The translations under genes and the position numbers were made by a program. Of a DNA stretch of 61,439 nucleotides, positions 1 to 61,439 are shown in pieces; positions within the stretch are counted from its first letter, which is position 1, and each line of letters starts with the position of its first letter. Origin of the DNA: Elusimicrobiota bacterium (lineage in GTDB: Bacteria > Elusimicrobiota > Elusimicrobia > UBA1565 > UBA9628); the NCBI GenBank assembly GCA_023249675.1, contig JAHFCE010000017.1, forward strand, positions 1 to 61,439, in the 5' to 3' direction. The notes beneath the pieces are model-generated. The model searched no databases and was not told the DNA's origin. It was given only the letters and a program-made list of their open reading frames with translations.

Positions 1-1
1 C

Positions 2-82
2 AATGCCCTGGTGAAGGCCAACTTCACTTACAGCAGAAACGCGATGGAGCAGGAGGCCTACGCCGCGGAATACTCACCCTGA
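2..82 (+). CDS. C-terminal end of an unidentified protein (cut by window edge)
   Basis: Only the last 26 codons are visible, ending in TGA at 80-82. The tail is polar and ends AAEYSP. The run RNAMEQEAYAAE is reminiscent of the end of metallopeptidase-like or DUF4157-like domains, but that is too little to assign a function. It is read on the strand opposite to the next gene. Confidence 0.4.
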   Translation, partial: NALVKANFTYSRNAMEQEAYAAEYSP

Positions 83-265
83 GTCAGTATGTCGATCTCC
101 GCGAGATTCGTGACGAGGCGTTCGTCAGTCGAAAGATATCCACAAGTTTCATCTCAGCTGTTGTCAACAACAGCGGCGGCCTCTCCTGGGGATAAGTCGG
201 GCGTCTCAATGGCAAGCAAGGACTGCAGCTTGAACAAGCGCTTCAGTTGCGCGTGCCGTTAGCAC
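83..265. other. Short intergenic region without a gene
   Basis: Between two converging genes. No convincing ORF or RNA gene was found. It holds one inverted repeat at 157-174 and no clear U-tract terminator. Confidence 0.5.
157..174. repeat. Perfect inverted repeat, 8-bp arms
   Basis: Arms GCTGTTGT and ACAACAGC with a 2-base spacer. No T-run follows on either strand, so an intrinsic terminator is not supported. The minus strand reading contains TTGACA. Could be a protein site or a weak stop signal between convergent genes. Confidence 0.35.
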
Positions 266-1207
266 TTATTCCGCAGGAGTGCCCGGCTTCGGGCGTGTGA
301 AGCTCGTTGAGAAACTCTTAAAAGAGATGGGCTTCAGCCCGTGGGCCTTGCCCACCGCCTCCTCATCGACGCCCTTGCGGTCTTCCCCCGCCAGCGCCGC
401 CACGCGGCGCTTGTGAACCGGGTCGGCGAGCCAGGCGAGCCATTTCTTATCGAGATCGCCGATGCGCCGGTAGCGGTAAGTCAGCCAAAGCGCTTGTTCC
501 ACTGACTTGCCGTCGCGCAGTGCTGCGCACAGACTCTTAAACTGTAGGCGGGAGTGCTTGCGCAGGAGGAAGTGGGTCACGGCATAAGCCTGGATGTACC
601 ATTCGCCCACCGCGGCCTGATTGTCGTGGAGATCTTTGGTCGGAGTCACCGCGAAGAAGGTCTCAAGATCTGGAAATGTCTTAGGATCGAGGAGAGTCAT
701 CTGCTGGTACCAGACCGAGGTTTCGGGGCGCTCCGGCGACTCGGCTTCTTCAAGCATGGCGAGCCCCTCGTTGATCCAGGCTGGGGGTTCGCGATGCGCC
801 TCGCGCCAGTAGCTGTCGAAGAGCAGATGGGTGGCTTCGTGGGCCATGACCGCGAGCATCTTGCGGGGATCCTTCATGGTCGGCATGGCCACCGCCTTGC
901 GGTCGTAGACGGCCAGGCCGTTCGACCACTTGGGCGGTGCGAACTCGCCGGCCAGGAAGCCCTCGTGATCCGCGTAGATGTAGAGATTGATCTTTTCCTT
1001 CGTCATCCAGGGCGAGAGTAGGCCCAGGTCCATGCGCAGGCGGGAGTGGACCCGCTCGGCGCCCATTGAAAACCCAGCCGGAAGCCAGGTCGCTTGGGAG
1101 TTGATGAGGAAGTGAGGCGTCTGGGTCTGCCGCCAGTTCCAACCTTGGCCGTCGCGGGCAGCGGCCGGTCCGCAGAGCATTAAAAAGGCGGTGAGGGCGC
1201 CCAGCAT
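266..1207 (-). CDS. Exported gluzincin zinc peptidase (peptidase MA-like / DUF1570-type)
   Basis: A 313-residue protein with an N-terminal signal peptide ending near PAAARD. The zinc site is visible as HEATH near residue 122, followed about 25 residues later by WINEGLA, giving the HExxH...E arrangement of gluzincins. The family is usually secreted or periplasmic, and the substrate cannot be told. It is divergent from hpnJ, with only 59 bases between starts. A -10-like TAGACT ends 6 bases before its ATG, so its mRNA may be leaderless. Family assignment rests on the metal motif and the fold-like spacing. Confidence 0.7.
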   Translation of the reverse strand: MLGALTAFLMLCGPAAARDGQGWNWRQTQTPHFLINSQATWLPAGFSMGAERVHSRLRMDLGLLSPWMTKEKINLYIYADHEGFLAGEFAPPKWSNGLAVYDRKAVAMPTMKDPRKMLAVMAHEATHLLFDSYWREAHREPPAWINEGLAMLEEAESPERPETSVWYQQMTLLDPKTFPDLETFFAVTPTKDLHDNQAAVGEWYIQAYAVTHFLLRKHSRLQFKSLCAALRDGKSVEQALWLTYRYRRIGDLDKKWLAWLADPVHKRRVAALAGEDRKGVDEEAVGKAHGLKPISFKSFSTSFTRPKPGTPAE

Positions 1208-1213
1208 GTCCTC

Positions 1214-1219
1214 AGTCTA
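1214..1219 (-). promoter_or_regulatory. -10 element of the zinc peptidase gene
   Basis: TAGACT on the minus strand, ending 6 bases before the ATG at 1207. No good -35 at 17-18 bp. Predicts a transcript starting at or next to the start codon. Confidence 0.45.
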
Positions 1220-1232
1220 ACAGATGAAAGGA

Positions 1233-1261
1233 TTGCCCGCCAGGCGGGATTTTGGTAAAAT
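1233..1261 (+). promoter_or_regulatory. Promoter of the hpnJ-hpnI-hpnL operon
   Basis: TTGCCC (1233-1238), 17-bp spacer, then TAAAAT (1256-1261) preceded by an extended TGG. The -10 ends 5 bases before the ATG at 1267. No Shine-Dalgarno sequence is present. Confidence 0.55.
1236..1248. repeat. 13-bp palindrome between divergent promoters
   Basis: CCCGCC-A-GGCGGG lies between the two divergent -10 elements, inside the hpnJ promoter spacer. Its position suits an operator, but a chance GC palindrome is possible. Confidence 0.35.
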
Positions 1262-1266
1262 GAGCA

Positions 1267-2751
1267 ATGTTCAGCATGAGAACTCTCTTCCTCAACCCAC
1301 CTTCTTTCGAAGGATTCGACGGCGGCGCGGGGGCCCGCTATCAGGCTCGTCGCGAGATCAAGTCTTTTTGGTACCCGACCTGGCTGGCCCAGCCTGCGGC
1401 CCTCATCGCTTCCTCCAAGCTTATCGACGCTCCCGCCGACGATCTGACGCTGGAGGAGGTCCTGAGCCGCGCGCGCGGTTTTGAGCTCTGCGTCATCCAT
1501 ACCTCGACCCCCTCCTTCGACAACGACGCCAAGGTCGCCGCGGCCCTCAAGGATCAGAATCCCGACATGCTCATCGGTTTCGTCGGCGCGCATGTCGCCG
1601 TCCTGCCCGAGGAGTCGCTTAAGAATGCCCCCGTCCTCGACTTTGTCGGCCGCGAGGAGTTCGATTTCACGATCAAGGAAGTCGCCGAAGGCCGCCCGTT
1701 CGAGCAGATCGCGGGACTCTCCTACCGCAAGAACGGCCACATCCTCCACAATCCTGATCGCACGCTCATCGAGGACATGGACAAGCTGCCCTCGGTTCTC
1801 GATGTCTACAAGAGGGATCTTGTGGTTCCCAATTACTACATCGGCTATCTGAAGCACCCCTACCTCTCCCTCTATACGGGCCGCGGCTGTCCCGCGCGCT
1901 GTTCGTTCTGCCTGTGGCCCCAGACCGTGGGCGGCCACGTCTATCGGACCAAGAGCGCTCAAGCGGTCGTCGCCGAGATGGCCCGGGCCAAGGAGATGTT
2001 CCCCGAGGTCAAGGAATTCTTTTTTGATGACGACACCTTTACGGCCGACCTCACCCGGGCGGCGGAGATCGCCAAGGGCCTCGGCCGGTTGGGCATCACC
2101 TGGTCCTGCAACAGTCGGGCGAATGTCCCGTATGAATACCTCAAGGTTTTCAAAGACAATGGCTTGCGCCTTTTGCTGGTCGGCTACGAGTCCGGCAACC
2201 AGCAAATCCTCAATAACATCAAGAAGGGCGTGCGTGTCGACATCGCCCAGGAGTTCACAAAAAATTGCCGCAAGCTCGGCATCGTCATTCACGGCACGTT
2301 TATCCTGGGCCTTCCCGGCGAGACCAAAGAGACGATCGAGGAATCGATCCAGTACGCCTGCAATCTCAATGTGGACACCATCCAGGTCTCCTTGGCCGCC
2401 GCCTATCCCGGCACCGAGCTGTACCGGCAGGCGATGGCCAACAAGTGGTACGACGAGAAGACCTTGGTCCGCAACGACGGCACCCAGGCGAGTGCGATCT
2501 CCTACCCCCACCTCAACGCCGAGGCGATGGAAGCGGGCGTCAAGCGCTTCTACTCGAAATTCTACGCGCGCCCAACGCCGATCCTGCGCATGCTCGTGAG
2601 CATGGCCAAGGATCCGCTCGAACGTCGGCGCCGCCTACGCGAGGGCAAGGAGTTCCTTGATTACCTTCGCGGCCGCCAGAAACCGGCGGTTTCGCGCCTC
2701 GCCCCTGGCAAGACCAAGCATCAAGCGCCGAAGGCGCCGGTCGCGGCCTGA
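1267..2751 (+). CDS. hpnJ: Hopanoid biosynthesis B12-binding radical SAM protein HpnJ
   Basis: A 494-residue B12-binding domain plus radical SAM protein. The N-terminus (LFLNPPSFEGFDGGAG) is the typical HpnJ opening. The 4Fe-4S motif is C208-x3-C212-x2-C215 (GRGCPARCSFC). In characterised bacteria HpnJ acts after HpnI and HpnK to make the bacteriohopanetetrol cyclitol ether head group by radical rearrangement. It heads a tight operon with hpnI and hpnL. Either ATG 1267 or ATG 1276 could be the start. The promoter position slightly favours 1267 as a near-leaderless start. The C-terminal 30 residues are basic and low-complexity. Confidence 0.9.
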   Translation: MFSMRTLFLNPPSFEGFDGGAGARYQARREIKSFWYPTWLAQPAALIASSKLIDAPADDLTLEEVLSRARGFELCVIHTSTPSFDNDAKVAAALKDQNPDMLIGFVGAHVAVLPEESLKNAPVLDFVGREEFDFTIKEVAEGRPFEQIAGLSYRKNGHILHNPDRTLIEDMDKLPSVLDVYKRDLVVPNYYIGYLKHPYLSLYTGRGCPARCSFCLWPQTVGGHVYRTKSAQAVVAEMARAKEMFPEVKEFFFDDDTFTADLTRAAEIAKGLGRLGITWSCNSRANVPYEYLKVFKDNGLRLLLVGYESGNQQILNNIKKGVRVDIAQEFTKNCRKLGIVIHGTFILGLPGETKETIEESIQYACNLNVDTIQVSLAAAYPGTELYRQAMANKWYDEKTLVRNDGTQASAISYPHLNAEAMEAGVKRFYSKFYARPTPILRMLVSMAKDPLERRRRLREGKEFLDYLRGRQKPAVSRLAPGKTKHQAPKAPVAA

Positions 2752-2762
2752 TCTTGCCCGCC

Positions 2763-3923
2763 ATGGTGCTCCGGACCGCGTTCTCGGCTGTGGCGCTGGC
2801 CTCGGGGGCCTTCACTTTTGTTTTTACGCTCGCCGCGACCGTGTTCGCGCGGCGCTTCCTGCTCGCTCGTCCCCCTCGGGCCGCGGCGTTCCTGCCTCCG
2901 ATCACTCTGATCAAACCGCTCAAGGGTGAGGACCGTGACCTTGAGGAGAACCTGGCCAGCTTCTGCCGGCAGGATTATCCCCGCTTCCAGGTTCTGTTCT
3001 GCCTGGCAAGCCCTGATGATCCGGGGCTCGCCGCCGTCTCGCGCCTGAAGAAGCAGTTCCCCGAGGTCGACATCGAGGTCGTCGTCTCGAAGCAATGCAT
3101 CGGCTATAACCCGAAGGTCAACAACATGGCGAACGCGTATCCCTTCGCTCAGCACGACTTTCTGCTGATGTCCGACTCGGATATCCGTGTGGACCCGGAC
3201 TTCCTCAAGCGCATGGCAGCGCCTTTCGCAGATCCTTCCGTGGGCCTTGTCACCTCATTTTACCAGGCATCCGGCGCGCGCGGCCTCTGGGGCCTCATGG
3301 AAGCTCTGTCGATCAACGTTCATTTTCTACCCCAGGCCGCCTGCGCGGCGGGCTGCGGCATGCGCTTTGCCATGGGCGCTGCGATCATGGTCCGTCGGCA
3401 GGCCTTCGAAGTCTCTGGCGCCTTTGCAAACCTCGCCGACCACCTCGCCGATGATTTTTGGCTTGGCGAATCGGTGCGCGAGGCCGGTTGGCGTCTTGAG
3501 ATGGCCGCAGGCTGCGTGGACGCGATCCCCAGCATCGCAAGCGGTTCTGAGCATTTTAAACACCTGGTCCGTTGGGCGCGCACAATCCGCCTGTGCCAGC
3601 CCGTTGGCTTCTACACGAGCTTGATCTCCCACGGTTTCTCCCTGATGACTGTGCGCCTTCTCATCGAAGGCCCCGATGCGGCCGGCGTGGTTCTGCTCGC
3701 CGGTCTCTGGGCCGCGAAAGCCGCCGTGGCCGCAACGCTTGGCGCAGGTCTCGGCGGCCGCCAGCCGCGGCGCGCGCTCTGGCTTCTGCCACTTTCGGAG
3801 TGGTTTGCCTTTCTCGCCTGGATCGCAGCCTGCGCCTCCAACACGGTGCTTTGGCGTGGAGAGCGTTACCTCATCCACTCTCAAGGCCAGCTCGAGCCTT
3901 TCGCGGCGCCGCGTACGGCCTAG
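2763..3923 (+). CDS. hpnI: Hopanoid biosynthesis glycosyltransferase HpnI
   Basis: A family 2 glycosyltransferase of 386 residues with an N-terminal membrane segment, a GT2 core beginning ITLIKPLKG, the donor-binding DSD (SDSDIRVD near residue 140), the acceptor-region DDFWLGE and a QxxRW-like VRWARTIR, then C-terminal hydrophobic helices. Known HpnI adds N-acetylglucosamine to bacteriohopanetetrol. It follows hpnJ by 11 bases. A TTG at 2754 is an alternative start; neither start has a clear Shine-Dalgarno. HpnK, the deacetylase that normally acts between HpnI and HpnJ, is not beside it. Confidence 0.88.
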   Translation: MVLRTAFSAVALASGAFTFVFTLAATVFARRFLLARPPRAAAFLPPITLIKPLKGEDRDLEENLASFCRQDYPRFQVLFCLASPDDPGLAAVSRLKKQFPEVDIEVVVSKQCIGYNPKVNNMANAYPFAQHDFLLMSDSDIRVDPDFLKRMAAPFADPSVGLVTSFYQASGARGLWGLMEALSINVHFLPQAACAAGCGMRFAMGAAIMVRRQAFEVSGAFANLADHLADDFWLGESVREAGWRLEMAAGCVDAIPSIASGSEHFKHLVRWARTIRLCQPVGFYTSLISHGFSLMTVRLLIEGPDAAGVVLLAGLWAAKAAVAATLGAGLGGRQPRRALWLLPLSEWFAFLAWIAACASNTVLWRGERYLIHSQGQLEPFAAPRTA

Positions 3924-3926
3924 CGG

Positions 3927-4895
3927 ATGCGTGGCGCTCGGCGCTGGTTTACCTGCCTTGTTCTTGCCCTTGGCACAACGACGTTCCTCTATCTCCTCTG
4001 GTCTTTCGGGCCGAGGCGCGTATGGGAACATTTCCGCGGTTTCGGCTGGGGTTTCGCGCTCGTCCTCCCCTTCCAGATCGTCGATCACATGTGCAACGCG
4101 ACGGGCTGGCGGCTGGCATTTTCTCCGGCCGAGACGCCGAAAGTATCGTTCTGGGACCTCGTGCGCGGGCGCATCGCTGGCGATGGCGTCAATTACCTGA
4201 CTCCGAGCGGCAGCATCGCCGGTGAGTTCGTGCGGCCCGGCATGCTTCGCTCGAGTCTGCCCCACGATGCGAAGGTCACGAGTGTTGTCATCGCGAAAGC
4301 CGCGCAGGCGGTCGGCCAGGCGCTCTTCGTGCTGTTAGGCCTCATCTACCTGCTCAACGCGCGCTCCTACGCCTTCAAGACGGGTCAGGCCGGCTGGGCG
4401 GCGGCGGGGATGAGTGTTATTCTCTTTGGCGTGGCGTTCGCCATCGGCCTGTTGGCCGCGCGTTCTCCGGCGTTCCTCAAAAGGCGCTTTCCCTCCGCGA
4501 TCGAGAGGACCGAGCCGGTGCGCCGTCATTTGCGCGACTATCTCGGACACCATCCCGGGCGTCTGGCAGGCTCGACTTTGTTCTTCATGCTTGGTTATTC
4601 ATGGGGTGCGGTCGAGATATGGCTGATCTGTTTCTTCCTTGGCTTTCCGATCGGGCCCGAGACCGCCCTGTGCATCGAGTTCCTCTCCAACCTCGTGGAT
4701 GCCTTCGCCTTCATGGTTCCCGCAAAGATCGGCACCCAAGAAGCGGGCAAGGCCGCCATCTTCAAGGGCCTGGGCTTGGCGGCCGAGATGGGCTTTACCG
4801 TGGGCCTGATTCGTCACGCGCGCGAGATGTTGTGGGCCGGTGCTGGCCTGAGCCTGTACGCGGTACGGCAACGCGAACTCAAGATACTCGGTTGA
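3927..4895 (+). CDS. hpnL: HpnL-type integral membrane protein (LPG synthase TM-domain family)
   Basis: A 322-residue polytopic protein with about eight hydrophobic segments. It belongs to the UPF0104/lysylphosphatidylglycerol-synthase membrane-domain superfamily, with typical motifs (TPSGSIAGEFVRPGML, PAKIGTQEAGKAAIF). Members next to hopanoid genes are named HpnL, and in Bradyrhizobium HpnL is linked to hopanoid placement in the outer membrane. The start is 3 bases after the hpnI stop, so they are translationally coupled. The HpnL name rests partly on operon context. Confidence 0.8.
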   Translation: MRGARRWFTCLVLALGTTTFLYLLWSFGPRRVWEHFRGFGWGFALVLPFQIVDHMCNATGWRLAFSPAETPKVSFWDLVRGRIAGDGVNYLTPSGSIAGEFVRPGMLRSSLPHDAKVTSVVIAKAAQAVGQALFVLLGLIYLLNARSYAFKTGQAGWAAAGMSVILFGVAFAIGLLAARSPAFLKRRFPSAIERTEPVRRHLRDYLGHHPGRLAGSTLFFMLGYSWGAVEIWLICFFLGFPIGPETALCIEFLSNLVDAFAFMVPAKIGTQEAGKAAIFKGLGLAAEMGFTVGLIRHAREMLWAGAGLSLYAVRQRELKILG

Positions 4896-4922
4896 CGAGC
4901 CCCGTCCTGATCGGGCGCCGGG

Positions 4923-5279
4923 TCACGGCGGATCGGAGGAAACGAGGTCGACCACGCACTGGCCGCCGACTGTCCGGGCGTAGATGCGCGGGACCGCGAT
5001 CGCGCTTGGGCAGGAGCAACTGCAGGTTCCGGGAACGCCCGTGCAGTTGAGGCCGCCGGGGATGTTCGAGCAGACCTTGTTGGCCTGATTCCAATAAGTG
5101 ACGGCGCGATTGAGGAGGGCCTCCGCTTCTTTGCGGTTCTCCGCGCCCTTCGTCGCGCGGTCGACCACGATATAGTTCATCAGCGCCATGCGCAGCAGGC
5201 CCGCGGCGATGAACGCCACAATGACGCCCGTGACGAGGACGTGGACAAGCACGGAGCCGCGGCGGTTTAATTTAATCAA
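4923..5279 (-). CDS. Minor pilin / PilX-like pseudopilin
   Basis: A 118-residue protein with a class-III-like N-terminus: short basic leader (MIKLNRRG), a probable cleavage after Gly, then a hydrophobic alpha-1 helix (VLVHVLVTGVIVAF). Glu5 of the mature pilin, normal in major pilins, is not seen, as in some PilX/GspK-type minor pilins. Six cysteines lie in the C-terminal half. It overlaps the preceding pilin gene by 8 bases and is the last gene of the pilus operon. Probably a tip or priming subunit (inference). Confidence 0.65.
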   Translation of the reverse strand: MIKLNRRGSVLVHVLVTGVIVAFIAAGLLRMALMNYIVVDRATKGAENRKEAEALLNRAVTYWNQANKVCSNIPGGLNCTGVPGTCSCSCPSAIAVPRIYARTVGGQCVVDLVSSDPP

Positions 5280-5910
5280 GCGTGCCGTTGAATTGCTTCT
5301 GCATGGCGATGCCGAAATCGAAGGGAGTAAATTTGACGACGGGCTGGTTCGCCGTCGCGGCCTGCTGTCCGATCACGTAACGCAGCCGCACCCCGCCGAT
5401 GCCGTTGTCGCGCCAGAAGACGTTCGCAAAGCCGGACAGCTTTTCGAGGCGAAAGCCGACGACCCCGGTCTCGGTCCACGTGCCTGTCGGCGACGCGATG
5501 CAGCCCACGGGAGCGGCCGGCGGACTGGGGCAGGCCACGCCCGGGCCCACGTTCGCGTAGCGGCGAAGCAAGAAGTTTCCAGCAGCGCTGGTGTCGACGC
5601 AGTATTGGACGACCGACACGTTCCCGGTTGCGTCAAGCTTACCCCCCTGAATGCGCGACCAGTTCTTGCAGATGACGATCGAGTCGGCGTTGTCTCCGTT
5701 ATTGATCGGGTAGGCCAGGACGTTGGCGTCTTCGATTTCCTTGGCCATCGCCGTGTAGCTCACGAGCGACCAGCCGGTCACCGTGCCCGAGCGGATTCCG
5801 TCCACCTGGCTGCGCGCCATCTGCGAGGCGATCACAGCCACTCCGACGAGGACAAAAGAGGCCAGCGACACGGCGATGACAAGCTCGATGATCGAGAAGC
5901 CCTTCTTCAT
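5272..5910 (-). CDS. Minor pilin (PilW-like) with prepilin leader
   Basis: A 212-residue protein starting MKKG|FSIIELVIAVSL, a textbook prepilin peptidase site with Glu at mature position 5 and a hydrophobic helix. The C-terminal domain is variable with four cysteines. Its size fits PilW/PilV-type minor pilins. ATG 5910 overlaps the previous stop by 4 bases. A longer in-frame extension upstream is only antisense or shadow sequence. Confidence 0.75.
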   Translation of the reverse strand: MKKGFSIIELVIAVSLASFVLVGVAVIASQMARSQVDGIRSGTVTGWSLVSYTAMAKEIEDANVLAYPINNGDNADSIVICKNWSRIQGGKLDATGNVSVVQYCVDTSAAGNFLLRRYANVGPGVACPSPPAAPVGCIASPTGTWTETGVVGFRLEKLSGFANVFWRDNGIGGVRLRYVIGQQAATANQPVVKFTPFDFGIAMQKQFNGTLD

Positions 5911-6425
5911 GGGTCCGTCCACGTCGTGGTGATGCTCACCGAGGGAACCGGCCTTCCGTTGACGGTGTCGGTGACGGTCACGACATAGCTGACGCGCGCG
6001 TTGTAGGGAGCCGCCTCGAAGGTCGCGGGCAGGACCCCGGTCAAGGTGTGCAGCCCGGGGGCAAAGGCGTAACAGGCCGAGCCGCCGCTCGGGCAAGCGT
6101 CCGTGATGCCGTTGCACGTCAGGCTCCAATTATTGGCGGCCCCCGCGCAAGGACCGGGGATGCCCGGGGCGCCGGTGCTCGCAGTGCCCGTCTCGCCCGT
6201 CACGTAGTTTTTAAGGAGAGAGGCGACTTGGCGCGCGCCCGCCGCCGCCTTGATCTTGCGCTCGCCCTTGCCTCCGACCGTTTTGACCGTGAGCGCCACG
6301 CTGAAAACCGAGGTGACCATGATCGAGGTCAGGAGCATGGCGACCATGACCTCGATGAGAGTATAGCCCGCGCTCCCCTGGGAGAGGGGCCGCGGCTCAA
6401 TAAGTCGGCGCGGGAGCGCTGCCAT
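5907..6425 (-). CDS. Minor pilin (PilV-like) with prepilin leader
   Basis: A 172-residue protein with a 20-residue leader and the processing site SAG|YTLIEVMVAM, Glu5 and a hydrophobic helix. Four cysteines cluster at about residues 92-117. The C-terminus is rich in beta-prone Thr/Val stretches. The start at 6425 overlaps the major pilin tail by 29 bases, and the PRRL...G leader fits the class. Same operon as the other pilins. Confidence 0.72.
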   Translation of the reverse strand: MAALPRRLIEPRPLSQGSAGYTLIEVMVAMLLTSIMVTSVFSVALTVKTVGGKGERKIKAAAGARQVASLLKNYVTGETGTASTGAPGIPGPCAGAANNWSLTCNGITDACPSGGSACYAFAPGLHTLTGVLPATFEAAPYNARVSYVVTVTDTVNGRPVPSVSITTTWTDP

Positions 6426-6918
6426 AAGCTGTGATCACTCCCGAGGTGTTCTGAGCGTAGCCCCACCCGGAGTAGGGGGCGGAGAGGGACTTGTTGCGCG
6501 CTCCCGCCCCGTAGTTGCCAGCCGGCGCGCCGCTGGTGCCGCAGAGGGCGAGCGCGTTGCCATTACACGCGTAGAACGTATAGGGCTTGGAGCCGAAGTT
6601 CTGGTCGGCGAGGTATTTGCAATAGACCAATGCGCAGGCGGCGTAAGGTCCCGCGGCCGGGCAGACGCCCGCGCCGCAGCCGGTGTTGGCGACCGTTGGA
6701 AAGGTGCCGATGGTGTAGGTGTTGGAGTGGTCGAGAGCGAACATCTTGTTGGTCGTGGCGATCATATTGACAAGTGCGACCGCGTCGTCGGCCTTGGCCG
6801 TCTGTACACTTTTCATGTAAGACGGCACGGCGAGGGCGGCCAAGATGCCGATGATCAGGACGACGACCATGAGCTCGATGAGAGTGAAGCCGCTGTCGCG
6901 GCGGCGTTGATGGATCAT
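6397..6918 (-). CDS. pilA: Type IV major pilin-like protein
   Basis: A 173-residue type IVa-like pilin. The prepilin site is RRRDSG|FTLIELMVVVLIIGILAA with Phe1 and Glu5 as in classic PilA. The globular domain has six cysteines and Gly/Ala/Tyr-rich loops. It is the first pilin after pilC and has the most canonical helix, so it is the likely main subunit. Its ATG overlaps the pilC stop (TAATG). It could also be a T2SS pseudopilin, but the cluster has PilM/N/O/P homologues. Confidence 0.82.
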   Translation of the reverse strand: MIHQRRRDSGFTLIELMVVVLIIGILAALAVPSYMKSVQTAKADDAVALVNMIATTNKMFALDHSNTYTIGTFPTVANTGCGAGVCPAAGPYAACALVYCKYLADQNFGSKPYTFYACNGNALALCGTSGAPAGNYGAGARNKSLSAPYSGWGYAQNTSGVITAYGSAPAPTY

Positions 6919-8138
6919 TATTTCCCCAAGCTCGAGAGTTTAAAGATGGGCAGGAAGACGGCCAGGACGATCACGCCGACCAAGGCGCCGATGCCCACGA
7001 CCATGATGGGCTCGATGATCGCGTTAAAGCGCCGGGTGAACTGGTCGATCTGTTCTTTATAAAACGAGGAGAGAGTGACGAGCATGTCGGGGAGCTTGCC
7101 CGATTCCTCCCCCATGAACATCATCTCGGTCACCAGAGACGGGAGCGCGCCGGTTTGCTTGAAGGACTGCGAGATGGATTTGCCGCCCGCGACATCGGCC
7201 TTGACCGACGCCAGAACGCGCTTGAAGACGATGTTGTTGGCGAAGACGCCCTCGAGCACCGAGATGGCGTTGAGGATGCTGACGCCGGATTCGATCAACG
7301 TCGAGAGCGTGGTGAGCATGCGCTCGATCATCATGTTCTTCAGAAAGTCGCCGAATAGAGGCATCCCGAAAAGCAGCGCCCATTTGGTTTCCTGCCCGGA
7401 TTCCGTCGAGGCGTAGGCCTTCCAGGCGAACCAAGCCGCGACGAGGAGCACGATCAGCCCGGGCAGGTGGTGGACGAGGAGATTGGAAACGACGATGATC
7501 GCCGCGGTCAGGGGAGGCAGCTTGACGCCGAAGCTCTTGAAGATTTCCGCGAAGACGGGGACGATCTTGACGATGAAGAAAAAGAGCACGCCGCCGGACA
7601 CCGTCATGAGCACGCCGGGATAGGCCATCGCGGTGATGATCTTCCCCTGAATCTCGTCCTGAGAGTGGATGTAGGCGCCGATCTGCTTGAGAACCTTGGG
7701 GAGTTGGCCCCCCATCTCGCCGGCCTGCACGAGCGAGACCCACATGTTGTCGAAGGCCTTTGGATGGCGCTCCAGGGCGCGGTACAGCGCCGTGCCGCTC
7801 GAGACGTCCTTGGTGACCTGGGCAAGCGCGTATTGGAGCGGCTTGGAGGTGGAATTTTCCCCGAGAAGCGACAGGGCTCGGACCAGAGGAACGCCGCCGT
7901 TTAGAAGCGTGGACAGCTGCTCGGCGAAGAAGACGAGGTCGCGAAGGGCCGGCCTGCCGCCACCCCCGCCGCCGGCCTTGCCGCCGCTTGTCGTGCTCGC
8001 TTTGTCCGCGGCAACGGAGAGGACGAAATAGCCCTTGGCCTGAAGCGAGTTGATCGCCTCGTTTTCGTTGTCGGCCTCGAGGTCACCGGAGGAGGTCTCT
8101 CCTTTGCTGTCCTGCACCGTATACTCATAACGTGCCAT
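6918..8138 (-). CDS. pilC: Type IV pilus inner-membrane platform protein PilC (GspF family)
   Basis: A 406-residue member of the GspF/PilC family with two T2SSF domains, each followed by membrane segments, and an N-terminal region (YEYTVQDSKGE...SGDLEADNENEA) typical of PilC. A Gly-rich linker lies near residue 53. It anchors the assembly ATPase and moves pilins into the fibre. It lies 34 bases downstream of the ATPase gene. Confidence 0.9.
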   Translation of the reverse strand: MARYEYTVQDSKGETSSGDLEADNENEAINSLQAKGYFVLSVAADKASTTSGGKAGGGGGGRPALRDLVFFAEQLSTLLNGGVPLVRALSLLGENSTSKPLQYALAQVTKDVSSGTALYRALERHPKAFDNMWVSLVQAGEMGGQLPKVLKQIGAYIHSQDEIQGKIITAMAYPGVLMTVSGGVLFFFIVKIVPVFAEIFKSFGVKLPPLTAAIIVVSNLLVHHLPGLIVLLVAAWFAWKAYASTESGQETKWALLFGMPLFGDFLKNMMIERMLTTLSTLIESGVSILNAISVLEGVFANNIVFKRVLASVKADVAGGKSISQSFKQTGALPSLVTEMMFMGEESGKLPDMLVTLSSFYKEQIDQFTRRFNAIIEPIMVVGIGALVGVIVLAVFLPIFKLSSLGK

Positions 8139-8172
8139 TTTCGCCTCAGTGTAACAGGTGCGACCGGCCGTG

Positions 8173-9900
8173 TCAATCCGACACGGTGACCGACAGCACC
8201 TCCTCGATCGTGGTCAGTCCGTTGAGCGCTTTTCGAAAGCCCGAGGCGCGCATGGTCCACATGCCCGCCTCCTCAGCCGCCTTCTTGAGCTTGCTGACGT
8301 CCGCGCCGTAGCGGTAAATGATTTCTTTCATGGCCGCATTGATCTTGTAGACCTCGTAGATCGCCTTGCGGCCCGAGTAGCCCGTCCGCGAGCACTTGTC
8401 GCAGCCGCGCGCCTCGTAGAACGTGACGGTGGCCGGATCCGGAGGCGTTTCGAGCAGGGCCTCGCGCACGACCTGTTCCGCCAGTTCCGACGGGACTTTC
8501 GCGGGTTTTTTGCACAGCGGGCAGAGCAGGCGCACGAGACGCTGGGCCGCCGCCAATTGCAGGGAGTTCGCGAGCATGAACGGCTCGATTCCCATGTCGA
8601 TGAGGCGCGCGACGCACGACAGCGCGTCGTTGGTGTGGAGCGTGGAGATCACCAAGTGGCCGGTGAGCGCCGCGCGCAGGCAGGTCTGCGCCGTCTCCTG
8701 ATCGCGGACCTCTCCGACCAGGATGACGTCGGGGTCCTGGCGGAGGAAGGAGCGCAGGGCTGAGGCGAAGGTCAAGCCGATATTGGCGCGCACCTGCACT
8801 TGGTTGATTCCCTCGATCTTAAGCTCGACGGGGTCTTCGATCGTCATGATATTGATGTCGGGGCTCTTGATCGTGTTGAGAATCGCGCCCAAAGTCGTGG
8901 TTTTCCCGGAGCCTGTGGGGCCGGTCATGAAGAACAGGCCGTGCGGTTTATTGGCCGCCTCGATGATGTCGTCGCGCTGTTTTGGATCGAGACCGACCTT
9001 GTTGATGTCGAGTTCGACCGCGCCCTTGTCGAGCAAGCGCATGACGACTTTCTCGCCGAACACGCACGGGCAGATCGAGACGCGCAGATCGATGATCCGG
9101 TTCTGCACCCGAATCGAAAATTGGCCGTCCTGAGGGAGGCGCCGTTCCGCGATGTCGAGTTTGGAAAGAATCTTGATGCGCGAGATCATCGCGGCGAACA
9201 GATGTTTGGGCGGGGGGCTGCGCTCGTACAGGATGCCGTCGATGCGAAAGCGCAGGACCACGCGCTCATCGTACTTCTCGATGTGGATGTCCGAGGCGCG
9301 CTCCTGGATCGACTGCTTGAGAATCGCGTTGATCAGCGAGACGGTATGCGCGCCGGCCGCATCGACCGAAACTTGATCGAGATTGAGGCGCTCATCGCCG
9401 GCTTGGGGGGCCTCCTCGACCTCGTCTCCCCCCTTTTTCGCGTTGAGGGTGGTGTCGATGGCGCTGCTGCCCAGGTAGAACTCGTCGATGGCTTTGAGAA
9501 TCTGCGTCTTCGTGGCGATGTAAGCCTGTATCTCTCGGCCGCTGAGAAGCTTGAGATTATCGAACAGGAGGACGTTGTCTGGATCGGACAGCGCGACGGC
9601 GAGGATGTTCTCTTCGAGGAAAAGAGGGAGGACGAGGTTTTCGCGCGCGTAGTTCTCGGGGATGACCTTCTCGAGATTCTGCCCCTTCTCCGACCTGAGG
9701 ATCTTGTTTTCGCGCGAGGCGTAGGGAATGTGGAGCTGTTTTGAGAGGGCGGCGGCGATGTCGTCTTCCTTCGCAAAGCCGAGCTTGACGGCGGCCTCGC
9801 TGAACTGACAGCGGCTTTGAGTCGCGAGCTTTTGGGCTTTGTCGCGCTGCTCCGCGGTCAAGACGCCGCCGCTCACCAGAAGCTCCGCTAGATTAGACAT
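8173..9900 (-). CDS. pilB: Type IV pilus assembly ATPase PilB (GspE family)
   Basis: A 575-residue hexameric secretion ATPase. It has an N-terminal GspE_N domain (about residues 1-150), Walker A GPTGSGKTTT near residue 325, an Asp box/Walker B region (DVILVGEVRDQETA), the His box (TGHLVISTLHTND) and a C4 zinc site (CPLCKKP...GCDKCSRTGY). It powers pilin polymerisation at PilC. It has its own promoter after the secretin gene and a leader with an AAGGAAAG Shine-Dalgarno. T2SS GspE is the alternative reading. Confidence 0.9.
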   Translation of the reverse strand: MSNLAELLVSGGVLTAEQRDKAQKLATQSRCQFSEAAVKLGFAKEDDIAAALSKQLHIPYASRENKILRSEKGQNLEKVIPENYARENLVLPLFLEENILAVALSDPDNVLLFDNLKLLSGREIQAYIATKTQILKAIDEFYLGSSAIDTTLNAKKGGDEVEEAPQAGDERLNLDQVSVDAAGAHTVSLINAILKQSIQERASDIHIEKYDERVVLRFRIDGILYERSPPPKHLFAAMISRIKILSKLDIAERRLPQDGQFSIRVQNRIIDLRVSICPCVFGEKVVMRLLDKGAVELDINKVGLDPKQRDDIIEAANKPHGLFFMTGPTGSGKTTTLGAILNTIKSPDINIMTIEDPVELKIEGINQVQVRANIGLTFASALRSFLRQDPDVILVGEVRDQETAQTCLRAALTGHLVISTLHTNDALSCVARLIDMGIEPFMLANSLQLAAAQRLVRLLCPLCKKPAKVPSELAEQVVREALLETPPDPATVTFYEARGCDKCSRTGYSGRKAIYEVYKINAAMKEIIYRYGADVSKLKKAAEEAGMWTMRASGFRKALNGLTTIEEVLSVTVSD

Positions 9901-9929
9901 AAATTATTTTTTTACTTTCCTTTTACCGA

Positions 9930-9957
9930 AGTATAGCCTCCCCGCTCCGGTTGTCAA
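9930..9957 (-). promoter_or_regulatory. Promoter of the pilB-pilC-pilin half-operon
   Basis: On the minus strand, TTGACA (9957-9952), 16-bp spacer, TATACT (9935-9930). This is a near-consensus sigma-70 promoter with a leader of about 23 bases and a purine-rich Shine-Dalgarno before ATG 9900. It allows the motor and pilin genes to be expressed apart from pilMNOPQ. Confidence 0.7.
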
Positions 9958-9983
9958 TCCCCCCCTCTCCGCACGAGCCGGAT

Positions 9984-11681
9984 TTAATCGCTGACGATCG
10001 TCGGCGTGATGAAGATAACAAGATCGGAGTTGACCCGCCGTGTCGAGGAGCTCGTGAAGAGCCAGCCGATGATCGGGATGTATCCAAAGAAGGGAACCTT
10101 GCGCACGACCTTCGACTCCGTCGAACGCAGCAGGCCGCCGAGCACCAAGGTCTGCCCGTTCTTGATGCGGACCAAGGTGGACGCCGAGCGTGTGATCGGG
10201 TTGAACACGCGGTTCGAGGAAGCGGAGATGGACGCTTCCTGGATATCCGTGAAGGAGGGCTGAACCAGCATCGTGATGTAGCCCTCTTTGTTGACCTGAG
10301 GCGTCACCCTCAATACGAGCCCCGTCGATTCGCGGTGGACGCCGGAGACCTGGAGGCTAGTACCTCCAGCCGAGCCGGCCTGCGAGACCTCGAAGTTGGT
10401 GGCCTCGAGAGAACTGATCTCGATGACGGCACTCTTGTTGTTGAGCGTCAGGATCTTCGGCTTGCCGAGGAAGCGCGCTTCCGAGCGGGAGATCAGGGCG
10501 CGCAGAGCGATCTTCAGCGAAGTCAGATCGAGCACGCTCGTCTTCAAAAAACTCCCTGTGTTAGTGGCCGCCGCGGACGCGGTCGTGGCGTCGGCGGAAG
10601 CGGCGGCCGCGCCTCCGATGCTGCTCGTGACACCCGAGAGAGGGTCGAAGAAGCGGGTCCTGCTGAGGTGGTTTGGCAGATTGAGCGGGAAGGTCGTGTC
10701 GCGCACGCCGCCCGTGAAGGTGGCGAGCTCGCCGTTGGGGCCGCCCCACTCGAAGCCGAGTTCGCGGGTACGCTGGGAGTCGATTTCGACGATCTGCGCC
10801 TCGATGAGCACCTGAGGCGCCTTCTTATCGAGCTCCGCGATGATCTGCTCGACCTGGGGAAAGACCTCGGGGATATCGGTGACGATCAAGGCGTTGGTGC
10901 GGGGTTCGATCTCGACATGGCCGGATTTGGAGAGGACGCTGCGTAGGACGGTGATGATCGCTACGTCCGAGGGATTGCCCCCCGCGGGCGTGGATCCGCT
11001 TTGAGGCGCGCTGCCCGCGCGCGCGGTGCTCGCCGCGCCCCCGAGTGCGGAAGCCGCGCCCCCGGTCGAACTCGTGTCGCCTCCCAGCGGGATGAGAGGC
11101 ACGTAGCTCAACGTGTAGATGCGCGTGATGAGGTTTTCGACCTGCTTGGAGCGCGGCGTCACCACGTAGGTGTTGCTTTTGCCGATCTGCTGATACGTCA
11201 GTCCCTTGATCTCGAGCAGCACCTGCAGAGCCTCGCGCACGGTCACGCTCTGAAGGAAAGCCGTCACAAGCTTGGACTCGAGGCCCTCGGTGATGATGAA
11301 GTTCACCTTGGCTTGGGCGGAGATAGTGTCAAGGAAGGTCGCCAGCGGCGCTCCCTTCACGCGGACCGTCACGCGCATGTCGAGGGGTGCGAGCGAGGCC
11401 GGCGCGGCGCTGCGCGTCGGGGCGACGGCTCCGATCTGCACGCCCTGGACTGGCCGGGGCGTCATCGACTCTTCAGATGCAGCCGCAGGCTCGGATTCAG
11501 CGAGCGGTCCGCCTCCGGAGGCTTGAGCCTGCTGCTGAAACTGGGGATTTGCTTCGGGCTCCGCGCGACGGCGTTGGGCCAGAGCCTCTCCGGGCACGGC
11601 CACCGTCACGCCGAATGAAACGATAACCGATAGGCCGGCTCTCGCGATTTTCGTCCAGCGTCTCTCCTGCGTGCCAATCAT
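9984..11681 (-). CDS. pilQ: Type IV pilus secretin PilQ (GspD family)
   Basis: A 565-residue outer-membrane secretin with a signal peptide ending near EALAQ. An STN-like domain (TFLDTISAQAKVNFI) is followed by an N-domain/NolW region (VYTLSYVPLIP..., ALIVTDIPEVFPQVEQII) and a C-terminal secretin domain (PKILTLNNKSAVIEI, VTPQVNKEGYITM, GGLLRS). Start ATG 11681 has a strong AGGAGG site. The long low-complexity Gly/Ser/Ala linker around residues 215-240 is normal for the family. Confidence 0.88.
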   Translation of the reverse strand: MIGTQERRWTKIARAGLSVIVSFGVTVAVPGEALAQRRRAEPEANPQFQQQAQASGGGPLAESEPAAASEESMTPRPVQGVQIGAVAPTRSAAPASLAPLDMRVTVRVKGAPLATFLDTISAQAKVNFIITEGLESKLVTAFLQSVTVREALQVLLEIKGLTYQQIGKSNTYVVTPRSKQVENLITRIYTLSYVPLIPLGGDTSSTGGAASALGGAASTARAGSAPQSGSTPAGGNPSDVAIITVLRSVLSKSGHVEIEPRTNALIVTDIPEVFPQVEQIIAELDKKAPQVLIEAQIVEIDSQRTRELGFEWGGPNGELATFTGGVRDTTFPLNLPNHLSRTRFFDPLSGVTSSIGGAAAASADATTASAAATNTGSFLKTSVLDLTSLKIALRALISRSEARFLGKPKILTLNNKSAVIEISSLEATNFEVSQAGSAGGTSLQVSGVHRESTGLVLRVTPQVNKEGYITMLVQPSFTDIQEASISASSNRVFNPITRSASTLVRIKNGQTLVLGGLLRSTESKVVRKVPFFGYIPIIGWLFTSSSTRRVNSDLVIFITPTIVSD

Positions 11682-11697
11682 GCTGCCTCCTGCGGCC

Positions 11698-12393
11698 CTA
11701 ATCCCGGCTAACGCCCTTTGAAAATTTCTTGCCCTGGTAATCAAATGTCACGCCGAGATCGGTGATCTTGATGATCTTGATCTTCGTGCGGCCGATGAAC
11801 TGCCCGACGCCGACGACCTCGTTGTTGACGATGGCCCTGTAGCCGCTCTCGGGGTTGCTGACGATGCCCTGAAGTTCCACCATGCTTTGCGGGTCGATCG
11901 CGGGTTTCGGCCGCTTCTTGCCGCGGTTGTTCTTGGCCGCCTGCATGGCCGCCAAATCTTCCGCGGCCCGGCGCTTGGCCTCCTCCTCCTCGATGAGATG
12001 AACACGGTCGGAGGGCGACAGCATCGGATCGCGTTTGAGCGGCGGGAGCGCCACCGCTGAGGAAGAAAAGGGCTCTGCGGTCGCCGCGGGCGAAGCCTCT
12101 TGAGGCTCGGCAGCGGCCGACACGGCCGGGACGGCATTCGCGGAGAGCGCAGCCGGCGCTGCCGCTGCCGTCGTGGAGACGGCGGGCGTCATCGGATTGA
12201 CTAGCTTGGCGTTCGGGGAGGACTGGAACACGCCCCTGTCGGGCACGCGGCCGCGCGCCTTGGCCGCGAGAGCTTTTTCGCGGTCGCTTTTGAGGTGTGA
12301 CCACCAATTGTAGAAGAGCACCCCGGGAACGGCCAGGGCGACGATGAGAATCATCCAGCCGAGGCCGCCGCGCGCATTTCTCATGCCGGCCAT
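11698..12393 (-). CDS. pilP: PilP/GspC-like inner-membrane-anchored periplasmic protein
   Basis: A 231-residue protein: short cytoplasmic start, one membrane helix (MILIVALAVPGVLFY), an Ala/Pro-rich linker, then a C-terminal HR-like beta domain (VELQGIVSNPESGYRAIVNNEVVGVGQ) as in PilP/GspC. Such proteins link the PilN/PilO platform to the secretin. Here the anchor is a membrane helix, not the lipobox of classical PilP. Its ATG overlaps the pilO stop by one base. Confidence 0.7.
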   Translation of the reverse strand: MAGMRNARGGLGWMILIVALAVPGVLFYNWWSHLKSDREKALAAKARGRVPDRGVFQSSPNAKLVNPMTPAVSTTAAAAPAALSANAVPAVSAAAEPQEASPAATAEPFSSSAVALPPLKRDPMLSPSDRVHLIEEEEAKRRAAEDLAAMQAAKNNRGKKRPKPAIDPQSMVELQGIVSNPESGYRAIVNNEVVGVGQFIGRTKIKIIKITDLGVTFDYQGKKFSKGVSRD

Positions 12394-12983
12394 TAGTTGA
12401 ACCTCTTCAGAGGAATCGCGGTCATGACCGACGCGGAGACGCTGTTCCAGCCGAGGATATCGGGCTTCTTCAAGACTTCAAGAGCGCTGACATGCATGAG
12501 CGGTGTTGCGCCCTCAAGCCGCTGAAGCCAGCGGTCGATGTCGTTGAACTTGAGCGTGAGCTGGATGGCCGAAGTCTGGAAGATGAGGCCGCTGTCCTCA
12601 GTCTCGACGATGGGGTGGAACATCTCGGGGGTCAAGCCGTCCGCGCGCAGAGAGTCAATCACCGCGTTCGAGAGCCACTGTTGCCGGTCCTTGACGTGCG
12701 GCAAAGTCCCGTAGGAGCCCACAAGCTGGCCGCGCAGATCCTGGTACGCGGCGCCGGACTCCGCCATGGCCCGAGCCGCTTCAATCTCCCTCGTCAGGCG
12801 GGAAATCTTTTTCTGCGGCGGCTTGTACACGCCGAAGTAGGCGGCGGCGACCAAAAATGCGCTCATCCCAAACGCCCGCCCGAAGCGCTTCACACCCTTG
12901 TCGCGGATCGTCGCGAGCAGCAGGCTGCCCTCGCCCTTGATGGCGTTCAGGTATATCTTCAAGTCGATCTCTTGACCAGCCAT
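12393..12983 (-). CDS. pilO: PilO-like alignment-complex protein
   Basis: A 196-residue protein with one membrane helix near residues 37-52, a coiled-coil (RLTREIEAARAMAES) and a ferredoxin-like C-terminal domain, the PilO layout. It pairs with PilN in the periplasm. Overlap with pilMN and pilP by one base each indicates coupled translation. Identification rests mainly on position and architecture. Confidence 0.7.
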   Translation of the reverse strand: MAGQEIDLKIYLNAIKGEGSLLLATIRDKGVKRFGRAFGMSAFLVAAAYFGVYKPPQKKISRLTREIEAARAMAESGAAYQDLRGQLVGSYGTLPHVKDRQQWLSNAVIDSLRADGLTPEMFHPIVETEDSGLIFQTSAIQLTLKFNDIDRWLQRLEGATPLMHVSALEVLKKPDILGWNSVSASVMTAIPLKRFN

Positions 12984-14614
12984 CAGGGTTTTCCCTTCCC
13001 CTTCAGATCGATGGTGAATTCCGTCCGTTCCTCGAGCTTGCGCACGAGCGCCTCGGGATCGAGGCCGCTGCCGGCCTGATCCGGCGCGCTCGGACGCGTC
13101 TGCAAAGTCATCTGGACATCGAAGAGCGGCCCAAGCTTCGGGTCCTGGAGCAAAGTTTGCTTGAACTGGTTGGCCGTGTCCTGCTCCTCGGCCCCCGTGG
13201 CGCCCCGGACGCGGCCGCTCAGGCTGAGGTCGAGCGCGCCTTTATCGCTGGCCAACGGATGGGCCACGGTGAACTTGATCAGCCACATGTTATCTGGCAT
13301 GAGCTCGACGATCTCGCGCAGAATCGAGGAAAGCGGCTGGCTCTTGCCGCCCGTCACCGAACGCAGGCGCGCGAGCTGGTCCCTCATCTCGAGGAGTTTC
13401 GCGTCGATCTCGGCGGGTTGCAGGCCCTGGAGCGCGGCTCTCACGTCCGGCTCCACCCTATAGGTGTTGAGCGCCTTGGCGCGGCTCTTGTAGGTGGTCG
13501 CCTGGAATAGTCCCACGCCCGCGATGAGCGCTGCGAGCGCTATGCCCGCGATGATGATATCTCGCGCCGTCCGACGCTCCTCCTCGCCGATGCGGTCCTG
13601 TGCCGCGAGGTCGATCGTGACCGCGGAAGAGACATTCGGACGCATGGAGGCGCCGATGGCGGCATAGCCGCCCCAGTCCCCGGCCTTGATCGATAGGAGC
13701 TTCGCCGTGTCCTGGATCTCCGTGGAGACTCCGGTCTCCGCGGTGAAAGCGTCCTTCCACGCTCCGAGCGCGGCAGGCGCGCCGCTGAGCTTGATCTTTG
13801 CGATGCCGGTCAATCCAAGCTGTTTCTGGGCGAAGGAGAGGCAGCCGGTCATGTCCACCTTGCGCTGATCGTTGAGGGAGGTCTCCTCTCCAAGGAAGAC
13901 CTCGCGAAAGAAGACCGGCAGCCCACGGTCGCAGATCATGATCCGGATGTTGCCGCCGTCGAAATGGGCCTGCACGAACGGTTTGGCGCCCTTCGTCGGC
14001 TCGATGCACTGCCAGAGACGCAACACCGAGCAGGGCGCGACCTCGAGGCCGATCAGGTTTAAGCCAAGAGACTGCAGCAGCTTCTGGATGTTGGACAGAT
14101 TCTTGTTCTGCGTGACCGCGATGAGCACGCCCAGGCGCGGCTTGCCGGCCGCGTCGAGCGGCATCGGTCCGGCTTGAAAGTCGTGGGCCAACGCGTCAAA
14201 CGGGATCGGGATGTACTTCTTGGCCTCAAGCGGCACCGCCGAGCGGAGGAAGCGTCGTTCCATCGCCGGCACCGGGAAATAGCGCAGCAGGCCCAGATGG
14301 TGTGAGAGTGTTACGACCACGTTCTTCGAGCTCCATCGGACCGAGGACATCGATTGGCGGATGAGACCCCCGACCTTGGCTGGGTCAGAAAGGAAGTCCG
14401 TGCTCATCGTCATGGTGCCGGTAGCCGCCTTACCCTCGGGCGGGATCGGGATGCGCACAAGGTGATCCACAGCGACCGCTCCGCTCTTCCCCGGGAGCGT
14501 CTGCGCGATATACACCGTCTCCGGGCCTAAATAGAGGCCGAGGCAAGGCCCGGAAGTCGGCTGGCCCTTGCCGAAGGCCAAGGTGTCGATGAGTTGGTCG
14601 ATGTTGACTCTCAT
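12983..14614 (-). CDS. pilM: Fused PilM-PilN type IV pilus protein
   Basis: A 543-residue single chain. Residues 1 to about 330 resemble the actin-like PilM fold (LGLYLGPETVYIAQ; PLEAKKYIPIPFDALAHDF; HFDGGNIRIMI). It is followed by a short motif TIDLAAQDR at about 331-340 that resembles the PilN INLLP start, a membrane helix (IIIAGIALAALIAGVGLF) and a periplasmic PilN-like coiled-coil plus ferredoxin-like domain. Separate PilM and PilN bind through this motif; here they are covalently joined. ATG 14614 overlaps the previous stop (ATGA). Confidence 0.8.
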   Translation of the reverse strand: MRVNIDQLIDTLAFGKGQPTSGPCLGLYLGPETVYIAQTLPGKSGAVAVDHLVRIPIPPEGKAATGTMTMSTDFLSDPAKVGGLIRQSMSSVRWSSKNVVVTLSHHLGLLRYFPVPAMERRFLRSAVPLEAKKYIPIPFDALAHDFQAGPMPLDAAGKPRLGVLIAVTQNKNLSNIQKLLQSLGLNLIGLEVAPCSVLRLWQCIEPTKGAKPFVQAHFDGGNIRIMICDRGLPVFFREVFLGEETSLNDQRKVDMTGCLSFAQKQLGLTGIAKIKLSGAPAALGAWKDAFTAETGVSTEIQDTAKLLSIKAGDWGGYAAIGASMRPNVSSAVTIDLAAQDRIGEEERRTARDIIIAGIALAALIAGVGLFQATTYKSRAKALNTYRVEPDVRAALQGLQPAEIDAKLLEMRDQLARLRSVTGGKSQPLSSILREIVELMPDNMWLIKFTVAHPLASDKGALDLSLSGRVRGATGAEEQDTANQFKQTLLQDPKLGPLFDVQMTLQTRPSAPDQAGSGLDPEALVRKLEERTEFTIDLKGKGKP

Positions 14615-16539
14615 TCGCCCCTCGCGAATGAGAGATCGACCTTTGAACCCGCGCCGGAGGCGGCGGAGGTCATGAAGATTCGTTTGGAATCCACCTGATG
14701 GCGATTGACGAGAATGCCGGCGACCATCTTCGCGCGTTGGGCGGCGAGCGCTGCTCCGTCGCCTTCTTGCGCGCCGCTATGTCCGGTCACGCGCAGATTT
14801 TCAAGCGGATGAGACGGCAGGGCCGCCGCGGCAGCCGCGAGCAGTCTCTCCGCGTCCGGTGTCAGCTGATACGTGTCTGTCTTAAAGTTCAGGACCCAGG
14901 CGGTAACTTTGGCCTTCGCCGGCGCCGCCACATCTGTGGCTTTAGGCTCAGCCGCGCGCGCGGCCTGCCCCTTGCCGGGCTTCCCAGCCTTTCCGCCGCG
15001 AACGGGGCGCTTGATAACGAGGCGCTTGGTGCGTGGGGCCGAGGCGCGCGATGAGAGCTCGACCGGACGCGCGGCGGCGGCCGCACCGGCGACGAGAGGC
15101 TTCTCCGCGGCGCCGGCCATGTCGGCGCTCGGCGCGAGCGCTGGCGATGCGACGGGTGCGGATGTCTTCTCCTCAAGCAGCTTCTCGCTTGGGGCGTCAT
15201 CGAGAACCTCGATCCAGCGGTGCAGCGAACGCTGGCGGTTCTTCGCGTCGAGCGCAGTCAAAACGCACTCGTAGCGGCCGGGCGGCAAGGTCTCCCCGAA
15301 ATAGTTCTGCCGGCCGTTCCAGAAAATCTGGTGGAACACCGGCCCGCCGCCAAGGACGTCCTGGAGCGGCGCGAGCTCCGCGCCGTCGCGGGACGGTTGC
15401 AGAAGCTGGAACTTCCAGGATACGAGGCCGGCAGGCGGATCGGACACGGAAAACTCGATGACGACGCCCTGGCCGCGCGCGGGACGAAACGTCGATGGAT
15501 ACACGCCGAGAGAGATCGGCGGTCCGAGCTCGTCTCCGACCGCGCTTTCCATGATGAGGCTCAGCGGTTGATTGTAGACGAATAGGACGACCACGCCCTT
15601 GAAGTCCAGCAGGGCCTTGGGGATATCCACCTGAGTGTTCATCAGATTGACGCGCACGCGGGGCGGGGCCACGCCCGCGTTGAATAAATGAGACGAGATG
15701 CCCATCGTGCGGCGCATGTCCAGGACCTTCGCGTCGCCGATTGCGGTGCCTTCGGGCAGAATCACGGCCTGGGTCGCGCCGAGCGCGAAAACGAGTTTCG
15801 TCAGCGGATCAAGAATCTTGGATGCGCCGGCCTGAAACGCGATGCCGCTCTGGAACATCAGGGGCGTCGGGATGCCGATTGCTTCGGGGTCGCCGTTCTC
15901 GCGCATTACGACGTGCACACCCTCCACCGATTTGATGTCTGCCAGGCTCTTCTCCGCCGCGCTATGCAGGCGGGCTCGGATTTCCTTGCGCATCAGGGCT
16001 TTGTTCGTCGCCGGCATGTCGTCGGCGCGCGCGCGTACGGGTGCGGCCTTTGCGCGCGCGGCTAAGCGCGTGGAGTCCGCGTCGATCGAGTCGAACGGCG
16101 CGCGGCTCGAGCGGGCGGCCTCGCCCTTGCTGATCGTCTCGGGCGCGGTCGTCGGGTCGGCTCGCTTCATCGGGCTTGCGGCGTTCACGCTGACAGGTTC
16201 GGCAACGCTCACTCCCGCCTTTGGCGCAGGGGCCCCTCCCGCGCCCCCGCTGCTGTTCATGCGATGCGTGATCAAATTGATGTACTCATTGGCCATCGAG
16301 CGCTCGGATGGGTCGCCTTTCGTCAGTATTTCCATGAACCGATCCATCGCCTGGATATCCTCGCCCTGCTCATACAAATGCACGGCGTTGCGCATCGGGC
16401 GGCTCAAGCCCGCACCGCCATCCTCGTCCTCCGCCTGAACGAGTGAGGCCGTGAGAGCAATCCACATAACGACGATAATGGCAATTGTCTTCAAAGGCGT
16501 GCAATAACGCGCTTCCAGGACGCAGGGCGTCCCGGACAC
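14611..16539 (-). CDS. OmpA-like C-terminal domain protein at head of pilus operon
   Basis: A 642-residue exported protein. The N-terminal hydrophobic segment IIVVMWIALTASLVQA is a signal peptide. A short TPR-like stretch follows (AVHLYEQGEDIQAMDRFMEIL), then a disordered region, a middle beta-rich part and a C-terminal OmpA-like domain (VTGHSGAQEGDGAALAAQRAKMVAGILV) that in the family binds peptidoglycan. The start is GTG 16539, with a -10 only 5 bases upstream; TTG 16494 is an alternative that would suit the signal peptide. Likely anchors the pilus machine to the wall (inference from operon position). Confidence 0.65.
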   Translation of the reverse strand: MSGTPCVLEARYCTPLKTIAIIVVMWIALTASLVQAEDEDGGAGLSRPMRNAVHLYEQGEDIQAMDRFMEILTKGDPSERSMANEYINLITHRMNSSGGAGGAPAPKAGVSVAEPVSVNAASPMKRADPTTAPETISKGEAARSSRAPFDSIDADSTRLAARAKAAPVRARADDMPATNKALMRKEIRARLHSAAEKSLADIKSVEGVHVVMRENGDPEAIGIPTPLMFQSGIAFQAGASKILDPLTKLVFALGATQAVILPEGTAIGDAKVLDMRRTMGISSHLFNAGVAPPRVRVNLMNTQVDIPKALLDFKGVVVLFVYNQPLSLIMESAVGDELGPPISLGVYPSTFRPARGQGVVIEFSVSDPPAGLVSWKFQLLQPSRDGAELAPLQDVLGGGPVFHQIFWNGRQNYFGETLPPGRYECVLTALDAKNRQRSLHRWIEVLDDAPSEKLLEEKTSAPVASPALAPSADMAGAAEKPLVAGAAAAARPVELSSRASAPRTKRLVIKRPVRGGKAGKPGKGQAARAAEPKATDVAAPAKAKVTAWVLNFKTDTYQLTPDAERLLAAAAAALPSHPLENLRVTGHSGAQEGDGAALAAQRAKMVAGILVNRHQVDSKRIFMTSAASGAGSKVDLSFARGE

Positions 16540-16544
16540 GTTGA

Positions 16545-16550
16545 ATCATA
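16545..16550 (-). promoter_or_regulatory. -10 element of the pilus operon
   Basis: TATGAT on the minus strand, 5 of 6 matches to consensus, ending 5 bases before GTG 16539. No good -35. Suggests a leaderless GTG start. Confidence 0.4.
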
Positions 16551-16583
16551 CGAGAACGCGATTGCTGAATTATTACGCGAATT

Positions 16584-19142
16584 TTACCGAATAGAGGCCA
16601 AACGGGCGCGGAGAGAAGCATTCCCGGGCTCCAAAGAAATCGCTGCCCGCAACTGCGTTTGCGCATCCGTCTTCCGCCCCAGGGACAAGTAGGCGTTGGC
16701 GAGGTTTACGCGCGGCGCCGCTCGGCGGGAATCCTGAGCCACGACGCCCTCGAGCTCGACGGCAGCCTGAGCCGCGCGCCCATTGGCCAGGAGAAGGCTT
16801 CCGTAAATGAAGCGGGCCTTCAAAAATGCGGGGCGCCGTTCCACGAGACTCGCGGCCCGCTTGAGGGCTTTCGGCGACCAGTCCCCTTTTGAGACATCCC
16901 CATCGAGCGCGCGCAGTTCCGCGAGATCATTCAAGACCGCCGGTTTCGGCCGTCCCGACTGGGTCGCGAGGGCGAGAAGATTGCGCTCGAGCGCCGCCGC
17001 TTCGGGCGAGATCTCGATTGCACGCACATAGGCGGCCTCCGCTTCGGGCCAGCGTTTGTCCATCATCAGCAGGTAGCCGAGGTTGTTCCAGTGATTCACA
17101 TTTTCCGGGAAAATCCTTGTCGCTTCGGCGAGAAGTTCCTGGGCGGCCGCCTTGTTCTTCGCGGGATCGCGCAAATAGAACGCGCTCAGGCCGTTCAGCA
17201 CGGGCTCCGAGAGAGGGTTCAGCGCCCACGCCGTCTCGAAGTAGCCTCCGGCCCGGTCAGGGCGTCCGAGTTGGGAGGCATACACGGTGCCGAGATTGAA
17301 AAAGATCTCGTCGTAGCCCGCGTTGGCCTTCAGGGCGCCCTCATACGCTTCGGCGGCTTTCGCCGCCTGTCCGGAGCGCGCGTAGACGTTGCCGAGCTCG
17401 TAGATCGAATTGACCTCGCGCGGGCCCCAGGCGCGCGAGTGCTCAAGAGAGCGCGCCGCGGCCGGCATGTTGCCCTGGCGAATCTCCTTGAACCCGGCGA
17501 AGTACCAGGCCTCGCGTTGCCAGAATCGCACCTGCCACCACGCCGCGTATAGGCTCACGCCGACCAACGCGGCGCCAAGGGCGCGTCGCGCTGGGAAAGG
17601 CGGCAGGCAGATCCGGAAGATTCCTCCATCCTTGGCCCCGCGCCCCATAGCCGTTCCCGCAAGCCACCAGAAGATGAACGCGGGTACGGCGAAATGTAAA
17701 GACACATTGAGAAGATTGTCGGCGAGCACCGCCGCGACGCCGGCGACAGCGCCGATCCAGATCGGATCCCCGCCCGCCCTCGTTTTCGACCAGCGTCGCG
17801 CGCTCAGGAAGAACGTCGTCCACAACCACAAAAAAGCGCCGAGCCCGAGCAGTCCGGTCTGCGAAAACACCTCGAGGATCTCATTGTGCGAGTTGTTCGC
17901 GTGCGTGCGCATGGTGTGATAGAACTTGTCGGCGTGCAGGAGGCTGCCTTGGTAGAATGGGTAGAACAGCTCAAAGAGCCCGCCGCCTTTTCCCAGCAGC
18001 GGCGCCTCGCTTCCCATCATCCACGCCGAAGTCCAAATCAAAACGCGCTGATGCCACGGGCTGTAAAAGCCGTCGCGCTTGATGATGCCCGAAAACTCGG
18101 TCAGTCGGCCGACGAAGGTCGGCGTGTAGCCGGCCGAGATCGTGCTGGCAGGCCAGGCGAGGGCGAGCGCCAGCCCCAAGCCGAACAAGAGCCCGACGTC
18201 GCGCGGCTCTTCCCGGAGCCGCGCGCGCAGCCGCGGCGACAGCGCGAGTGCTGCCACGCCGACCGCGGCCCCGCCCCACGAGGAGCGCGTCAAAGTCGCG
18301 AGTAAAGCCGCCTCAAGAATCAGAAACAGGCTGCCGTACGCCCAGCGGCGCGCGCCCGACTTCTCCACGAGAAAAAGAGCCAGGACCGAGGGCATCAAGG
18401 CCGCGTTGTAGGTCGAGAGAAAGTTGGGGTTGCCGAAGGTCGAGACCGCGCGGCCGCCGTAGGGATTGAGGACGTTGGGCCAGACCAACTCGTAGTTGAA
18501 GTACTGGCACACGCCGTACATCGATGCGAGAACACCCGTCGCGAAAGCCAAATGCAGGAAATCGATGATGCGGCCGCGCCGGCACAGCCAACCCGCAGCG
18601 CTCAGCCCCGCGATCCACACGCAGGCGCCGTAGGGATCCCAGGCGAGAGCGAAGAAGTCTTCGGTGGCAGCGCCGGCGCGCGTGCGCGCTGACGGGAACG
18701 CGACCCAAAGCAGGCCCCAAAAACAGACGAAGGCGATCCAGGGGCCAAGAGCCACATCGGAGGAGCCGTCATCCTCGGCGGCGGTCGACGCGGCGAGCCA
18801 GAATGAGGCCGCACAGGTCACGAGAAGAAACATTCCCCCGCGCGCGCCTTCCGCGGCCATCGACGGCCGGAAGAACTCCACGTGGCCGAAATACGCGCGC
18901 AGCCAGCTCGCGGCCCATACAACGATGAACGCGGCCAGGGGCCACTCGATGGGAAGCCTGGGCAGTTTCGCGCCCTCAGGGCGCTGCGTTTCGCGCCAAA
19001 CCCAGGCCGCGAAGGCGAGCGCCACCGCGATGTTGAGCAGCGCGATCTGCGACACATAAGGGTTGCGAGTCAGGTTGGTGAAGAACAGCAGGGGGCACAA
19101 GAAATGCGCCGTCACCAGCAGCCACCGGCGGGCCGTATTCAT
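16584..19142 (-). CDS. O-antigen ligase-like (Wzy_C) membrane protein with TPR tail
   Basis: An 852-residue protein. The first half has about ten to twelve hydrophobic segments and the Wzy_C/WaaL signature region (NNSHNEILEVFSQTGLLG near residue 410). The second half contains several TPR repeats (NSIYELGNVYARSGQAAKAAEAYEGAL and similar). Such fusions are polymerases or ligases acting on polysaccharides, or O-linked glycosylation of pilins. Being directly upstream of the pilus operon on the same strand makes pilin glycosylation a fair guess, not proven. TTG 19160 is an alternative start. Confidence 0.7.
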   Translation of the reverse strand: MNTARRWLLVTAHFLCPLLFFTNLTRNPYVSQIALLNIAVALAFAAWVWRETQRPEGAKLPRLPIEWPLAAFIVVWAASWLRAYFGHVEFFRPSMAAEGARGGMFLLVTCAASFWLAASTAAEDDGSSDVALGPWIAFVCFWGLLWVAFPSARTRAGAATEDFFALAWDPYGACVWIAGLSAAGWLCRRGRIIDFLHLAFATGVLASMYGVCQYFNYELVWPNVLNPYGGRAVSTFGNPNFLSTYNAALMPSVLALFLVEKSGARRWAYGSLFLILEAALLATLTRSSWGGAAVGVAALALSPRLRARLREEPRDVGLLFGLGLALALAWPASTISAGYTPTFVGRLTEFSGIIKRDGFYSPWHQRVLIWTSAWMMGSEAPLLGKGGGLFELFYPFYQGSLLHADKFYHTMRTHANNSHNEILEVFSQTGLLGLGAFLWLWTTFFLSARRWSKTRAGGDPIWIGAVAGVAAVLADNLLNVSLHFAVPAFIFWWLAGTAMGRGAKDGGIFRICLPPFPARRALGAALVGVSLYAAWWQVRFWQREAWYFAGFKEIRQGNMPAAARSLEHSRAWGPREVNSIYELGNVYARSGQAAKAAEAYEGALKANAGYDEIFFNLGTVYASQLGRPDRAGGYFETAWALNPLSEPVLNGLSAFYLRDPAKNKAAAQELLAEATRIFPENVNHWNNLGYLLMMDKRWPEAEAAYVRAIEISPEAAALERNLLALATQSGRPKPAVLNDLAELRALDGDVSKGDWSPKALKRAASLVERRPAFLKARFIYGSLLLANGRAAQAAVELEGVVAQDSRRAAPRVNLANAYLSLGRKTDAQTQLRAAISLEPGNASLRARLASIR

Positions 19143-19187
19143 TGGGGAAAAGACTAGCAAATAGCTAATTTGCGTGATGCCGCGCGA

Positions 19188-19412
19188 TCAGGTGTTGATC
19201 TGAACCAGCTTCAGGCGCCCGCCCGCGCCGCTCTTGATGGTGACGGAAGCCTTATGGACGCCGAAATGCCCGGCGATCAATCCCGCGAGTTCGGCATTGG
19301 CTTTACCATCAACGGGAGGCGCTTTGACACGGGCGAGCCAGGTTCCGTCGCGCAATTCCTCAAGCGTGGGAGCTCGGGCGTTCGGCTTGACTTTGACTCG
19401 GATCGTCTTCAA
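19188..19412 (-). CDS. DUF167 (YggU) family small protein
   Basis: A 74-residue protein matching DUF167: IRVKVKPNAR at the start, VKAPPVDGKANAEL in the middle, SGAGGRLKLVQI at the end. Function is unknown in the family. In-frame GTG 19442 lies inside the tRNA gene, so the plausible start is TTG 19412, only six bases after the tRNA 3' end and without a Shine-Dalgarno. It is probably co-transcribed with the tRNA. Confidence 0.8.
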   Translation of the reverse strand: MKTIRVKVKPNARAPTLEELRDGTWLARVKAPPVDGKANAELAGLIAGHFGVHKASVTIKSGAGGRLKLVQINT

Positions 19413-19417
19413 ATCTA

Positions 19418-19489
19418 AGCCGGGGATGGGATTCGAACCCACGACCTGCTGTTTACGAAACAGCTGCTCTACCGTTGAGCTACCCCGGC
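19418..19489 (-). tRNA. tRNA-Thr (anticodon CGT)
   Basis: A full cloverleaf on the minus strand: 7-bp acceptor GCCGGGG/CCCCGGC, D stem GCTC/GAGC, anticodon stem GCTGT/ACAGC with loop TTCGTAA (anticodon CGT), and T stem GTGGG/CCCAT with loop TTCGAAT. Length is 72 bases including the discriminator T. No CCA is encoded. Confidence 0.95.
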
Positions 19490-19498
19490 AACGGGCCT

Positions 19499-19507
19499 AG
19501 TCTACCA
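19499..19507 (-). promoter_or_regulatory. Extended -10 promoter of tRNA-Thr
   Basis: TGG-TAGACT on the minus strand, 9 bases before the mature tRNA 5' end, preceded by a T-run. The transcript would begin almost at the mature end and run on into the DUF167 gene. Confidence 0.5.
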
Positions 19508-19519
19508 AAAATCTCATCA

Positions 19520-20245
19520 CTACAGACCGAGGTAAGCCTTCTGCACCGCAGGATCCTTCAGCAACGCGGCGCTGTCCGCCGCGGCCACGATCTCTCCGGT
19601 TTCAAGCACGTAGGCGCGCGCGGAGGCGCGCAGGGCGCGCTTGGCGTTCTGCTCGACGAGGAAGACGGTCACGCCTTCCTTGTTGATCAGCTCGATGATC
19701 TCGAAAATCTTGTCCACGACCACGGGCGCCAAGCCCATCGAAGGCTCATCAAGCATCAGGAGCTTGGGCGCGGCCATCAAAGCTCGGCCCATCGCGAGCA
19801 TCTGCTGCTCGCCCCCGGATAAGGTGCCACCGAGCTGCGAGCGGCGCTTGCCCAGCACCGGAAAGAGGTGAAAGACGTGGTCGTACTCGCGCGAGAGGTC
19901 CTTCTCACGGCGCGAGTAGGCGCCCATCTCGAGGTTTTCCATGACGGAGAGGCGCGAGAAAATGCGGCGGCCTTCCGGCACGAGCGAGAGGCCCATGCGC
20001 ATGATCTGGTCGGGCGGCAGGCCGGGCAGGTCGCGGCCTTGAAAGCGGACAACGCCTTTTTCGGGTTTCAGCAGGCCGGCCACAGTCTTCATGATCGTGG
20101 TCTTGCCCGCGCCGTTGTTGCCGATGAGGGCCACGACCTCGCCGGCGCGCACCTCGAGACAGACGCCCTTCAGCGCGCGTATCTTTTTGCCGTACACGGC
20201 GTGCACGCCTTTAAGCTCGAGCATCGCGGGAGGCCCCGTCGTCAT
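19520..20245 (-). CDS. livF: Branched-chain amino-acid ABC transporter ATPase LivF
   Basis: A 241-residue ABC ATPase with Walker A GNNGAGKTT, signature LSGGEQQMLAMGRAL, Walker B LLMLDEPSMGLAP and the H-loop position taken by Gln (FLVEQNAKRAL), which is typical of LivF. It partners with LivG on the cytoplasmic side. ATG 20245 overlaps the livG stop (ATGA). Last gene of livKHMGF. Confidence 0.95.
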   Translation of the reverse strand: MTTGPPAMLELKGVHAVYGKKIRALKGVCLEVRAGEVVALIGNNGAGKTTIMKTVAGLLKPEKGVVRFQGRDLPGLPPDQIMRMGLSLVPEGRRIFSRLSVMENLEMGAYSRREKDLSREYDHVFHLFPVLGKRRSQLGGTLSGGEQQMLAMGRALMAAPKLLMLDEPSMGLAPVVVDKIFEIIELINKEGVTVFLVEQNAKRALRASARAYVLETGEIVAAADSAALLKDPAVQKAYLGL

Positions 20246-21033
20246 TGCGCGCCCTCCTTGCCGAGATAGGCCTCGATGACGCGCGCGTTGGCGACCACTT
20301 CCTTAGGCTTGCCCTCGGCGATCTTCACGCCGTAGTCGAAGACAAACACGCGGTCGGAAATGTCCATGACGACGCGCATCTGGTGCTCGATGAGCAGGAC
20401 GGTCACCCCGCGCTCGCGGACTTTACGCACGAGTGCGACGAGGTCCTGCGATTCGGTCGAGTTCATGCCGGCGGTCGGCTCATCGAGAATGAGGAGCTTC
20501 GGCTCGGAAGCGAGCGCGCGGGCGATCTCGAGTTTGCGTTGGGCGCCGTACGGAAGGTTTTTAGCCAGCTCGTTGCCCAGAGCTTTCAGACCGACGAACT
20601 CGAGGTGTTCTTTGGCCGCCGTCTCGATGGCTTTTTCCTCGTTCCTAAATGCGGCGCTGCGCAGCAGCGGACCAAGCAGAAACTGAGCGGTGCGCGTGTG
20701 GCGGCCGACCATGACGTTCTCCAGGGCTGTCATGTGGGCGAAGAGGCGGATATTTTGGAAAGTACGGGCCACACCTGCGGCCACAATGTCGTGGCTCGCC
20801 ATGCCGCGCAGTTCCCGGCCGTTGAAGAGGATCTCCCCGCGCGTGCCGGGATAGACGCCCGTCAACACGTTAAAAAAAGTGGTTTTGCCCGCCCCGTTCG
20901 GTCCGATCACTGAGACGATCTCGCCCTCATGGATCGAGAGGTTGACTTGATCGACGGCCTTGAGGCCGCCGAAATGCTGGGCGAGATCCTTCACCTCGAG
21001 GAGGACGCGTCCATGCGGCGCTTTTGTCGTCAT
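20242..21033 (-). CDS. livG: Branched-chain amino-acid ABC transporter ATPase LivG
   Basis: A 263-residue ABC ATPase: Walker A GPNGAGKTTFFN, the long LivG insert (TFQNIRLFAHMTALENVMVGRH), signature-like NLPYGAQRKLEIARAL, Walker B LLILDEPTAGMN, and LIEHQMRVVMDISDRVFVFDYG. Start ATG 21033 overlaps livM; the longer in-frame extension is livM shadow. Confidence 0.95.
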   Translation of the reverse strand: MTTKAPHGRVLLEVKDLAQHFGGLKAVDQVNLSIHEGEIVSVIGPNGAGKTTFFNVLTGVYPGTRGEILFNGRELRGMASHDIVAAGVARTFQNIRLFAHMTALENVMVGRHTRTAQFLLGPLLRSAAFRNEEKAIETAAKEHLEFVGLKALGNELAKNLPYGAQRKLEIARALASEPKLLILDEPTAGMNSTESQDLVALVRKVRERGVTVLLIEHQMRVVMDISDRVFVFDYGVKIAEGKPKEVVANARVIEAYLGKEGAQ

Positions 21034-21992
21034 GAGGTCAGTTCCGCCTCGCGCCGGGAGGACGGAAGGATGCCCTGCGGCCGGAACAAGGTGACGAGGA
21101 CCAGGATGAGCCCGAAGAAGAGGTAGCGGTAGTTGATCCAGTCCGCCGACAGCTTCCACTGCATGAGTGGAGGAAAGCCCACGAGGACGAGCGCGCCGAG
21201 GAGCACGCCCGCAATCGAGCCCATGCCGCCGAGCACGACGATGGAGACGACGAGGATCGATTCCCAGAAGACGAAGGATTCAGGAGTCACGAACTGCTCC
21301 CACTGGGCGAACAGGCCGCCCGCCAGGCCCGCATAGGCCGCGGAGATCGTGAAGGCAAGCAGCTTGTAGTGGCGAACCGGAATGCCGGAGAGGCGCGCGG
21401 CGATTTCATCCTCGCGAATAGCCACCCAAGCGCGGCCGACACGCGAGTTCTCGAGGCGTTTCGCCGCGACGACCCCGGCCGCGACCGCGAGCAGGATCAG
21501 CAGGTAGTACTGGATGTTCGGGTCGTCGGAAAGGAAGTTGAGTGGGCGCCAAGGCGCCAGTTGCAGGCCCTTGGGGCCATTCGTGAACGCGTCCAAGTTG
21601 TTGATGGTCAGGCGCGCAATTTCGCCAAAGCCCATCGTCACGACCGCGAGGTAATCTCCGCGCAGACGGAGAATGGTCAGGCCGAGGAGCGCGCGGACCG
21701 CGAGCGTGACGACCATGGCAAGGCCCAGCGCAAGCAGGGCGGGCACGCCCGCGCGCATCGCGATCGCCGTCGTGTACGCGCCGATCGCGTAGAACGCGAT
21801 AAAACCGAGGTCGAAGAGCCCGACGTAGCCGAGCGTGAAGTTCAGGCCGAGTCCTAGGATCATGAACAGACCGATCACGCCGCCGACGCGCACAAGATAT
21901 TGAGCGTCGAGCGTCGCCGCAAGAAACGGAAACGCGGCAGCAAGCGCCAAGGCCGTCCATGGCGTCCAACGCCAACGGAGCATTTTGCTCAC
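21030..21992 (-). CDS. livM: Branched-chain amino-acid ABC transporter permease LivM
   Basis: A 320-residue permease with about eight to nine membrane segments and LivM hallmarks (LGLNFTLGYVGLFDLGFIAFYAIGAY; VVTMGFGEIARL; GGMGSIAGVLLGA). GTG 21992 overlaps the livH stop by 4 bases and has GGAGAAA five bases upstream, so it is preferred to ATG 21983. Confidence 0.93.
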   Translation of the reverse strand: MSKMLRWRWTPWTALALAAAFPFLAATLDAQYLVRVGGVIGLFMILGLGLNFTLGYVGLFDLGFIAFYAIGAYTTAIAMRAGVPALLALGLAMVVTLAVRALLGLTILRLRGDYLAVVTMGFGEIARLTINNLDAFTNGPKGLQLAPWRPLNFLSDDPNIQYYLLILLAVAAGVVAAKRLENSRVGRAWVAIREDEIAARLSGIPVRHYKLLAFTISAAYAGLAGGLFAQWEQFVTPESFVFWESILVVSIVVLGGMGSIAGVLLGALVLVGFPPLMQWKLSADWINYRYLFFGLILVLVTLFRPQGILPSSRREAELTS

Positions 21993-22888
21993 ACTTTCTC
22001 CGCGATCTTCTCGCCGAGCAGTCCCGAGGGGCGGACCAGAAGAACGATGATGAGGACCGTGAAGGCGATGACGTCGCGCCATTGCGCACCGTTGGGGATG
22101 TAGCCGGAGGCGAGGACTTCGAGGATGCCGAGGATGAAGCCTCCCAACACAGCGCCCCTGATATTGCCGATGCCGCCGAGCACAGCCGCGGTGAATGCCT
22201 TGGCGCCCGGCAGAAAGCCGAGATTGTACTTGATCGAACCGTAGTTCATCCCATAGAGCACCCCCGCCGCGCCGCCAAGAGCGCCGCCGATGAAAAACGT
22301 CAGCGCGATGATGTAATCGGGGTTGATGCCCATCAGGCCCGCCGTCTGGATGTCATCGGAGCAAGCGCGCATCGCCTTGCCCAGTTTCGTGCGCTCCACG
22401 AAGAAGTGAAGCAGGCCCATGAGGATGAGAGCCGCGGCGAGGATGGTGATCTGCAGCGTGCTGATCGTGGCGCCGAAGACGGGAACCTGGCCGATCGCGA
22501 CGGGCTCGGGGAAGCGCAGGGACTGGGTGCTGATCCAAAGGAAGACGCCGTTCTGGAGGATAATGGAGACGCCGATCGCAGAGATGAGGGGTGCCAGCCG
22601 CGAGATGTGACGCAGCGGCCGGTAGGCGAAGCGCTCGACGAGCACATTGATGACCCCCGCGCCTGCCATGCTCAGGATGAACATGCCGACGAGGCCGACA
22701 ACACCTGTGCCAAAGATCGCCGGAAGCAAGGCGGCCAGGCCGAGCGCCATGAACGCGCCGAGCATCAGCACTTCGCTGTGGGCGAAGTTGATCATGGCGA
22801 GGATGCCGTAGACGAGGGTGTAGCCGAGCGCGATCAGGGAATAGATGGCGCCGAGCGTCAAGGCGTTGACAAGTTGCTGGATCAGCAC
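21989..22888 (-). CDS. livH: Branched-chain amino-acid ABC transporter permease LivH
   Basis: A 299-residue permease with eight or so membrane segments: NALTLGAIYSLIALGYTLVYG near the start and AVLGGIGNIRGAVLGG near the end, both LivH signatures. It forms the inner-membrane channel with LivM. Only 4 bases separate it from livK. Confidence 0.95.
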   Translation of the reverse strand: MLIQQLVNALTLGAIYSLIALGYTLVYGILAMINFAHSEVLMLGAFMALGLAALLPAIFGTGVVGLVGMFILSMAGAGVINVLVERFAYRPLRHISRLAPLISAIGVSIILQNGVFLWISTQSLRFPEPVAIGQVPVFGATISTLQITILAAALILMGLLHFFVERTKLGKAMRACSDDIQTAGLMGINPDYIIALTFFIGGALGGAAGVLYGMNYGSIKYNLGFLPGAKAFTAAVLGGIGNIRGAVLGGFILGILEVLASGYIPNGAQWRDVIAFTVLIIVLLVRPSGLLGEKIAEKV

Positions 22889-22892
22889 GGCA

Positions 22893-24053
22893 TTACTTGA
22901 CGGATGGGAACGTGTGGTCCTGAGCGTGGGCGCGCGTCATCGTCACGATCTTATTGAGGGTGTCGCCCTTGTCATCGAAGGTCGTTGTGCCGAGGACGCC
23001 GGTGTACTTGGTTTTCTTCAGCTCCGCGATGACCTTGACCCGGTCCGGAGAGCCTGCGCGCTCCATCGCCGCGAAAATGACTTGGGCGGCCTCGTAGCCG
23101 AAATGGTCGAAGGGTTTGAGCTCCTCGCCCGAGCCCGTCCAGCGCTTCTTGTAGCTGTCCACGAATGCCTTGGCGCTGGGCAGCTCCTCGACGGGCACGC
23201 CGACGATCGAAAGATACGCGCCGTCGGCCGAGTCGCCGGCGACGTCGAATATTCCGGAAGTCTTGGCGCCGTCGCCGGAAATGAACACGAACGGGTCGTT
23301 GAGACCGAGCTCGCGCATCTGCTTCAAGAGGAGACCCGCCTCGGTGTAGAGGCCGCCGAAGTAGATGCCTTGGGGCTTAGAAACATCGCTCTTGATTTTA
23401 GTGAGGAGAGCCTTGAAGTCCTTGTCGCCCACGGAGATGCCATCCTCGCTGACGATCTTGCCGCTCAACCTGAGGAAGGTCTTCTGGAATTGCTCGGCCA
23501 GGCCCTGACCGTACGGAGTCTTGTCGTGAAGCAAGGTCATGCGGCGCAGGCCGAGACGAGTGTAGGCGAACGTCGCGGCGTAGGAGCCCTGCACATCGTC
23601 GGTCGGCACCACGCGGAACACCATGCGCGGGCCAAACCAGTCCTTCGAGTTCTGCTGGGCGGTGACCTCGGGATTCGTCGCCGCGGGAGAGACCATCGCC
23701 ACGGGAGCTCGCGCGTAGACCTTCGCGGCCGGGATCGCGCTGCCGGAGTTGTAATGTCCGATGACCGCGACGACGCGCGGATCTGAAATGATTAAGTTGG
23801 CCACATTGACGGCTTCCTTGGGGTCGGCGCGGTCATCGTAGGGCGCTGCAACGAGCTTGTAAGGGAAGCGCTTGGCGGCGTTGGCTTCCTCGACCGCCAT
23901 TTCGACAGCACGGCGCAGGCCCTGGCCTTCTGTGCCCATGTCTCCGGTGAGCGGCACGGCCACGGCGATCTTGACCGATTTTTCTTTAGGACCGCAGGCG
24001 GCGACGAAGACGATGGCCGTCACGGCAGCGGCAAAACGGAAGATGCTAGTCAT
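22893..24053 (-). CDS. livK: Branched-chain amino-acid-binding lipoprotein LivK-like
   Basis: A 386-residue periplasmic-binding protein of the Leu/Ile/Val family. The signal peptide ends in a lipobox (FVAACGPK, Cys20), so it is membrane-tethered. IAVAVPLTGDMGTEGQGLRRAVEMAV and VIGHYNSGSAIPAAKVYARA are ligand-pocket regions. Ligand specificity could be another amino acid or amide. The leader has AGGAG before ATG. Confidence 0.9.
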   Translation of the reverse strand: MTSIFRFAAAVTAIVFVAACGPKEKSVKIAVAVPLTGDMGTEGQGLRRAVEMAVEEANAAKRFPYKLVAAPYDDRADPKEAVNVANLIISDPRVVAVIGHYNSGSAIPAAKVYARAPVAMVSPAATNPEVTAQQNSKDWFGPRMVFRVVPTDDVQGSYAATFAYTRLGLRRMTLLHDKTPYGQGLAEQFQKTFLRLSGKIVSEDGISVGDKDFKALLTKIKSDVSKPQGIYFGGLYTEAGLLLKQMRELGLNDPFVFISGDGAKTSGIFDVAGDSADGAYLSIVGVPVEELPSAKAFVDSYKKRWTGSGEELKPFDHFGYEAAQVIFAAMERAGSPDRVKVIAELKKTKYTGVLGTTTFDDKGDTLNKIVTMTRAHAQDHTFPSVK

Positions 24054-24132
24054 GGTTTTTCTCCTGGCCGATTATGCCTCATTGAGTTCCTTCTTGTCCA
24101 ACAATGGGGCGCGACCGACCGGGCTGCGTCCG

Positions 24133-24141
24133 TGGTATAAT
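24133..24141 (+). promoter_or_regulatory. Extended -10 promoter of the hopanoid operon
   Basis: TGG-TATAAT, a perfect -10 with extension, ending 8 bases before ATG 24150. No recognisable -35. The first base of the mRNA should fall within a few bases of the start codon. Confidence 0.6.
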
Positions 24142-24149
24142 TTCGAGGC

Positions 24150-26174
24150 ATGATCAAGAACAGGGTGTCAGGCTGGCTCACGCTCGGACGCAACCGCAAA
24201 CCTGCGGATCTGCTGGACAGTATCCGCCCCGAACCCCAACCTGCTTCCTCCGTCAAGCAGGCTCCCGAACGCTTGAGCGACGCGATCCGCCGGTCTCAGG
24301 ACGCATTGCTGCGCTTGCAAAATCAGGAGGACGGCTACTGGTGCGGTCCCATTTTCGGCGATTCCACGATCGACTCCGACACGATCATGCTGCTGAACTT
24401 CCTCGGTCGAGGAAGTTCCGTTAAAATCCGCCGCCTGGCGAACCATCTCCTCAACAAGCAGAACCCAGACGGCGGCTGGCCGATCTACGACAACGGCCCC
24501 TCCGAGATCTCGGCCACGGTTAAGGCGTATTGGGCGCTGAAGTTCGCCGGCCACGCCCCGCATGAGCCGTGTCTCGAGACCGCGCGCAAGCGCATCAAGG
24601 CCCTCGGCGGCATCCACAAGGTCAACACCTACACTAAGTTCTACTTGGCGCTTTTCGGGCAGTACGACTGGCGCGGCGTCCCCACGATCCCACCCGAGAT
24701 CATGCTGTTTCCAAACTGGTTCTACTTCAACCTGTACGAGATGTCGGCGTGGACGCGCTCCATTGTGGTGCCGCTCTCGATCGTCTGGGCGTTTCAGCCC
24801 GCGATCCCGTGCCCCGCGCACGCGACGATCGACGAATTGTTCCCCGACACGCGCCGCTACATCCCGCTCTCGGAGGCGCTCGCACCCCACAAGCTGATCT
24901 CGTGGACGACCTTTTTCCTCATATGGGATTCGTTCCTCAAAGGCATGGAAGGCCGCGGAGGTCACTGGATCCGCGTCTGGGCTCTGCGCTTGTCCGAGGA
25001 CTGGATGCTTGAGCGCCTCCAGGACAGCGACGGCCTCGGGGCGATCTACCCGGGCATCGCCAACTCGATCATGGCGATGAAGTGCCTGGGCTACCCCGAC
25101 ACCGACCCGCGCCTCGTGGCCCAGCTCCAGGAACTCGACCGCCTTGAGGTTCCCGGCGAAGACTCGACGCGCTATCAGCCCTCGCGCTCCCCCGTCTGGG
25201 ACACCGCGATCACCATGATCTCGCTCGCCGAGTCCGGGCTCGAGCGCTCTCATCCCGCGCTCGTGCAGGCCTGTCAGTGGATGATCTCGAAGGAAATCAA
25301 GATCCGCGGCGACTGGGCGGTCACCAACCCCGGCGCCCCGACGGGCGGCTGGTCTTTCCAGTTCAACAACGCGTTCTACCCTGATGTGGACGATACCGCG
25401 ATGGTCCTGCTGGCGCTGCGCCACGTGCACCTTGAGGAACCGAACGCCCAGATTCGGGAGAAGGCGTTCCTCCGCGGCCTGAATTGGCTGATGTCCATGC
25501 AGTCCGTGACGGGCGGCTTCGCGGCTTTCGATAAGGAGAACACCAAGGCGATCCTCGACAAGATTCCTTTCGCCGACCACAACGCGATGATCGATCCGCC
25601 GACGGCCGACATCACCGCGCGTGTGCTCGAACTGCTCGGTTACTGCGGCTACGACGCCTCGTACCCGGCGGCCAACAGGGCGATCCAGTTCGTCAAGGCC
25701 GAGCAAGAGGCCGACGGCTCCTGGTACGGCCGCTGGTGCGTCAACTACATCTACGGGACTTGGCAGGCCCTGCGCGGCCTCGCTGCGATCGGCGAGAACA
25801 TGGATCAGACATTCGCCCAACGCGCATCTGCCTGGCTCAAATCGGTGCAGCTGCCCAATGGGGGCTGGGGCGAGACGTGCGAGACCTACCACGATCCGTC
25901 CCTCAAGGGCAAGGGGCCGGCTACGCCAACGCAGACCGCGTGGGCGATCATGTCGCTGATGGCCGTCGGCGACTACGGCCCCGAGATGAGGCGCGGCATC
26001 GAGCATCTGATCTCGACCCAGCGCCCCAACGGCACCTGGGACGAAACTGAGTTCACGGGCACGGGCTTCCCGAAGGTCTTCTACCTCGAGTACACGATGT
26101 ATCGCAACAATTTCCCGCTGCAGGCGCTGGGCATCTATCGCAAGGCCCTCGTTTCGGGCCTCACCCGCGCGTAA
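24150..26174 (+). CDS. shc: Squalene-hopene cyclase
   Basis: A 674-residue terpene cyclase of usual family length. The catalytic acid motif D412-V-D414-D415 (DVDDTAMVLL) is intact, and QW-type repeats are present (NPDGGWPIYD, QEADGSWYGRW, LPNGGWGETCE, RPNGTWDE). It cyclises squalene to hopene/hopanol at the inner membrane. It is the first gene of an eight-gene operon. No Shine-Dalgarno with workable spacing is seen; the promoter lies immediately upstream. Confidence 0.95.
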   Translation: MIKNRVSGWLTLGRNRKPADLLDSIRPEPQPASSVKQAPERLSDAIRRSQDALLRLQNQEDGYWCGPIFGDSTIDSDTIMLLNFLGRGSSVKIRRLANHLLNKQNPDGGWPIYDNGPSEISATVKAYWALKFAGHAPHEPCLETARKRIKALGGIHKVNTYTKFYLALFGQYDWRGVPTIPPEIMLFPNWFYFNLYEMSAWTRSIVVPLSIVWAFQPAIPCPAHATIDELFPDTRRYIPLSEALAPHKLISWTTFFLIWDSFLKGMEGRGGHWIRVWALRLSEDWMLERLQDSDGLGAIYPGIANSIMAMKCLGYPDTDPRLVAQLQELDRLEVPGEDSTRYQPSRSPVWDTAITMISLAESGLERSHPALVQACQWMISKEIKIRGDWAVTNPGAPTGGWSFQFNNAFYPDVDDTAMVLLALRHVHLEEPNAQIREKAFLRGLNWLMSMQSVTGGFAAFDKENTKAILDKIPFADHNAMIDPPTADITARVLELLGYCGYDASYPAANRAIQFVKAEQEADGSWYGRWCVNYIYGTWQALRGLAAIGENMDQTFAQRASAWLKSVQLPNGGWGETCETYHDPSLKGKGPATPTQTAWAIMSLMAVGDYGPEMRRGIEHLISTQRPNGTWDETEFTGTGFPKVFYLEYTMYRNNFPLQALGIYRKALVSGLTRA

Positions 26175-26192
26175 TTTCCAGGAGACTCAATC

Positions 26193-27293
26193 ATGGCCAT
26201 GTCGCTGCAGGCGCAACTGTCGGTCTTCAAGTATCTCGTCACCCAAAAAATGAAGGGCGTGGAGAAGTATCCGCTCGTCATGATGCTCGAACCTTTGTTC
26301 GCCTGCAACCTCGAATGCGCGGGCTGCGGCAAGATCCAGTATCCGACCGACATCCTGCGCAAGCGCCTGACGCCTCAGGAGTGCTTCGACTCCGTTGAAG
26401 AGTGCGGCGCGCCCGTCGTCTCCATCGCCGGCGGCGAGCCCTTGATCCACCCCGAGATCGACATGATCGTCTCGGGCATGGTCGAACGCAAGAAGCCTGT
26501 GTATCTCTGCACGAACGCGATCCTGCTCGAGAAGAACCTGCACAAGTTCAAGCCGTCCCCCTACCTGATCTTCTCCGTCCATCTCGACGGCGTCGAGAAG
26601 ACGCACGACCGCATGGTCTGCCAACAGGGCGTCTATAAAACCGCGATCAGCGCGATCAAGCTCGCGAAGTCCAAGGGCTTCTGCGTGATGACGAACTCGA
26701 CCATCTTTCAGGGCGAGGACGCGGCCGAGTTCCGGCGGTTCTTCGATGACAATATGGCGATGGGACTCGACGGCATGATGATCTCCCCCGGCTACGCTTA
26801 CGAAAAGGCTCCTGAACAGCAGCTTTTCTTAAAGCAGGAGCAGTCCAAGGCCTGGTTCAAGGAAGCGCTGAAGGACTGGCGCCAGAAGGGGTGGGCGTTC
26901 AATCACTCCCCCTTCTACATGGACTTCCTCGAGGGCAAGCGCCAGTACGACTGCACGCCATGGGGCAACCCGCTGCGCAACGTGTTCGGCTGGCAGCGCC
27001 CATGCTATCTCATGAACGAGGGCGGCTACGCAAAAACTTACGGCGAGCTGCTGAGTAGCACCGACTGGTCCCGCTACGGCCACAAGTCGGGCAACCCGAA
27101 GTGCCTGAACTGCATGACGCATTGCGGCTTTGAGCCATCTTCAGTGGCCGAGGCGTTCTCAAGCCTCTCCAGCTTCTTCGAACTTGTCGCCGACTTCGCG
27201 TCGATCAAGGCCCCGAAGAAGGTGGAGTTGTCCTATGACCGTACCGGTACCTACGAAGAGGTCCTTGCCAAGGCCGGACCGACAAAGCGCTAA
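26193..27293 (+). CDS. hpnH: Adenosyl-hopene transferase HpnH (radical SAM)
   Basis: A 366-residue radical SAM protein. The cluster motif is C38-x3-C42-x2-C45 (ACNLECAGCGK), followed by SIAGGEPLIHPEI. It has the HpnH-type C-terminal cysteines (NPKCLNCMTHCGFE). HpnH attaches 5'-deoxyadenosyl to hopene, the first side-chain step. CAGGAG lies 9 bases before the ATG. It follows shc by 18 bases. Confidence 0.95.
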   Translation: MAMSLQAQLSVFKYLVTQKMKGVEKYPLVMMLEPLFACNLECAGCGKIQYPTDILRKRLTPQECFDSVEECGAPVVSIAGGEPLIHPEIDMIVSGMVERKKPVYLCTNAILLEKNLHKFKPSPYLIFSVHLDGVEKTHDRMVCQQGVYKTAISAIKLAKSKGFCVMTNSTIFQGEDAAEFRRFFDDNMAMGLDGMMISPGYAYEKAPEQQLFLKQEQSKAWFKEALKDWRQKGWAFNHSPFYMDFLEGKRQYDCTPWGNPLRNVFGWQRPCYLMNEGGYAKTYGELLSSTDWSRYGHKSGNPKCLNCMTHCGFEPSSVAEAFSSLSSFFELVADFASIKAPKKVELSYDRTGTYEEVLAKAGPTKR

Positions 27294-28303
27294 TGGACTT
27301 GGCCTTCCTCACCGGCGGCACCGGATTTGTCGGCGCGAATCTTTGCCGCTTGCTGACCCAGCAGGGGCTTCAGGTCAGAACGCTCGCCCGCAAGGGCGGC
27401 GACCGGAGAAATCTCGAGGGCCAAAACGTCGAGATCATCGAAGGCAGCCTGACGGATAAGTCTGCGATCGAGACAGGCGTCGCCGGCTGCCGGTATGTGT
27501 TTCATGTCGCCGCCGACTATCGGATTTGGATTCCGAATCCCGAGGAGATGTACAAGGCCAACGTCGAGGGCGCGGAGAACGTTCTGCGCGCCGCGGCCAA
27601 GGCCGGAGTAGAAAAGATCGTGCACTGCTCCTCGGTCGCCGCGGTGAAAGTGCCCGAGGACCGCACGCCCGTCGATGAAACAAGCGAGTACGCCTCTCTT
27701 GACGAGATCGTGGGCCATTACAAGAAGTCGAAGTATCTCGCCGATGTCCTGGCCCGGCGTTTGGCCCAGAAAGAGGGCCTGCCCGTCATCACCGTCAATC
27801 CCGCCGCCCCGATCGGACCTTATGACATCAAGCCCACACCAACGGGCAAGCTGGTCGTCGACTTTTTAAACGGACGAATTCCGTCATACATCGACACAGG
27901 CCTCAACATCGTTCATGTCGAAGACGTCGCGATGGGACACTGGCTCGCGGCACGCAAGGGCCGCGCCGGTGAGCGCTATATTCTGGGCGGAGACAACCTC
28001 ACGCTGAAGCAGGTCCTCGACCTGCTCGCCGAGGCATCAGGATTGCCCGCGCCGATGTTCAAGACGCCCTACGCAGTGGCCTATGCCTTCGGCGCGGTCA
28101 ATACAGCCTTGGCCGTCCTGCGCGGGACGATTCCCATGGCTCCGCTCGACGCGATCAAGATGGCGAAACATTACATGTGGTTCTCATCGGAGAAAGCGAA
28201 GCGGGAGCTCGGATATTCGCCGCGGCCGGCGAGGATCGCGCTGAAGGACGCGGTGGGCTGGTATCTGGCGAACGGATATGCGAAGGTCCCGGCGGCGGCA
28301 TGA
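27293..28303 (+). CDS. hpnA: Hopanoid-associated NAD-dependent epimerase HpnA
   Basis: A 336-residue extended SDR protein. Rossmann motif TGGTGFVGANL at the N-terminus, catalytic Ser in HCSSVAAVKV and YKKSK as the Tyr-x3-Lys pair. HpnA-type proteins are conserved in hopanoid clusters; their exact reaction is not established. ATG overlaps the hpnH stop (TAATG). Confidence 0.9.
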   Translation: MDLAFLTGGTGFVGANLCRLLTQQGLQVRTLARKGGDRRNLEGQNVEIIEGSLTDKSAIETGVAGCRYVFHVAADYRIWIPNPEEMYKANVEGAENVLRAAAKAGVEKIVHCSSVAAVKVPEDRTPVDETSEYASLDEIVGHYKKSKYLADVLARRLAQKEGLPVITVNPAAPIGPYDIKPTPTGKLVVDFLNGRIPSYIDTGLNIVHVEDVAMGHWLAARKGRAGERYILGGDNLTLKQVLDLLAEASGLPAPMFKTPYAVAYAFGAVNTALAVLRGTIPMAPLDAIKMAKHYMWFSSEKAKRELGYSPRPARIALKDAVGWYLANGYAKVPAAA

Positions 28304-29022
28304 GCGCTTTGATGCAAGAAACAGAGAACGCTGCGCGCGCCGCCCTGCCGAAAACGCCAATATTGATCACCGCGGCGACCACGTGGGAAATGAGGCCGCT
28401 GGCCAACGCCCTCAAGCTGGAACCCGCTGGCGACGACCGCTATGAAGGTGCTTTGGCCGGTCGCCGCGTCACGCTGATCAAGACGGGCATTGGGGCGACG
28501 CAAACGACCGACACGCTTAACGGATTGAACGGCAACGAATGGTTGCTCGTGATCAGCGCCGGACTGTGCGGGTCCATGCAGAAAGACGTCCGCCACGGGG
28601 ATATCGTGGCCGACGTTCGCGAAACAGCGCTCGAGTTCGTCGGCCCACTCAGGGATACGGCGCTAACGCTGAAAATTCCATTTCACTTTGGAAGAATTTT
28701 GCACACAAACATTGTGCTCAAACCCGCCGCCAAACGCGCTCTCGGCGAGGAACAGCGGGCGATCGCCTGCGACATGGAAACCGCGGCGGTTCGCCGCTGG
28801 GCCGACAACAGATTCGCCGTGATCGGCGTGCGCGTCGTTCTCGATGATCTTAATGAAGAGATCCCCTCCGCCATGCCCGACGGCGAGGACGCCGCTTGCC
28901 TCGCGCGTTTTGTCCTGACCCACGCCGCGTCCCTCCCCTCTTTAGTCCGCACCGGCTGGAGATCTGCCCGCGCGATGAGCCATTTGGCCCGACACCTGGC
29001 CGTTTATCTGGAGACCCTTTGA
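28300..29022 (+). CDS. hpnG: Adenosylhopane nucleoside phosphorylase-like HpnG
   Basis: A 240-residue member of the nucleoside phosphorylase/MTA-SAH nucleosidase superfamily: ITAATTWEMRPLANAL start, VISAGLCGSM, and the DMETAAV motif (purine-binding Asp/Glu). HpnG removes adenine from adenosylhopane to give ribosylhopane. Start ATG 28300 overlaps the hpnA stop by 4 bases; the longer in-frame extension is hpnA shadow. Confidence 0.9.
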   Translation: MSALMQETENAARAALPKTPILITAATTWEMRPLANALKLEPAGDDRYEGALAGRRVTLIKTGIGATQTTDTLNGLNGNEWLLVISAGLCGSMQKDVRHGDIVADVRETALEFVGPLRDTALTLKIPFHFGRILHTNIVLKPAAKRALGEEQRAIACDMETAAVRRWADNRFAVIGVRVVLDDLNEEIPSAMPDGEDAACLARFVLTHAASLPSLVRTGWRSARAMSHLARHLAVYLETL

Positions 29023-29930
29023 ACGCCCAACTCGCCCGTGCGATGGGAAAGAACACGGCGTCGGTGGACGGCGCGATGGAGAAACTCCTCGCGCCATCCC
29101 CCGATCTGCCCGAAACGGTCCGCAAGGCGATGCGCTACTCGCTCTTCGCGGGCGGCAAGCGCCTGCGCCCAACGTTGGTGCTCGAGGCCGCGGAGTGCTG
29201 CGGTCTGAACGCGAGCAAGGCTCTCAAGACCGCCGCGGCGCTTGAGATGATCCACACGTATTCCCTCATCCACGACGACCTCCCGGCGATGGATGATGAC
29301 GATCTGCGCCGCGGCAAGCCGACCAATCACACGGTGTTTGGCGAGGCGATGGCGATTTTGGCCGGCGACGGCCTGCTCACGAAGGCTTTCGAGGCCGCCG
29401 CCGAAAATGCGGCTGATCTCAAGCTGAAGGGCCGCGAGGCTGCCGAATTGATACGCCTCATCGCCCGCGGCGCCGGAGCTGAAGGCATGGTGGGCGGGCA
29501 GGTCGCCGACCTCGCCGCCGAGGGACTCTCGAAAAGACTGTCGAAGTCGGCCGCGGCCAAAATCCTCAAGACCGTGCATCGCCGTAAAACCGGCGCCTTG
29601 ATCGTCGCGAGCCTCGACGCGGGCGCGGTGCTCGCCGGGGCATCCCAGGCCAAACGCCAAGCGCTTCGCTCCTACGGAGACTGCGTGGGCTTGGCCTTCC
29701 AGATCGCCGACGACGTGCTCGACGTCGTCGGGGACAAAAAAAAGATGGGCAAGCGCGGAAGCGACCGCGACAACGACAAGTTGACCTACGCCGCCCTATA
29801 CGGGGTGGACGGCGCGCGCGCAAAAGCCCGCTCGCTCGTTGAAAAAGCGCACGCGCACCTGCAGCCTTTTGGCTCGCGCGCGTCCGTACTGCATGAACTG
29901 GCGGACTACATCATCGAACGGGATAAATGA
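29019..29930 (+). CDS. ispA: Polyprenyl (farnesyl/geranylgeranyl) diphosphate synthase
   Basis: A 303-residue all-alpha prenyltransferase. First Asp-rich motif HDDLPAMDDDDLRRG with the two-residue insertion typical of bacterial FPP synthases, second motif QIADDVLDVVGD, and FAGGKRLRP at the N-terminus. It makes the C15 precursor for squalene. TTG 29019 overlaps the hpnG stop (TTGA) and has GGAG five bases upstream; ATG 29043 is the alternative. Confidence 0.9.
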   Translation: MNAQLARAMGKNTASVDGAMEKLLAPSPDLPETVRKAMRYSLFAGGKRLRPTLVLEAAECCGLNASKALKTAAALEMIHTYSLIHDDLPAMDDDDLRRGKPTNHTVFGEAMAILAGDGLLTKAFEAAAENAADLKLKGREAAELIRLIARGAGAEGMVGGQVADLAAEGLSKRLSKSAAAKILKTVHRRKTGALIVASLDAGAVLAGASQAKRQALRSYGDCVGLAFQIADDVLDVVGDKKKMGKRGSDRDNDKLTYAALYGVDGARAKARSLVEKAHAHLQPFGSRASVLHELADYIIERDK

Positions 29931-31828
29931 TCATGGAATTATTGAAAGACATCAACAGCCCCGCGGACCTCAAGAAGCTCCCCGTGGAAAGGTTGCCGCA
30001 GGTCGCCTCGGAAGTCCGCGCCTTCATCCTCGACACCGTTTCAAAGCTGGGCGGCCACCTGGGCTCGAGCCTCGGCTCGACCGATATCACCGTCGCCCTC
30101 CATTACGCCTTCGATACCCCCAAGGACAAGCTGGTCTGGGACACCGGTCATCAGACCTACGGCCACAAGATCCTGACCGGCCGCCGCGAAAAGATGGGAA
30201 CGATCCGCCAGTTCGGCGGCCTCTCGGGCTTCCTCAAGCGCTCGGAATCGGAGTACGACGCCTTTGGCGCGGGCCACGCCTCGACCGCGATCTCGGCCGC
30301 GCTCGGCATGGCCGTGGCGCGAGACCTCAAAGGAGAGAAGAACAAGGTCGTCGCGATCGTCTCCGATGGCTGCATGACCGGCGGCGAGGCCTACGAGGGC
30401 CTGCAGAACGCGGGCCAGGTGCAGACCGATCTCATCGTCGTGCTCAACGACAACCAGATGTTCATCTCCAACCGCGTCGGCGCTCTTGGGGCCTTCCTCT
30501 CGAAGCTTCTGACCTTGGGCGCGGTGCGCGACGCCGAGCACTCGGTCAAGAAATTCCTGGCCCGCTTCCAGTTCTGGGGCGAATCCATCCTGCGCGTGGC
30601 CAAGCGCGCGAAGGTGCTCCTCTTCCCCGGCATGCTGTTCGAGGAAATGGGCTTCACCTACTTCGGACCGGTGGACGGCCACGACGTCGAGCAGCTCGCG
30701 GCCGTGTTCAAGCACGTCAAGCAGCTCAAAGGGCCCATTCTGGTGCACTGCGTGACGAAGAAGGGCAAGGGCTACGCCGCCGCCGAGGAGGACCAGTACA
30801 CCTGGCATGGCCCGGGAAAATTCGACGTGGCCACCGCCAAGTTCCTTAAGACGCCGGTGATCAAAGCGCCCCCGCCCACCTACACGGCGATTTTCGGCAA
30901 GTCGATTCTGCGCGAGGCCGAAAAAGATCCGCGCATCGTCGGCATCACCGCCGCGATGCCGGAGGGCACGGGAATGGACGTCTTCCGTGATCGCTTCCCG
31001 AAGCGCTACTTCGACGTGGGCCTGGCCGAGGAGCATGCGGTGACCTTCGCCGCCGGCCTCGCCTGCGAGGGCTATCGCCCGATCGTGGCGATCTACTCGA
31101 CGTTCCTCCAGCGCGCGTTCGACCAGATCGAGCACGACGTATGCCTGCAGAAGCTTCCGGTGATCCTATGCCTCGACCGCGCCGGCCTCGTCGGCGAGGA
31201 CGGTCCCACGCATCACGGCGTTTTCGACTACTCGTATCTGCGCATGATCCCGGGCATGACCGTCATGGCCCCGGCCGATGAGAACGAACTGCAAAACATG
31301 CTGCGGACCGCCCTCGGGCTCAATGCTCCAGTCGCGATCCGCTATCCGCGTGGTGCCGGCGTGGGTGTTGCGATCGAGGCCGACCCCACAGCTCTGCCCA
31401 TCGGCAAAGGTGTTCGCCTCAAGGACGGCAACGACGTGACCTTGCTCGCCATCGGCAACCGCGTGCACCCAGCGCTCGAGGCCGCCCAGATTCTCGAAGA
31501 CAAGGGGTATTCGGTCGGCGTGGTCAACATGCGCTTCGTCAAACCCCTGGATGTCGAGCTCCTCAAGGAGTGCGCGGCCAAGACCCCGCGCTTGGTGACC
31601 GTCGAGGACAACGTGATCTCGGGCGGCTTCGGCTCCGCCGTCCTCGAGGCGTTGACCCCGGGCCGCGCGGAAGTTCTGCGCCTTGGCATCCCGGATTCAT
31701 TCGTCGAGCATGGCGCGCCGCCGCTGCTGTATGATGCGATCGGCCTGTCGGCGACCAAGGTCGCCGAGCGAATAGCCGCCTGGCTTCCGCAGAAATCCCG
31801 CGCCGCCGTCGAGCCCCAGGAGAGATAG
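29927..31828 (+). CDS. dxs: 1-deoxy-D-xylulose-5-phosphate synthase
   Basis: A 633-residue TPP enzyme, normal length, catalysing the first MEP step. GHLGSSLG and HQTYGHKILTGR in the first domain; transketolase central domain with GLAEEHAVTFAAGLA; C-terminal domain with GGFGSAVLE. The TPP-metal motif reads SDG...NDN, not the usual GDG...N, an odd substitution. ATG 29927 overlaps the ispA stop (ATGA). Placing dxs in a hopanoid operon suggests flux control. Confidence 0.93.
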   Translation: MIMELLKDINSPADLKKLPVERLPQVASEVRAFILDTVSKLGGHLGSSLGSTDITVALHYAFDTPKDKLVWDTGHQTYGHKILTGRREKMGTIRQFGGLSGFLKRSESEYDAFGAGHASTAISAALGMAVARDLKGEKNKVVAIVSDGCMTGGEAYEGLQNAGQVQTDLIVVLNDNQMFISNRVGALGAFLSKLLTLGAVRDAEHSVKKFLARFQFWGESILRVAKRAKVLLFPGMLFEEMGFTYFGPVDGHDVEQLAAVFKHVKQLKGPILVHCVTKKGKGYAAAEEDQYTWHGPGKFDVATAKFLKTPVIKAPPPTYTAIFGKSILREAEKDPRIVGITAAMPEGTGMDVFRDRFPKRYFDVGLAEEHAVTFAAGLACEGYRPIVAIYSTFLQRAFDQIEHDVCLQKLPVILCLDRAGLVGEDGPTHHGVFDYSYLRMIPGMTVMAPADENELQNMLRTALGLNAPVAIRYPRGAGVGVAIEADPTALPIGKGVRLKDGNDVTLLAIGNRVHPALEAAQILEDKGYSVGVVNMRFVKPLDVELLKECAAKTPRLVTVEDNVISGGFGSAVLEALTPGRAEVLRLGIPDSFVEHGAPPLLYDAIGLSATKVAERIAAWLPQKSRAAVEPQER

Positions 31829-32815
31829 ATGAGCACCGACACCCGCTCGCAAATCCGCATCGAGAAGCTCGTCATCGCGAAAATCCGCGGCTTCTGCGCC
31901 GGCGTCGTGCGCGCGATCGAAGTCGTCGAGCGCGCCCTTGAGTTGTGCGGCGGCAAGGTCTATGTCCGCCACGAAATCATCCACAACCGTTATGTCGTTG
32001 AGGAGCTGCGCCGGAAAGGCGCGGTGTTCGTGGAGGATCTCAATGAGGTTCCCAACGGTTCTTGGCTGATCTTCTCGGCCCATGGCGTTGGCCCCGACCT
32101 CATCAAGGAAGCCCGCTCGCGGCAGCTCAAGGTTATTGACGCGACCTGCCCCCTTGTCACGAAGGTCCACCTCGAAGCCATCGCGCTGGCCAAGCACGAC
32201 TACACGATCGCTCTGATCGGCCACCGCGATCACGTGGAGACCATCGGCACGCTCGGCGAGGCCCCCGAGCACATGATCGTCGTCGGAAGCGTCGCGGAGG
32301 CCGAAACGATCACCGTCCCGAACCCCGATAAGATCGCCTACCTCACGCAGACCACCTTGTCCTTGGATGACACACGCGAGATCGTGGCCGTGCTCAAACG
32401 CCGCTTCCCGAAGCTCGGCGCGCCCAAAAAGGACGATATCTGCTACGCGACGCAAAACCGCCAAAACGCCGTCAAGGCGATGGTTCCTCAGATCGACCTT
32501 CTCCTCGTGCTCGGCGCGCCGAACAGCTCGAACTCCAACCGTCTCGTCGAGGTGGCTCTGGCAAAAGGAGTTAAATCGCGCCTGATCGAGCGCGCCGCCG
32601 ATATCAAGGACGAGTGGCTCGGGGGCGTGAAGACCCTCGGCCTGACGAGCGGCGCCTCGGCTCCGGAGGTTCTCTTCCAGGAAGTCGTGACTCTCTGCAA
32701 GGATCGCTACGGCGTGAAGACCGTCGAGGAGCTTGAAACCGTCGAGGAGAACGAGCACTTCGGCCTGCCCTTCGAACTCGTCAAGATGATTAAGGAAAAG
32801 GAAGGCAAGGCATGA
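31829..32815 (+). CDS. ispH: 4-hydroxy-3-methylbut-2-enyl diphosphate reductase
   Basis: A 328-residue iron-sulphur reductase making IPP and DMAPP. Three cluster cysteines are visible in RGFCAGVVRAI, DATCPLVTKVH and DICYATQNRQ. Family motifs HEIIHN, FSAHGVGP, GLTSGASAPE are intact. It abuts dxs with no gap and has AGGAGAG upstream. It supplies the C5 units for the hopanoid pathway. Confidence 0.95.
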   Translation: MSTDTRSQIRIEKLVIAKIRGFCAGVVRAIEVVERALELCGGKVYVRHEIIHNRYVVEELRRKGAVFVEDLNEVPNGSWLIFSAHGVGPDLIKEARSRQLKVIDATCPLVTKVHLEAIALAKHDYTIALIGHRDHVETIGTLGEAPEHMIVVGSVAEAETITVPNPDKIAYLTQTTLSLDDTREIVAVLKRRFPKLGAPKKDDICYATQNRQNAVKAMVPQIDLLLVLGAPNSSNSNRLVEVALAKGVKSRLIERAADIKDEWLGGVKTLGLTSGASAPEVLFQEVVTLCKDRYGVKTVEELETVEENEHFGLPFELVKMIKEKEGKA

Positions 32816-33132
32816 ATCAGATGATCCCGCTGACGAAAACGTTGACCGAAGAGCTCGTGATCGAAACGGTTCTCCCGGCCGAGCCGGAACCCGCGGAGCG
32901 GACACGCGAGGAAGTCGACCTCGCCCGCATCCCCAAGCGCGCCCCTCCCTCCAAGGGCCTGTGCCTGCGCTGCGGAGAGAACAAGCCGATCAATCGCCTA
33001 ATGCTGTGCTACCCGTGCTGGGTCAAGTCCCAGCTCGAAAAGGACGGCTGGAAGGAAGGCGAGCCGCACCCCGACGCCTGCGGCTGCGAAGGCCTCTCGG
33101 GCCATCCGGATCGAAAGTCCGTCGGCAACTGA
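32812..33132 (+). CDS. Small zinc-ribbon protein, translationally coupled to ispH
   Basis: A 106-residue protein I do not recognise. Residues 1-48 are acidic and low in structure. Then comes a ribbon of C51-x2-C54-x11-C66-x2-C69, followed by C90-x-C92 and H98 (DACGCEGLSGH). Its ATG overlaps the ispH stop by 4 bases, so it is the last gene of the hopanoid/MEP operon. A role in assembly of the iron-sulphur enzymes or regulation is possible but only inferred. Confidence 0.7.
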   Translation: MNQMIPLTKTLTEELVIETVLPAEPEPAERTREEVDLARIPKRAPPSKGLCLRCGENKPINRLMLCYPCWVKSQLEKDGWKEGEPHPDACGCEGLSGHPDRKSVGN

Positions 33133-33135
33133 CCG

Positions 33136-33681
33136 CTACTTAAAAACGTTCTTGCGGTAGTGCCTGAGTTCGGCGATGGATTCGTGCACGTCAGCGAGCG
33201 ACAGATGCTGCTTACTCTTGGAGTACACGTACTTCTGCTCCGGGTACCAGCGCGAGACGAGTTCCTTGATGGAGGAGACGTCGATCGAGCGGTAGTGGAA
33301 GTAGTCGTGCAGGCGCGGCATGAACTTGACCAAGAAGCGCCGATCCTGGCCGATCGTGTTGCCGCACAAAGGCGACTTGCCCGGAGCGCACCACGGCGAC
33401 AGAAACTCGAGCGTGCGGGCCTGGGCGTCGAGGACCGTGATGCCCGAGTCGCGGCAGCGCTGGGTCAGCCCCGACTTGCCGTGCTGCTCGACGCACCACG
33501 GATCCATGCCGTGAAGGATGTCCTCGGACTGGCGAATCGCGAGGCAGGGTCCTTCGGCTAGAACCCTCAGCTCGCCGTTGGTGACGACGGTGGCGATCTC
33601 AAGGATAAAATCCTTCTCGGGATCCAGGCCCGTCATCTCGAGATCGAGCCAGACCAGGTTCTTTTCATCGGGAGAGGACAT
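33136..33681 (-). CDS. orn: Oligoribonuclease
   Basis: A 181-residue DEDD 3'-5' exonuclease. VWLDLEMTGLDP carries D13 and E15, GNTIGQDRRFL the third acid, and the C-terminal region ESIAELRHYRKNVF is an Orn hallmark. It degrades short oligoribonucleotides. It converges with the small zinc-ribbon gene (3-base gap). An extended -10 ends 6 bases before its ATG. Confidence 0.95.
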   Translation of the reverse strand: MSSPDEKNLVWLDLEMTGLDPEKDFILEIATVVTNGELRVLAEGPCLAIRQSEDILHGMDPWCVEQHGKSGLTQRCRDSGITVLDAQARTLEFLSPWCAPGKSPLCGNTIGQDRRFLVKFMPRLHDYFHYRSIDVSSIKELVSRWYPEQKYVYSKSKQHLSLADVHESIAELRHYRKNVFK

Positions 33682-33687
33682 GCCGTC

Positions 33688-33696
33688 ATGATACCA
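33688..33696 (-). promoter_or_regulatory. Extended -10 promoter of orn
   Basis: TGG-TATCAT on the minus strand, 5 of 6 matches, ending 6 bases before ATG 33681. A TTGTGG lies 16 bp upstream. Predicts a leaderless mRNA. Confidence 0.55.
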
Positions 33697-33731
33697 AAAT
33701 CCGTGGTGACCACAATTGCACGCAACTTCTC

Positions 33732-33760
33732 TTGACAGGCTTCCGATCGTCTGTTAGACT
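33732..33760 (+). promoter_or_regulatory. Promoter of the lipoprotein operon
   Basis: TTGACA (33732-33737), 17-bp spacer, TAGACT (33755-33760). The leader of about 30 bases contains a strong GGAGG site before ATG 33797. Confidence 0.7.
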
Positions 33761-33796
33761 TCGGAAATGCCGGAGTCCAATCCGGCCGGAGGACAC

Positions 33797-34372
33797 ATGA
33801 ACAGCAATCGTTGCCAGAATCTGGCTCTCGCTCTCGCCGCCGCCTTCGCTTTGGGCGCCTGCGCGGGCAAGAGCAAGCCGTCGCCGATCGCCAGCAACGC
33901 CCCGGAGTGGGTGAACAAGGGCTCTGGAGCCTTCAAGGACCAAGGCGGCAAGCAGGTCTTCTACGGTGTGGGCATCGCGCAGGGCATCCGCAATCGCGCG
34001 CTCGCCGTCACCGCCGCCGATGACCGGGGCCGCGCCGAGATCGCGAAGATCATGAACTCCTATGTCACGAGCCTGACCAAGGACTACATGGCCTCGGTCA
34101 CCGCCGGCGACATGACGAAGTCCTCCGAGGAGCAACTGGTCTCTCAGACGATGAAGAACTTCGCCAAGTTCACGCTCCACGGCTCCGTGCCGATCGACCA
34201 CTGGAAGGATCCGGCGGACGGGACTCTGTTCGCCCTCGTCAAGCTCGATATGAGCGCCATCCAGGCCAGCCTCAATGAATCAAAGGAGCTCGACGCCAAG
34301 GTCCGCGACTACGTGAAGGCGAACGCGGAGAAGGCCTTCGATGAGCTATCCGCGGAAGAGGCCAAGCACTGA
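33797..34372 (+). CDS. LPP20-like lipoprotein
   Basis: A 191-residue lipoprotein with a lipobox near residue 20 (LGACAG). The body (PEWVNKG..., YGVGIAQGI..., AADDRGRAEIAKIMNSYV) matches the LPP20 family, known from Helicobacter and flagellar FlgP-like proteins. ATG 33797 with GGAGGAC is preferred to the in-frame ATG at 33767. First of five exported proteins in a row. Related to the gene at 36347. Confidence 0.72.
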   Translation: MNSNRCQNLALALAAAFALGACAGKSKPSPIASNAPEWVNKGSGAFKDQGGKQVFYGVGIAQGIRNRALAVTAADDRGRAEIAKIMNSYVTSLTKDYMASVTAGDMTKSSEEQLVSQTMKNFAKFTLHGSVPIDHWKDPADGTLFALVKLDMSAIQASLNESKELDAKVRDYVKANAEKAFDELSAEEAKH

Positions 34373-34373
34373 T

Positions 34374-34973
34374 ATGCGCTTGACTGCCTGGAGCACGACG
34401 CTCATTGCGGCGTTGGTGATGTCGGCTTGCGGAGGGACCTCCGTTCAGCGCATGGACGCCGGCGAGGTCAAGGACGTCAGCGGACGCTGGAACGACACGG
34501 ATTCGCGCCTTGTGGCCGAGGAGATGATCTCGGACTGTCTGTCGCGGCCGTGGTACGGGAAGGCACAGTCCGAGCTCGGAAAGAACCCGACGGTCATCGT
34601 GGGAACGGTGAAGAACCAATCCCAGGAGCACATCGCCACGGACACCTTCGTCGAGGACTTGCAGAGGTCTCTCATCAACTCGGGCAAGGTGGAGTTCGTT
34701 GCGAGCAAGAACGAGCGCGGCGAAGTCCGCGAAGAGCGCATGGACCAGGACACCAACGCCTCCGATGAGACGCGCAAGGCCCATGGACAAGAGACGGGAG
34801 CGGACTTCATGCTCAGCGGCGCCCTCAATCAGATCATCGACCAAGAGGGCGGCAAGGCGGTGGTCTTTTACCAGACCAACCTCAAACTGCTCAACATGAA
34901 GACCCACCAAGTCGTCTGGAACGGGCAGAAGAAGTTGAAGAAATTCGTCACGAAGGCCCGGGCGTCTTGGTAA
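34374..34973 (+). CDS. LpoB-like penicillin-binding-protein activator lipoprotein
   Basis: A 199-residue lipoprotein with a lipobox (VMSACGG, Cys18). The fold region NPTVIVGTVKNQSQEHIATDT, SGKVEFVASKNER and GADFMLSGALNQII matches the LpoB/COG3417 family. E. coli LpoB activates the peptidoglycan synthase PBP1b from the outer membrane. It starts one base after the previous stop. It is followed by a terminator-like hairpin. Confidence 0.75.
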   Translation: MRLTAWSTTLIAALVMSACGGTSVQRMDAGEVKDVSGRWNDTDSRLVAEEMISDCLSRPWYGKAQSELGKNPTVIVGTVKNQSQEHIATDTFVEDLQRSLINSGKVEFVASKNERGEVREERMDQDTNASDETRKAHGQETGADFMLSGALNQIIDQEGGKAVVFYQTNLKLLNMKTHQVVWNGQKKLKKFVTKARASW

Positions 34974-34978
34974 GAGCC

Positions 34979-36328
34979 ATGGCCAATACTCGGCCCCGCC
35001 TCTCATTCATGAGAGGCGGGGCCGTCGTCTTTTTGGCCTGCCTTCTCGCCGCCTGCGGCGGCCCGTCCGGCTCGATGCGCAAGGAAGTCAACGGCCTCCT
35101 CGCCGCCCGCGATTTCGCGGGGGCTGAAGCTCGGATTACTCAGGAGAAGCAGGGCTCCTACGGAAAGAAAAACAAGGTCCTTTATTACCTCGACCTCGGA
35201 GCCGTCCAGCACGACGGCGGGAAATATAAGGAGAGCGATCAGAGTTTTGAAGCCGCCGAGACGCGCATGGAGGAACTCTTCACCAAGAGTGTCTCCAAGG
35301 CTGCGGGTACCCTCCTCCTCAATGACAATACGACCGAGTACGCTGGAGAGCGTTTCGAACGCGCCCTGGTCAACGTCTACCGCGCGCTCAACTATCTCTT
35401 CCGAAGCGACCGTGAAGGAGCCCTCGTTGAGATCCGCAAGCTGTCCCGTCTCCTGCAGGAGTACGCCGACACCAGCGCCAGCAAGGCGACCGCGTACAAG
35501 GACGATGCCTTCGCGCAGTATCTGAGCAGCCTTCTCTACGCCGACGACGGCAAGGGCGACGACGCCCGCATTTCCCTGGATAAGTCGAAAAAGGTCTACG
35601 AGTTCTACGCCGCTTCCTACGGGACCCCCGCTCCTCGCTTGGAGCCGCCTCTAGACGACGCGCAAGCCACGGGAGAGTTGGTCTTCCTCCACTTGAACGG
35701 CGTCGCGCCGAGAAAGATCGGCAAGTCCTTTTCCGTCGCTTGGAACGAGGCGGTGGTCGCGCTCAAGGCCAGCAAAGACGATGAGAAGGAGTCCGCCCAG
35801 GCCCAGAACGCCCTGCGCGCCGGCCTGATCGGAAATACCATCACCGTGGCCTATCCGGCCTACGTACAGGACCCCTTCCAGATTGCCGGCTCGCAGGTGG
35901 AAGCCGCGGGACGCAAGGCCGACACCCAGTTGATGGAGGACGTCTCCGCCATCGCCATGAAAGACCTCGCCGAGCGCCAAGCCGCCATCAAGGTGCGCGC
36001 CATCGCCCGCGCCACGGTCAAGTACATCCTGGCCAAGGCCGTCGCCGATGAGGTGAAAAAGAAGTACGGCGCTACGTCCTGGCAGGCCTTGCTGGCCAAG
36101 GCCGGCACCGCCGCCGCATCGGCCGCCACGGAGATCGCCGACACCCGCGCCTGGGCGACCCTCCCCTCCCAGTTCCGCATGGCCCGATTGAGGCTTCCGC
36201 CCGGAACGCACGATGTCACCGTGAACTACACCGGTCCCACGGGGGCCCTCCTCGCCACTCGAACCTTCAAGGACGTGATCATCCGCAAAGGCGCCCGCAC
36301 TTATCTCCACGACCGAACGGCCCTGTAA
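34979..36328 (+). CDS. COG3014-like lipoprotein with TPR-type N-terminal half
   Basis: A 449-residue protein with signal peptide and lipobox (CLLAACGG). Helical repeats fill residues 35-200 (YYLDLGAVQHDGGKYKESDQ, RALVNVYRALNYL, DAFAQYLSSLLYA), then a beta-rich C-terminal half. This layout matches the uncharacterised COG3014 family often next to LpoB-like genes. Starts at 34979 (weak AAGAG) or 35009 are possible. A strong hairpin covers the codons of the signal peptide and ATG 35009 sits inside it. Confidence 0.65.
   Translation: MANTRPRLSFMRGGAVVFLACLLAACGGPSGSMRKEVNGLLAARDFAGAEARITQEKQGSYGKKNKVLYYLDLGAVQHDGGKYKESDQSFEAAETRMEELFTKSVSKAAGTLLLNDNTTEYAGERFERALVNVYRALNYLFRSDREGALVEIRKLSRLLQEYADTSASKATAYKDDAFAQYLSSLLYADDGKGDDARISLDKSKKVYEFYAASYGTPAPRLEPPLDDAQATGELVFLHLNGVAPRKIGKSFSVAWNEAVVALKASKDDEKESAQAQNALRAGLIGNTITVAYPAYVQDPFQIAGSQVEAAGRKADTQLMEDVSAIAMKDLAERQAAIKVRAIARATVKYILAKAVADEVKKKYGATSWQALLAKAGTAAASAATEIADTRAWATLPSQFRMARLRLPPGTHDVTVNYTGPTGALLATRTFKDVIIRKGARTYLHDRTAL
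34992..35034 (+). terminator. Terminator-like perfect hairpin inside the signal-peptide codons
   Basis: A perfect 15-bp inverted repeat (arms 34992-35006 and 35009-35023) with a 2-base spacer, very GC-rich at the base. It is followed by a T-run at 35030-35034. It lies 19 bases after the lpoB-like stop and within the next coding sequence. It could end transcription after the LpoB-like gene or act as an attenuator or translation lock. Confidence 0.6.
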
Positions 36329-36346
36329 AAACCGATGGGAGAAACC

Positions 36347-37036
36347 ATGAAACGAACACTCTGGCTTGCCATACCCGTGATACTATGCGCCTGCGCCGCA
36401 GGGGCAAAAGCCGGCTCAAAGCCCGATTGGGTGGACGGCACGAGCCGTTCGTATCCGCGCGAGAGGTATCTTATCGGCGTCGGCATGGGCGACGACCGTG
36501 CCACTGCGTCTGACCGAGCCCGCTCGGAGATCTCTAAGATCTTCACGACCAACGTCAATGTGACCACGAACCTCAACGAGTCCGAGAGCACCTCAAAGCA
36601 GGGCTCGAAGACGGAGAATTCCTTCTCCCAAGCCATCTCTCAAAGCCTGCAGACCGCCTCGAAGAAGGCGCTGGAAGGAGTCGAGGTCGCGGAGAACTGG
36701 AAGGACGACGCCACGAGGCAGCAGTACGCTCTGGCGGTGCTCGACCGCTCCAAAGCGCTCGCTGCGGTCAAAGACAAGATCGACGATTTCGACCAGCAGG
36801 CTCAGCAATGGAAGGCCCAGATGGACTCAGCCTCCGATAAGGTCGGCAAGGTCAAAGCTGCGATGAAGCTGCTGGCTCTGCTCAAGGCTCGCGCGGAATT
36901 AAACAGCGAGCTCCGGGTCCTGGACGCCGGCGGCAAGACCCTCCCCAGCCCCTTCGATGAGGCCGCCGTGCGCGTCGCAGCCGCGAAAACAGTCGCCGAA
37001 CTCGACGTCATCGTCGACATCAAGGAGGGAAAATGA
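36347..37036 (+). CDS. LPP20 family lipoprotein (second copy)
   Basis: A 229-residue lipoprotein with a lipobox (LCACAAG). KPDWVDGTSRSYPRERYLIGVGMGDDRATASDRARSEI is split here by family motifs typical of LPP20: W-x-D, Y-x-x-G-x-G and the A-R-x-x-I helix. A coiled-coil follows at about residues 145-165. GGGAGAA precedes ATG 36347. Probably works with the other lipoproteins of the cluster. Confidence 0.72.
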   Translation: MKRTLWLAIPVILCACAAGAKAGSKPDWVDGTSRSYPRERYLIGVGMGDDRATASDRARSEISKIFTTNVNVTTNLNESESTSKQGSKTENSFSQAISQSLQTASKKALEGVEVAENWKDDATRQQYALAVLDRSKALAAVKDKIDDFDQQAQQWKAQMDSASDKVGKVKAAMKLLALLKARAELNSELRVLDAGGKTLPSPFDEAAVRVAAAKTVAELDVIVDIKEGK

Positions 37037-37962
37037 AACTTCTCACGCCGGCCTCGATGGCGCTCGCCTTCGGGCCCCTTTTCTGCGCGTTCTTTGCGGC
37101 GGCGCAGGACCATCCCCTGATCTCCGTCTATCCTGGCTCCAAACTCGAGGACCGCAAGGCGGTCGCCTTCGACGAGTTCAAGTTCCCCGTTGACAAGATG
37201 TGGGCGGGGAAGTTCACCAAGGAGCTCCCCCTGGAAGGGAAGATCACGCATCTGCGCTACTCGAACCCGCCGGAGCGCTCCACTTTGGAGCTGCTGCGCA
37301 ACTACGAGACGGCCCTCAAGCAGGCGGGATTCCAGACCCTCTTCAGCTGCGGCAAGGAGGACTGCGGCAAAGGAGACGGCGAGACCCAGGTGGGACATTA
37401 CTCGCCGGGCTACGACACGCGCTTCATCTCCGCCAAGCTTCCGCGCCCGGAAGGAGACGTCTACGCGGCGATCAACATCTCGGGTTACTACCATGACACC
37501 TGGATCACGGTCGTCGAGGTCAAGCCGATGGATGAGGCTATGTCGGGCCGCGCGGCAGCACCTTCCCCCCAGTCGCAGGCCTCCGCGCCCGCGGCTCCTC
37601 CCGCATCCTCCTCCCGGGGAGGCTCCGGTCATGTGGTGACGGGAGTGGTCAAAGGCCTGAGCCAGTTCGGGATGCAGGCCAAGGCCGGAGCGGCCTCCGA
37701 GAAGGCGGACATCATCGTCGAAGGCGAAGTCGAGACGAGCCCCTTCCAAGGCAACGATGCTCGTGTCAAATGGGCTCGAACGACGGCCACCCTCACTCTC
37801 CGAGACGGCCGCACTTCAAAGATCTTCACCCAATTCAACGTCACCGACAAGCAGGGCTCGGGCGACTACACTGAAGCCGTCCGCCGCAGCCAAGCGGAAA
37901 TGGGCAAGAAGGTCGCAGCCCAGATCAACTCTGAGATCGCCGCCTACTTCGAGAACCAGTAA
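37033..37962 (+). CDS. Exported DUF4892-like protein with extra C-terminal domain
   Basis: A 309-residue protein with a signal peptide ending near FFAAAQ. Residues 25-175 match DUF4892 by motif (HPLISVYPGSKL; STLELLRNYETALKQAGF; CGKEDCG; KLPRPEGDVYAAI). A Pro/Ala/Ser linker leads to a C-terminal beta domain (ADIIVEGEVETSPF...TLTLRDGRTSKIF) like DUF4410/LPP20-type domains. ATG overlaps the previous stop by 4 bases. Function unknown; related proteins are often beside OmpA family genes. Confidence 0.6.
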   Translation: MKLLTPASMALAFGPLFCAFFAAAQDHPLISVYPGSKLEDRKAVAFDEFKFPVDKMWAGKFTKELPLEGKITHLRYSNPPERSTLELLRNYETALKQAGFQTLFSCGKEDCGKGDGETQVGHYSPGYDTRFISAKLPRPEGDVYAAINISGYYHDTWITVVEVKPMDEAMSGRAAAPSPQSQASAPAAPPASSSRGGSGHVVTGVVKGLSQFGMQAKAGAASEKADIIVEGEVETSPFQGNDARVKWARTTATLTLRDGRTSKIFTQFNVTDKQGSGDYTEAVRRSQAEMGKKVAAQINSEIAAYFENQ

Positions 37963-37984
37963 AGCGCGCGAGGAAGGCCGGCTT

Positions 37985-40798
37985 TCAGCGCCTGAGAAGG
38001 CCCTCGATGAGTTGTTTGGCCGGGGCGGCGAGGAACTTGCCCAGCTTGACCTTGGTTTTGGGATTGGCGACCGTTCCGGTCACGACCACGTCGATCGGAG
38101 CCACGTTGGCGACCTGGGCGGTCACGACGAGATCGAGCGCCTCGGCGGGCAGGTCGATGGTGCCCGAGGCGGACACTTGGGCCGCGCTCGAGTCCATCTC
38201 GGACTGGCGCAAAGTCATCAGGCCGTCCTTGAAGGCATAATCGCCGATGATTTGGCGGACGGTGATGTCGTTGAAGTCCGGGAAAAGTCGGATGCCGCCG
38301 ACGCGGCCGATTTTCTGGAAGATCAGGATCGGGAAGACCATGACCTTCACGATGGGCGATGAGGCGGCCATGTCGCCTACGGCGTGGAGGCTTCCCCCGC
38401 CGACGCTCACCTTCGCCTCGCCTGTCAGCTTCTTCATGTCCGGCGTAACGCCGTAAAGATCCCACGACGCCGTGATCTTCTCAACGGAAGCGTTCGGATG
38501 GATCAGGGCACCGATCTCCATCTTGCCGCGCGTGCGCAGCGGCGCCACGGGCTTTGTCTCCACGGGCCGCCCCGTCTTCGCCGCCTTCGCGGCTTTTGCC
38601 GTGAGCGCATCCTGTTTGAGCTTCTTCGTGGCCGTGAGGTACTTGCCCAGGTCGAAACGATCGAGAGACGCCTCGAGCTGAATTTCCGGGACCTTCGTGT
38701 AATCCTTGATCGTCAGGTCCATCGTGAGCGAACCATCGGCGAGCTTGCCCTTCAGATTGGGGATGTCCACGCGGCGCTCATCGAAGGAGACCGTGCCAGT
38801 GAAGGCCGCCAGCGGCAGTTCAGCGACCGTGGCTCCCACGTCCTTGAACTGGAGCTTGCCGCCGAACACCGGCTTCTCCTTGGTTCCCGTCACCGAGAGG
38901 GCGAAGAAGCCGCTGCCCGAGAGCTTGAGGTCGCGTGTTTGGGGCGTTAGGCGCGTGAGCTCCTCGAGGACAAAGCGCCGGCACTTGAAGAGGAGGTCGA
39001 AGGCGGCCCGCCCAGAGGGATCGGCGACGCCGCCCTCGATGGAGATTTCATTGCTCGCGATCTTCACGCCGAACTTGCGCAGGCGTATGGCCCGCGGCGT
39101 GTAAGACAGGTCCGCGTTCCAGCGCGAGGGCGGAAGCTCGAGTCCCGGAGGAACGCCAGGCAACGGCATGTCCTTGTCGGTGAGCGCGGGCAAGTCGAGG
39201 TCGGCCTGGATCTCGAGATCCGGCTCGGGCGCGCCGGCGAGCGCCTTGGCGACGAGGCCGTCAAGCCGCAAAGTCCCGCTCTTGCCCTTGATGGAGACCT
39301 TCTCGAATGCGAGGTCGTCTCCACGCACGCGGGCGCCGCCGTCAAGACGCATCGCGGGCACGACGAAGTCCGCAGGCAAGGCTGCGACGGCAATGGGCAG
39401 CTCCGAGACTTTAAAAGCAGGAAGGTCTACGGCAAAGCGCACGGCAAGGTCGGGAACGGGTTTTGCCGAGCCGAGCCTACGCACGACGCCGACGGCCGAG
39501 GCGGTCCCCTGCTTGAATTTTGCCGAGAACGCGGCGAGTTTAAGCTCCCCCCCGCCGTAGGAGGCCTCTCCATCGAGACGCATCGCGGGGATAAATGATT
39601 TCGGCGGGAGCTTGATAAAGGGATACTGACCGGAGCGAATGTCGGGCAGATCCATGCCGAATTTCGCCTGACCTTCATAAACGGGAGACGTTCCCCCCAG
39701 CCCTTTGGCCAGGCCCGAGGCCTCGAGCTTTCCGCCAGGCCAGGAGACGCGCAGTGCCGTCAACTTGGCCGAGGTCCCCTCCCAATGCCCCGCGAGCGCC
39801 GCGTCCGCCGCTGGGATCACGACGGAGGGAATACCCGTTTTCGGCGCCCACTTCGCGAGCAGGGTCGTGTCGAGGCCCGGCGTCTTCAGTTTGAGGTCGG
39901 CGTCCACGACACGCGCGCCATTTTGCCCGGGCGCGGAGGCGCGCACGGCGCCGCCCATCGTCAGCAAGGTCTTGCCTGAGGCGGAGAGCGTGGCCTCAAG
40001 CTCCGCGTCGGGTGCCTCGAGGTTGAAGACTTTTCCCTTGGCCGTGACTTTGAGGCCGTCCTGTTCTGCGCTTAAACGCTTGAACTCAAGCTTGAATTTT
40101 TGGCGCTGGCCGCGAGCCGGGTGGACCGTCCCGCTGAACGCGAGCGCGGCGTCGACAGGATGCCCGCCGGCTTTCCCCTTGGCGCGCAGCGCGAGGTCGA
40201 GATCGAAAGGCTCGGACAGGCTGAAGTCGTCGAGCTTCAAGGCAAGATCGCTCACCACTAAGGCGCTGCCCCCGCTCACGTCGCGGTAGTCGACTGTTCC
40301 GTGCGAGACGCGCAGGCGCCGCACGTTGAACTCGGCGGGCGCTTGCTCGGCCGCCTTCCTCGGGGCTGGAGCTGGGGCGGCGGGCGAGACCGGAGCCGAG
40401 GACGTCAACGTGTCGTAGTTAAAGGAACCGTCTGCGTTCTTGACCAGGCGGACCTTGAGTCCGTCGGCCGCGGCCGTGGCGATGACGAGCTTGCGGCGCA
40501 GAAGCGCCTTCCAGCTCGGGCGCAGCCTGAACGTCTCAACACTGAGAAAAGTTCCGGCGGCAAAATTCGGGAGCTCAGAGATCTCCAGGCCCTGCAAATG
40601 CAGGCCGGTCAGACCCGCGCCGATGCTCTTGAGGCGCACCTCGCGTCCAAGCTGCTTGTGGGCCGCGTCCACGATCCACGCGCGAGCCTTCGGCTCGGGG
40701 AAGAACGCCTTGAGCGCCACGAGGGCCGCCCCCGCTCCAAGCACGACGACCAAGGCAAGAACTCCGGACACCTTGAGCCAGAAACGCGCGCGAGCCAT
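37985..40798 (-). CDS. AsmA-family envelope protein
   Basis: A 937-residue protein with an N-terminal membrane anchor (LKVSGVLALVVVLGAGAALVALKAF is split here: helix about residues 9-31), repeated beta segments typical of AsmA/TamB bridge proteins, and a C-terminal AsmA_2-like region (DIVVTGTVANPKTKVKLGKFLAAP). AsmA-like proteins carry lipids between membranes. In a hopanoid producer hopanoids are a possible cargo (inference). Its promoter overlaps that of the divergent protease. Confidence 0.8.
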   Translation of the reverse strand: MARARFWLKVSGVLALVVVLGAGAALVALKAFFPEPKARAWIVDAAHKQLGREVRLKSIGAGLTGLHLQGLEISELPNFAAGTFLSVETFRLRPSWKALLRRKLVIATAAADGLKVRLVKNADGSFNYDTLTSSAPVSPAAPAPAPRKAAEQAPAEFNVRRLRVSHGTVDYRDVSGGSALVVSDLALKLDDFSLSEPFDLDLALRAKGKAGGHPVDAALAFSGTVHPARGQRQKFKLEFKRLSAEQDGLKVTAKGKVFNLEAPDAELEATLSASGKTLLTMGGAVRASAPGQNGARVVDADLKLKTPGLDTTLLAKWAPKTGIPSVVIPAADAALAGHWEGTSAKLTALRVSWPGGKLEASGLAKGLGGTSPVYEGQAKFGMDLPDIRSGQYPFIKLPPKSFIPAMRLDGEASYGGGELKLAAFSAKFKQGTASAVGVVRRLGSAKPVPDLAVRFAVDLPAFKVSELPIAVAALPADFVVPAMRLDGGARVRGDDLAFEKVSIKGKSGTLRLDGLVAKALAGAPEPDLEIQADLDLPALTDKDMPLPGVPPGLELPPSRWNADLSYTPRAIRLRKFGVKIASNEISIEGGVADPSGRAAFDLLFKCRRFVLEELTRLTPQTRDLKLSGSGFFALSVTGTKEKPVFGGKLQFKDVGATVAELPLAAFTGTVSFDERRVDIPNLKGKLADGSLTMDLTIKDYTKVPEIQLEASLDRFDLGKYLTATKKLKQDALTAKAAKAAKTGRPVETKPVAPLRTRGKMEIGALIHPNASVEKITASWDLYGVTPDMKKLTGEAKVSVGGGSLHAVGDMAASSPIVKVMVFPILIFQKIGRVGGIRLFPDFNDITVRQIIGDYAFKDGLMTLRQSEMDSSAAQVSASGTIDLPAEALDLVVTAQVANVAPIDVVVTGTVANPKTKVKLGKFLAAPAKQLIEGLLRR

Positions 40799-40804
40799 GC
40801 GCTG

Positions 40805-40833
40805 ATCTTATCTCATTATTCGCGCCTTGACAA
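40805..40833 (-). promoter_or_regulatory. Promoter of the AsmA gene
   Basis: On the minus strand, TTGTCA (40833-40828), 17-bp spacer, TAAGAT (40810-40805), ending 6 bases before ATG 40798. Its -35 shares five bases with the -35 of the divergent protease gene. Confidence 0.55.
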
Positions 40834-40856
40834 AGGGGTCCCTGCCCGGACATAAT
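40827..40856 (+). promoter_or_regulatory. Promoter of the protease-NlpC/P60 operon
   Basis: TTGACA (40827-40832), 18-bp spacer, CATAAT (40851-40856), ending 6 bases before ATG 40863. No Shine-Dalgarno. Confidence 0.65.
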
Positions 40857-40862
40857 CGCTTC

Positions 40863-42536
40863 ATGAAGAAAATCTGGCTCGCCGGTCTGCTCGCGTTCCC
40901 CCTGTCGGCGGCCGCCGATGGCGGCTCGGTCTCCTCTCTTCTCAAGCGCGTCTCCGCCTATTTAAACGCCCCCTCCGTCCGAAAATCCCCGCGGCACGCC
41001 GCGGTGGCTGCCATTCGCGGCGGCATTCCCACCGACCAGGGAGAGGATCTCGATTTGCGCCTGCTCGACCGCGCGCGTGCGCTGCGCGCGGCGCTGAAAA
41101 GGCCCAACGCCTCGGCCCGCGATGAAGCCGCCCTGCGCCCGATCTACGCGGCCCTCGCCGCCTCGCAGTACGTCCAAGCCCTGTCGATCGTGGACGCGCC
41201 CGAAGTCCGCGGCGAGGCGGCGGCCGCGCTCGAGGCCTGGGCCAAGGAGCCGCGCACGCCCGCTCTTTCCGCGGACGTCCGCGCCCTGCTCAGCGGACCC
41301 GCCGCGCGCATCGACGACCGGGAGCTCGTCAAAGCCGGCTGGGGCCGGCACGCCCGGCTGCTCGCGCCCTCGGGCGCTGCAAGCGCTTCTGCGGCTCCCG
41401 GCTGGGGCTCCGGGGAGGACGCCGCGCGCCTCGATGAGACGCTCAAAGGTCTTTCCGACTCCTGGCTCGAACGGAAACTGGCCCCCGAGGAAGAGGCCAA
41501 GGCGCATCTGCTCGCCGGACAGGTCTACGCCGCGCTCGCCCACGCCGACCTCAAAGGCCGCGCTCCCGCCGCCGCACCCTCCTCCGCCGCGTCCGCGCCG
41601 GACGACGGCGCTCCCGCGCCTCAAGAAGCCTCCGTCCCCTTTGAGCCGAAGGCCATTTATCAGCAGGCCTCAAAGTCCGTCGTCTTGATTCTGTGCGCGT
41701 CCACCGAGGGCACCGGCGAACTCGGCACGGGCTCCGTGGTCGATGCCGGGCGCCGCCGGATACTGACCAACGCGCACGTCGTGATCCAAGATTCGACCCG
41801 CCACCCCTGGAGCCGCGTGCGCGTCTACTTTCGGCCCGAAAAGATCACCGGCGATCCCAAGCGCGACCTCGTCGACGCCGTCGCGGCCAAGGTCGTCGCC
41901 TGGGACGCGGCCCTCGACCTGGCCCTGCTCGAGGTCGACCGCCTGCCCGAGGGCACGCCCGCGTTGGCCCTCGGCCACCCCGACTCGGTCTCGGTCGGCG
42001 ACCGCGTGGCCGCGATCGGCCATCCCGAGCAGGGCGGCCTGTGGACGCTCACCACCGGCGTGATCAGCACGGTGCTCGCCGACCTCGGCGGCGTGAAGGG
42101 CAAGGACGCTTTCCAGACCGACACGAGCATCAACCGCGGCAACTCCGGGGGGCCCCTGCTTGACTCCTCGGGACGGCTTGTCGGCGTCAACACCTCGATG
42201 TCGCGCAAGGCCGCCGACGGCCTCGCGATCACGGCGATCAACTTCGCCGTGCGCTCCGACGTGGCGCGGCGCTGGCTGTCCGGCCAGGGCGAGAAACTCG
42301 CCTACGGCGGCGCCGGCGCCCCGCAGGCTCCGCCCGCCGCGCTGGCCGCCATTCCCGATCCCGTGCCCGCGCCGCCGATGGCCGCGGCCGCGCCCGTGAC
42401 CGCCGCCGCGACGACGCCGATGATGATCACCGAGGGCAAGCCCTTTTCCTGCGACAGCCTCATCGAAGCGGAAATCTCCAAAATGGAAGATCTCGGCGAC
42501 GAGATGCACGATGAAATCAAGCGCAAGGCCAAATGA
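40863..42536 (+). CDS. Exported trypsin-like serine protease (HtrA-type, no PDZ)
   Basis: A 557-residue protein with signal peptide (FPLSAAADGG), an N-terminal helical region to about 260, then a trypsin-like domain with H305 (LTNAHVV), D352 (ALDLALLEV) and S428 (RGNSGGPLL). No PDZ domain follows; the tail is Ala/Pro-rich and ends with an acidic helix. Probably periplasmic quality control or processing. Coupled to the NlpC/P60 gene by a 4-base overlap. Confidence 0.8.
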   Translation: MKKIWLAGLLAFPLSAAADGGSVSSLLKRVSAYLNAPSVRKSPRHAAVAAIRGGIPTDQGEDLDLRLLDRARALRAALKRPNASARDEAALRPIYAALAASQYVQALSIVDAPEVRGEAAAALEAWAKEPRTPALSADVRALLSGPAARIDDRELVKAGWGRHARLLAPSGAASASAAPGWGSGEDAARLDETLKGLSDSWLERKLAPEEEAKAHLLAGQVYAALAHADLKGRAPAAAPSSAASAPDDGAPAPQEASVPFEPKAIYQQASKSVVLILCASTEGTGELGTGSVVDAGRRRILTNAHVVIQDSTRHPWSRVRVYFRPEKITGDPKRDLVDAVAAKVVAWDAALDLALLEVDRLPEGTPALALGHPDSVSVGDRVAAIGHPEQGGLWTLTTGVISTVLADLGGVKGKDAFQTDTSINRGNSGGPLLDSSGRLVGVNTSMSRKAADGLAITAINFAVRSDVARRWLSGQGEKLAYGGAGAPQAPPAALAAIPDPVPAPPMAAAAPVTAAATTPMMITEGKPFSCDSLIEAEISKMEDLGDEMHDEIKRKAK

Positions 42537-43801
42537 TGAAACTCACCCCCCTCCTGCTCGCCCTCCTCCTCGTCGCACCCGCCTCGGCCCAGACGCGCAA
42601 GAACGTCCTCGAGACGCTCGGGGCAGCGCTCGAGTCCGACAAAGGCTATGAGCCCGCTGAACGCGCAGCGCTGCTATCCGCGATCAAGACGCGCTTTGCC
42701 GACTACGGCGTGCAGGTCGTCAATGCCCAGCGCGCGAAGGCGATCCCGGTCGTCCTGCACATCCTCACCGAGGGCTCCTTCGACCAAAGCCCCCCTGAAC
42801 GAACGGCCGAGGTCGCCTTCGCCGCCTATCAGGCCATGTCGCGCGGCTCCGATCCCGAGGTCGTCGAGGGCATCGCGCTGTACGGCTACCGCAAGAAAAT
42901 CTCCGCCGACACGCTCTCGACCTGGGCCAACGGCTACCGCCAGCTCACCGAGGGCAAGGTCCCCGATGACGTCGCCGCCGATCTCGTGCGCGTCAGCATG
43001 GAAAAGGGCCTATCCGACTCCGACTTCAACACCTTAAAGTGGTCCTTGGTCGACGGCGTCAAAAACAAGTTCGATCCCAAAGACTATGCCAGCTACCTCT
43101 TCGGGCATTTGCTCGAGGGCCGGATCGGTCCCGGACGCATCAGCGCCGAGGCCAAGGCGGTCTTCCTCAGGGCGCGCCGAAGCAAGACCAAACCCGCCAT
43201 CCCCGACTACCAGGGCGTGTTCACGAAGGCCCCGCCTCCTGCGCCTGTCTATGTTCCTCCCGCGGCGGAGCCTGTCGTCGAGAAGGTCGTCGCCAAGCCG
43301 CCGGCCACCCAAGAGACGCCGCGCGACAGCGCCCCCGAACCATCCCCGCGCGCCGCTCCGCAACCGAAGCCTCGCGTTGAAGAGGCCCCGCGGACGCCGC
43401 CCGCGACCGCCGCCTCATCTCCGGAGATCGAGAAGCTGTGGCCCGGCCTTGACGCCTCCGCGCGCTCCTACCTCGGCACACCCTATGTGTGGGGCGGCAT
43501 GACGCACCAGGGCATCGACTGCTCAGCACTCACTCAGAACTCCTACGGCGAGAACCGCGTCAAGATCCCGCGCGTGAGCCGCGACCAGTGGAAGATCGGC
43601 AGCAAGCCCGACTCCTTGCGCGAGGGCGACCTCATTTTCTTCAACACGATGGGCGCGGGCGTCTCGCACGTGGCGATGGTCGTGGACGCGAAGAACAAGA
43701 AATTCATCCACGCCTCTTCCTCGAAAGGCGTGATGGTCGCCAACCTCGACGCGAAGTGGTTCTCCCAGCGCTACCTTGGCGCGCGCCGCGTCGTGCCCTG
43801 A
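42533..43801 (+). CDS. Exported NlpC/P60 peptidoglycan hydrolase
   Basis: A 422-residue protein: signal peptide (LLVAPASAQT), a helical middle, a Pro-rich linker (about 225-300), and an NlpC/P60 domain with C330 (GIDCSALTQ), H379 (GVSHVAMV) and a third polar site in FIHASSS. The family cleaves peptide stems in peptidoglycan. ATG 42533 overlaps the protease stop; ATG 42536 is also possible. The upstream protease may activate it (inference). Confidence 0.85.
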   Translation: MMKLTPLLLALLLVAPASAQTRKNVLETLGAALESDKGYEPAERAALLSAIKTRFADYGVQVVNAQRAKAIPVVLHILTEGSFDQSPPERTAEVAFAAYQAMSRGSDPEVVEGIALYGYRKKISADTLSTWANGYRQLTEGKVPDDVAADLVRVSMEKGLSDSDFNTLKWSLVDGVKNKFDPKDYASYLFGHLLEGRIGPGRISAEAKAVFLRARRSKTKPAIPDYQGVFTKAPPPAPVYVPPAAEPVVEKVVAKPPATQETPRDSAPEPSPRAAPQPKPRVEEAPRTPPATAASSPEIEKLWPGLDASARSYLGTPYVWGGMTHQGIDCSALTQNSYGENRVKIPRVSRDQWKIGSKPDSLREGDLIFFNTMGAGVSHVAMVVDAKNKKFIHASSSKGVMVANLDAKWFSQRYLGARRVVP

Positions 43802-43883
43802 CGAACCGACGCCGATGCTTTCCCATGCATTTTCACTGACGACGGACGATAGTAAAAATGCACGAGACGGCATCAGCGGGAAC

Positions 43884-45083
43884 TCAGCGTTTTAACGCTA
43901 ACGCGTATCGCAGGCAGGGCCAGGCCGCGAGGGTTCCCGCGCTCCCCACGAGCGAGAGCAGGACCATCGCCGCGTACGCGCCATGCGCGGCGCTCAAGCG
44001 CTCGTACAGCGCGCCGCCAAGCGTATTCGAGGCCGACGCCGCGATGTTGAACACCGCCATGTAGGCCGCGAACACGGTGGCCTCGGCCCCCTCGGGGCAG
44101 GACTTTGCCGCCAGGTCCATCCAGGCGAGCCGAAACACGACTCCGCTCAGACTGAACAGCACGGTCAGAATCAGGATCGAGATCGGCCCCCGATACCACA
44201 AATAGAATAGCGACAGCGGCGCGCCAAGCCAAATCGAGGCGCGCGCGACCCGCTCCGTTCCCCCCCCGCCGCTCAGACGCGCGAACAGAGCCGCCCCGGC
44301 CATGCCCGCAAGGCCGCCTGCGGTGGCGAGGCCCCCAATGAACAGAGGCGAGAGCTTAAGCGCCGTGCTTTGGTAGTAAAACTGGGCGGTGCCGAGAAAC
44401 GGGCAGAAGCTCCACAGAAAAATCCCGAGCGCCACGGCCCACGCTTTCGGATCCCGAAACATCCCCGCCAAGCCCTTCCAGCCGCGCACCGCGGTCTCCT
44501 TCAAATCCCCGACGCCGGCCTCGTCCACCCACAGGGCCGAGAGCGCGGTCAACAGCGGAAAGACAGCGGCCAGGACGAAAATAAGGCGATAGGGCGCGTG
44601 CTGGGTAAGCCACCCTCCGCCGAGCCCGGTCACCACGAGCGTCGCATACAGAACGCCGATCTGCACCGCCTGATAGCTCCCGGTCAGGCCGCGCTCCTTG
44701 CCCCTTTCCACCATCACCCCGTCGCACACGACATCGGAGAGCACGAAGCCGACGTTCACCAAAATCAGCAGGAGCAAGGCCGAGGCGTACCGAGGCGACT
44801 TGAGTCCGGCGAGCAAAAGCCAGCCGAGCGAGGTCAATAACGACACGGCCACCAGATGCGGCCCGCGCCTCTTGCCCGCCCAGGGGAGAAAATCGGTCAG
44901 CAAGCCGAACAGCGGCTTGATCGTCAGGGGCAAGGTCATCCAGGCGACAAAGGCCGCGGCCTGAGCCGGACCGAGGCCGAGCGAATCCTTCAGGTAGTAC
45001 GACACCGGCTCGTAGGCGAGCCCGCCCATGCCCTGGGCGAAATAATTGATCGCGAAGAAGAAATAAATTCGATCGCGCTTCAC
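43884..45083 (-). CDS. BT1/MFS-type membrane transporter
   Basis: A 399-residue polytopic protein with about twelve segments. The start (NYFAQGMGGLAYEPVSYYLKD, then LTIKPLFGLLTDFLP) is typical of the BT1 folate-biopterin transporter branch of the major facilitator superfamily. The substrate is uncertain. It lies 7 bases after the nucleotidyltransferase gene and is the last gene of that operon. Confidence 0.7.
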   Translation of the reverse strand: MKRDRIYFFFAINYFAQGMGGLAYEPVSYYLKDSLGLGPAQAAAFVAWMTLPLTIKPLFGLLTDFLPWAGKRRGPHLVAVSLLTSLGWLLLAGLKSPRYASALLLLILVNVGFVLSDVVCDGVMVERGKERGLTGSYQAVQIGVLYATLVVTGLGGGWLTQHAPYRLIFVLAAVFPLLTALSALWVDEAGVGDLKETAVRGWKGLAGMFRDPKAWAVALGIFLWSFCPFLGTAQFYYQSTALKLSPLFIGGLATAGGLAGMAGAALFARLSGGGGTERVARASIWLGAPLSLFYLWYRGPISILILTVLFSLSGVVFRLAWMDLAAKSCPEGAEATVFAAYMAVFNIAASASNTLGGALYERLSAAHGAYAAMVLLSLVGSAGTLAAWPCLRYALALKR

Positions 45084-45090
45084 GAAAACC

Positions 45091-45483
45091 TCAGCCGCAG
45101 GACGACGATGATTGGTCCTCTTTGCCGGGAAACCAGGGCATCACGATCACCTCGACGCCCATGTCCTTGATCGTCTTCTCGGTGTCGGGGTCGGGAAGCT
45201 TCTGGTCGTAGCCGAGGACCAAGATGTCGGGATTCTCACGGCGCACGGTTTCCGCGAAGCTCGACGCGTCTCCGATGACCACGCGGTCGGCGATGCCCAG
45301 GGCCTCGACCCACTTCTTCCTTTTCTCCGCGGGGACGGCGTTGGGCTTGTGGTTATGGGCGTCGTTGGAGAGCACGACGACGAGCTCGTCGCCCAGGACG
45401 CGGGCGGAGCGCAGGAGACGCACGTGCGCGGCGTGGACGCGGTTGAAGCAGCCCGCGGCGAAGACGATGACGGGCTTGCTCAG
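45091..45483 (-). CDS. RfaE2-like nucleotidyltransferase (cytidylyltransferase superfamily)
   Basis: A 130-residue protein. The nucleotide-binding HxGH-like site reads GCFNRVHAAHVRLL, with His-Ala-Ala-His. It ends in a Ser-Cys tail. Members activate sugars (HldE C-domain) or glycerol phosphate. No ATG, GTG or TTG lies between the tatA stop and the conserved core. The best start is CTG 45483, overlapping the tatA stop (CTGA); ATG 45573 would add 30 residues coded inside tatA. Confidence 0.7.
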   Translation of the reverse strand: MSKPVIVFAAGCFNRVHAAHVRLLRSARVLGDELVVVLSNDAHNHKPNAVPAEKRKKWVEALGIADRVVIGDASSFAETVRRENPDILVLGYDQKLPDPDTEKTIKDMGVEVIVMPWFPGKEDQSSSSCG

Positions 45484-45665
45484 GCTTTGTGGACGGGCTC
45501 GTCTTTCTTCGGGGTCTCGTCCTCGAGACCGTCCTTCAAGCCCTTCTTGAACATGTTCACGGCCCGGCCGCACTGCTTGGCGAACTCAGGGATTTTGCTG
45601 GGTCCGAAAAGGATCAGCGCGACGACCGCGATGACGACGATTTCAGTGGTTCCAAGTCCGCCCAT
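45480..45665 (-). CDS. tatA: Twin-arginine translocase subunit TatA
   Basis: A 61-residue protein: short N-terminus, membrane helix (TEIVVIAVVALILF), FGPSKIPEFAK hinge and an amphipathic helix, as in TatA/E. It forms the Tat pore. TatB and TatC are not nearby. CGGAGGAA precedes the ATG. Confidence 0.92.
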   Translation of the reverse strand: MGGLGTTEIVVIAVVALILFGPSKIPEFAKQCGRAVNMFKKGLKDGLEDETPKKDEPVHKA

Positions 45666-45689
45666 AGACGTTCCTCCGAGTGCGGCCTC

Positions 45690-45698
45690 ATTTTACCA
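45690..45698 (-). promoter_or_regulatory. Extended -10 promoter of tatA
   Basis: TGG-TAAAAT on the minus strand. Here the leader is long enough (about 18 bases) to hold a Shine-Dalgarno, unlike the leaderless set. Confidence 0.5.
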
Positions 45699-45792
45699 TT
45701 TTTCCGGCAGGAGGATTGTCGACGAGGAGGCGCCGAACCTCGCGGGTGCCTATCACGATTGGCATGGCTCCGTCCAAGTTCCGTTGAGACCC

Positions 45793-45821
45793 TTGACAGA
45801 TGCATATATTCAATGCATACT
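45793..45821 (+). promoter_or_regulatory. Promoter of the vapBC module
   Basis: TTGACA (45793-45798), 17-bp spacer, CATACT (45816-45821), ending 7 bases before ATG 45829. No Shine-Dalgarno. Confidence 0.6.
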
Positions 45822-45830
45822 GATACATAT
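45800..45830. repeat. Likely VapB operator: two ATGCAT palindromes plus a half-like site
   Basis: ATGCAT at 45800-45805 and 45813-45818, centres 13 bases apart, and ACATAT at 45825-45830. They cover the spacer and -10 of the promoter. The AT-rich composition differs from the surrounding GC-rich DNA. Autoregulation by VapB or VapBC is the usual family behaviour. Confidence 0.5.
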
Positions 45831-46014
45831 GAGAACTACACTGATAATTCGGGACGACATCTTGAAGCGCGCCTCCGGCTTGGCTGGTATCACAGAGAAA
45901 ACGGCGTTGGTGCATGCCGGGCTAGAGGCTCTGATAGAAAAGAAGGCCGGGGAGCGCCTCGCAGCGTTGGGTGGGCGTGAACCCGGCTTGCGGAATATCC
46001 GACGCCGCCGATGA
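45829..46014 (+). CDS. vapB: VapB-type antitoxin
   Basis: A 61-residue protein beginning MRTTLIIRDDILKRA, a ribbon-helix-helix DNA-binding start, with a C-terminal basic toxin-binding tail (RNIRRRR). It overlaps the PIN toxin by 4 bases. The family neutralises VapC and represses its own promoter. Confidence 0.85.
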   Translation: MRTTLIIRDDILKRASGLAGITEKTALVHAGLEALIEKKAGERLAALGGREPGLRNIRRRR

Positions 46015-46385
46015 TCCTCGTTGATACCTCCATCTGGATCGATCACCTCAGAAAAGGCGACTCGGCGCTGGCCGCACACCTTTCCGGAGGAGAGGTGCTT
46101 GCGCATCCCCTGATTATTGAAGAACTGGCATGCGGTCATCTCTCGCATCGAAACGAAATCCTCAGCCTCCTGGAAGCGCTGCCGGGAGCACCCATAGCAT
46201 CGCATACGGAAGTTCTCGGATTGATATCGGGTGAAGGACTCGGCGGATCAGGGATCGGCGCCGTGGATGCCCACCTCTTAGCTTCAGCGCGGCTTGCCAA
46301 TGTCATGATCTGGAGCCGCGACAAGGCCCTTGCACGAGCCGCAAAGAAGCTCGGCGTTTTGGCGCAAAAATCGGGCGGGGCCTAA
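46011..46385 (+). CDS. vapC: VapC PIN-domain ribonuclease toxin
   Basis: A 124-residue PIN domain with acidic residues D5 (LVDTSIW), E37/E38 (IIEELACG), D86 (AVDAHLL) and D104 (WSRDKAL). These coordinate Mg2+ for RNA cleavage. Intact and coupled to vapB. Confidence 0.9.
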   Translation: MILVDTSIWIDHLRKGDSALAAHLSGGEVLAHPLIIEELACGHLSHRNEILSLLEALPGAPIASHTEVLGLISGEGLGGSGIGAVDAHLLASARLANVMIWSRDKALARAAKKLGVLAQKSGGA

Positions 46386-46516
46386 CCATTCGCTTCTGCG
46401 GACCTTCGGCATTCATGCGAAATAGAGAAGTCTAATGTCCGATGCCCTGACCATTGCGAGCTACAAGAAGCTGTTGGAGGCCTGAACCAGGCGCTGCATA
46501 CCGGAGCGGAGGAGAC
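46386..46516. other. Gap with possible gene remnants
   Basis: The plus frame reads LRTFGIHAK then stop, resembling the tail of the VOC protein at 46517 (SIHAKN), and a 13-base word is shared with 46912-46924. A 16-codon ORF (MSDALTIASYKKLLEA) follows. This looks like decayed coding sequence. Confidence 0.3.
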
Positions 46517-46951
46517 ATGTTGGTGAAAAAAGAAACTCTTGAAGCCCGGCCGCGACCCCGGGGTGTGCTCGGGATCGTCAAGCATATCGCCTTCACGATG
46601 TACCCGGTCAAAGATATCGCGCGAGCCCGACGCTTCTACGAGGAGGTTTTGGGCCTTCAAACGACCTGCGTGGCCGCGTGCGGGAAATGGGTGGAATATC
46701 ATCTCAACAACGGCTGCTTCGCTATCACGACCCTGGCCGAGGACGTCAGCCCCAGCGCGAATTCCGGAGGCAGCATCGCCTTCGAGGTAGACGACGTGGA
46801 TGTGATGATCAAGAAACTGCGCGCAAAGAACATTACCGTCAAAATCGAGCCATTCTCGACTCCTGTCTGTCGCCTGGCCGTCGTGCTCGATCCAGAAGGC
46901 AACGCGCTCTCCATTCATGCGAAAAACAGGCAATGCCTCAACACCAAATAA
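46517..46951 (+). CDS. VOC (glyoxalase/dioxygenase) family protein
   Basis: A 144-residue single-module protein of the vicinal-oxygen-chelate fold: VKHIAFTMYPVKDIARARRFYEEVLG at the first beta-alpha unit (metal His in KHIAF), FEVDDVDVMIKKL, and DPEGNALSIHAK at the end. The substrate is unknown. ATG 46517 has GGAGGAGAC upstream. Confidence 0.8.
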   Translation: MLVKKETLEARPRPRGVLGIVKHIAFTMYPVKDIARARRFYEEVLGLQTTCVAACGKWVEYHLNNGCFAITTLAEDVSPSANSGGSIAFEVDDVDVMIKKLRAKNITVKIEPFSTPVCRLAVVLDPEGNALSIHAKNRQCLNTK

Positions 46952-47175
46952 ATCATCTCGGACAACCTGTTGGATTTGCCGTGCCGGATTGGCAGGCCCC
47001 GTCGCGTCCTGCGCACGAAGTCCTGACGGGGCGTTTCTGCCGACTGGAGCCTTTGCGGCCGGATCGGCATGCGGCCGAGCTTTACGCGGCCAACACGCGT
47101 TTGAACGGGTGGCCTGCGGGCCTTACTCGTAGTGGGTCCACATCCGCAATATTTTCACCGCCCGCTCGGCTTTAA
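46933..47175 (+). pseudogene. Truncated GNAT-type acetyltransferase remnant
   Basis: The reading frame gives NHLGQPVGFAVPDWQAP, then GRFCRLEPLRPDRHAAELYAAN, the start of a GNAT acetyltransferase. After about 47100 the match stops and the frame runs antisense through a toxin gene to a stop at 47173-47175. Most of the acetyl-CoA-binding domain is missing. It overlaps the VOC tail by 19 bases. Confidence 0.6.
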
Positions 47176-47386
47176 AAACCTGGTACACAAGGCGGTGCTT
47201 GATATTGATGCGCCTCGAATAAGCGCCCTGGAGATCACCGACGAGCCTTTCATAGGGGGGCGGATTTTGGAAGGGATTAACGCGGAGGATCGCCAACAGA
47301 GCATCGACGCGGGCCCGAAGTCCCGAGGCTTGAAGCTTCTTTGCGTCCTTGTCGGCGTCCCGCGTGAACGCCAGCTCCCAGCTCAC
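47123..47386 (-). CDS. yoeB: YoeB/Txe-type mRNA interferase toxin
   Basis: An 87-residue RelE-fold toxin. Family motifs WELAFTRDADKDAKKL, NPFQNPPPYERLVGDL, YSRRINIKHRLVYQV and the C-terminal MWTHYE are intact. GTG 47386 overlaps the antitoxin stop by 4 bases and is preferred to ATG 47407. The toxin cleaves mRNA at the ribosome in the family. Confidence 0.88.
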   Translation of the reverse strand: MSWELAFTRDADKDAKKLQASGLRARVDALLAILRVNPFQNPPPYERLVGDLQGAYSRRINIKHRLVYQVFKAERAVKILRMWTHYE

Positions 47387-47625
47387 CAGGGCGGCCGTTT
47401 GGAGCACTTGCTGAGTGGAGTTTTCATGCCCTTCAGCAGGGATTCGCGCATGCCCGGGATGGATAGAAGGTAGAGAGTCTCCTGGATCGCTTCCCAGTCC
47501 TCGGACGAAACAAGAACCGCACTCGCGCGCCGGCCTTTGATCTGCACGGGTTTGTGTGAAAGCTCGGCCGCATCAACAAGCTGGAAGAGCTGCGCTCGGG
47601 CTTGGCTGGTCGTCAGGGTCGTCAT
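47383..47625 (-). CDS. yefM: YefM/Phd-type antitoxin
   Basis: An 80-residue protein starting MTTLTTSQARAQLFQLVD, with PVQIKGRRASAVLVSSEDW of the Phd/YefM fold and a C-terminal toxin-binding tail. ATG 47625 sits 6 bases after a -10 element; the TTG at 47652 is an upstream in-frame start that lies in the promoter. Confidence 0.85.
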   Translation of the reverse strand: MTTLTTSQARAQLFQLVDAAELSHKPVQIKGRRASAVLVSSEDWEAIQETLYLLSIPGMRESLLKGMKTPLSKCSKRPPW

Positions 47626-47631
47626 GCCAGT

Positions 47632-47660
47632 ATGGTACCAGAGATAGTACAACTTCGCAA
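47632..47660 (-). promoter_or_regulatory. Promoter and palindrome of yefM-yoeB
   Basis: On the minus strand, TTGCGA (47660-47655), 17-bp spacer, TGG-extended TACCAT (47637-47632), ending 6 bases before ATG 47625. An 8-bp palindrome TGGTACCA (47633-47640) overlaps the -10 and could be the antitoxin operator. Confidence 0.5.
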
Positions 47661-47678
47661 GGGGCCCCTTTGCCGAAC

Positions 47679-47707
47679 TTGCTCCGATGCTCGCACTCCG
47701 CTAGAAT
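47679..47707 (+). promoter_or_regulatory. Promoter of the first dihaem cytochrome gene
   Basis: TTGCTC (47679-47684), 17-bp spacer, TAGAAT (47702-47707), ending 9 bases before ATG 47717. No Shine-Dalgarno. Confidence 0.55.
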
Positions 47708-47716
47708 GACTGCTCC

Positions 47717-48403
47717 ATGAAGCGCTTTCTGCTTGTTTCGACGCTGTTTGCCTCCGCCTGCAACCAGACGCCCCCCGCCGGCCCCGCCGCCGGAAAGGCG
47801 TACTTCCACCAGGCGGGCTGCGCCTCCTGCCACAAGATCGGCGAGAACGGCAGCGCCGTGGGCCCCGACCTCACGTTCGTCGGCTTGCGCCACTCGGCTC
47901 AGTGGCTCGATCTGTTCATCAAGGATCCGCAGGCGTGGAAGAAGGACACCTTGATGCCCAAGCGCTACATCTCGGACGCGGCGCGAGGGGCCATCGTGGA
48001 CTATCTCGCCCAGCTCAAGGGCCAGGATTGGCCGCAGGGCGCGCGCCCCTGGGAAGCGGCTTCTCTAATTAAGGACCCCGTCGCTCGCGGCCGTGTTCTG
48101 TATGTACGCGCAGGCTGCGTGGGCTGTCACGGAACGGATGGAACGGGCGGCTATCCCAATAATAACGTGAAAGGCGGCCTGATCCCGGCGCTCAACAAGG
48201 TCGCAGACGGCTACAGCAAGGCCGAGCTGACCGCGAAGATCAAAAAAGGCGTCCCCCATCCCGAAAAGGCCGATCCCAAAGGCCCCGCGCCGCTTATCAC
48301 GATGCCCGCCTGGGGCCAGACGCTCAACGACGCCGAACTTGACGCGCTCGCCTCCTACCTGTTGAGCTTGACTCCCGCGGGCGCTCAAAAAAACGACTGG
48401 TAG
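47717..48403 (+). CDS. Dihaem cytochrome c lipoprotein (upstream copy)
   Basis: A 228-residue protein with lipobox (FASACNQ, Cys15) and two haem sites, C35-x2-C38-H39 and C134-x2-C137-H138. Shared features with the copy at 54099 include GPDLT, KDPQAW, TLMP and GGYPNNNV. Candidate electron donor to the oxidase just downstream. Met ligands may be in TLMPKRY and TMPAWG. A separate promoter lies between it and coxB. Confidence 0.85.
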   Translation: MKRFLLVSTLFASACNQTPPAGPAAGKAYFHQAGCASCHKIGENGSAVGPDLTFVGLRHSAQWLDLFIKDPQAWKKDTLMPKRYISDAARGAIVDYLAQLKGQDWPQGARPWEAASLIKDPVARGRVLYVRAGCVGCHGTDGTGGYPNNNVKGGLIPALNKVADGYSKAELTAKIKKGVPHPEKADPKGPAPLITMPAWGQTLNDAELDALASYLLSLTPAGAQKNDW

Positions 48404-48427
48404 CCGCCGTTCGGTTTGCCCCGTTCT

Positions 48428-48457
48428 TTGCGCCCGCCCCGTCCCCTGTGATAGAAT
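48428..48457 (+). promoter_or_regulatory. Promoter of the cytochrome oxidase operon
   Basis: TTGCGC (48428-48433), 18-bp spacer, TAGAAT (48452-48457). The leader of about 27 bases carries GAGAGGAA before ATG 48491, so this one is not leaderless. Confidence 0.5.
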
Positions 48458-48490
48458 CCCTCCGCCGCTGATCTTCACTGAGAGGAACGC

Positions 48491-49285
48491 ATGGGACAAT
48501 ACGGCTGGTCGCTGCCGGTCGCCGCTTCGAGCTATGCCGGCAGCATCGACTTCGGCCTCGGGCTCATCCACGCGGCGATGCTCGGCATCTTCGTGCTGTG
48601 GGGCGCCTTTTTCATCTATCTTCTCGTGAAGTACCGCGCCCGCCCGGGCGTGGCCGCCCAGCGCGAGGAGCACGGCAGCGGCAGCAAGGGAGAGCTGAAG
48701 TCCCTAATCCCCGACATCGTCATCATGACCTTCGAGATCGCGCTGATCGTGTTCTACGCGATCCCGGTCTGGAGCAAGATCAAGGCGAACGTGCCTGACG
48801 TGAAGGATCCGGTCCGCGTGGAGGTCATCGGCGAGCAGTTCGGCTGGAGCATCCATTACGCGGGCCCCGATGGGAAGCTCGGCCCGCGCAAGATCGACCT
48901 TGTACACTTCAGCAACCCCATCGGCCTTGATCGCTCCGATCCGGCGTCCGCCGACGACGTCGTCATGGGCAACGAGATGCGCCTGCCCGTGAACAAGACC
49001 GTCCTCATCGATCTTATGTCGAAGGACGTGATTCACAGCTTTTTTATCCCCGAGTTCCGCATCAAGCAGGACGCGGTGCCCGGTCTTAAGATTCCGATGT
49101 GGATCACCCCGACCAAGACCGGCAAGTTCGAGATCACCTGCGCGCAGCTGTGCGGATTCGCCCACAGCCTGATGCGCGGCGACGTGCATGTGCAGACCCA
49201 GGAGGAGTTCGATGCCTGGTACAAGAGCCGCCTCGCCACGATCCCGGCGGCGGCGGCGGCCTCGAATCCCTCGGAGGACTTCTAG
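48491..49285 (+). CDS. ctaC: Cytochrome c oxidase subunit II
   Basis: A 264-residue protein: two membrane helices (about 20-45 and 75-98), then a cupredoxin domain with the CuA site CAQLCGFAHSLM and the upstream His in DVIHSFFIPEFR. No fused haem c domain, so cytochromes at 47717 or 54099 may supply electrons. Directly followed by ctaD. Confidence 0.93.
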   Translation: MGQYGWSLPVAASSYAGSIDFGLGLIHAAMLGIFVLWGAFFIYLLVKYRARPGVAAQREEHGSGSKGELKSLIPDIVIMTFEIALIVFYAIPVWSKIKANVPDVKDPVRVEVIGEQFGWSIHYAGPDGKLGPRKIDLVHFSNPIGLDRSDPASADDVVMGNEMRLPVNKTVLIDLMSKDVIHSFFIPEFRIKQDAVPGLKIPMWITPTKTGKFEITCAQLCGFAHSLMRGDVHVQTQEEFDAWYKSRLATIPAAAAASNPSEDF

Positions 49286-51010
49286 ATGAGCCACGACGAA
49301 CACGGCCACCACAAGCTCACGTTCTGGGAAAAATACATCTTCTCCGTGGATCACAAAGTCATCGGACTTCAATATCTCATCACTTCGTTTGTCTTTCTGC
49401 TTGTGGGCTTCGGGCTGATGATGCTGATGCGCTGGCAGCTGGCGTTCCCCGGCACGCCGATTCCCTTCTTCGGGAATCTCTTCCCGGCGGATCTGGCGCC
49501 CAACGGAGTGATGAGTGGAGAATTCTACAACGCGCTTGGCGCCATGCACGGCACGATCATGGTTTTCTTGGGAGTCGTGCCGCTCGCGGTCGGCGCCTAC
49601 GGCAACTACGTTTTGCCCCTGCAGATCGGCGCGCCCGACATGGCATTTCCGCGCATGAACATGATGTCGTACTGGCTGTATCTGCCGGGCGGTGCTCTCA
49701 TGCTGTCGTCGTTTCTGATGCCCGGAGGCGCGGCGCAGTCTGGCTGGACGTCCTATCCGCCCCTGTCGATCATCAACCCCGGCCAGACGCTATGGCTCTT
49801 GTCCATGGTGATTCTGATCACCTCGTCCTTGCTCGGGGCCATCAACTTTTTAGTCACGACGATCAATATGCGCGCGCCGGGCATGAGCCTGTGGCGCATG
49901 CCGGTATTTTGCTGGGCCCAGTTCGTGACGGCGGTCCTGCTGCTCCTGGCGTTTCCTCCTCTTGAGGCCGCCTCGGTACTTCAGCTGATGGACCGCGTGT
50001 TCCACACGAGCTTCTACATGCCCAAGGACCTCGTCATCCTCGGCAAGGCCTACGCGGGCTCGGGCGGCGGGCAGCCGCTCTTGTGGCAGCACCTATTCTG
50101 GTTTCTCGCGCACCCCGAGGTCTACGTCCTCGTCCTGCCGCCGATGGGCATCGTCGCCGAGATCATCGCCAACAACACGCGCAAGCCGCTGCACGGCTAC
50201 AAAACGATGGTGTTCTCGATGGTCGCCATCGGCGTCATGAGCTTCCTGGTCTGGGCCCACCACATGTTCATCTCCGGCATGAGCCCGGCGCTCGGCAACT
50301 TCTTCCTCGTCACAACGATGATCATCTCGGTGCCGAGCGTCGCCATCCTGACCTGCCTGATCTTCTCGCTCAAGGGCGCATCCATCCGCTACAACGTGCC
50401 CATGCTGTTTGCGCTCGCATTCCTGCCCCTGTTCGGCATCGGCGGCCTGACCGGCCTGCCTCTGGGCCTGACGGTGACCGACATCTACCTCCACGACACC
50501 TACTACGTGATCGGCCACTTTCACTTCGTCGTGGTCACCGGCTCGATCATCGCGCTGATGGGAGGAACCTACCATTGGTTTCCAAAATGGTTCGGGCGCA
50601 AGATGAACGACACCTTGGGCTTGATCCACTTCTGGGGCTCGACGGCGAGCATGGTCGGCATCTTCCTGCCGATGCTGTTCATGGGCCTGGCGGGCGCCTC
50701 CCGCCGCCTCTACGACCCCACGGCCCAGCTCCACAACCTGCCGGTGCAGGGCTGGAACGTGGTGAGCACGATCTCGGCCTACCTGCTGGCCCTGTTCCAG
50801 CTCCCGTTCATCTATAACTTCTTCAACAGCCTATTCAACGGCGAGAAGACCCCGGAGAATCCGTGGCAGGCGACGACGCTCGAGTGGGCGTGCCCGTCGC
50901 CGCCCCCGCATGGCAACTTCGCGAAGACGCCGCGGGTTTACCGCGGGCCCTACGAGTACTCCGTTCCCGGACGCAAAACCGATTTCTGGATGCAGACCGA
51001 TCCCTCCTGA
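49286..51010 (+). CDS. ctaD: Cytochrome c oxidase subunit I
   Basis: A 574-residue haem-copper oxidase subunit with twelve helices. Low-spin haem His in GAMHGTIMVF, CuB site HPEVY and HHMFISG, haem a3 ligand region GHFHFVVV. The HPEVYVLVLPP Tyr-His pair marks A-type oxidases. It reduces oxygen and pumps protons. ATG directly follows the ctaC stop; GGAGG lies within the ctaC tail. Confidence 0.96.
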   Translation: MSHDEHGHHKLTFWEKYIFSVDHKVIGLQYLITSFVFLLVGFGLMMLMRWQLAFPGTPIPFFGNLFPADLAPNGVMSGEFYNALGAMHGTIMVFLGVVPLAVGAYGNYVLPLQIGAPDMAFPRMNMMSYWLYLPGGALMLSSFLMPGGAAQSGWTSYPPLSIINPGQTLWLLSMVILITSSLLGAINFLVTTINMRAPGMSLWRMPVFCWAQFVTAVLLLLAFPPLEAASVLQLMDRVFHTSFYMPKDLVILGKAYAGSGGGQPLLWQHLFWFLAHPEVYVLVLPPMGIVAEIIANNTRKPLHGYKTMVFSMVAIGVMSFLVWAHHMFISGMSPALGNFFLVTTMIISVPSVAILTCLIFSLKGASIRYNVPMLFALAFLPLFGIGGLTGLPLGLTVTDIYLHDTYYVIGHFHFVVVTGSIIALMGGTYHWFPKWFGRKMNDTLGLIHFWGSTASMVGIFLPMLFMGLAGASRRLYDPTAQLHNLPVQGWNVVSTISAYLLALFQLPFIYNFFNSLFNGEKTPENPWQATTLEWACPSPPPHGNFAKTPRVYRGPYEYSVPGRKTDFWMQTDPS

Positions 51011-51018
51011 GGAAGCCA

Positions 51019-51624
51019 ATGAGCCAAACCTTAAATCCCGCCGCATTCATGAACAACCCCGACACGCACAGCGGGGTGACGAACGCGAAGCTCGGCGTGT
51101 GGCTGTTCCTGGCCTCCGAGATCATGCTGTTCGCCACTTTGTTCACGAGCTACATCGTCCTGCGCATGGGCGCGACCTCCTGGCCCTGGGGCTGGGACGT
51201 GCTGAACGTCCCCCTGGCCACTCTCAACACGGTGATCCTGATCTCCTCGTCGGTCACGATCGTCATGGCGTACGCGAAGGCCTATGACAAGAACAAATCC
51301 GGCTTCCAAGGGTGGATGGCCGCGACATTGGCTCTCTCGTTCGGCTTCCTCGTGGTCAAGGCCTTCGAGTATGGCGCGGAATTTAAGCTCGGCATCGGGC
51401 CGCACACAAGCGTGTTCTACGCGATCTACTTCACGATGACCGGCCTGCACGGCATCCACATCCTCGGCGGCATCGCGGTCAACGGCGGCCTGCTGTATAT
51501 GAGCAGCGTCAAAGAGCACTGGGAGAATCCGCTGTTCCTCGGCCGCGTCGAGGGCGCCGGGCTGTACTGGCACTTCGTCGACATCGTCTGGATCTTCCTC
51601 TTTCCGGCGCTGTACCTGCTCTAG
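51019..51624 (+). CDS. ctaE: Cytochrome c oxidase subunit III
   Basis: A 201-residue protein with five helices, the short form found in caa3/bo3-type oxidases. Motifs WLFLASEIMLFATLFTSY, TGLHGIHILGG and YWHFVDIVWIFLFPALYL. Start ATG 51019, the preceding in-frame extension being ctaD shadow. Confidence 0.93.
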   Translation: MSQTLNPAAFMNNPDTHSGVTNAKLGVWLFLASEIMLFATLFTSYIVLRMGATSWPWGWDVLNVPLATLNTVILISSSVTIVMAYAKAYDKNKSGFQGWMAATLALSFGFLVVKAFEYGAEFKLGIGPHTSVFYAIYFTMTGLHGIHILGGIAVNGGLLYMSSVKEHWENPLFLGRVEGAGLYWHFVDIVWIFLFPALYLL

Positions 51625-51633
51625 GAGACGACC

Positions 51634-52014
51634 ATGTCCAACAATAAAGACGCCCGCCGCGACGAGCATCGGCCCGACGTCGGCCTCTACGTCAAGGTCT
51701 TCGCGGCCCTCATGGTCCTGACGATGATCACCGTGGCCATCTCCAAGTTCCATCTTCCCCGCCCGCAGGCCATCGCCCTTGGGCTCTTCGTCGCCGTGAT
51801 CAAGGCGAGCCTCGTCGGCGCGCTGTTCATGCATCTGTGGGGAGAGAACAAGTTGATTCACCGGACGCTCTTCATCGTCGCGGGCGGCGCCGCGATCCTG
51901 ATCCTGCCGCTGATCGACTGCGTGATGATCTCGCACCGGATCACGAGCCCGGCCGACGTCGCGTCCCAGCACCCCCATGAGGGCGGACATGCCGCGACGC
52001 ACGAGGAGAAATAA
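51634..52014 (+). CDS. ctaF: Cytochrome c oxidase subunit IV (CyoD/CtaF-like)
   Basis: A 126-residue three-helix protein with VFAALMVLTMITVAISKF and AVIKASLVGALFMHLWGE, typical of prokaryotic subunit IV. His-rich C-terminal tail (HPHEGGHAATHE). AGGAGAC precedes the ATG. Supports oxidase assembly. Confidence 0.88.
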   Translation: MSNNKDARRDEHRPDVGLYVKVFAALMVLTMITVAISKFHLPRPQAIALGLFVAVIKASLVGALFMHLWGENKLIHRTLFIVAGGAAILILPLIDCVMISHRITSPADVASQHPHEGGHAATHEEK

Positions 52015-52015
52015 C

Positions 52016-52210
52016 ATGTCCCTGCGCGCGCTCCATCGCTTTTTCATCGTCCTGTGCCTGTCCCTGTTCGCCTTCACCGGCTACTGGGCCTCGGGCGGCA
52101 ACCCCGCGGCCCTCGTCACGCCCTGGCTAAGATCGGCCAGCGCCCTGGGCGCGACCGCGACTCTCGTCTACTTCGTCTGGCATCTGCGCACGGTGCGCCT
52201 ACCCGCGTGA
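52016..52210 (+). CDS. Small two-helix membrane protein in oxidase operon
   Basis: A 64-residue protein with two hydrophobic helices (about 8-25 and 40-58), one base after the ctaF stop. I do not recognise the family. Position suggests an assembly factor or accessory subunit. Confidence 0.6.
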   Translation: MSLRALHRFFIVLCLSLFAFTGYWASGGNPAALVTPWLRSASALGATATLVYFVWHLRTVRLPA

Positions 52211-52431
52211 GACGGATAAGTCTCGCCGCCTTGCTTGCCCTCCTGCCCAGCGCCGCCGCGGCATGCGCGGTGTGCTTTGGCAAGGCGACGCCCGCCACGC
52301 AGGGCCTCTTCGACGGCATCTGGTGGGGCATCATCGTTCTGCTCTCGATCACGATGAGCATGGTGGGCGGCATCGGCTGGCTGCTGTATAAGGTCGAGCG
52401 GCATCGCAACAAAGCGGAGGCGCGCGGATGA
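52207..52431 (+). CDS. Small signal-anchored protein with CAVCFG motif
   Basis: A 74-residue protein starting at GTG 52207 that overlaps the previous stop (GTGA). Signal-like N-terminus, then ACAVCFGKATPATQGL and one helix (GIIVLLSITMSMVGGIGWLLY). Similar small CxxC proteins occur in oxidase gene clusters of several phyla. A copper or haem insertion role is possible (inference). Confidence 0.6.
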   Translation: MRRISLAALLALLPSAAAACAVCFGKATPATQGLFDGIWWGIIVLLSITMSMVGGIGWLLYKVERHRNKAEARG

Positions 52432-53261
52432 ACATCCGGTTTGGCGCCTGGGCCAAGGCCACGGCCGGCGCCGCTTTTTTTCTGCTGTTCGCGGGCGGCA
52501 TGGTAACCTCGACCGGATCTGGACTCTCGGTCCCCGACTGGCCCCTCTCTTTTGGCACGCTAAATCCGCCTCTGATCGGCGGCATCTTCTTCGAGCACGG
52601 CCACCGTATGATCGCGGGCGGCGTGGCATTGATGACATTCACTCTGGCTTTCCTGGCCGGCCGTCCCGACGTACCCTCCCAGGCGCGGACCGCAGCCTGG
52701 CTCGCCACGGGCGGCATACTCCTACAAGCCTTGCTGGGAGGCCTGACCGTTCTCTTTCAGCTCCCCCCCGCCGTCTCAATCTCCCACGCCTGTCTCGGCC
52801 AGGGGGTTTTCTGCCTTCTCTTCGCCGCCGCCGTCCTCGCCGTTCCGGGGAACGTCTTCGGTCCCGGGTATTCGCGGGTGTTCCGCTTTTCGACCCTCGG
52901 CTTTGCCGCCGCCTATCTCCAGTTGGCACTCGGCGCCCTCGTGCGTCACACCGGCTCGGGCCTGAGCTGGCATATCCTGTGGGCCTCTTCTCTCATAGTC
53001 CTGACCACCTTGGCCGTCTTCACCGCCTGGCGCTCCGAGGCCGCCGTCCTTCGCGGCCCGGCCCTGCTTCTGACGCTTGCCGTGCCGCTCCAGCTCTGCC
53101 TGGGACTTCTCGCCCTGCGCCTGCGGGTCGACTCGACGGTGATTCTCGGCTTCCGGGAAGCCGCCCTCTGGCGCACCGCGCACCTCTCGGGAGGAGCTCT
53201 CGTTCTGGCCGCCTTCCTCCTGCTGGCGCTCAAATCGCGCCGGACCGCGGAGGCCTTGTGA
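52428..53261 (+). CDS. ctaA: Haem A synthase CtaA (COX15)
   Basis: A 277-residue eight-helix protein. Conserved haem His in EHGHRMIAG, ISHACLGQG, RHTGSGLSWH and RTAHLSGGA; VTSTGSGLSVPDWPLSFG at the N-terminus is diagnostic. Converts haem O to haem A for ctaD. Overlaps the previous gene by 4 bases. Confidence 0.93.
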   Translation: MNIRFGAWAKATAGAAFFLLFAGGMVTSTGSGLSVPDWPLSFGTLNPPLIGGIFFEHGHRMIAGGVALMTFTLAFLAGRPDVPSQARTAAWLATGGILLQALLGGLTVLFQLPPAVSISHACLGQGVFCLLFAAAVLAVPGNVFGPGYSRVFRFSTLGFAAAYLQLALGALVRHTGSGLSWHILWASSLIVLTTLAVFTAWRSEAAVLRGPALLLTLAVPLQLCLGLLALRLRVDSTVILGFREAALWRTAHLSGGALVLAAFLLLALKSRRTAEAL

Positions 53262-54097
53262 GGAACTACGTCCAGCTCGCCAAACCCCGGATCGCGTTGA
53301 TGGTCGCTCTGACGACCTGGCTCGGCTGGGCCTTGGCCGGCGGGACCGCAACGCCCTCTTTGTTCTTCGTTCTATTCGGCGCCACGCTGTCCGCCGCCGC
53401 CTGCGGCGCGCTCAATCAGAGCCTGGAGCAAGTCGAAGACGGCCTCATGAACCGCACGCGCAACCGCCCCCTGCCGACGGGACGCGTCGCCCTGCGAGCT
53501 GCGCTCGCGTATGGCTTCATACTCGCCGCCTCGGGTCCCACGATCGTCTGGGCCGCGGGCGGGGCGAGGGCGGCGGCCCTCACGCTCGCCACGATCATCC
53601 TGTACGTGCTCGTCTACACGCCCCTGAAGAAAGTCACGCCGCAGACCACCTGGATCGGCGCGGCCGCCGGCGCCACCTCTCCGCTGATCGGCTGGGTCGC
53701 CGCGGGCGGGCCTCTCGACGCGCGCGCCTTCTCCCTTTTTGCGATCCAGTTCCTCTGGCAGATCCCGCATTTCTTGGCGCTGTTCTGGATCTACCGCGAG
53801 GACTATGCGCGCGCGGGCTTTAAGGTGATGCCCGTCGTGCACCCGGACGGCGGCACGACGGCCGTGCAGATCGCGATCCACTCCTTCACGCTCCTGCCCG
53901 CCACCATCGCCCCGGCTCTCGTCGGACTCGCGCGCCCGGGCTACGCGATCGGCGCGCTCGCGGTGTCCGGCTCTTTTTTGCTCCTCGGCCTGCGCGCGAG
54001 CTGGACGATGAGCGTCCTCGACAACCGCCGTCTCTTTTTGGCCTCGCTCGTTTTTCTTCCGCTCATCTTCGGCATGCTTCTGTTCGGAGGCGTCTGA
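53258..54097 (+). CDS. ctaB: Protohaem IX farnesyltransferase (haem O synthase)
   Basis: A 279-residue UbiA-family membrane protein. Prenyl-binding Asp-rich region reads NQSLEQVEDGLMNRTRNRPLP, with QFLWQIPHFLALFWIYREDY later. GTG 53258 overlaps the ctaA stop (GTGA). Uses the farnesyl diphosphate that IspA also makes for hopanoids. Confidence 0.93.
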   Translation: MRNYVQLAKPRIALMVALTTWLGWALAGGTATPSLFFVLFGATLSAAACGALNQSLEQVEDGLMNRTRNRPLPTGRVALRAALAYGFILAASGPTIVWAAGGARAAALTLATIILYVLVYTPLKKVTPQTTWIGAAAGATSPLIGWVAAGGPLDARAFSLFAIQFLWQIPHFLALFWIYREDYARAGFKVMPVVHPDGGTTAVQIAIHSFTLLPATIAPALVGLARPGYAIGALAVSGSFLLLGLRASWTMSVLDNRRLFLASLVFLPLIFGMLLFGGV

Positions 54098-54098
54098 C

Positions 54099-54803
54099 AT
54101 GAATCGCTGGATCATCCCCGCACTCGCCGTCGCCCTGGCCGCCTGCTCGGCGCAGACTCCGCTCACGGACCCCGTCGCCCGGGGAGAGCGCGACTTCAAC
54201 GGCCTCGGCTGCGTGAAGTGCCATCAGATCGGCGACAAAGGCCACGCCTGGGGCCCGGACCTGACCATGCTCGGCTTTCGCAAGTCGTCGGCCTGGATCG
54301 ACGCGTGGCTCAAGGATCCGCACGCCTGGAACCCGAAGACCTTGATGCCCAACTTCCACCTCAAGCCCGAGACGCGCGCCGATCTCGTCGCCTATCTGTC
54401 CGCCCAAAAAGGCCAGGCCTGGCCGGTGAAGCCCTGGCAAACCCCCGAAGCCGCGGCTCTCTCCAGCGCTGAGCGCGGCAAGATCATCTTCAACGCGGTC
54501 GGCTGCGTCTCCTGCCACGCCAAGGACGGCTATGGCGGCTACCCGAACAACAACGTGGCCGGCGGCCTCGTCAACGCCCTCACCAAGGTCACTGAGGGCT
54601 ACAGTCGGCCCGAGCTGCACCAGAAGATCAAGGGTGGGGCTATTCCGATTCCCAATGACTCGAAGCAGCCTTTGCCCATGCTCCAGATGCCGAAATGGGG
54701 AGAGCAGTTGAGCGCGAAGGAGATCGACGCCGTCGTCGAATATCTCTACACCCTCGCTCCGAAGGCGGCCGCCGGCGGGAAGCCCTCCAAAGACGACTTT
54801 TAG
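54099..54803 (+). CDS. Dihaem cytochrome c lipoprotein (downstream copy)
   Basis: A 234-residue paralogue of the protein at 47717: lipobox Cys16 (LAACSAQ), haem sites C38-x2-C41-H42 and C136-x2-C139-H140, shared GPDLT, KDPHAW, TLMP and GGYPNNNV. Ends with a stop that overlaps the converging gene by 4 bases. Likely soluble-side electron donor or accessory subunit of the oxidase. Confidence 0.85.
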   Translation: MNRWIIPALAVALAACSAQTPLTDPVARGERDFNGLGCVKCHQIGDKGHAWGPDLTMLGFRKSSAWIDAWLKDPHAWNPKTLMPNFHLKPETRADLVAYLSAQKGQAWPVKPWQTPEAAALSSAERGKIIFNAVGCVSCHAKDGYGGYPNNNVAGGLVNALTKVTEGYSRPELHQKIKGGAIPIPNDSKQPLPMLQMPKWGEQLSAKEIDAVVEYLYTLAPKAAAGGKPSKDDF

Positions 54804-55843
54804 CGTTTAACTGTTTCCGGCAACGGTTGCTTGCGGAACAAGTCGAGCGTGCGCCGCGCGTGGGCCTTCTGCGCGGACGTGGCGGCTTTCGAGAGCAGGA
54901 CTGCGCGCGCCATGTCGGCGTTGGGGCCGAGAAACAGGCGCCGGTCCACGACAGGCAGCCCCGATGCCCGGCGCCCGGCGTCATCCTTGGCGAAATAGGA
55001 CGCGCCCTCTTCGATGCGGCCGTCGGCCAGCCGCACCTCGCCGCTCACCGAGGAAGCATAGCCACCTCCCGGCAACGACATAAAATGCTCCACGAAGCGG
55101 AGCGCGGCTTTCGCCCGGAGGACATCGCCAGACAGCACCACAAACGTCTGATCGGCGAGCGTTTTCGCGTATTCGGAGGGACTGCGATAGACGCCGCCCC
55201 ACACCGCGTCATCGGGGCCCGGCGCGGGCTCCGGACGCCGCCGCACGGCCTCCACGCGGCGCCGCGCATCGGCCGCGAAACCGTCCGCCTTTGACGCATC
55301 GGCCTTCAGCGTCTCCAAGATCAAGCCCGCCCACGGCATCAACAGCCTCGGCGTCAGGCGCGCCGCCCCCGCGAGCGCGCGGCCATCGGGATGGATGAGC
55401 ACCGTCGTGGGCCAGGCCCCCACGCCGTACAGAGAGGCCAGATCGGGCCGCTCATCGACGTCGGCGCGCGTGGCGACAAGATGGGCCGCAATCCACGCCG
55501 CCGTCTTCGAGTCCGCGTACGTCGTCTCTTCCATGAGACGCGCTTCGCGCGACCAGAACGGCGCAAGATGCAGAAGCACGAGCTTATGCTGAACTCGGGC
55601 GCGCGACAGCGCGTTGGAATTGAAATCGGCGAAGACGACCAGCGTCTTTGATGAGATTCGATACGCCGGCGTCTCGCGCCGGCCCCAGCCGCCTGTCATC
55701 CAGGACGGGAACACGCCGGGACTCATCGCGATCAGACCGGCGGCCAAAGCGCACAGCGACATGATCGCGCCTAAAATGATCATGACCATCGCGTGAACGC
55801 GTTTGGAGCGGGCTTTTTCTGCGTCGGTGCGATCGTCGATCAT
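54800..55843 (-). CDS. Membrane-anchored thioredoxin-like protein without CxxC
   Basis: A 347-residue protein: N-terminal helix (about 18-42), then a thioredoxin-like domain ([50 protein letters not shown]) and a helical tail. The active site is FWSREA, not CxxC, yet the cis-Pro context (WPTTV) remains. The DVDERPD resembles YyaL. ATG 55843 overlaps the YyaL stop (ATGA), so the two are coupled. Probably a degenerate partner of YyaL. Confidence 0.65.
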
Positions 55844-57909
55844 AATTGATCCAGCCGTCGGCGCAATTCCATCGGATCGTCGGTCGGCAGTCCGCACGCG
55901 CGCCCGACGCACAGGTACGCTCGCGCGCGCGGCGCGCCGACGATGTCGCGCGCGGCGGGAAAATGCCTCGCAAACGCCGCCTGATCCGCTCGCCGATAGG
56001 CGGCGATCACGAGACTCGGCCGCAGCTTCTCCCGCGCGACGCCGACAAGTTCCGCTCCGCCCGGAAGATCGCTGTCGGCGACAAGGAGCATGGCCGTTTT
56101 TCCAATGCTGCGGTCAAAAGCGGCCAAAAGAAAAGGCATCGCGAGCGGCCGCGTGGATAAGCGCGGCCCAAATTTTTCCAACGTGTCCTCCGCGAAGCGG
56201 CGAAACGTCTCTCTCCCCGTCAGCTCGTGCAGGCGCAAGCAGACATCCGTTAATACCGAGCTCGGCGCCGGCTCCACACCATCGTGATCTTCCAGAGTTC
56301 GCGTGAACAGTTCCGTCCCGTCCTCTTTGGCCGTCTGATACAGTCCCCCGCCGTCCGCCGCGAAGCGGCGAATGGCTTCCATCGCCAAATCTGTTCCCCA
56401 CGCGAGGTCTTCAGGCCTGAAAGAGGTTTCATACAGCGCGAGCAAACCATACGCCATAAACGCGTAGTCGTCAGCCATCCCGGGGATCGCCCGCGAACCC
56501 GCGCGCCAGCGTCTGCAGAGCGTCTTCCCATCGGAAGAGGCCAGTTCACGGCGGACGAAGTCCGCCGCGCCTTCAGCGAGCTCCAGACATCTTCCGTCGC
56601 CGGTCGCGCCGAAGGCGCGAGCCAGCCCCGCGATCGCAAGCCCGTTCCAGGAAGTTAATATTTTGTCGTCCAAGGAAGGCCGCGGGCGTTTCGCTCGCTC
56701 GGCGAACAGCTTGGCTCGCGCCACACCCGCCGCCGCTTCTCCCATTGCCGCCGGATCCTTGTCGTACAGCACGCACTTCCCGATCAATTCGCCCTGAGGG
56801 TCCGCGAACGCGTTCGTCCCCTCGACCACGCCGTACCTCGCGCAGAAGTCTTTCGCAGCGCTGCCGAGAATTTTCTCAACCTCGGATTTTCTCCAGAGAT
56901 AAAACGCCCCCTCCGCTTTATGCCCCTGAGGCTCGTCATACGGAAGGCTGTCCGCATCCTCGGCGGAGTAGAACCCCCCATCCGGCGCCTTCAGGTCGCG
57001 TTCGATGTAATCGACGGTCCGTTCCAGGGCTCGCAAAATCTCCCCGTCTTTGGACGCCGTCCACGCGTCCGCGAGGTTTTCCAACAATTGGGCGTTGTCG
57101 TACAGCATCTTCTCGAAGTGCGGTATCCTCCACGCATGATCCGTCGAGTAACGCGCGTACCCTCCCCCAAGCTGATCAAAGAGTCCCCCCCGCGTCATGG
57201 CCCGCAAGGTCTCGAGTGCCATTGTCTTCGCGTCGACGTTCCCCGTCCGAGCATGCCGCCGCAGAAGGAATCTCACATTGGCCGGCATCGGGAACTTGGG
57301 CGCTTCGCCGAAGCCTCCGTTTTCGGCGTCGAAGGAGGCGCGCAGATTCTGCTCGGCGGCCGCGAGCGCGGACGCCTCCGGGCGGCCGCGGGACTCATCC
57401 TGCGCCACAGCGTAGGCCGTCACGGTGCGCGTGAGGCTCACGGCGTCGTTTTCGATGTCCGCCCTCCGTTCCCTCCAAAGAGCAGCCAGACGCTCTAAAA
57501 GCCCCGTCCAGCTCGGGCGCCCATAACGCGACTCGGGCGGGAAATAGGTGCCGCCGTAAAACGGCTTGAGCTCCGGCGTCAGAAAAGCGTTGAGGGGCCA
57601 GCCGCCCTGGCCCGTCAGGGCCTGAACCGCCGTCATGTACACCTTGTCCACGTCGGGGCGTTCCTCGCGGTCGAGCTTGATGCAGACGAAATGCGTGTTC
57701 ATCATCTCGGCGACGGCGGGCACCGAGAAGCTCTCGTGCTCCATGACGTGGCACCAGTGGCACGTCGAATAGCCGATCGAGAGCAGGATCGGCTTGTTCT
57801 CGGTCTTCGCCTTCGCGAAGGCCTCCGATCCCCATGGATACCAGTCCACGGGGTTGTCCTTGTGCTGGAGCAGATAGGGGCTTTGCTCGGCGGCCAGACG
57901 ATTGGCCAT
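55840..57909 (-). CDS. YyaL-like thioredoxin domain plus six-hairpin glycosidase-like protein
   Basis: A 689-residue protein: DUF255 thioredoxin domain with C50-x2-C53 ([15 protein letters not shown]) and [12 protein letters not shown], followed by an alpha/alpha toroid ([48 protein letters not shown]). Function is not settled; it is highly conserved in many bacteria. ATG 57909 overlaps the fluC stop by one base. The upstream in-frame extension is shadow. Confidence 0.88.
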
Positions 57910-58280
57910 CAGTTCCCGCCGAAGACGGAGCCGACCCGAAATAGGGCAAGACCCGCCGCGACGCTGACAAGAACGTACGCCGCGCCGCGCAGCGGCGCGG
58001 CGCGCAGCAGCGAGTCGCACTCAAGAATCAAGGCGGAGAAAGTTGTGTAGGCGCCGCAGAAGCCCGTCATGAGCAGCATCCGGCCGTGCCGACCGCCGAA
58101 GCCGCGCTTGGCCGCGGACGCATCGAAGAATCCGACGAAAAGGCAGCCCGTCAGGTTGACGGCCAAGGTTCCCCATGGCAGCCAGCCCCCAAGCAGGTCG
58201 AACACGGCAAGCGAGACAAAGTAGCGCGCGAGCACGCCCGCGATCCCCCCCGTCAACAGCGCTCCGATCGTGGTGAACAT
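57909..58280 (-). CDS. crcB: Fluoride channel FluC (CrcB)
   Basis: A 123-residue four-helix protein. [16 protein letters not shown] and [12 protein letters not shown] are the family motifs with the phenylalanine box and Asn. Works as an antiparallel dimer exporting fluoride. ATG 58280 is chosen as the family start and because the -10 ends 5 bases upstream; ATG 58295 is possible. No fluoride riboswitch fits the short upstream region. Confidence 0.9.
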
Positions 58281-58285
58281 GAGCC

Positions 58286-58291
58286 ATTCTA
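58286..58291 (-). promoter_or_regulatory. -10 element of crcB operon
   Basis: TAGAAT on the minus strand, 5 of 6, ending 5 bases before ATG 58280. No clear -35. Confidence 0.4.
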
Positions 58292-58310
58292 TCATCCCCG
58301 ATGGGACGAT

Positions 58311-58319
58311 TGGTACAAT
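58311..58319 (+). promoter_or_regulatory. Extended -10 promoter of the radical SAM gene
   Basis: TGG-TACAAT, 5 of 6 with extension, ending 7 bases before ATG 58327. No Shine-Dalgarno. Confidence 0.55.
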
Positions 58320-58326
58320 CCGCCGT

Positions 58327-59307
58327 ATGGCCGTCGACAAGACATTCATCCTCACCGGCGCGAAACGGGTCGTGGACTCGCGTCCCATGTACGCCCAAGT
58401 CGTGGTCACCGACGACTGCAATCTGACCTGTTCCTACTGCGACGAGTATACCCCGGGCGCGCCGATCATTCCACTTGCGACCATGAAGGCCCGCATCGAC
58501 AAGCTCGACGAGCTCGGCGTGCTGGTCTACGACTTCCTCGGCGGCGAGACGATGATGCACCCGCACATCGCCGAACTAGTCGCCCATGTGAAGTCCAAGC
58601 GCGGCGGCTCCAACCTCGCGACGATCATCACCAACGGCTTTCTTCTCACGAAGAAGAACATTCTCGACCTCAACGTCGCGGGCCTTGATTTCATGCAGGT
58701 CTCCGTCGATACCCTTCATCCGACGGCCTGGTCCGACAAGTCCTTGAAGTCGGTTCTTCCCAAGTTGAAGCTGTTGGCCGAAACCGCGAAGTTTCAGGTG
58801 GAGATTCAATCCGTTCTAAACGAGGAGAACCTCGGCAATTACGACGAATTTCGCGCCACGCTGAAGAATTTGCCCTTCGCCTTCGGATTTTCAATCATGC
58901 ACGGCAAAGGCGGCCAGATCGCGATCAAAGGCGAGCGATACCTCGCGCTCCTCGATAAGTACGGCGTCTTCGAGGGCGTGAACTTCTACGGCGAACATCT
59001 CAAGGAGATGCTCGCGGGCGATTTTTCCCGCCCGTGGAAGTGCCTCGGCGGCTTCAAGTTCCTGTACGTGACCGCCGCCGGCACGATCCAATGGTGCGCC
59101 CAGCAGCGCGGCGTAGCCTTTGACCTGATGTCGACGACACCCGAGCGCCTGCGGACCAACAACGTGCACAAGCCCTGCGAAGCCGGCTGTTCGCTGGGCT
59201 GCGTGCGCATGGTCTCCCATACGCTCGGCGAGCCGCTCAAAACTTTCGGGGCGAGCCTGAAGCTCGCGATCGGCATGAGCAAGCCGAAAATGAAGTCCCC
59301 GGCCTAA
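58327..59307 (+). CDS. Radical SAM protein with C-terminal cysteine cluster
   Basis: A 326-residue radical SAM enzyme with C31-x3-C35-x2-C38 (DDCNLTCSYC) and DFLGGETMMHPHI. The C-terminus has extra cysteines (KCLGGFKF, WCAQQRG, PCEAGCSLGCVRM) suggesting a SPASM-like second cluster. Family membership is clear, substrate is not. It stands alone, divergent from crcB. It is not HpnH, which is present at 26193. Confidence 0.8.
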   Translation: MAVDKTFILTGAKRVVDSRPMYAQVVVTDDCNLTCSYCDEYTPGAPIIPLATMKARIDKLDELGVLVYDFLGGETMMHPHIAELVAHVKSKRGGSNLATIITNGFLLTKKNILDLNVAGLDFMQVSVDTLHPTAWSDKSLKSVLPKLKLLAETAKFQVEIQSVLNEENLGNYDEFRATLKNLPFAFGFSIMHGKGGQIAIKGERYLALLDKYGVFEGVNFYGEHLKEMLAGDFSRPWKCLGGFKFLYVTAAGTIQWCAQQRGVAFDLMSTTPERLRTNNVHKPCEAGCSLGCVRMVSHTLGEPLKTFGASLKLAIGMSKPKMKSPA

Positions 59308-59315
59308 TCAGGCCG
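59300..59315. terminator. Possible bidirectional terminator
   Basis: CGGCCT-AATC-AGGCCG, 6-bp stem spanning the radical SAM stop, between two converging genes. The downstream T-tract is weak. Confidence 0.3.
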
Positions 59316-59318
59316 CCG

Positions 59319-59903
59319 TTACTTCTTGGGTTTAACGCCGGCCTCGATATCGAGGGAAATGCCAATCTCTTCGCCGAGCATCAGCCCGCCGCTGTCGAGA
59401 CTCTTGTTCCAGACGATCCCGAAGTCCTTGCGGTTGAGCGTGCCCGTGGCCGAAAAACCCGCCCGAGCGTTTCCCCAAGGGTCCTTCGCCGCGCCGCCGA
59501 TCTCGAGGTCGAGGACGATGGGCTTGGTCACGCAGTGCATGGTGAGGTCGCCGTGGAGCTTGGCGGCGTTGTCCTTCACGACAACCTTGGTGGACTTGAA
59601 CGTGATGTCCGGGCACTTGGCCGTGTCGAAGAAGTCCGGAGTCTTCAGGTGGCCGTCGCGCTTTTCGTTATCGGTATTGATTGAGTTCGCATCGATCTTG
59701 GCCTCGGCCTGCCAGGTCTCGGGCTTGCCGGGCTCGTAGGAAACCGTGCCGGCGAACTTCGTGAAACGACCGGAGACTTTCCCGACAAGATGCTTGACTC
59801 GAAAACCCACGCTCGAGTGGGCCGAGTCGATCTCATAGATTTCGGAACGAACCCCGGGAACGGCGACGGTCAACAGCACGGCGAGCGTCAGGATGTGGCG
59901 CAT
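59319..59903 (-). CDS. YceI-family periplasmic lipocalin-like protein
   Basis: A 194-residue exported protein. Signal peptide ends near PGVRS. Body begins YEIDSAHSSVGFRVKHLVGKVSGRF and has the pattern DFFDTAKCPDITFKST and HCVTKPIVLDLE of YceI, which binds polyisoprenoids or amides. AGGAGG precedes the ATG. Isoprenoid cargo fits the hopanoid producer but is not shown. Confidence 0.9.
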   Translation of the reverse strand: MRHILTLAVLLTVAVPGVRSEIYEIDSAHSSVGFRVKHLVGKVSGRFTKFAGTVSYEPGKPETWQAEAKIDANSINTDNEKRDGHLKTPDFFDTAKCPDITFKSTKVVVKDNAAKLHGDLTMHCVTKPIVLDLEIGGAAKDPWGNARAGFSATGTLNRKDFGIVWNKSLDSGGLMLGEEIGISLDIEAGVKPKK

Positions 59904-59958
59904 GAAAGGCCTCCTCTGTGAATAACGACTCAGTCACCGTATTGCTTACTCCGACTCG

Positions 59959-60444
59959 TCACCAGCCGTCGTTGTCGTCGTCGTGACTCTTGCCGCCCTT
60001 CTGACTGCCCTTGCCGCCAAAGCCGCCCTTCTTGTCGAACTCGCCGCGGGGCTTCTTCTTATTGTCGTAGCGGTTCTTGCGATCCGCGAAGGCGGGCTTA
60101 TCCGCGCCGAAATTGGGGTTGCGCTCGCCACCGAAGCTCGGGCGCGGGGCGAAACCGCCCGGCGAGCGCGGGGCAAAGCCGCCCGCTGGACGCGGCTCCA
60201 TCGGACGCGCCTCGTTGACCATGATGCGGCGCGTGCCGAGCGTGAAATTGTTGAACTTCTCAAGAGCGGCCTTCGCCTGTTCGTCGGTCGTCATCTCAAC
60301 GAAGCCGAAGCCCTTCGAACGATTGGTGGCCTTGTCGATGATCACCTTGGCGCTCACGACGCTCCCGCAGGCGCCGAATAACTCCTTCAACTGCGCGTCG
60401 TTCGTCTCGTACGGCAGGCCGCCCACAAACAGCTTCTTACCCAT
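59959..60444 (-). CDS. RRM-domain RNA-binding protein
   Basis: A 161-residue protein: one RNA-recognition motif (RNP2 KLFVGGLPY, RNP1 KGFGFVEM at about residues 43-50), then an Arg/Gly/Lys-rich disordered tail (residues 80-161). Similar proteins in cyanobacteria and other phyla are cold-induced or mRNA-localising. A hairpin lies in its leader. AAGGAGAG precedes the ATG by 11 bases. Confidence 0.9.
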   Translation of the reverse strand: MGKKLFVGGLPYETNDAQLKELFGACGSVVSAKVIIDKATNRSKGFGFVEMTTDEQAKAALEKFNNFTLGTRRIMVNEARPMEPRPAGGFAPRSPGGFAPRPSFGGERNPNFGADKPAFADRKNRYDNKKKPRGEFDKKGGFGGKGSQKGGKSHDDDNDGW

Positions 60445-60474
60445 TATCAGTTCTCTCCTTGCGACAGGACGTCC

Positions 60475-60491
60475 GGGCCGCCGCGCGGCCC
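60475..60491 (-). promoter_or_regulatory. Hairpin in the leader of the RRM gene
   Basis: A 7-bp perfect stem (GGGCCGC/GCGGCCC, loop CGC), 31 bases upstream of ATG 60444. On the plus strand it is followed by TTTT, but no plus-strand gene ends here. A leader structure for autoregulation or cold response is possible. A -10-like TACAAT lies at 60530-60525. Confidence 0.35.
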
Positions 60492-60600
60492 TTTTCGGGA
60501 TGCGCCCAAGCGCCCCGAACGCAGATTGTAGCTATTGGTTGGTCAAAATGGGCGGAGAGAATTGCCCCGTTGTCCTGTGACAATCTGGCGCCAACGATGA

Positions 60601-61439
60601 CTATTCAAGCGTCACAGATATCATCTTGTCTCCGACAGTGAGGCGCCGCACGACGTCCATGCCTTCAACGACCTGCCCGAACACCGTATACTTGCCATCC
60701 AGGAACGACTGCGCCCCAAGGGTGATGTAGAACTGCGAGTCGGCCGAATCGAGCTCCTGGCTGCGCGCCATCGCCAGCGCCCCGTCCACATGCTTGCGAG
60801 CGTTGATTTCGGCTTTCAGCCTCTGCCCTGTTCCTCCCAAGCCATTGCCCGCCGGATCTCCTCCCTGGACGACAAAGTCTGGCACGACGCGATGAAACGT
60901 CAGGCCATTGTAGAAGCCTTGTTGGACGAGCTCGACAAAGCGACGGACCGTGTGAGGAGCGTCCTTGGCGTAGAGTTTTAGACGCACCGTGCCGCGCTCG
61001 GTCACAATGATAATGGTCGACTTCGAGAGTCCGTCGGCCCCGACGCTGAGATCAGCGGCGCGCGCTGGGCGCCGCGCGTGCGCAACCGGCTGCGCGGGCG
61101 CTGACGCCGCGCTGGCGGAGAGCTCCTTGAGCGCCTTCTGCGCGGGGCCCGGCTCGACGTGGCCGAGTAATTCGCGCGCCATCTCGGGCTCGAGGCCCGG
61201 CAAGCGCAGGTACGCCGTCAGAAAGTCCGTGGTCCATCGCTTCTTCTCCGCCTCCGGCACGACACCGACCTCCAAGACCAGCAAACGCGCAAGCTTCGAC
61301 CAGTCGGAATCGCGCGCCGCAATGCGCGCCTGGCGGGCGTCCTCGACGGCCTTCTGCTGCACTGCAAACTGCTCCCAGGCCACGGCGCGCTTGAGCGCCA
61401 TTTCAAAATACGGCGGGGCGTCCTTGGCGAGCCCGCGCC
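60601..61439 (-). CDS. Cyclophilin-type peptidyl-prolyl isomerase (N-terminus cut by window edge)
   Basis: The frame stays open from ATG 61401 to the window end, so the true start is outside. The last 150 residues are a cyclophilin domain (LKLYAKDAPHTVRRFVELVQ; GLTFHRVVPDFVVQGGDP with the catalytic Arg; FYITLGAQSFLDGKYTVFGQVVEG). The N-terminal half is helical and HEAT-like. Accelerates proline isomerisation; compartment cannot be told without the N-terminus. Confidence 0.9.
   Translation of the reverse strand, partial: RGLAKDAPPYFEMALKRAVAWEQFAVQQKAVEDARQARIAARDSDWSKLARLLVLEVGVVPEAEKKRWTTDFLTAYLRLPGLEPEMARELLGHVEPGPAQKALKELSASAASAPAQPVAHARRPARAADLSVGADGLSKSTIIIVTERGTVRLKLYAKDAPHTVRRFVELVQQGFYNGLTFHRVVPDFVVQGGDPAGNGLGGTGQRLKAEINARKHVDGALAMARSQELDSADSQFYITLGAQSFLDGKYTVFGQVVEGMDVVRRLTVGDKMISVTLE

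Follow-up and report, generated by a model that had tools for sequence, protein, structure and literature searches.

Two groups of described proteins come closest to the gene product considered here, an unnamed and putatively double-metal zinc protein that we call ZR. Proteins of the DksA/TraR group (PF01258, TIGR02419, phrog_54) share with ZR a short length, a C4 site of the form CxxCG...P..R..LCxxC and the existence of phage-borne members. The DksA/TraR zinc finger has the spacing C-x2-C-x17-C-x2-C. The proteins uS14 (type Z) and L37 share with ZR the pattern RCG...P..R...LC..C over ~31–42 positions and provide its best sequence matches in the PDB.

ZR is encoded downstream of hopanoid and MEP genes in a genome of the Elusimicrobiota (Table 1); "the window" denotes the whole stretch of DNA that was analyzed (61,439 nucleotides). 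An earlier note on this DNA had taken the tight coupling to the upstream ispH gene as a sign of a role linked to IspH and hopanoids. Here, we propose that ZR probably serves as a general regulator and not in hopanoid synthesis, because genomes that have lost the MEP route keep ZR and genomes that bear hopanoid genes can lack it. A search of the literature on Elusimicrobiota, hopanoids and small zinc proteins, at the level of listings, found nothing on this gene.

The ZR Gene and Its Neighborhood

The open reading frame of 106 residues is real, and the residues C51, C54, C66, C69, C90, C92, and H98 are all placed as the earlier note had read them. ZR is present as one copy in its own genome. 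It is more than a chance reading frame, because it recurs in 38 of the 56 genomes of its order, all 31 aligned rows share its six cysteines and dN lies well below dS in all eight pairwise comparisons (dN 0.07–0.30, dS 0.38–1.29). The family is thus under purifying selection. In the same eight comparisons, the core is under tighter constraint than the acidic N-terminal tail, in which pN is higher. Rfam searches of the window and ten relatives found no RNA element between ispH and ZR, and their only matches were two tRNAs, the first in the window, the second in a relative (L044).

Table 1. Features of the window and of related phage contigs, with the evidence for each.
Feature	Position	Strand	Basis
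Squalene-hopene cyclase (shc)	24150..26174	+	TIGR01507 over cut-off
hpnH	26193..27293	+	TIGR03470 over cut-off
hpnA	27293..28303	+	TIGR03466 over cut-off
hpnG-like phosphorylase, diverged HpnG	28297..29022 (start chosen; also 28177-29022)	+	TIGR03468, 62 bits, below cut-off 187.1
ispA-type prenyl diphosphate synthase	29043..29930	+	PF00348, NF045485; start chosen within ORF
dxs	29927..31828	+	TIGR00204
ispH	31829..32815	+	PF02401 E 1.8e-90, TIGR00216
ATGA overlap, ispH stop/ZR start	32812..32815	+	ORF listing and sequence
ZR gene, 106 aa, ATG start; unnamed, putative double-metal zinc protein	32812..33132	+	ORF listing and sequence
ZR tail, residues 1-35, variable, mostly acidic, probably disordered	32812..32916	+	Low conservation; block pLDDT 43-65; higher pN than core
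ZR site 1, C51-x2-C54-x11-C66-x2-C69, predicted treble-clef-like	32962..33018	+	Invariant in 31/31 rows and in phage rows
ZR putative site 2, H86, C90, C92, H98	33067..33105	+	H86, C90, C92 invariant, phage rows included
orn (oligoribonuclease-type exonuclease), convergent with ZR	33136..33681	-	PF00929; name read from sequence
Phage ZR contigs IMGVR_UViG_3300028654_000012; 3300044823_000054; 3300001798_000009			Viral contig scans

Across the 38 chromosomal loci, the gene recognized immediately upstream of ZR is ZrA in 22, ispH in seven, ispG in four, dxs in three and ispA in one, with none in one locus. ZrA is an unnamed zinc-ribbon family of 64 aa (WLQPRH...CPGC...WCKKCNRG; e.g., G196:C8:4098-4283) that shows weak likeness only to entries of Pfam, NCBIfam, and the PDB. 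It sits a short distance upstream of ZR in 21 of the 38 loci, G232 counted, or in 22 with G181, where the distance is 660 bp. The ~190-base gap in relatives proved to code for ZrA. If ZrA is skipped, the nearest recognized isoprenoid gene upstream is ispH in 24 loci, dxs in four, ispG in four and ispA in three. The neighbors counted here, like those in the gene-order comparisons below, were located by tblastn with a predefined panel of query proteins, and genes beyond this panel are invisible. Hence, an isoprenoid gene precedes ZR in 35 of 38 loci; no such gene is recognized in G181 and G191, and the contig ends in G232. As had been suggested, ZR is usually the last gene of the hopanoid/isoprenoid cluster, and its homologs are not mostly found away from hopanoid or MEP genes. 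It does not always sit with shc and ispH, however, as ispG, dxs, or ispA is upstream elsewhere.

The 4-base overlap with ispH is present in the window but is not a general trait, since it is found in only three of the 38 loci. With the start codon set as the ATG nearest the match, the start of ZR lies within an ATGA overlap in 20 of 38 loci, in 15 of them with ZrA, in three with ispH and in two with ispG; in G213, the junction is a gap of ~12 bases by eye. The ispH overlap of the window copy accompanies the loss of ZrA, which is absent from the window genome. ZrA and ZR are both small C4 proteins but have no sequence likeness by eye, and ZrA follows ispH even where ZR is missing. ZrA is present in 34 of the 56 order genomes. 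Both genes occur together in 27 genomes, ZR alone in 11, ZrA alone in seven and neither in 11 (p 0.04 over 56 genomes, 0.71 in the 36 of high quality).

Gene order differs between the families of the order. Four genomes of family f3 show ispG-ZR-orn, with DUF218 between ZR and orn in three of them, and carry shc...ispH-ZrA or shc...dxs-ZrA at another place on the contig or in the genome; the other families have ispH, dxs, or ispA upstream of ZR. In family f1, IspG, where found, is encoded on another contig than ZR (C53 in the window genome) or, in G204 with its single contig, at a distance of ~540 kb. The IspG of the window genome (G000:C53:13176-15083) comprises ~660 aa and is matched by its model in two parts, as in most order genomes, and seems to be an elongated form that carries an insert. 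A single ancestral neighborhood that was shortened later would explain the observed ZR gene orders.

Predicted Metal Sites and Structure

The ZR alignment comprises 31 of 39 loci, including the phage-like copy of G207 as one row; G194 was excluded because of masked letters in the core, as were the near-duplicates G195, G197, G198, G207, G209, G215, and G230. In all 31 rows, the six cysteines, H86, and W80 are strictly conserved. The position of H98 is a histidine in 30 of 30 chromosomal rows, whereas all four phage copies have a cysteine in the same stretch, with the spacing CxCx5C or CxCx3C. Such a His/Cys swap in the last putative ligand of site 2 fits the expectation for a metal ligand. Judging from these residue patterns, ZR is likely to bind metal, and it probably combines a C4 zinc site with a second metal site formed by H86, C90, C92, and H98.

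An AlphaFold2 model built from 14 sequences has a mean pLDDT of 67.5, with blocks of 75–89 over residues 41–90. The only helix of the model spans residues 67–77 and begins at the second CxxC. The predicted protein thereby shows the hallmarks of a zinc-binding treble clef, i.e., four invariant cysteines, the second pair at the start of a helix, and a core with block pLDDT of 75–89. Fold searches with the model found no match at E 0.001 and none at Z 2.

Distribution and Phage-Borne Copies

The earlier description of ZR as an unrecognized zinc-type protein is borne out, as the window copy has no match at E ≤ 1 in Pfam or NCBIfam, and the 31 aligned members have weak, scattered matches only. By sequence search, ZR is found in 38 of 340 Elusimicrobiota genomes, all in one order. 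A profile search raises the count to 39, the additional match (G020, E 0.0013, 33 positions) being unconvincing; neither search found a convincing match in the other 284 genomes of the phylum. Among the high-quality order genomes, those lacking ZR are on the whole smaller (eight of 10 at ≤2.7 Mb vs. a median of 3.2 Mb for the 26 with ZR; p 0.003, relatedness ignored). With each species represented by one genome, a scan with one query sequence gave at least 13 ZR loci. As the profile search covered the genomes of the phylum, relatives beyond it may be missed.

ZR relatives are also encoded on four phage-like contigs, namely the three viral contigs of Table 1 and contig C1 of G207. According to PHROGs, neighbors of phage ZR encode a clamp loader, a nucleotidyltransferase, a portal protein, a replication-initiation protein, a thymidylate synthase, and a DNA methyltransferase. 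The second ZR copy of G207, a bin listed as 6% contaminated, has the phage-type neighbors phrog_2045 and phrog_9298. A tblastn search of annotated phages and plasmids with the window ZR gave no match at E ≤ 1; against annotated phages, one phage copy was likewise without a match, and another had matches at chance level only. In a weakly supported tree of 62 columns, the phage copies fall into two groups, one of which possibly lies within genus g1 on a long branch. These 62 columns are too weak to fix the direction of transfer between phage and host. ZR is old in one Elusimicrobiota order and also carried by phages.

Does ZR Serve the Isoprenoid or Hopanoid Pathway?

The position of ZR invites the view that it assists the Fe-S enzymes IspG and IspH through metal supply, as a redox partner, or as a scaffold. 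ZR follows ispG in four of 38 loci, ispH is the nearest isoprenoid gene upstream in 24, the 4-base overlap is frequent, and in each of the order's three families ispH is followed by ZrA, another zinc-ribbon gene. However, of the 36 high-quality order genomes, the four in which neither IspG nor IspH reaches the thresholds used (G191, G212, G213, and G234) all encode HMG-CoA reductase and all retain ZR; they represent three lineages rather than four independent cases, and none has a Dxs over the cut-off. ZR is also in place in seven genomes whose cluster lacks ispH (G212, G213, G228, G230, G231, G233, and G234), and the five genomes of genus g9 encode IspG and IspH and are missing ZR. The proposed link to IspH did not hold up against these data, and we regard an accessory role for IspG/IspH as largely refuted and very improbable. 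In G191, G212, G213, G234, and G187, the MEP pathway has seemingly been replaced by a mevalonate route; the first four carry HpnH and G187 does not. Genomes that apparently swap the MEP pathway for the mevalonate route and retain the cluster constitute a useful natural experiment. The genus g12 genomes G228, G230, G231, and G233 encode HMG-CoA reductase in addition to MEP genes; their ispH is located away from the cluster and has a lower score than the cluster-type ispH in other genera. These genomes possibly represent an intermediate state or a replaced ispH.

Alternatively, ZR might assist or regulate the synthesis of hopanoids or prenyl lipids as such. ZR resides within the hopanoid cluster in most genomes, HpnH is found in nearly all order genomes (47/56), and ZR still lies beside ispA in G212, G213, and G234 after the loss of MEP genes. 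The isoprenoid neighbor in 35 of 38 loci, including three of the four mevalonate-type genomes, thus lends a link to prenyl or hopanoid lipids a small probability. On the other hand, HpnH is present in 59 of 340 phylum genomes, of which 33 carry ZR and 26 do not, i.e., 14 in the order and all 12 HpnH genomes outside it, some of these genomes being incomplete. Within the order, ZR and HpnH show no association (both in 33 genomes, ZR alone in five, HpnH alone in 14, neither in four; Fisher p 0.45). The absence of ZR is clean, with the cluster intact, in G221, G223, G225, and G229, where orn directly follows ispH or dxs and neither ZR nor ZrA is found; it is unsure in G199, G210, G183, and G184 because the contig ends first. 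ZR of family f3 lies ~6–28 kb from the hopanoid cluster or on a separate contig, and phages carry the gene as well. An accessory or regulatory role in hopanoid or prenyl-lipid synthesis appears quite improbable. The only high-quality genome with ZR and without HpnH is G197, whose ZR contig begins a short way upstream of hpnG. HpnH is apparently lost in single-contig G204, but this was dropped as evidence, since squalene-hopene cyclase is split over two frames there (G204:C1, ~1782350-1784205) and gene absences in this genome are unreliable. The most constant neighbor of ZR is orn, downstream and convergent in 34 of 38 loci, and in families f2 and f3 the arrangements ZR-DUF218-orn or ZR-orn occur away from hopanoid genes, which would suit a partnership in RNA turnover or nucleotide signaling. 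Yet convergent neighbors share no common transcript, and orn stays in place in the same four genomes from which ZR is cleanly absent, so we give such a partnership little weight.

A Possible Role in Gene Expression

Our leading reading, held tentatively, is that ZR is a phage-shared double-metal protein that modulates gene expression and stands in the operon by inherited order, with no hopanoid or MEP step of its own. We judge it quite likely that ZR is no factor dedicated to the MEP or hopanoid pathway. Its acidic tail is probably disordered, and besides the treble-clef-like C4 zinc site it would have a second site for metal. Built in this way, ZR would most plausibly dock on nucleic acid or on machinery that handles it, i.e., RNA polymerase or the ribosome, and thereby modulate gene expression. 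It would have kept its place at the end of the operon by inherited order (ZR after the isoprenoid genes and before convergent orn), and would be translated together with whichever gene lies upstream.

The weak likenesses described below, together with phage carriage, favor an action on nucleic acid, RNA polymerase, or the ribosome, and in our judgement such a target is possible rather than probable. As no fold match is significant, the proposed target draws on weak sequence likeness that is common to many C4 zinc proteins. A more far-reaching and unlikely scenario is that ZR represents a novel family of double-metal regulators that Elusimicrobiota and their phages exchange, with which phages would steer the RNA polymerase or ribosome of the host and of which the host order would maintain a copy coupled to its membrane-lipid operon.

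ZR adds an unnamed family of small zinc proteins that is common to an uncultured bacterial order and phages. Furthermore, ZR overlaps ZrA, ispH, or ispG depending on the genome and survives the loss of the pathway with which it had seemed linked, and hence tight operon coupling need not mean shared function.

Comparison With Known Zinc Proteins

The likeness to DksA and TraR raises the question whether ZR is a true member of this group that acts in the secondary channel of RNA polymerase. The DksA-like family phrog_54 is matched by 22 of 31 ZR members (best E 0.00055), TraR (TIGR02419) by two of 31 (best E 0.032), and TraR-labeled phage models are among the weak fold matches. Against membership, the curated model PF01258 (zf-dskA_traR) has no match to the window ZR at E ≤ 1 and matches only one of the 31 members (E 0.015), and a separate DksA-type zinc finger over the cut-off is encoded elsewhere in 53 of 56 order genomes. 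Moreover, ZR has a shorter loop between its cysteine pairs (C-x2-C-x11-C-x2-C) and an additional HxxxCxC...H site. We consider true membership very unlikely.

For uS14 (type Z) and L37, profile comparisons with ZR yield E 0.006–0.05, and Foldseek yields E 2.1 for uS14 type Z. Other weak matches (zf-UBR, FYVE_2, HypA, and RelB antitoxin) point elsewhere. Each of these likenesses, whether to uS14, L37, DksA-like proteins, or TraR, is far below what a claim of membership would take. ZR differs from uS14 and L37 in its tail, a putative second metal site, and a non-ribosomal gene context.

Follow-up and report, generated by a model that had tools for sequence, protein, structure and literature searches.

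A U-tailed, GC-rich hairpin is written into the signal-peptide code of a lipoprotein gene (gene 3) directly downstream of an lpoB-like gene. Its stem is conserved through compensatory changes, its U-tract is enriched at synonymous sites, and its presence is linked to the lpoB neighbourhood. We read this hairpin, with a probability of roughly 0.6, as an intrinsic terminator that would attenuate transcription partially, and in a ribosome-sensitive manner, between lpoB and the lipoprotein genes that follow it, and that probably limits the amount of gene 3 protein relative to LpoB. Termination as such, its efficiency, its dependence on ribosomes and its purpose, namely less gene 3 protein than LpoB, are what we infer from these observations.

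A terminator-like hairpin within the gene 3 signal peptide

The window, the whole stretch of 61,439 nucleotides that was analyzed, belongs to a 2.6-Mb genome that encodes both Rho and tmRNA. The closest relatives with a name are metagenome-assembled genomes of Elusimicrobia/Elusimicrobiota, a group of uncultured bacteria. Five same-strand genes, separated by small gaps of a few nucleotides, follow each other in one run behind a sigma-70-like promoter, and the run 33797-37962 would be transcribed as a single transcript. The relevant features are the following:

33732..33760, + strand: candidate operon promoter, sigma-70-like TTGACA-17-TAGACT with TG ahead of the -10 (10 of 12 matches; a consensus match only)
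33797..34372, + strand: gene 1, predicted lipoprotein and first gene of the operon (signal peptide ...LGAC; inferred start)
34374..34973, + strand: lpoB-like gene (peptidoglycan-synthase activator LpoB), lipoprotein (PF13036, E 1.4e-42)
34979..36328, + strand: gene 3, lipoprotein, with the hairpin within its 5' coding end (lipobox LAAC, Cys codon 35054-35056)
34991..35005, + strand: 5' arm of the terminator-like stem, coding for RPRLS
35006..35009, + strand: loop TTCA, 4 nt, varying among relatives
35010..35024, + strand: 3' arm of the stem, coding with flanking bases for MRGGAV
35025..35034, + strand: U-rich tract TCGTCTTTTT, coding for VVFL of the hydrophobic core
36347..37036, + strand: LPP20 lipoprotein gene, downstream in the same gene run (PF02169, E 6.6e-14)
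37033..37962, + strand: last gene of the run (weak DUF4892 match, under the cut-off)

The lpoB-like protein scored just below the cut-off of model TIGR02722. A Pfam search with gene 1 yielded no match. Gene 3, which has distant relatives in Pseudoalteromonas, matched nothing in Pfam, NCBIfam or the solved structures of the PDB.

The perfect 15-bp GC-rich inverted repeat and T-run described in the initial annotation are both present, the stem 34991-35024 comprising 12 G-C pairs. Its distance from the LpoB stop codon (TAA, 34971-34973) had been given as 19 bases and amounts to 17 nt. The ATG at 35009, previously located in the second arm, has its TG in that arm, whereas its A belongs to the loop. 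As a gene start this codon is probably wrong: it occurs in this genome only and lies in the stem-loop. A start at this position with a half-coding hairpin was therefore rejected in favor of ATG 34979, the likely start of gene 3, which is conserved in 14 of 17 relatives. From ATG 34979, 12 nt upstream of the stem, the hairpin lies wholly inside the open reading frame with both arms coding, in agreement with the earlier proposal that the same DNA codes for the next protein's signal peptide. It spans the n-region and the beginning of the hydrophobic core.

The hairpin alone has a minimum free energy (MFE) of -33.7 kcal/mol, and the region 34960-35070 differs from dinucleotide shuffles with z = -6.1 (0 of 200 shuffles as stable). 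No other stem of 10 bp or more in the window is as strong, and none of the others has a clear U-run. A GC-rich stem with a short loop is thus followed by a U-tract, the combination expected of an intrinsic terminator, at a site that is operon-internal, between same-strand genes with gaps of a few nucleotides. The U-tract contains 6 T in 8 bases; that its run of five begins only 5 nt past the stem speaks against a terminator, as do weak U-tracts in three relatives (L027, L028 and L044).

Other stems were also noted in the window. A 12-bp GC stem at 57977-58003 on the minus strand is no more than about 20 nt away from where the minus-strand gene 55840-58020 is predicted to start, and may be part of a 5' UTR if that start is mis-set. 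At 14608-14634, an 11-bp perfect stem without U-run overlaps the junction of the minus-strand genes 12983-14614 and 14611-16539.

Folds that included 130 nt of upstream sequence revealed no anti-terminator, and the hairpin dominates both the MFE and the centroid structure. The folds thus show no sign of the mutually exclusive structures of a leader-peptide or riboswitch attenuator; a known RNA family was rejected, since searching Rfam with the hairpin, at E values of up to 1, brought no match. A pattern and a covariance model served to search the rest of the genome. No second copy was found in the 2.6 Mb, which rules against a genome repeat or mobile REP-type palindrome, and the nearest pattern match elsewhere is an unrelated intergenic terminator. 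The covariance model gave one other convincing match (C24:114595) and a weaker one (C20:30252). The former is an ordinary terminator past a stop codon, GGCCCCGC...GCGGGGCC with the tail TTCGTTTTT; close to the latter, at the same locus (L083), lies a second intergenic terminator with a long T-run, GGTCCCCGGCGC...GCGCCGGGGACC, ATTTTTTTT. The intergenic terminators at C24 and L083 share the design of the embedded hairpin, which therefore has the shape of this genome's terminators.

Conservation of the stem and of its U-tract

Homologues of gene 3 are present in 42 of the 44 genomes of the family, and the order lpoB-gene 3 is kept in relatives. All 17 lpoB-adjacent copies within the genus carry the same 34-nt hairpin (15+4+15, without gap) in the same frame, with the stem starting 16-25 nt past the lpoB stop codon. 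The initial annotation had suggested an alignment of homologues as a check for stem conservation through compensatory change, and this alignment bears the idea out. Standard pairs make up 98.4% of the pair cells, compared with 48-59% when the partner was slid by 1-3 columns as a control. Double-sided changes affect 8 of the 15 pairs, and 0 of 500 shuffles reached any of five measures, these being counts over related genomes and not over independent events. Several compensations alter the protein: in L036 Gly to Arg compensates for Arg to Val, in L037 Val to Phe does so for Arg to Lys, and in L030 the basal pair is preserved through a Val to Phe change. Protein selection alone does not produce such changes, so that the stem is what is selected, with the signal peptide following; the signal-peptide sequence RPRLSxxRGGAV is shaped by the stem.

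The codons for Pro/Arg and Gly/Ala are naturally complementary, and fairly good folding persists when this peptide is recoded synonymously, which could suggest that the codons of RPRLS and RGGAV happen to be complementary and are kept by protein selection alone. Since the peptide itself favors folding, a comparison of MFE with synonymous recodings is less sharp than a terminator-specific score and yields weak z values in some copies. We scored stem plus U-tract, comparing each locus with 400 synonymous recodings. The score of the window and of 13 further genus copies tops all 400 recodings, and the same applies outside the genus to L039, L042, L046, L051 and L071. At most 2 of 400 recodings were as good in L043, L050 and L064, the result was weaker in L044 (5 of 400), and L041 and L057 drop out because of one C.A mismatch in the stem. 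Together with the covariation counts, the protein-altering compensations and the unrelated peptides and stems that other genera have at this site, these scores led us to reject a coding coincidence, which we consider scarcely credible.

Enrichment of T after the stem indicates more than structure, as the bases past a purely structural stem would not matter. Phe codons just past the stem of 25 hairpin-bearing loci show a TTT:TTC ratio of 15:13, whereas the remainder of these genes has 29:279 (p 6e-8) and the other signal peptides encoded in these operons have 8:45 (p 5e-4). Summed over the 25 loci, the highest number of T within 8 bases is 128, where 98.5 is expected from synonymous recodings, corresponding to a z of about 10 if loci are taken as independent, which related loci are not. 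Homologues without hairpin have a ratio of 17:11 overall, with the TTT codons mostly coming from the AT-richer genus g9; the ratio in GC-rich homologues without hairpin is 3:11. As the enrichment exceeds that of other signal peptides and of these GC-rich homologues, it is not just an effect of the start of a gene. The proposed double use of this DNA, as RNA stop signal and as signal-peptide code, is hence supported by covariation and by the synonymous-site enrichment of the U-tract, with termination itself the inferred part.

The lpoB/gene 3 junction in other genera and post-transcriptional readings

Terminator-like hairpins of unrelated sequence with T-rich tails occupy the same signal-peptide site in six other genera. 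Hairpins outside the genus are those of

L039, genus g11
L042 and L043, genus g4
L046 and L050, genus g6
L051, one genome of genus g12
L064, genus g7
L071, genus g2

Start codons outside the genus were inferred, and the start-to-stem distance varies there. In a protein tree, the 16 hairpin-bearing rows of the genus form one clade (100/99), while the remaining hairpin rows fall on the other side, interleaved with rows that carry none. This interleaving indicates either multiple origins or a full replacement of the sequence. The hairpin goes along with the neighborhood of lpoB: the gene 3 paralogues found without adjacent lpoB, some of them in the same genus, carry no such hairpin, and their start regions are unstructured. 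In most of 43 loci, the 80 nt past the lpoB stop codon are structured (mean z = -2.9; z = -7.3 in the window), compared with a mean z of -0.2 for the 80 nt past the gene 3 stop codon, at the LPP20 junction (39 loci).

Further structures were observed at junctions of this operon. In four genomes of genus g12 (L053, L055, L062 and L065), the lpoB/gene 3 junction forms a 15-16 bp stem without U-tract. Its 34-nt loop contains the start codon of gene 3, and the stem includes part of the Shine-Dalgarno (SD) sequence. A hairpin of 7-9 bp just downstream shares its 3' arm in the same four loci; the two would be mutually exclusive and thus switch-like. L076, from another family of the order, has at this junction a GC-rich stem of ~11-14 bp with the SD sequence (AAGGAG) in its 5' arm, start codons in the loop and TCTTTTC after the 3' arm, a combination of terminator and SD lock. 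At gene 1/lpoB junctions of some genomes in g4 and g12, very strong intergenic hairpins of 14-16 bp, mostly without clear U-run, are located 8-26 nt past the gene 1 stop codon (L042:738-769, L052:2905-2937 in reverse orientation, and L051, L053 and L055). At the lpoB start of L036, a stem of 17 pairs, G-U included, is located about 20 nt past the gene 1 stop codon.

A stem at such a position might also work after transcription. As a ribosome-termination structure, or as a lock on the SD and start region, it could set re-initiation at gene 3 after lpoB without any termination of transcription. The placement of the stem 16-25 nt past the lpoB stop codon in all 17 copies of the genus, the structured lpoB/gene 3 junction next to an unstructured gene 3/LPP20 junction, and the g12 stems enclosing ATG and part of the SD sequence all favor this possibility. 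Structures past stop codons are moreover known to govern re-initiation, and the hairpin resembles the RTS described in that context in being a stable structure directly past a stop codon (PMC7518266). However, RTS are reported to show depletion within operons and no link to the termination of transcription (PMC7518266), whereas the window's hairpin is mid-operon and U-tailed. Re-initiation does not need a U-tract selected at synonymous sites, and outside the genus the distance from start codon to stem is variable. We consider this explanation unlikely, though worth keeping in view.

We assign a lower probability still, and regard as rather improbable, that the hairpin serves stabilization or processing by protecting the 3' end of lpoB mRNA after distal cleavage or decay, so that lpoB mRNA would outlast gene 3 mRNA. 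A very stable GC-rich stem just past an operon-internal gene would suit this role, as would the comparable strong stems without clear U-run that some genomes of g4 and g12 carry past gene 1; the U-tract enrichment and a sequence that is no genome-wide repeat of the REP kind argue against it. The stems lacking a U-tract in g12 and g4 imply that stems of this operon need not all terminate, which counts against a terminator and keeps the post-transcriptional readings alive; taken together, we give these readings a minority chance. The main argument against them in the window's genus is the conserved U-tract.

The position of the hairpin over the n-region and the first part of the hydrophobic core could also hint that it slows the ribosome within the signal peptide and thereby aids membrane targeting of the lipoprotein. 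Paralogues of the same family that are not beside lpoB manage without a hairpin, and the U-tract would be left unexplained, making this very improbable.

Proposed attenuation model and relation to known systems

In the attenuation reading that we prefer, RNA polymerase would first transcribe gene 1 and lpoB. At the U-tract, some polymerases would release an RNA ending just past the hairpin, giving rise to lpoB mRNAs, while the remaining ones would read through to gene 3 and the two genes behind it, LPP20 and the last one. A ribosome finishing lpoB or starting gene 3 could hinder folding of the hairpin. Given the short distance of the hairpin from the end of lpoB and from the start of gene 3, the share of read-through should follow how closely the ribosome trails the polymerase. 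With the terminator inside the gene 3 reading frame, it follows from the layout alone, independently of any assay, that every full-length gene 3 mRNA has to be a product of read-through and that no promoter, even inside lpoB, can bypass it. A point against a terminator at this place is that the cut mRNAs would hold the gene 3 start without a stop codon, at a cost for trans-translation by the tmRNA system.

More tentatively, and with somewhat less than even confidence, the lpoB/gene 3 junction may be a gate under selection, without any bypass and interchangeable in form, being a signal-peptide-coded terminator in most genera and a stem locking the start codon in others. Each form would have been repeatedly replaced by unrelated sequence, with the step-down from LpoB to gene 3 kept. 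If so, a lipoprotein signal peptide would be dictated by RNA and not by the needs of the protein.

A terminator predicted within coding sequence is readily taken for a false positive; in this case compensatory changes, some of them protein-altering, preserve one, and in several lineages terminator-like hairpins arose or were replaced at this position. Signal peptides tolerate sequence change, and their Leu/Phe codons supply a U-tract, so that they are able to accommodate a terminator which promoters downstream do not bypass. The junction suggests that lipoprotein dosage relative to the peptidoglycan-synthase activator LpoB matters, and offers a testable case for ribosome control of termination between neighboring genes, in a phylum that has received little molecular study.

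Attenuation between two cistrons has a precedent in the E. coli pyrE attenuator, which reportedly (Bonekamp et al. 1984) sits at the end of the upstream cistron, is modulated by UTP and is governed by the ribosome finishing that cistron. The pyrE attenuator likewise sits between two cistrons but lies outside the pyrE coding sequence, and a nucleotide-sensing link is not part of the case for the window's hairpin. Also in E. coli, a terminator placed 17-18 nt past a stop codon works with an efficiency between about 0.12 and 0.8, according to the way in which the ribosome follows; one within the first 100 bp of an open reading frame retains most of its efficiency and lowers expression of the upstream gene, a loss attributed by the authors to non-stop decay (PMC4824070). 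These positions match that of the hairpin described here, 17 nt past a stop codon and 12 nt past a start codon; the E. coli terminators are synthetic constructs, whereas the window's is natural and conserved. Internal terminators between the binding-protein and translocator genes of clostridial ABC importers set mRNA ratios (PMC9045158). As in the window, a U-tailed stem-loop there separates an upstream gene expected in excess from downstream genes, and variants low in U with long GC stems are typical there, too. The clostridial terminators are, however, intergenic, with gaps >50 bp (PMC9045158), whereas the window's lies wholly in the signal-peptide code of the downstream gene. Term-seq mapping in E. 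coli revealed transcripts that end inside coding sequences, some by intrinsic termination, and a covarying stem inside a signal peptide is not among the features described in the portions of that report considered here (PMC7815308). Operon-internal terminators are thus already known; the hairpin described here would be a natural, conserved variant written into signal-peptide code.
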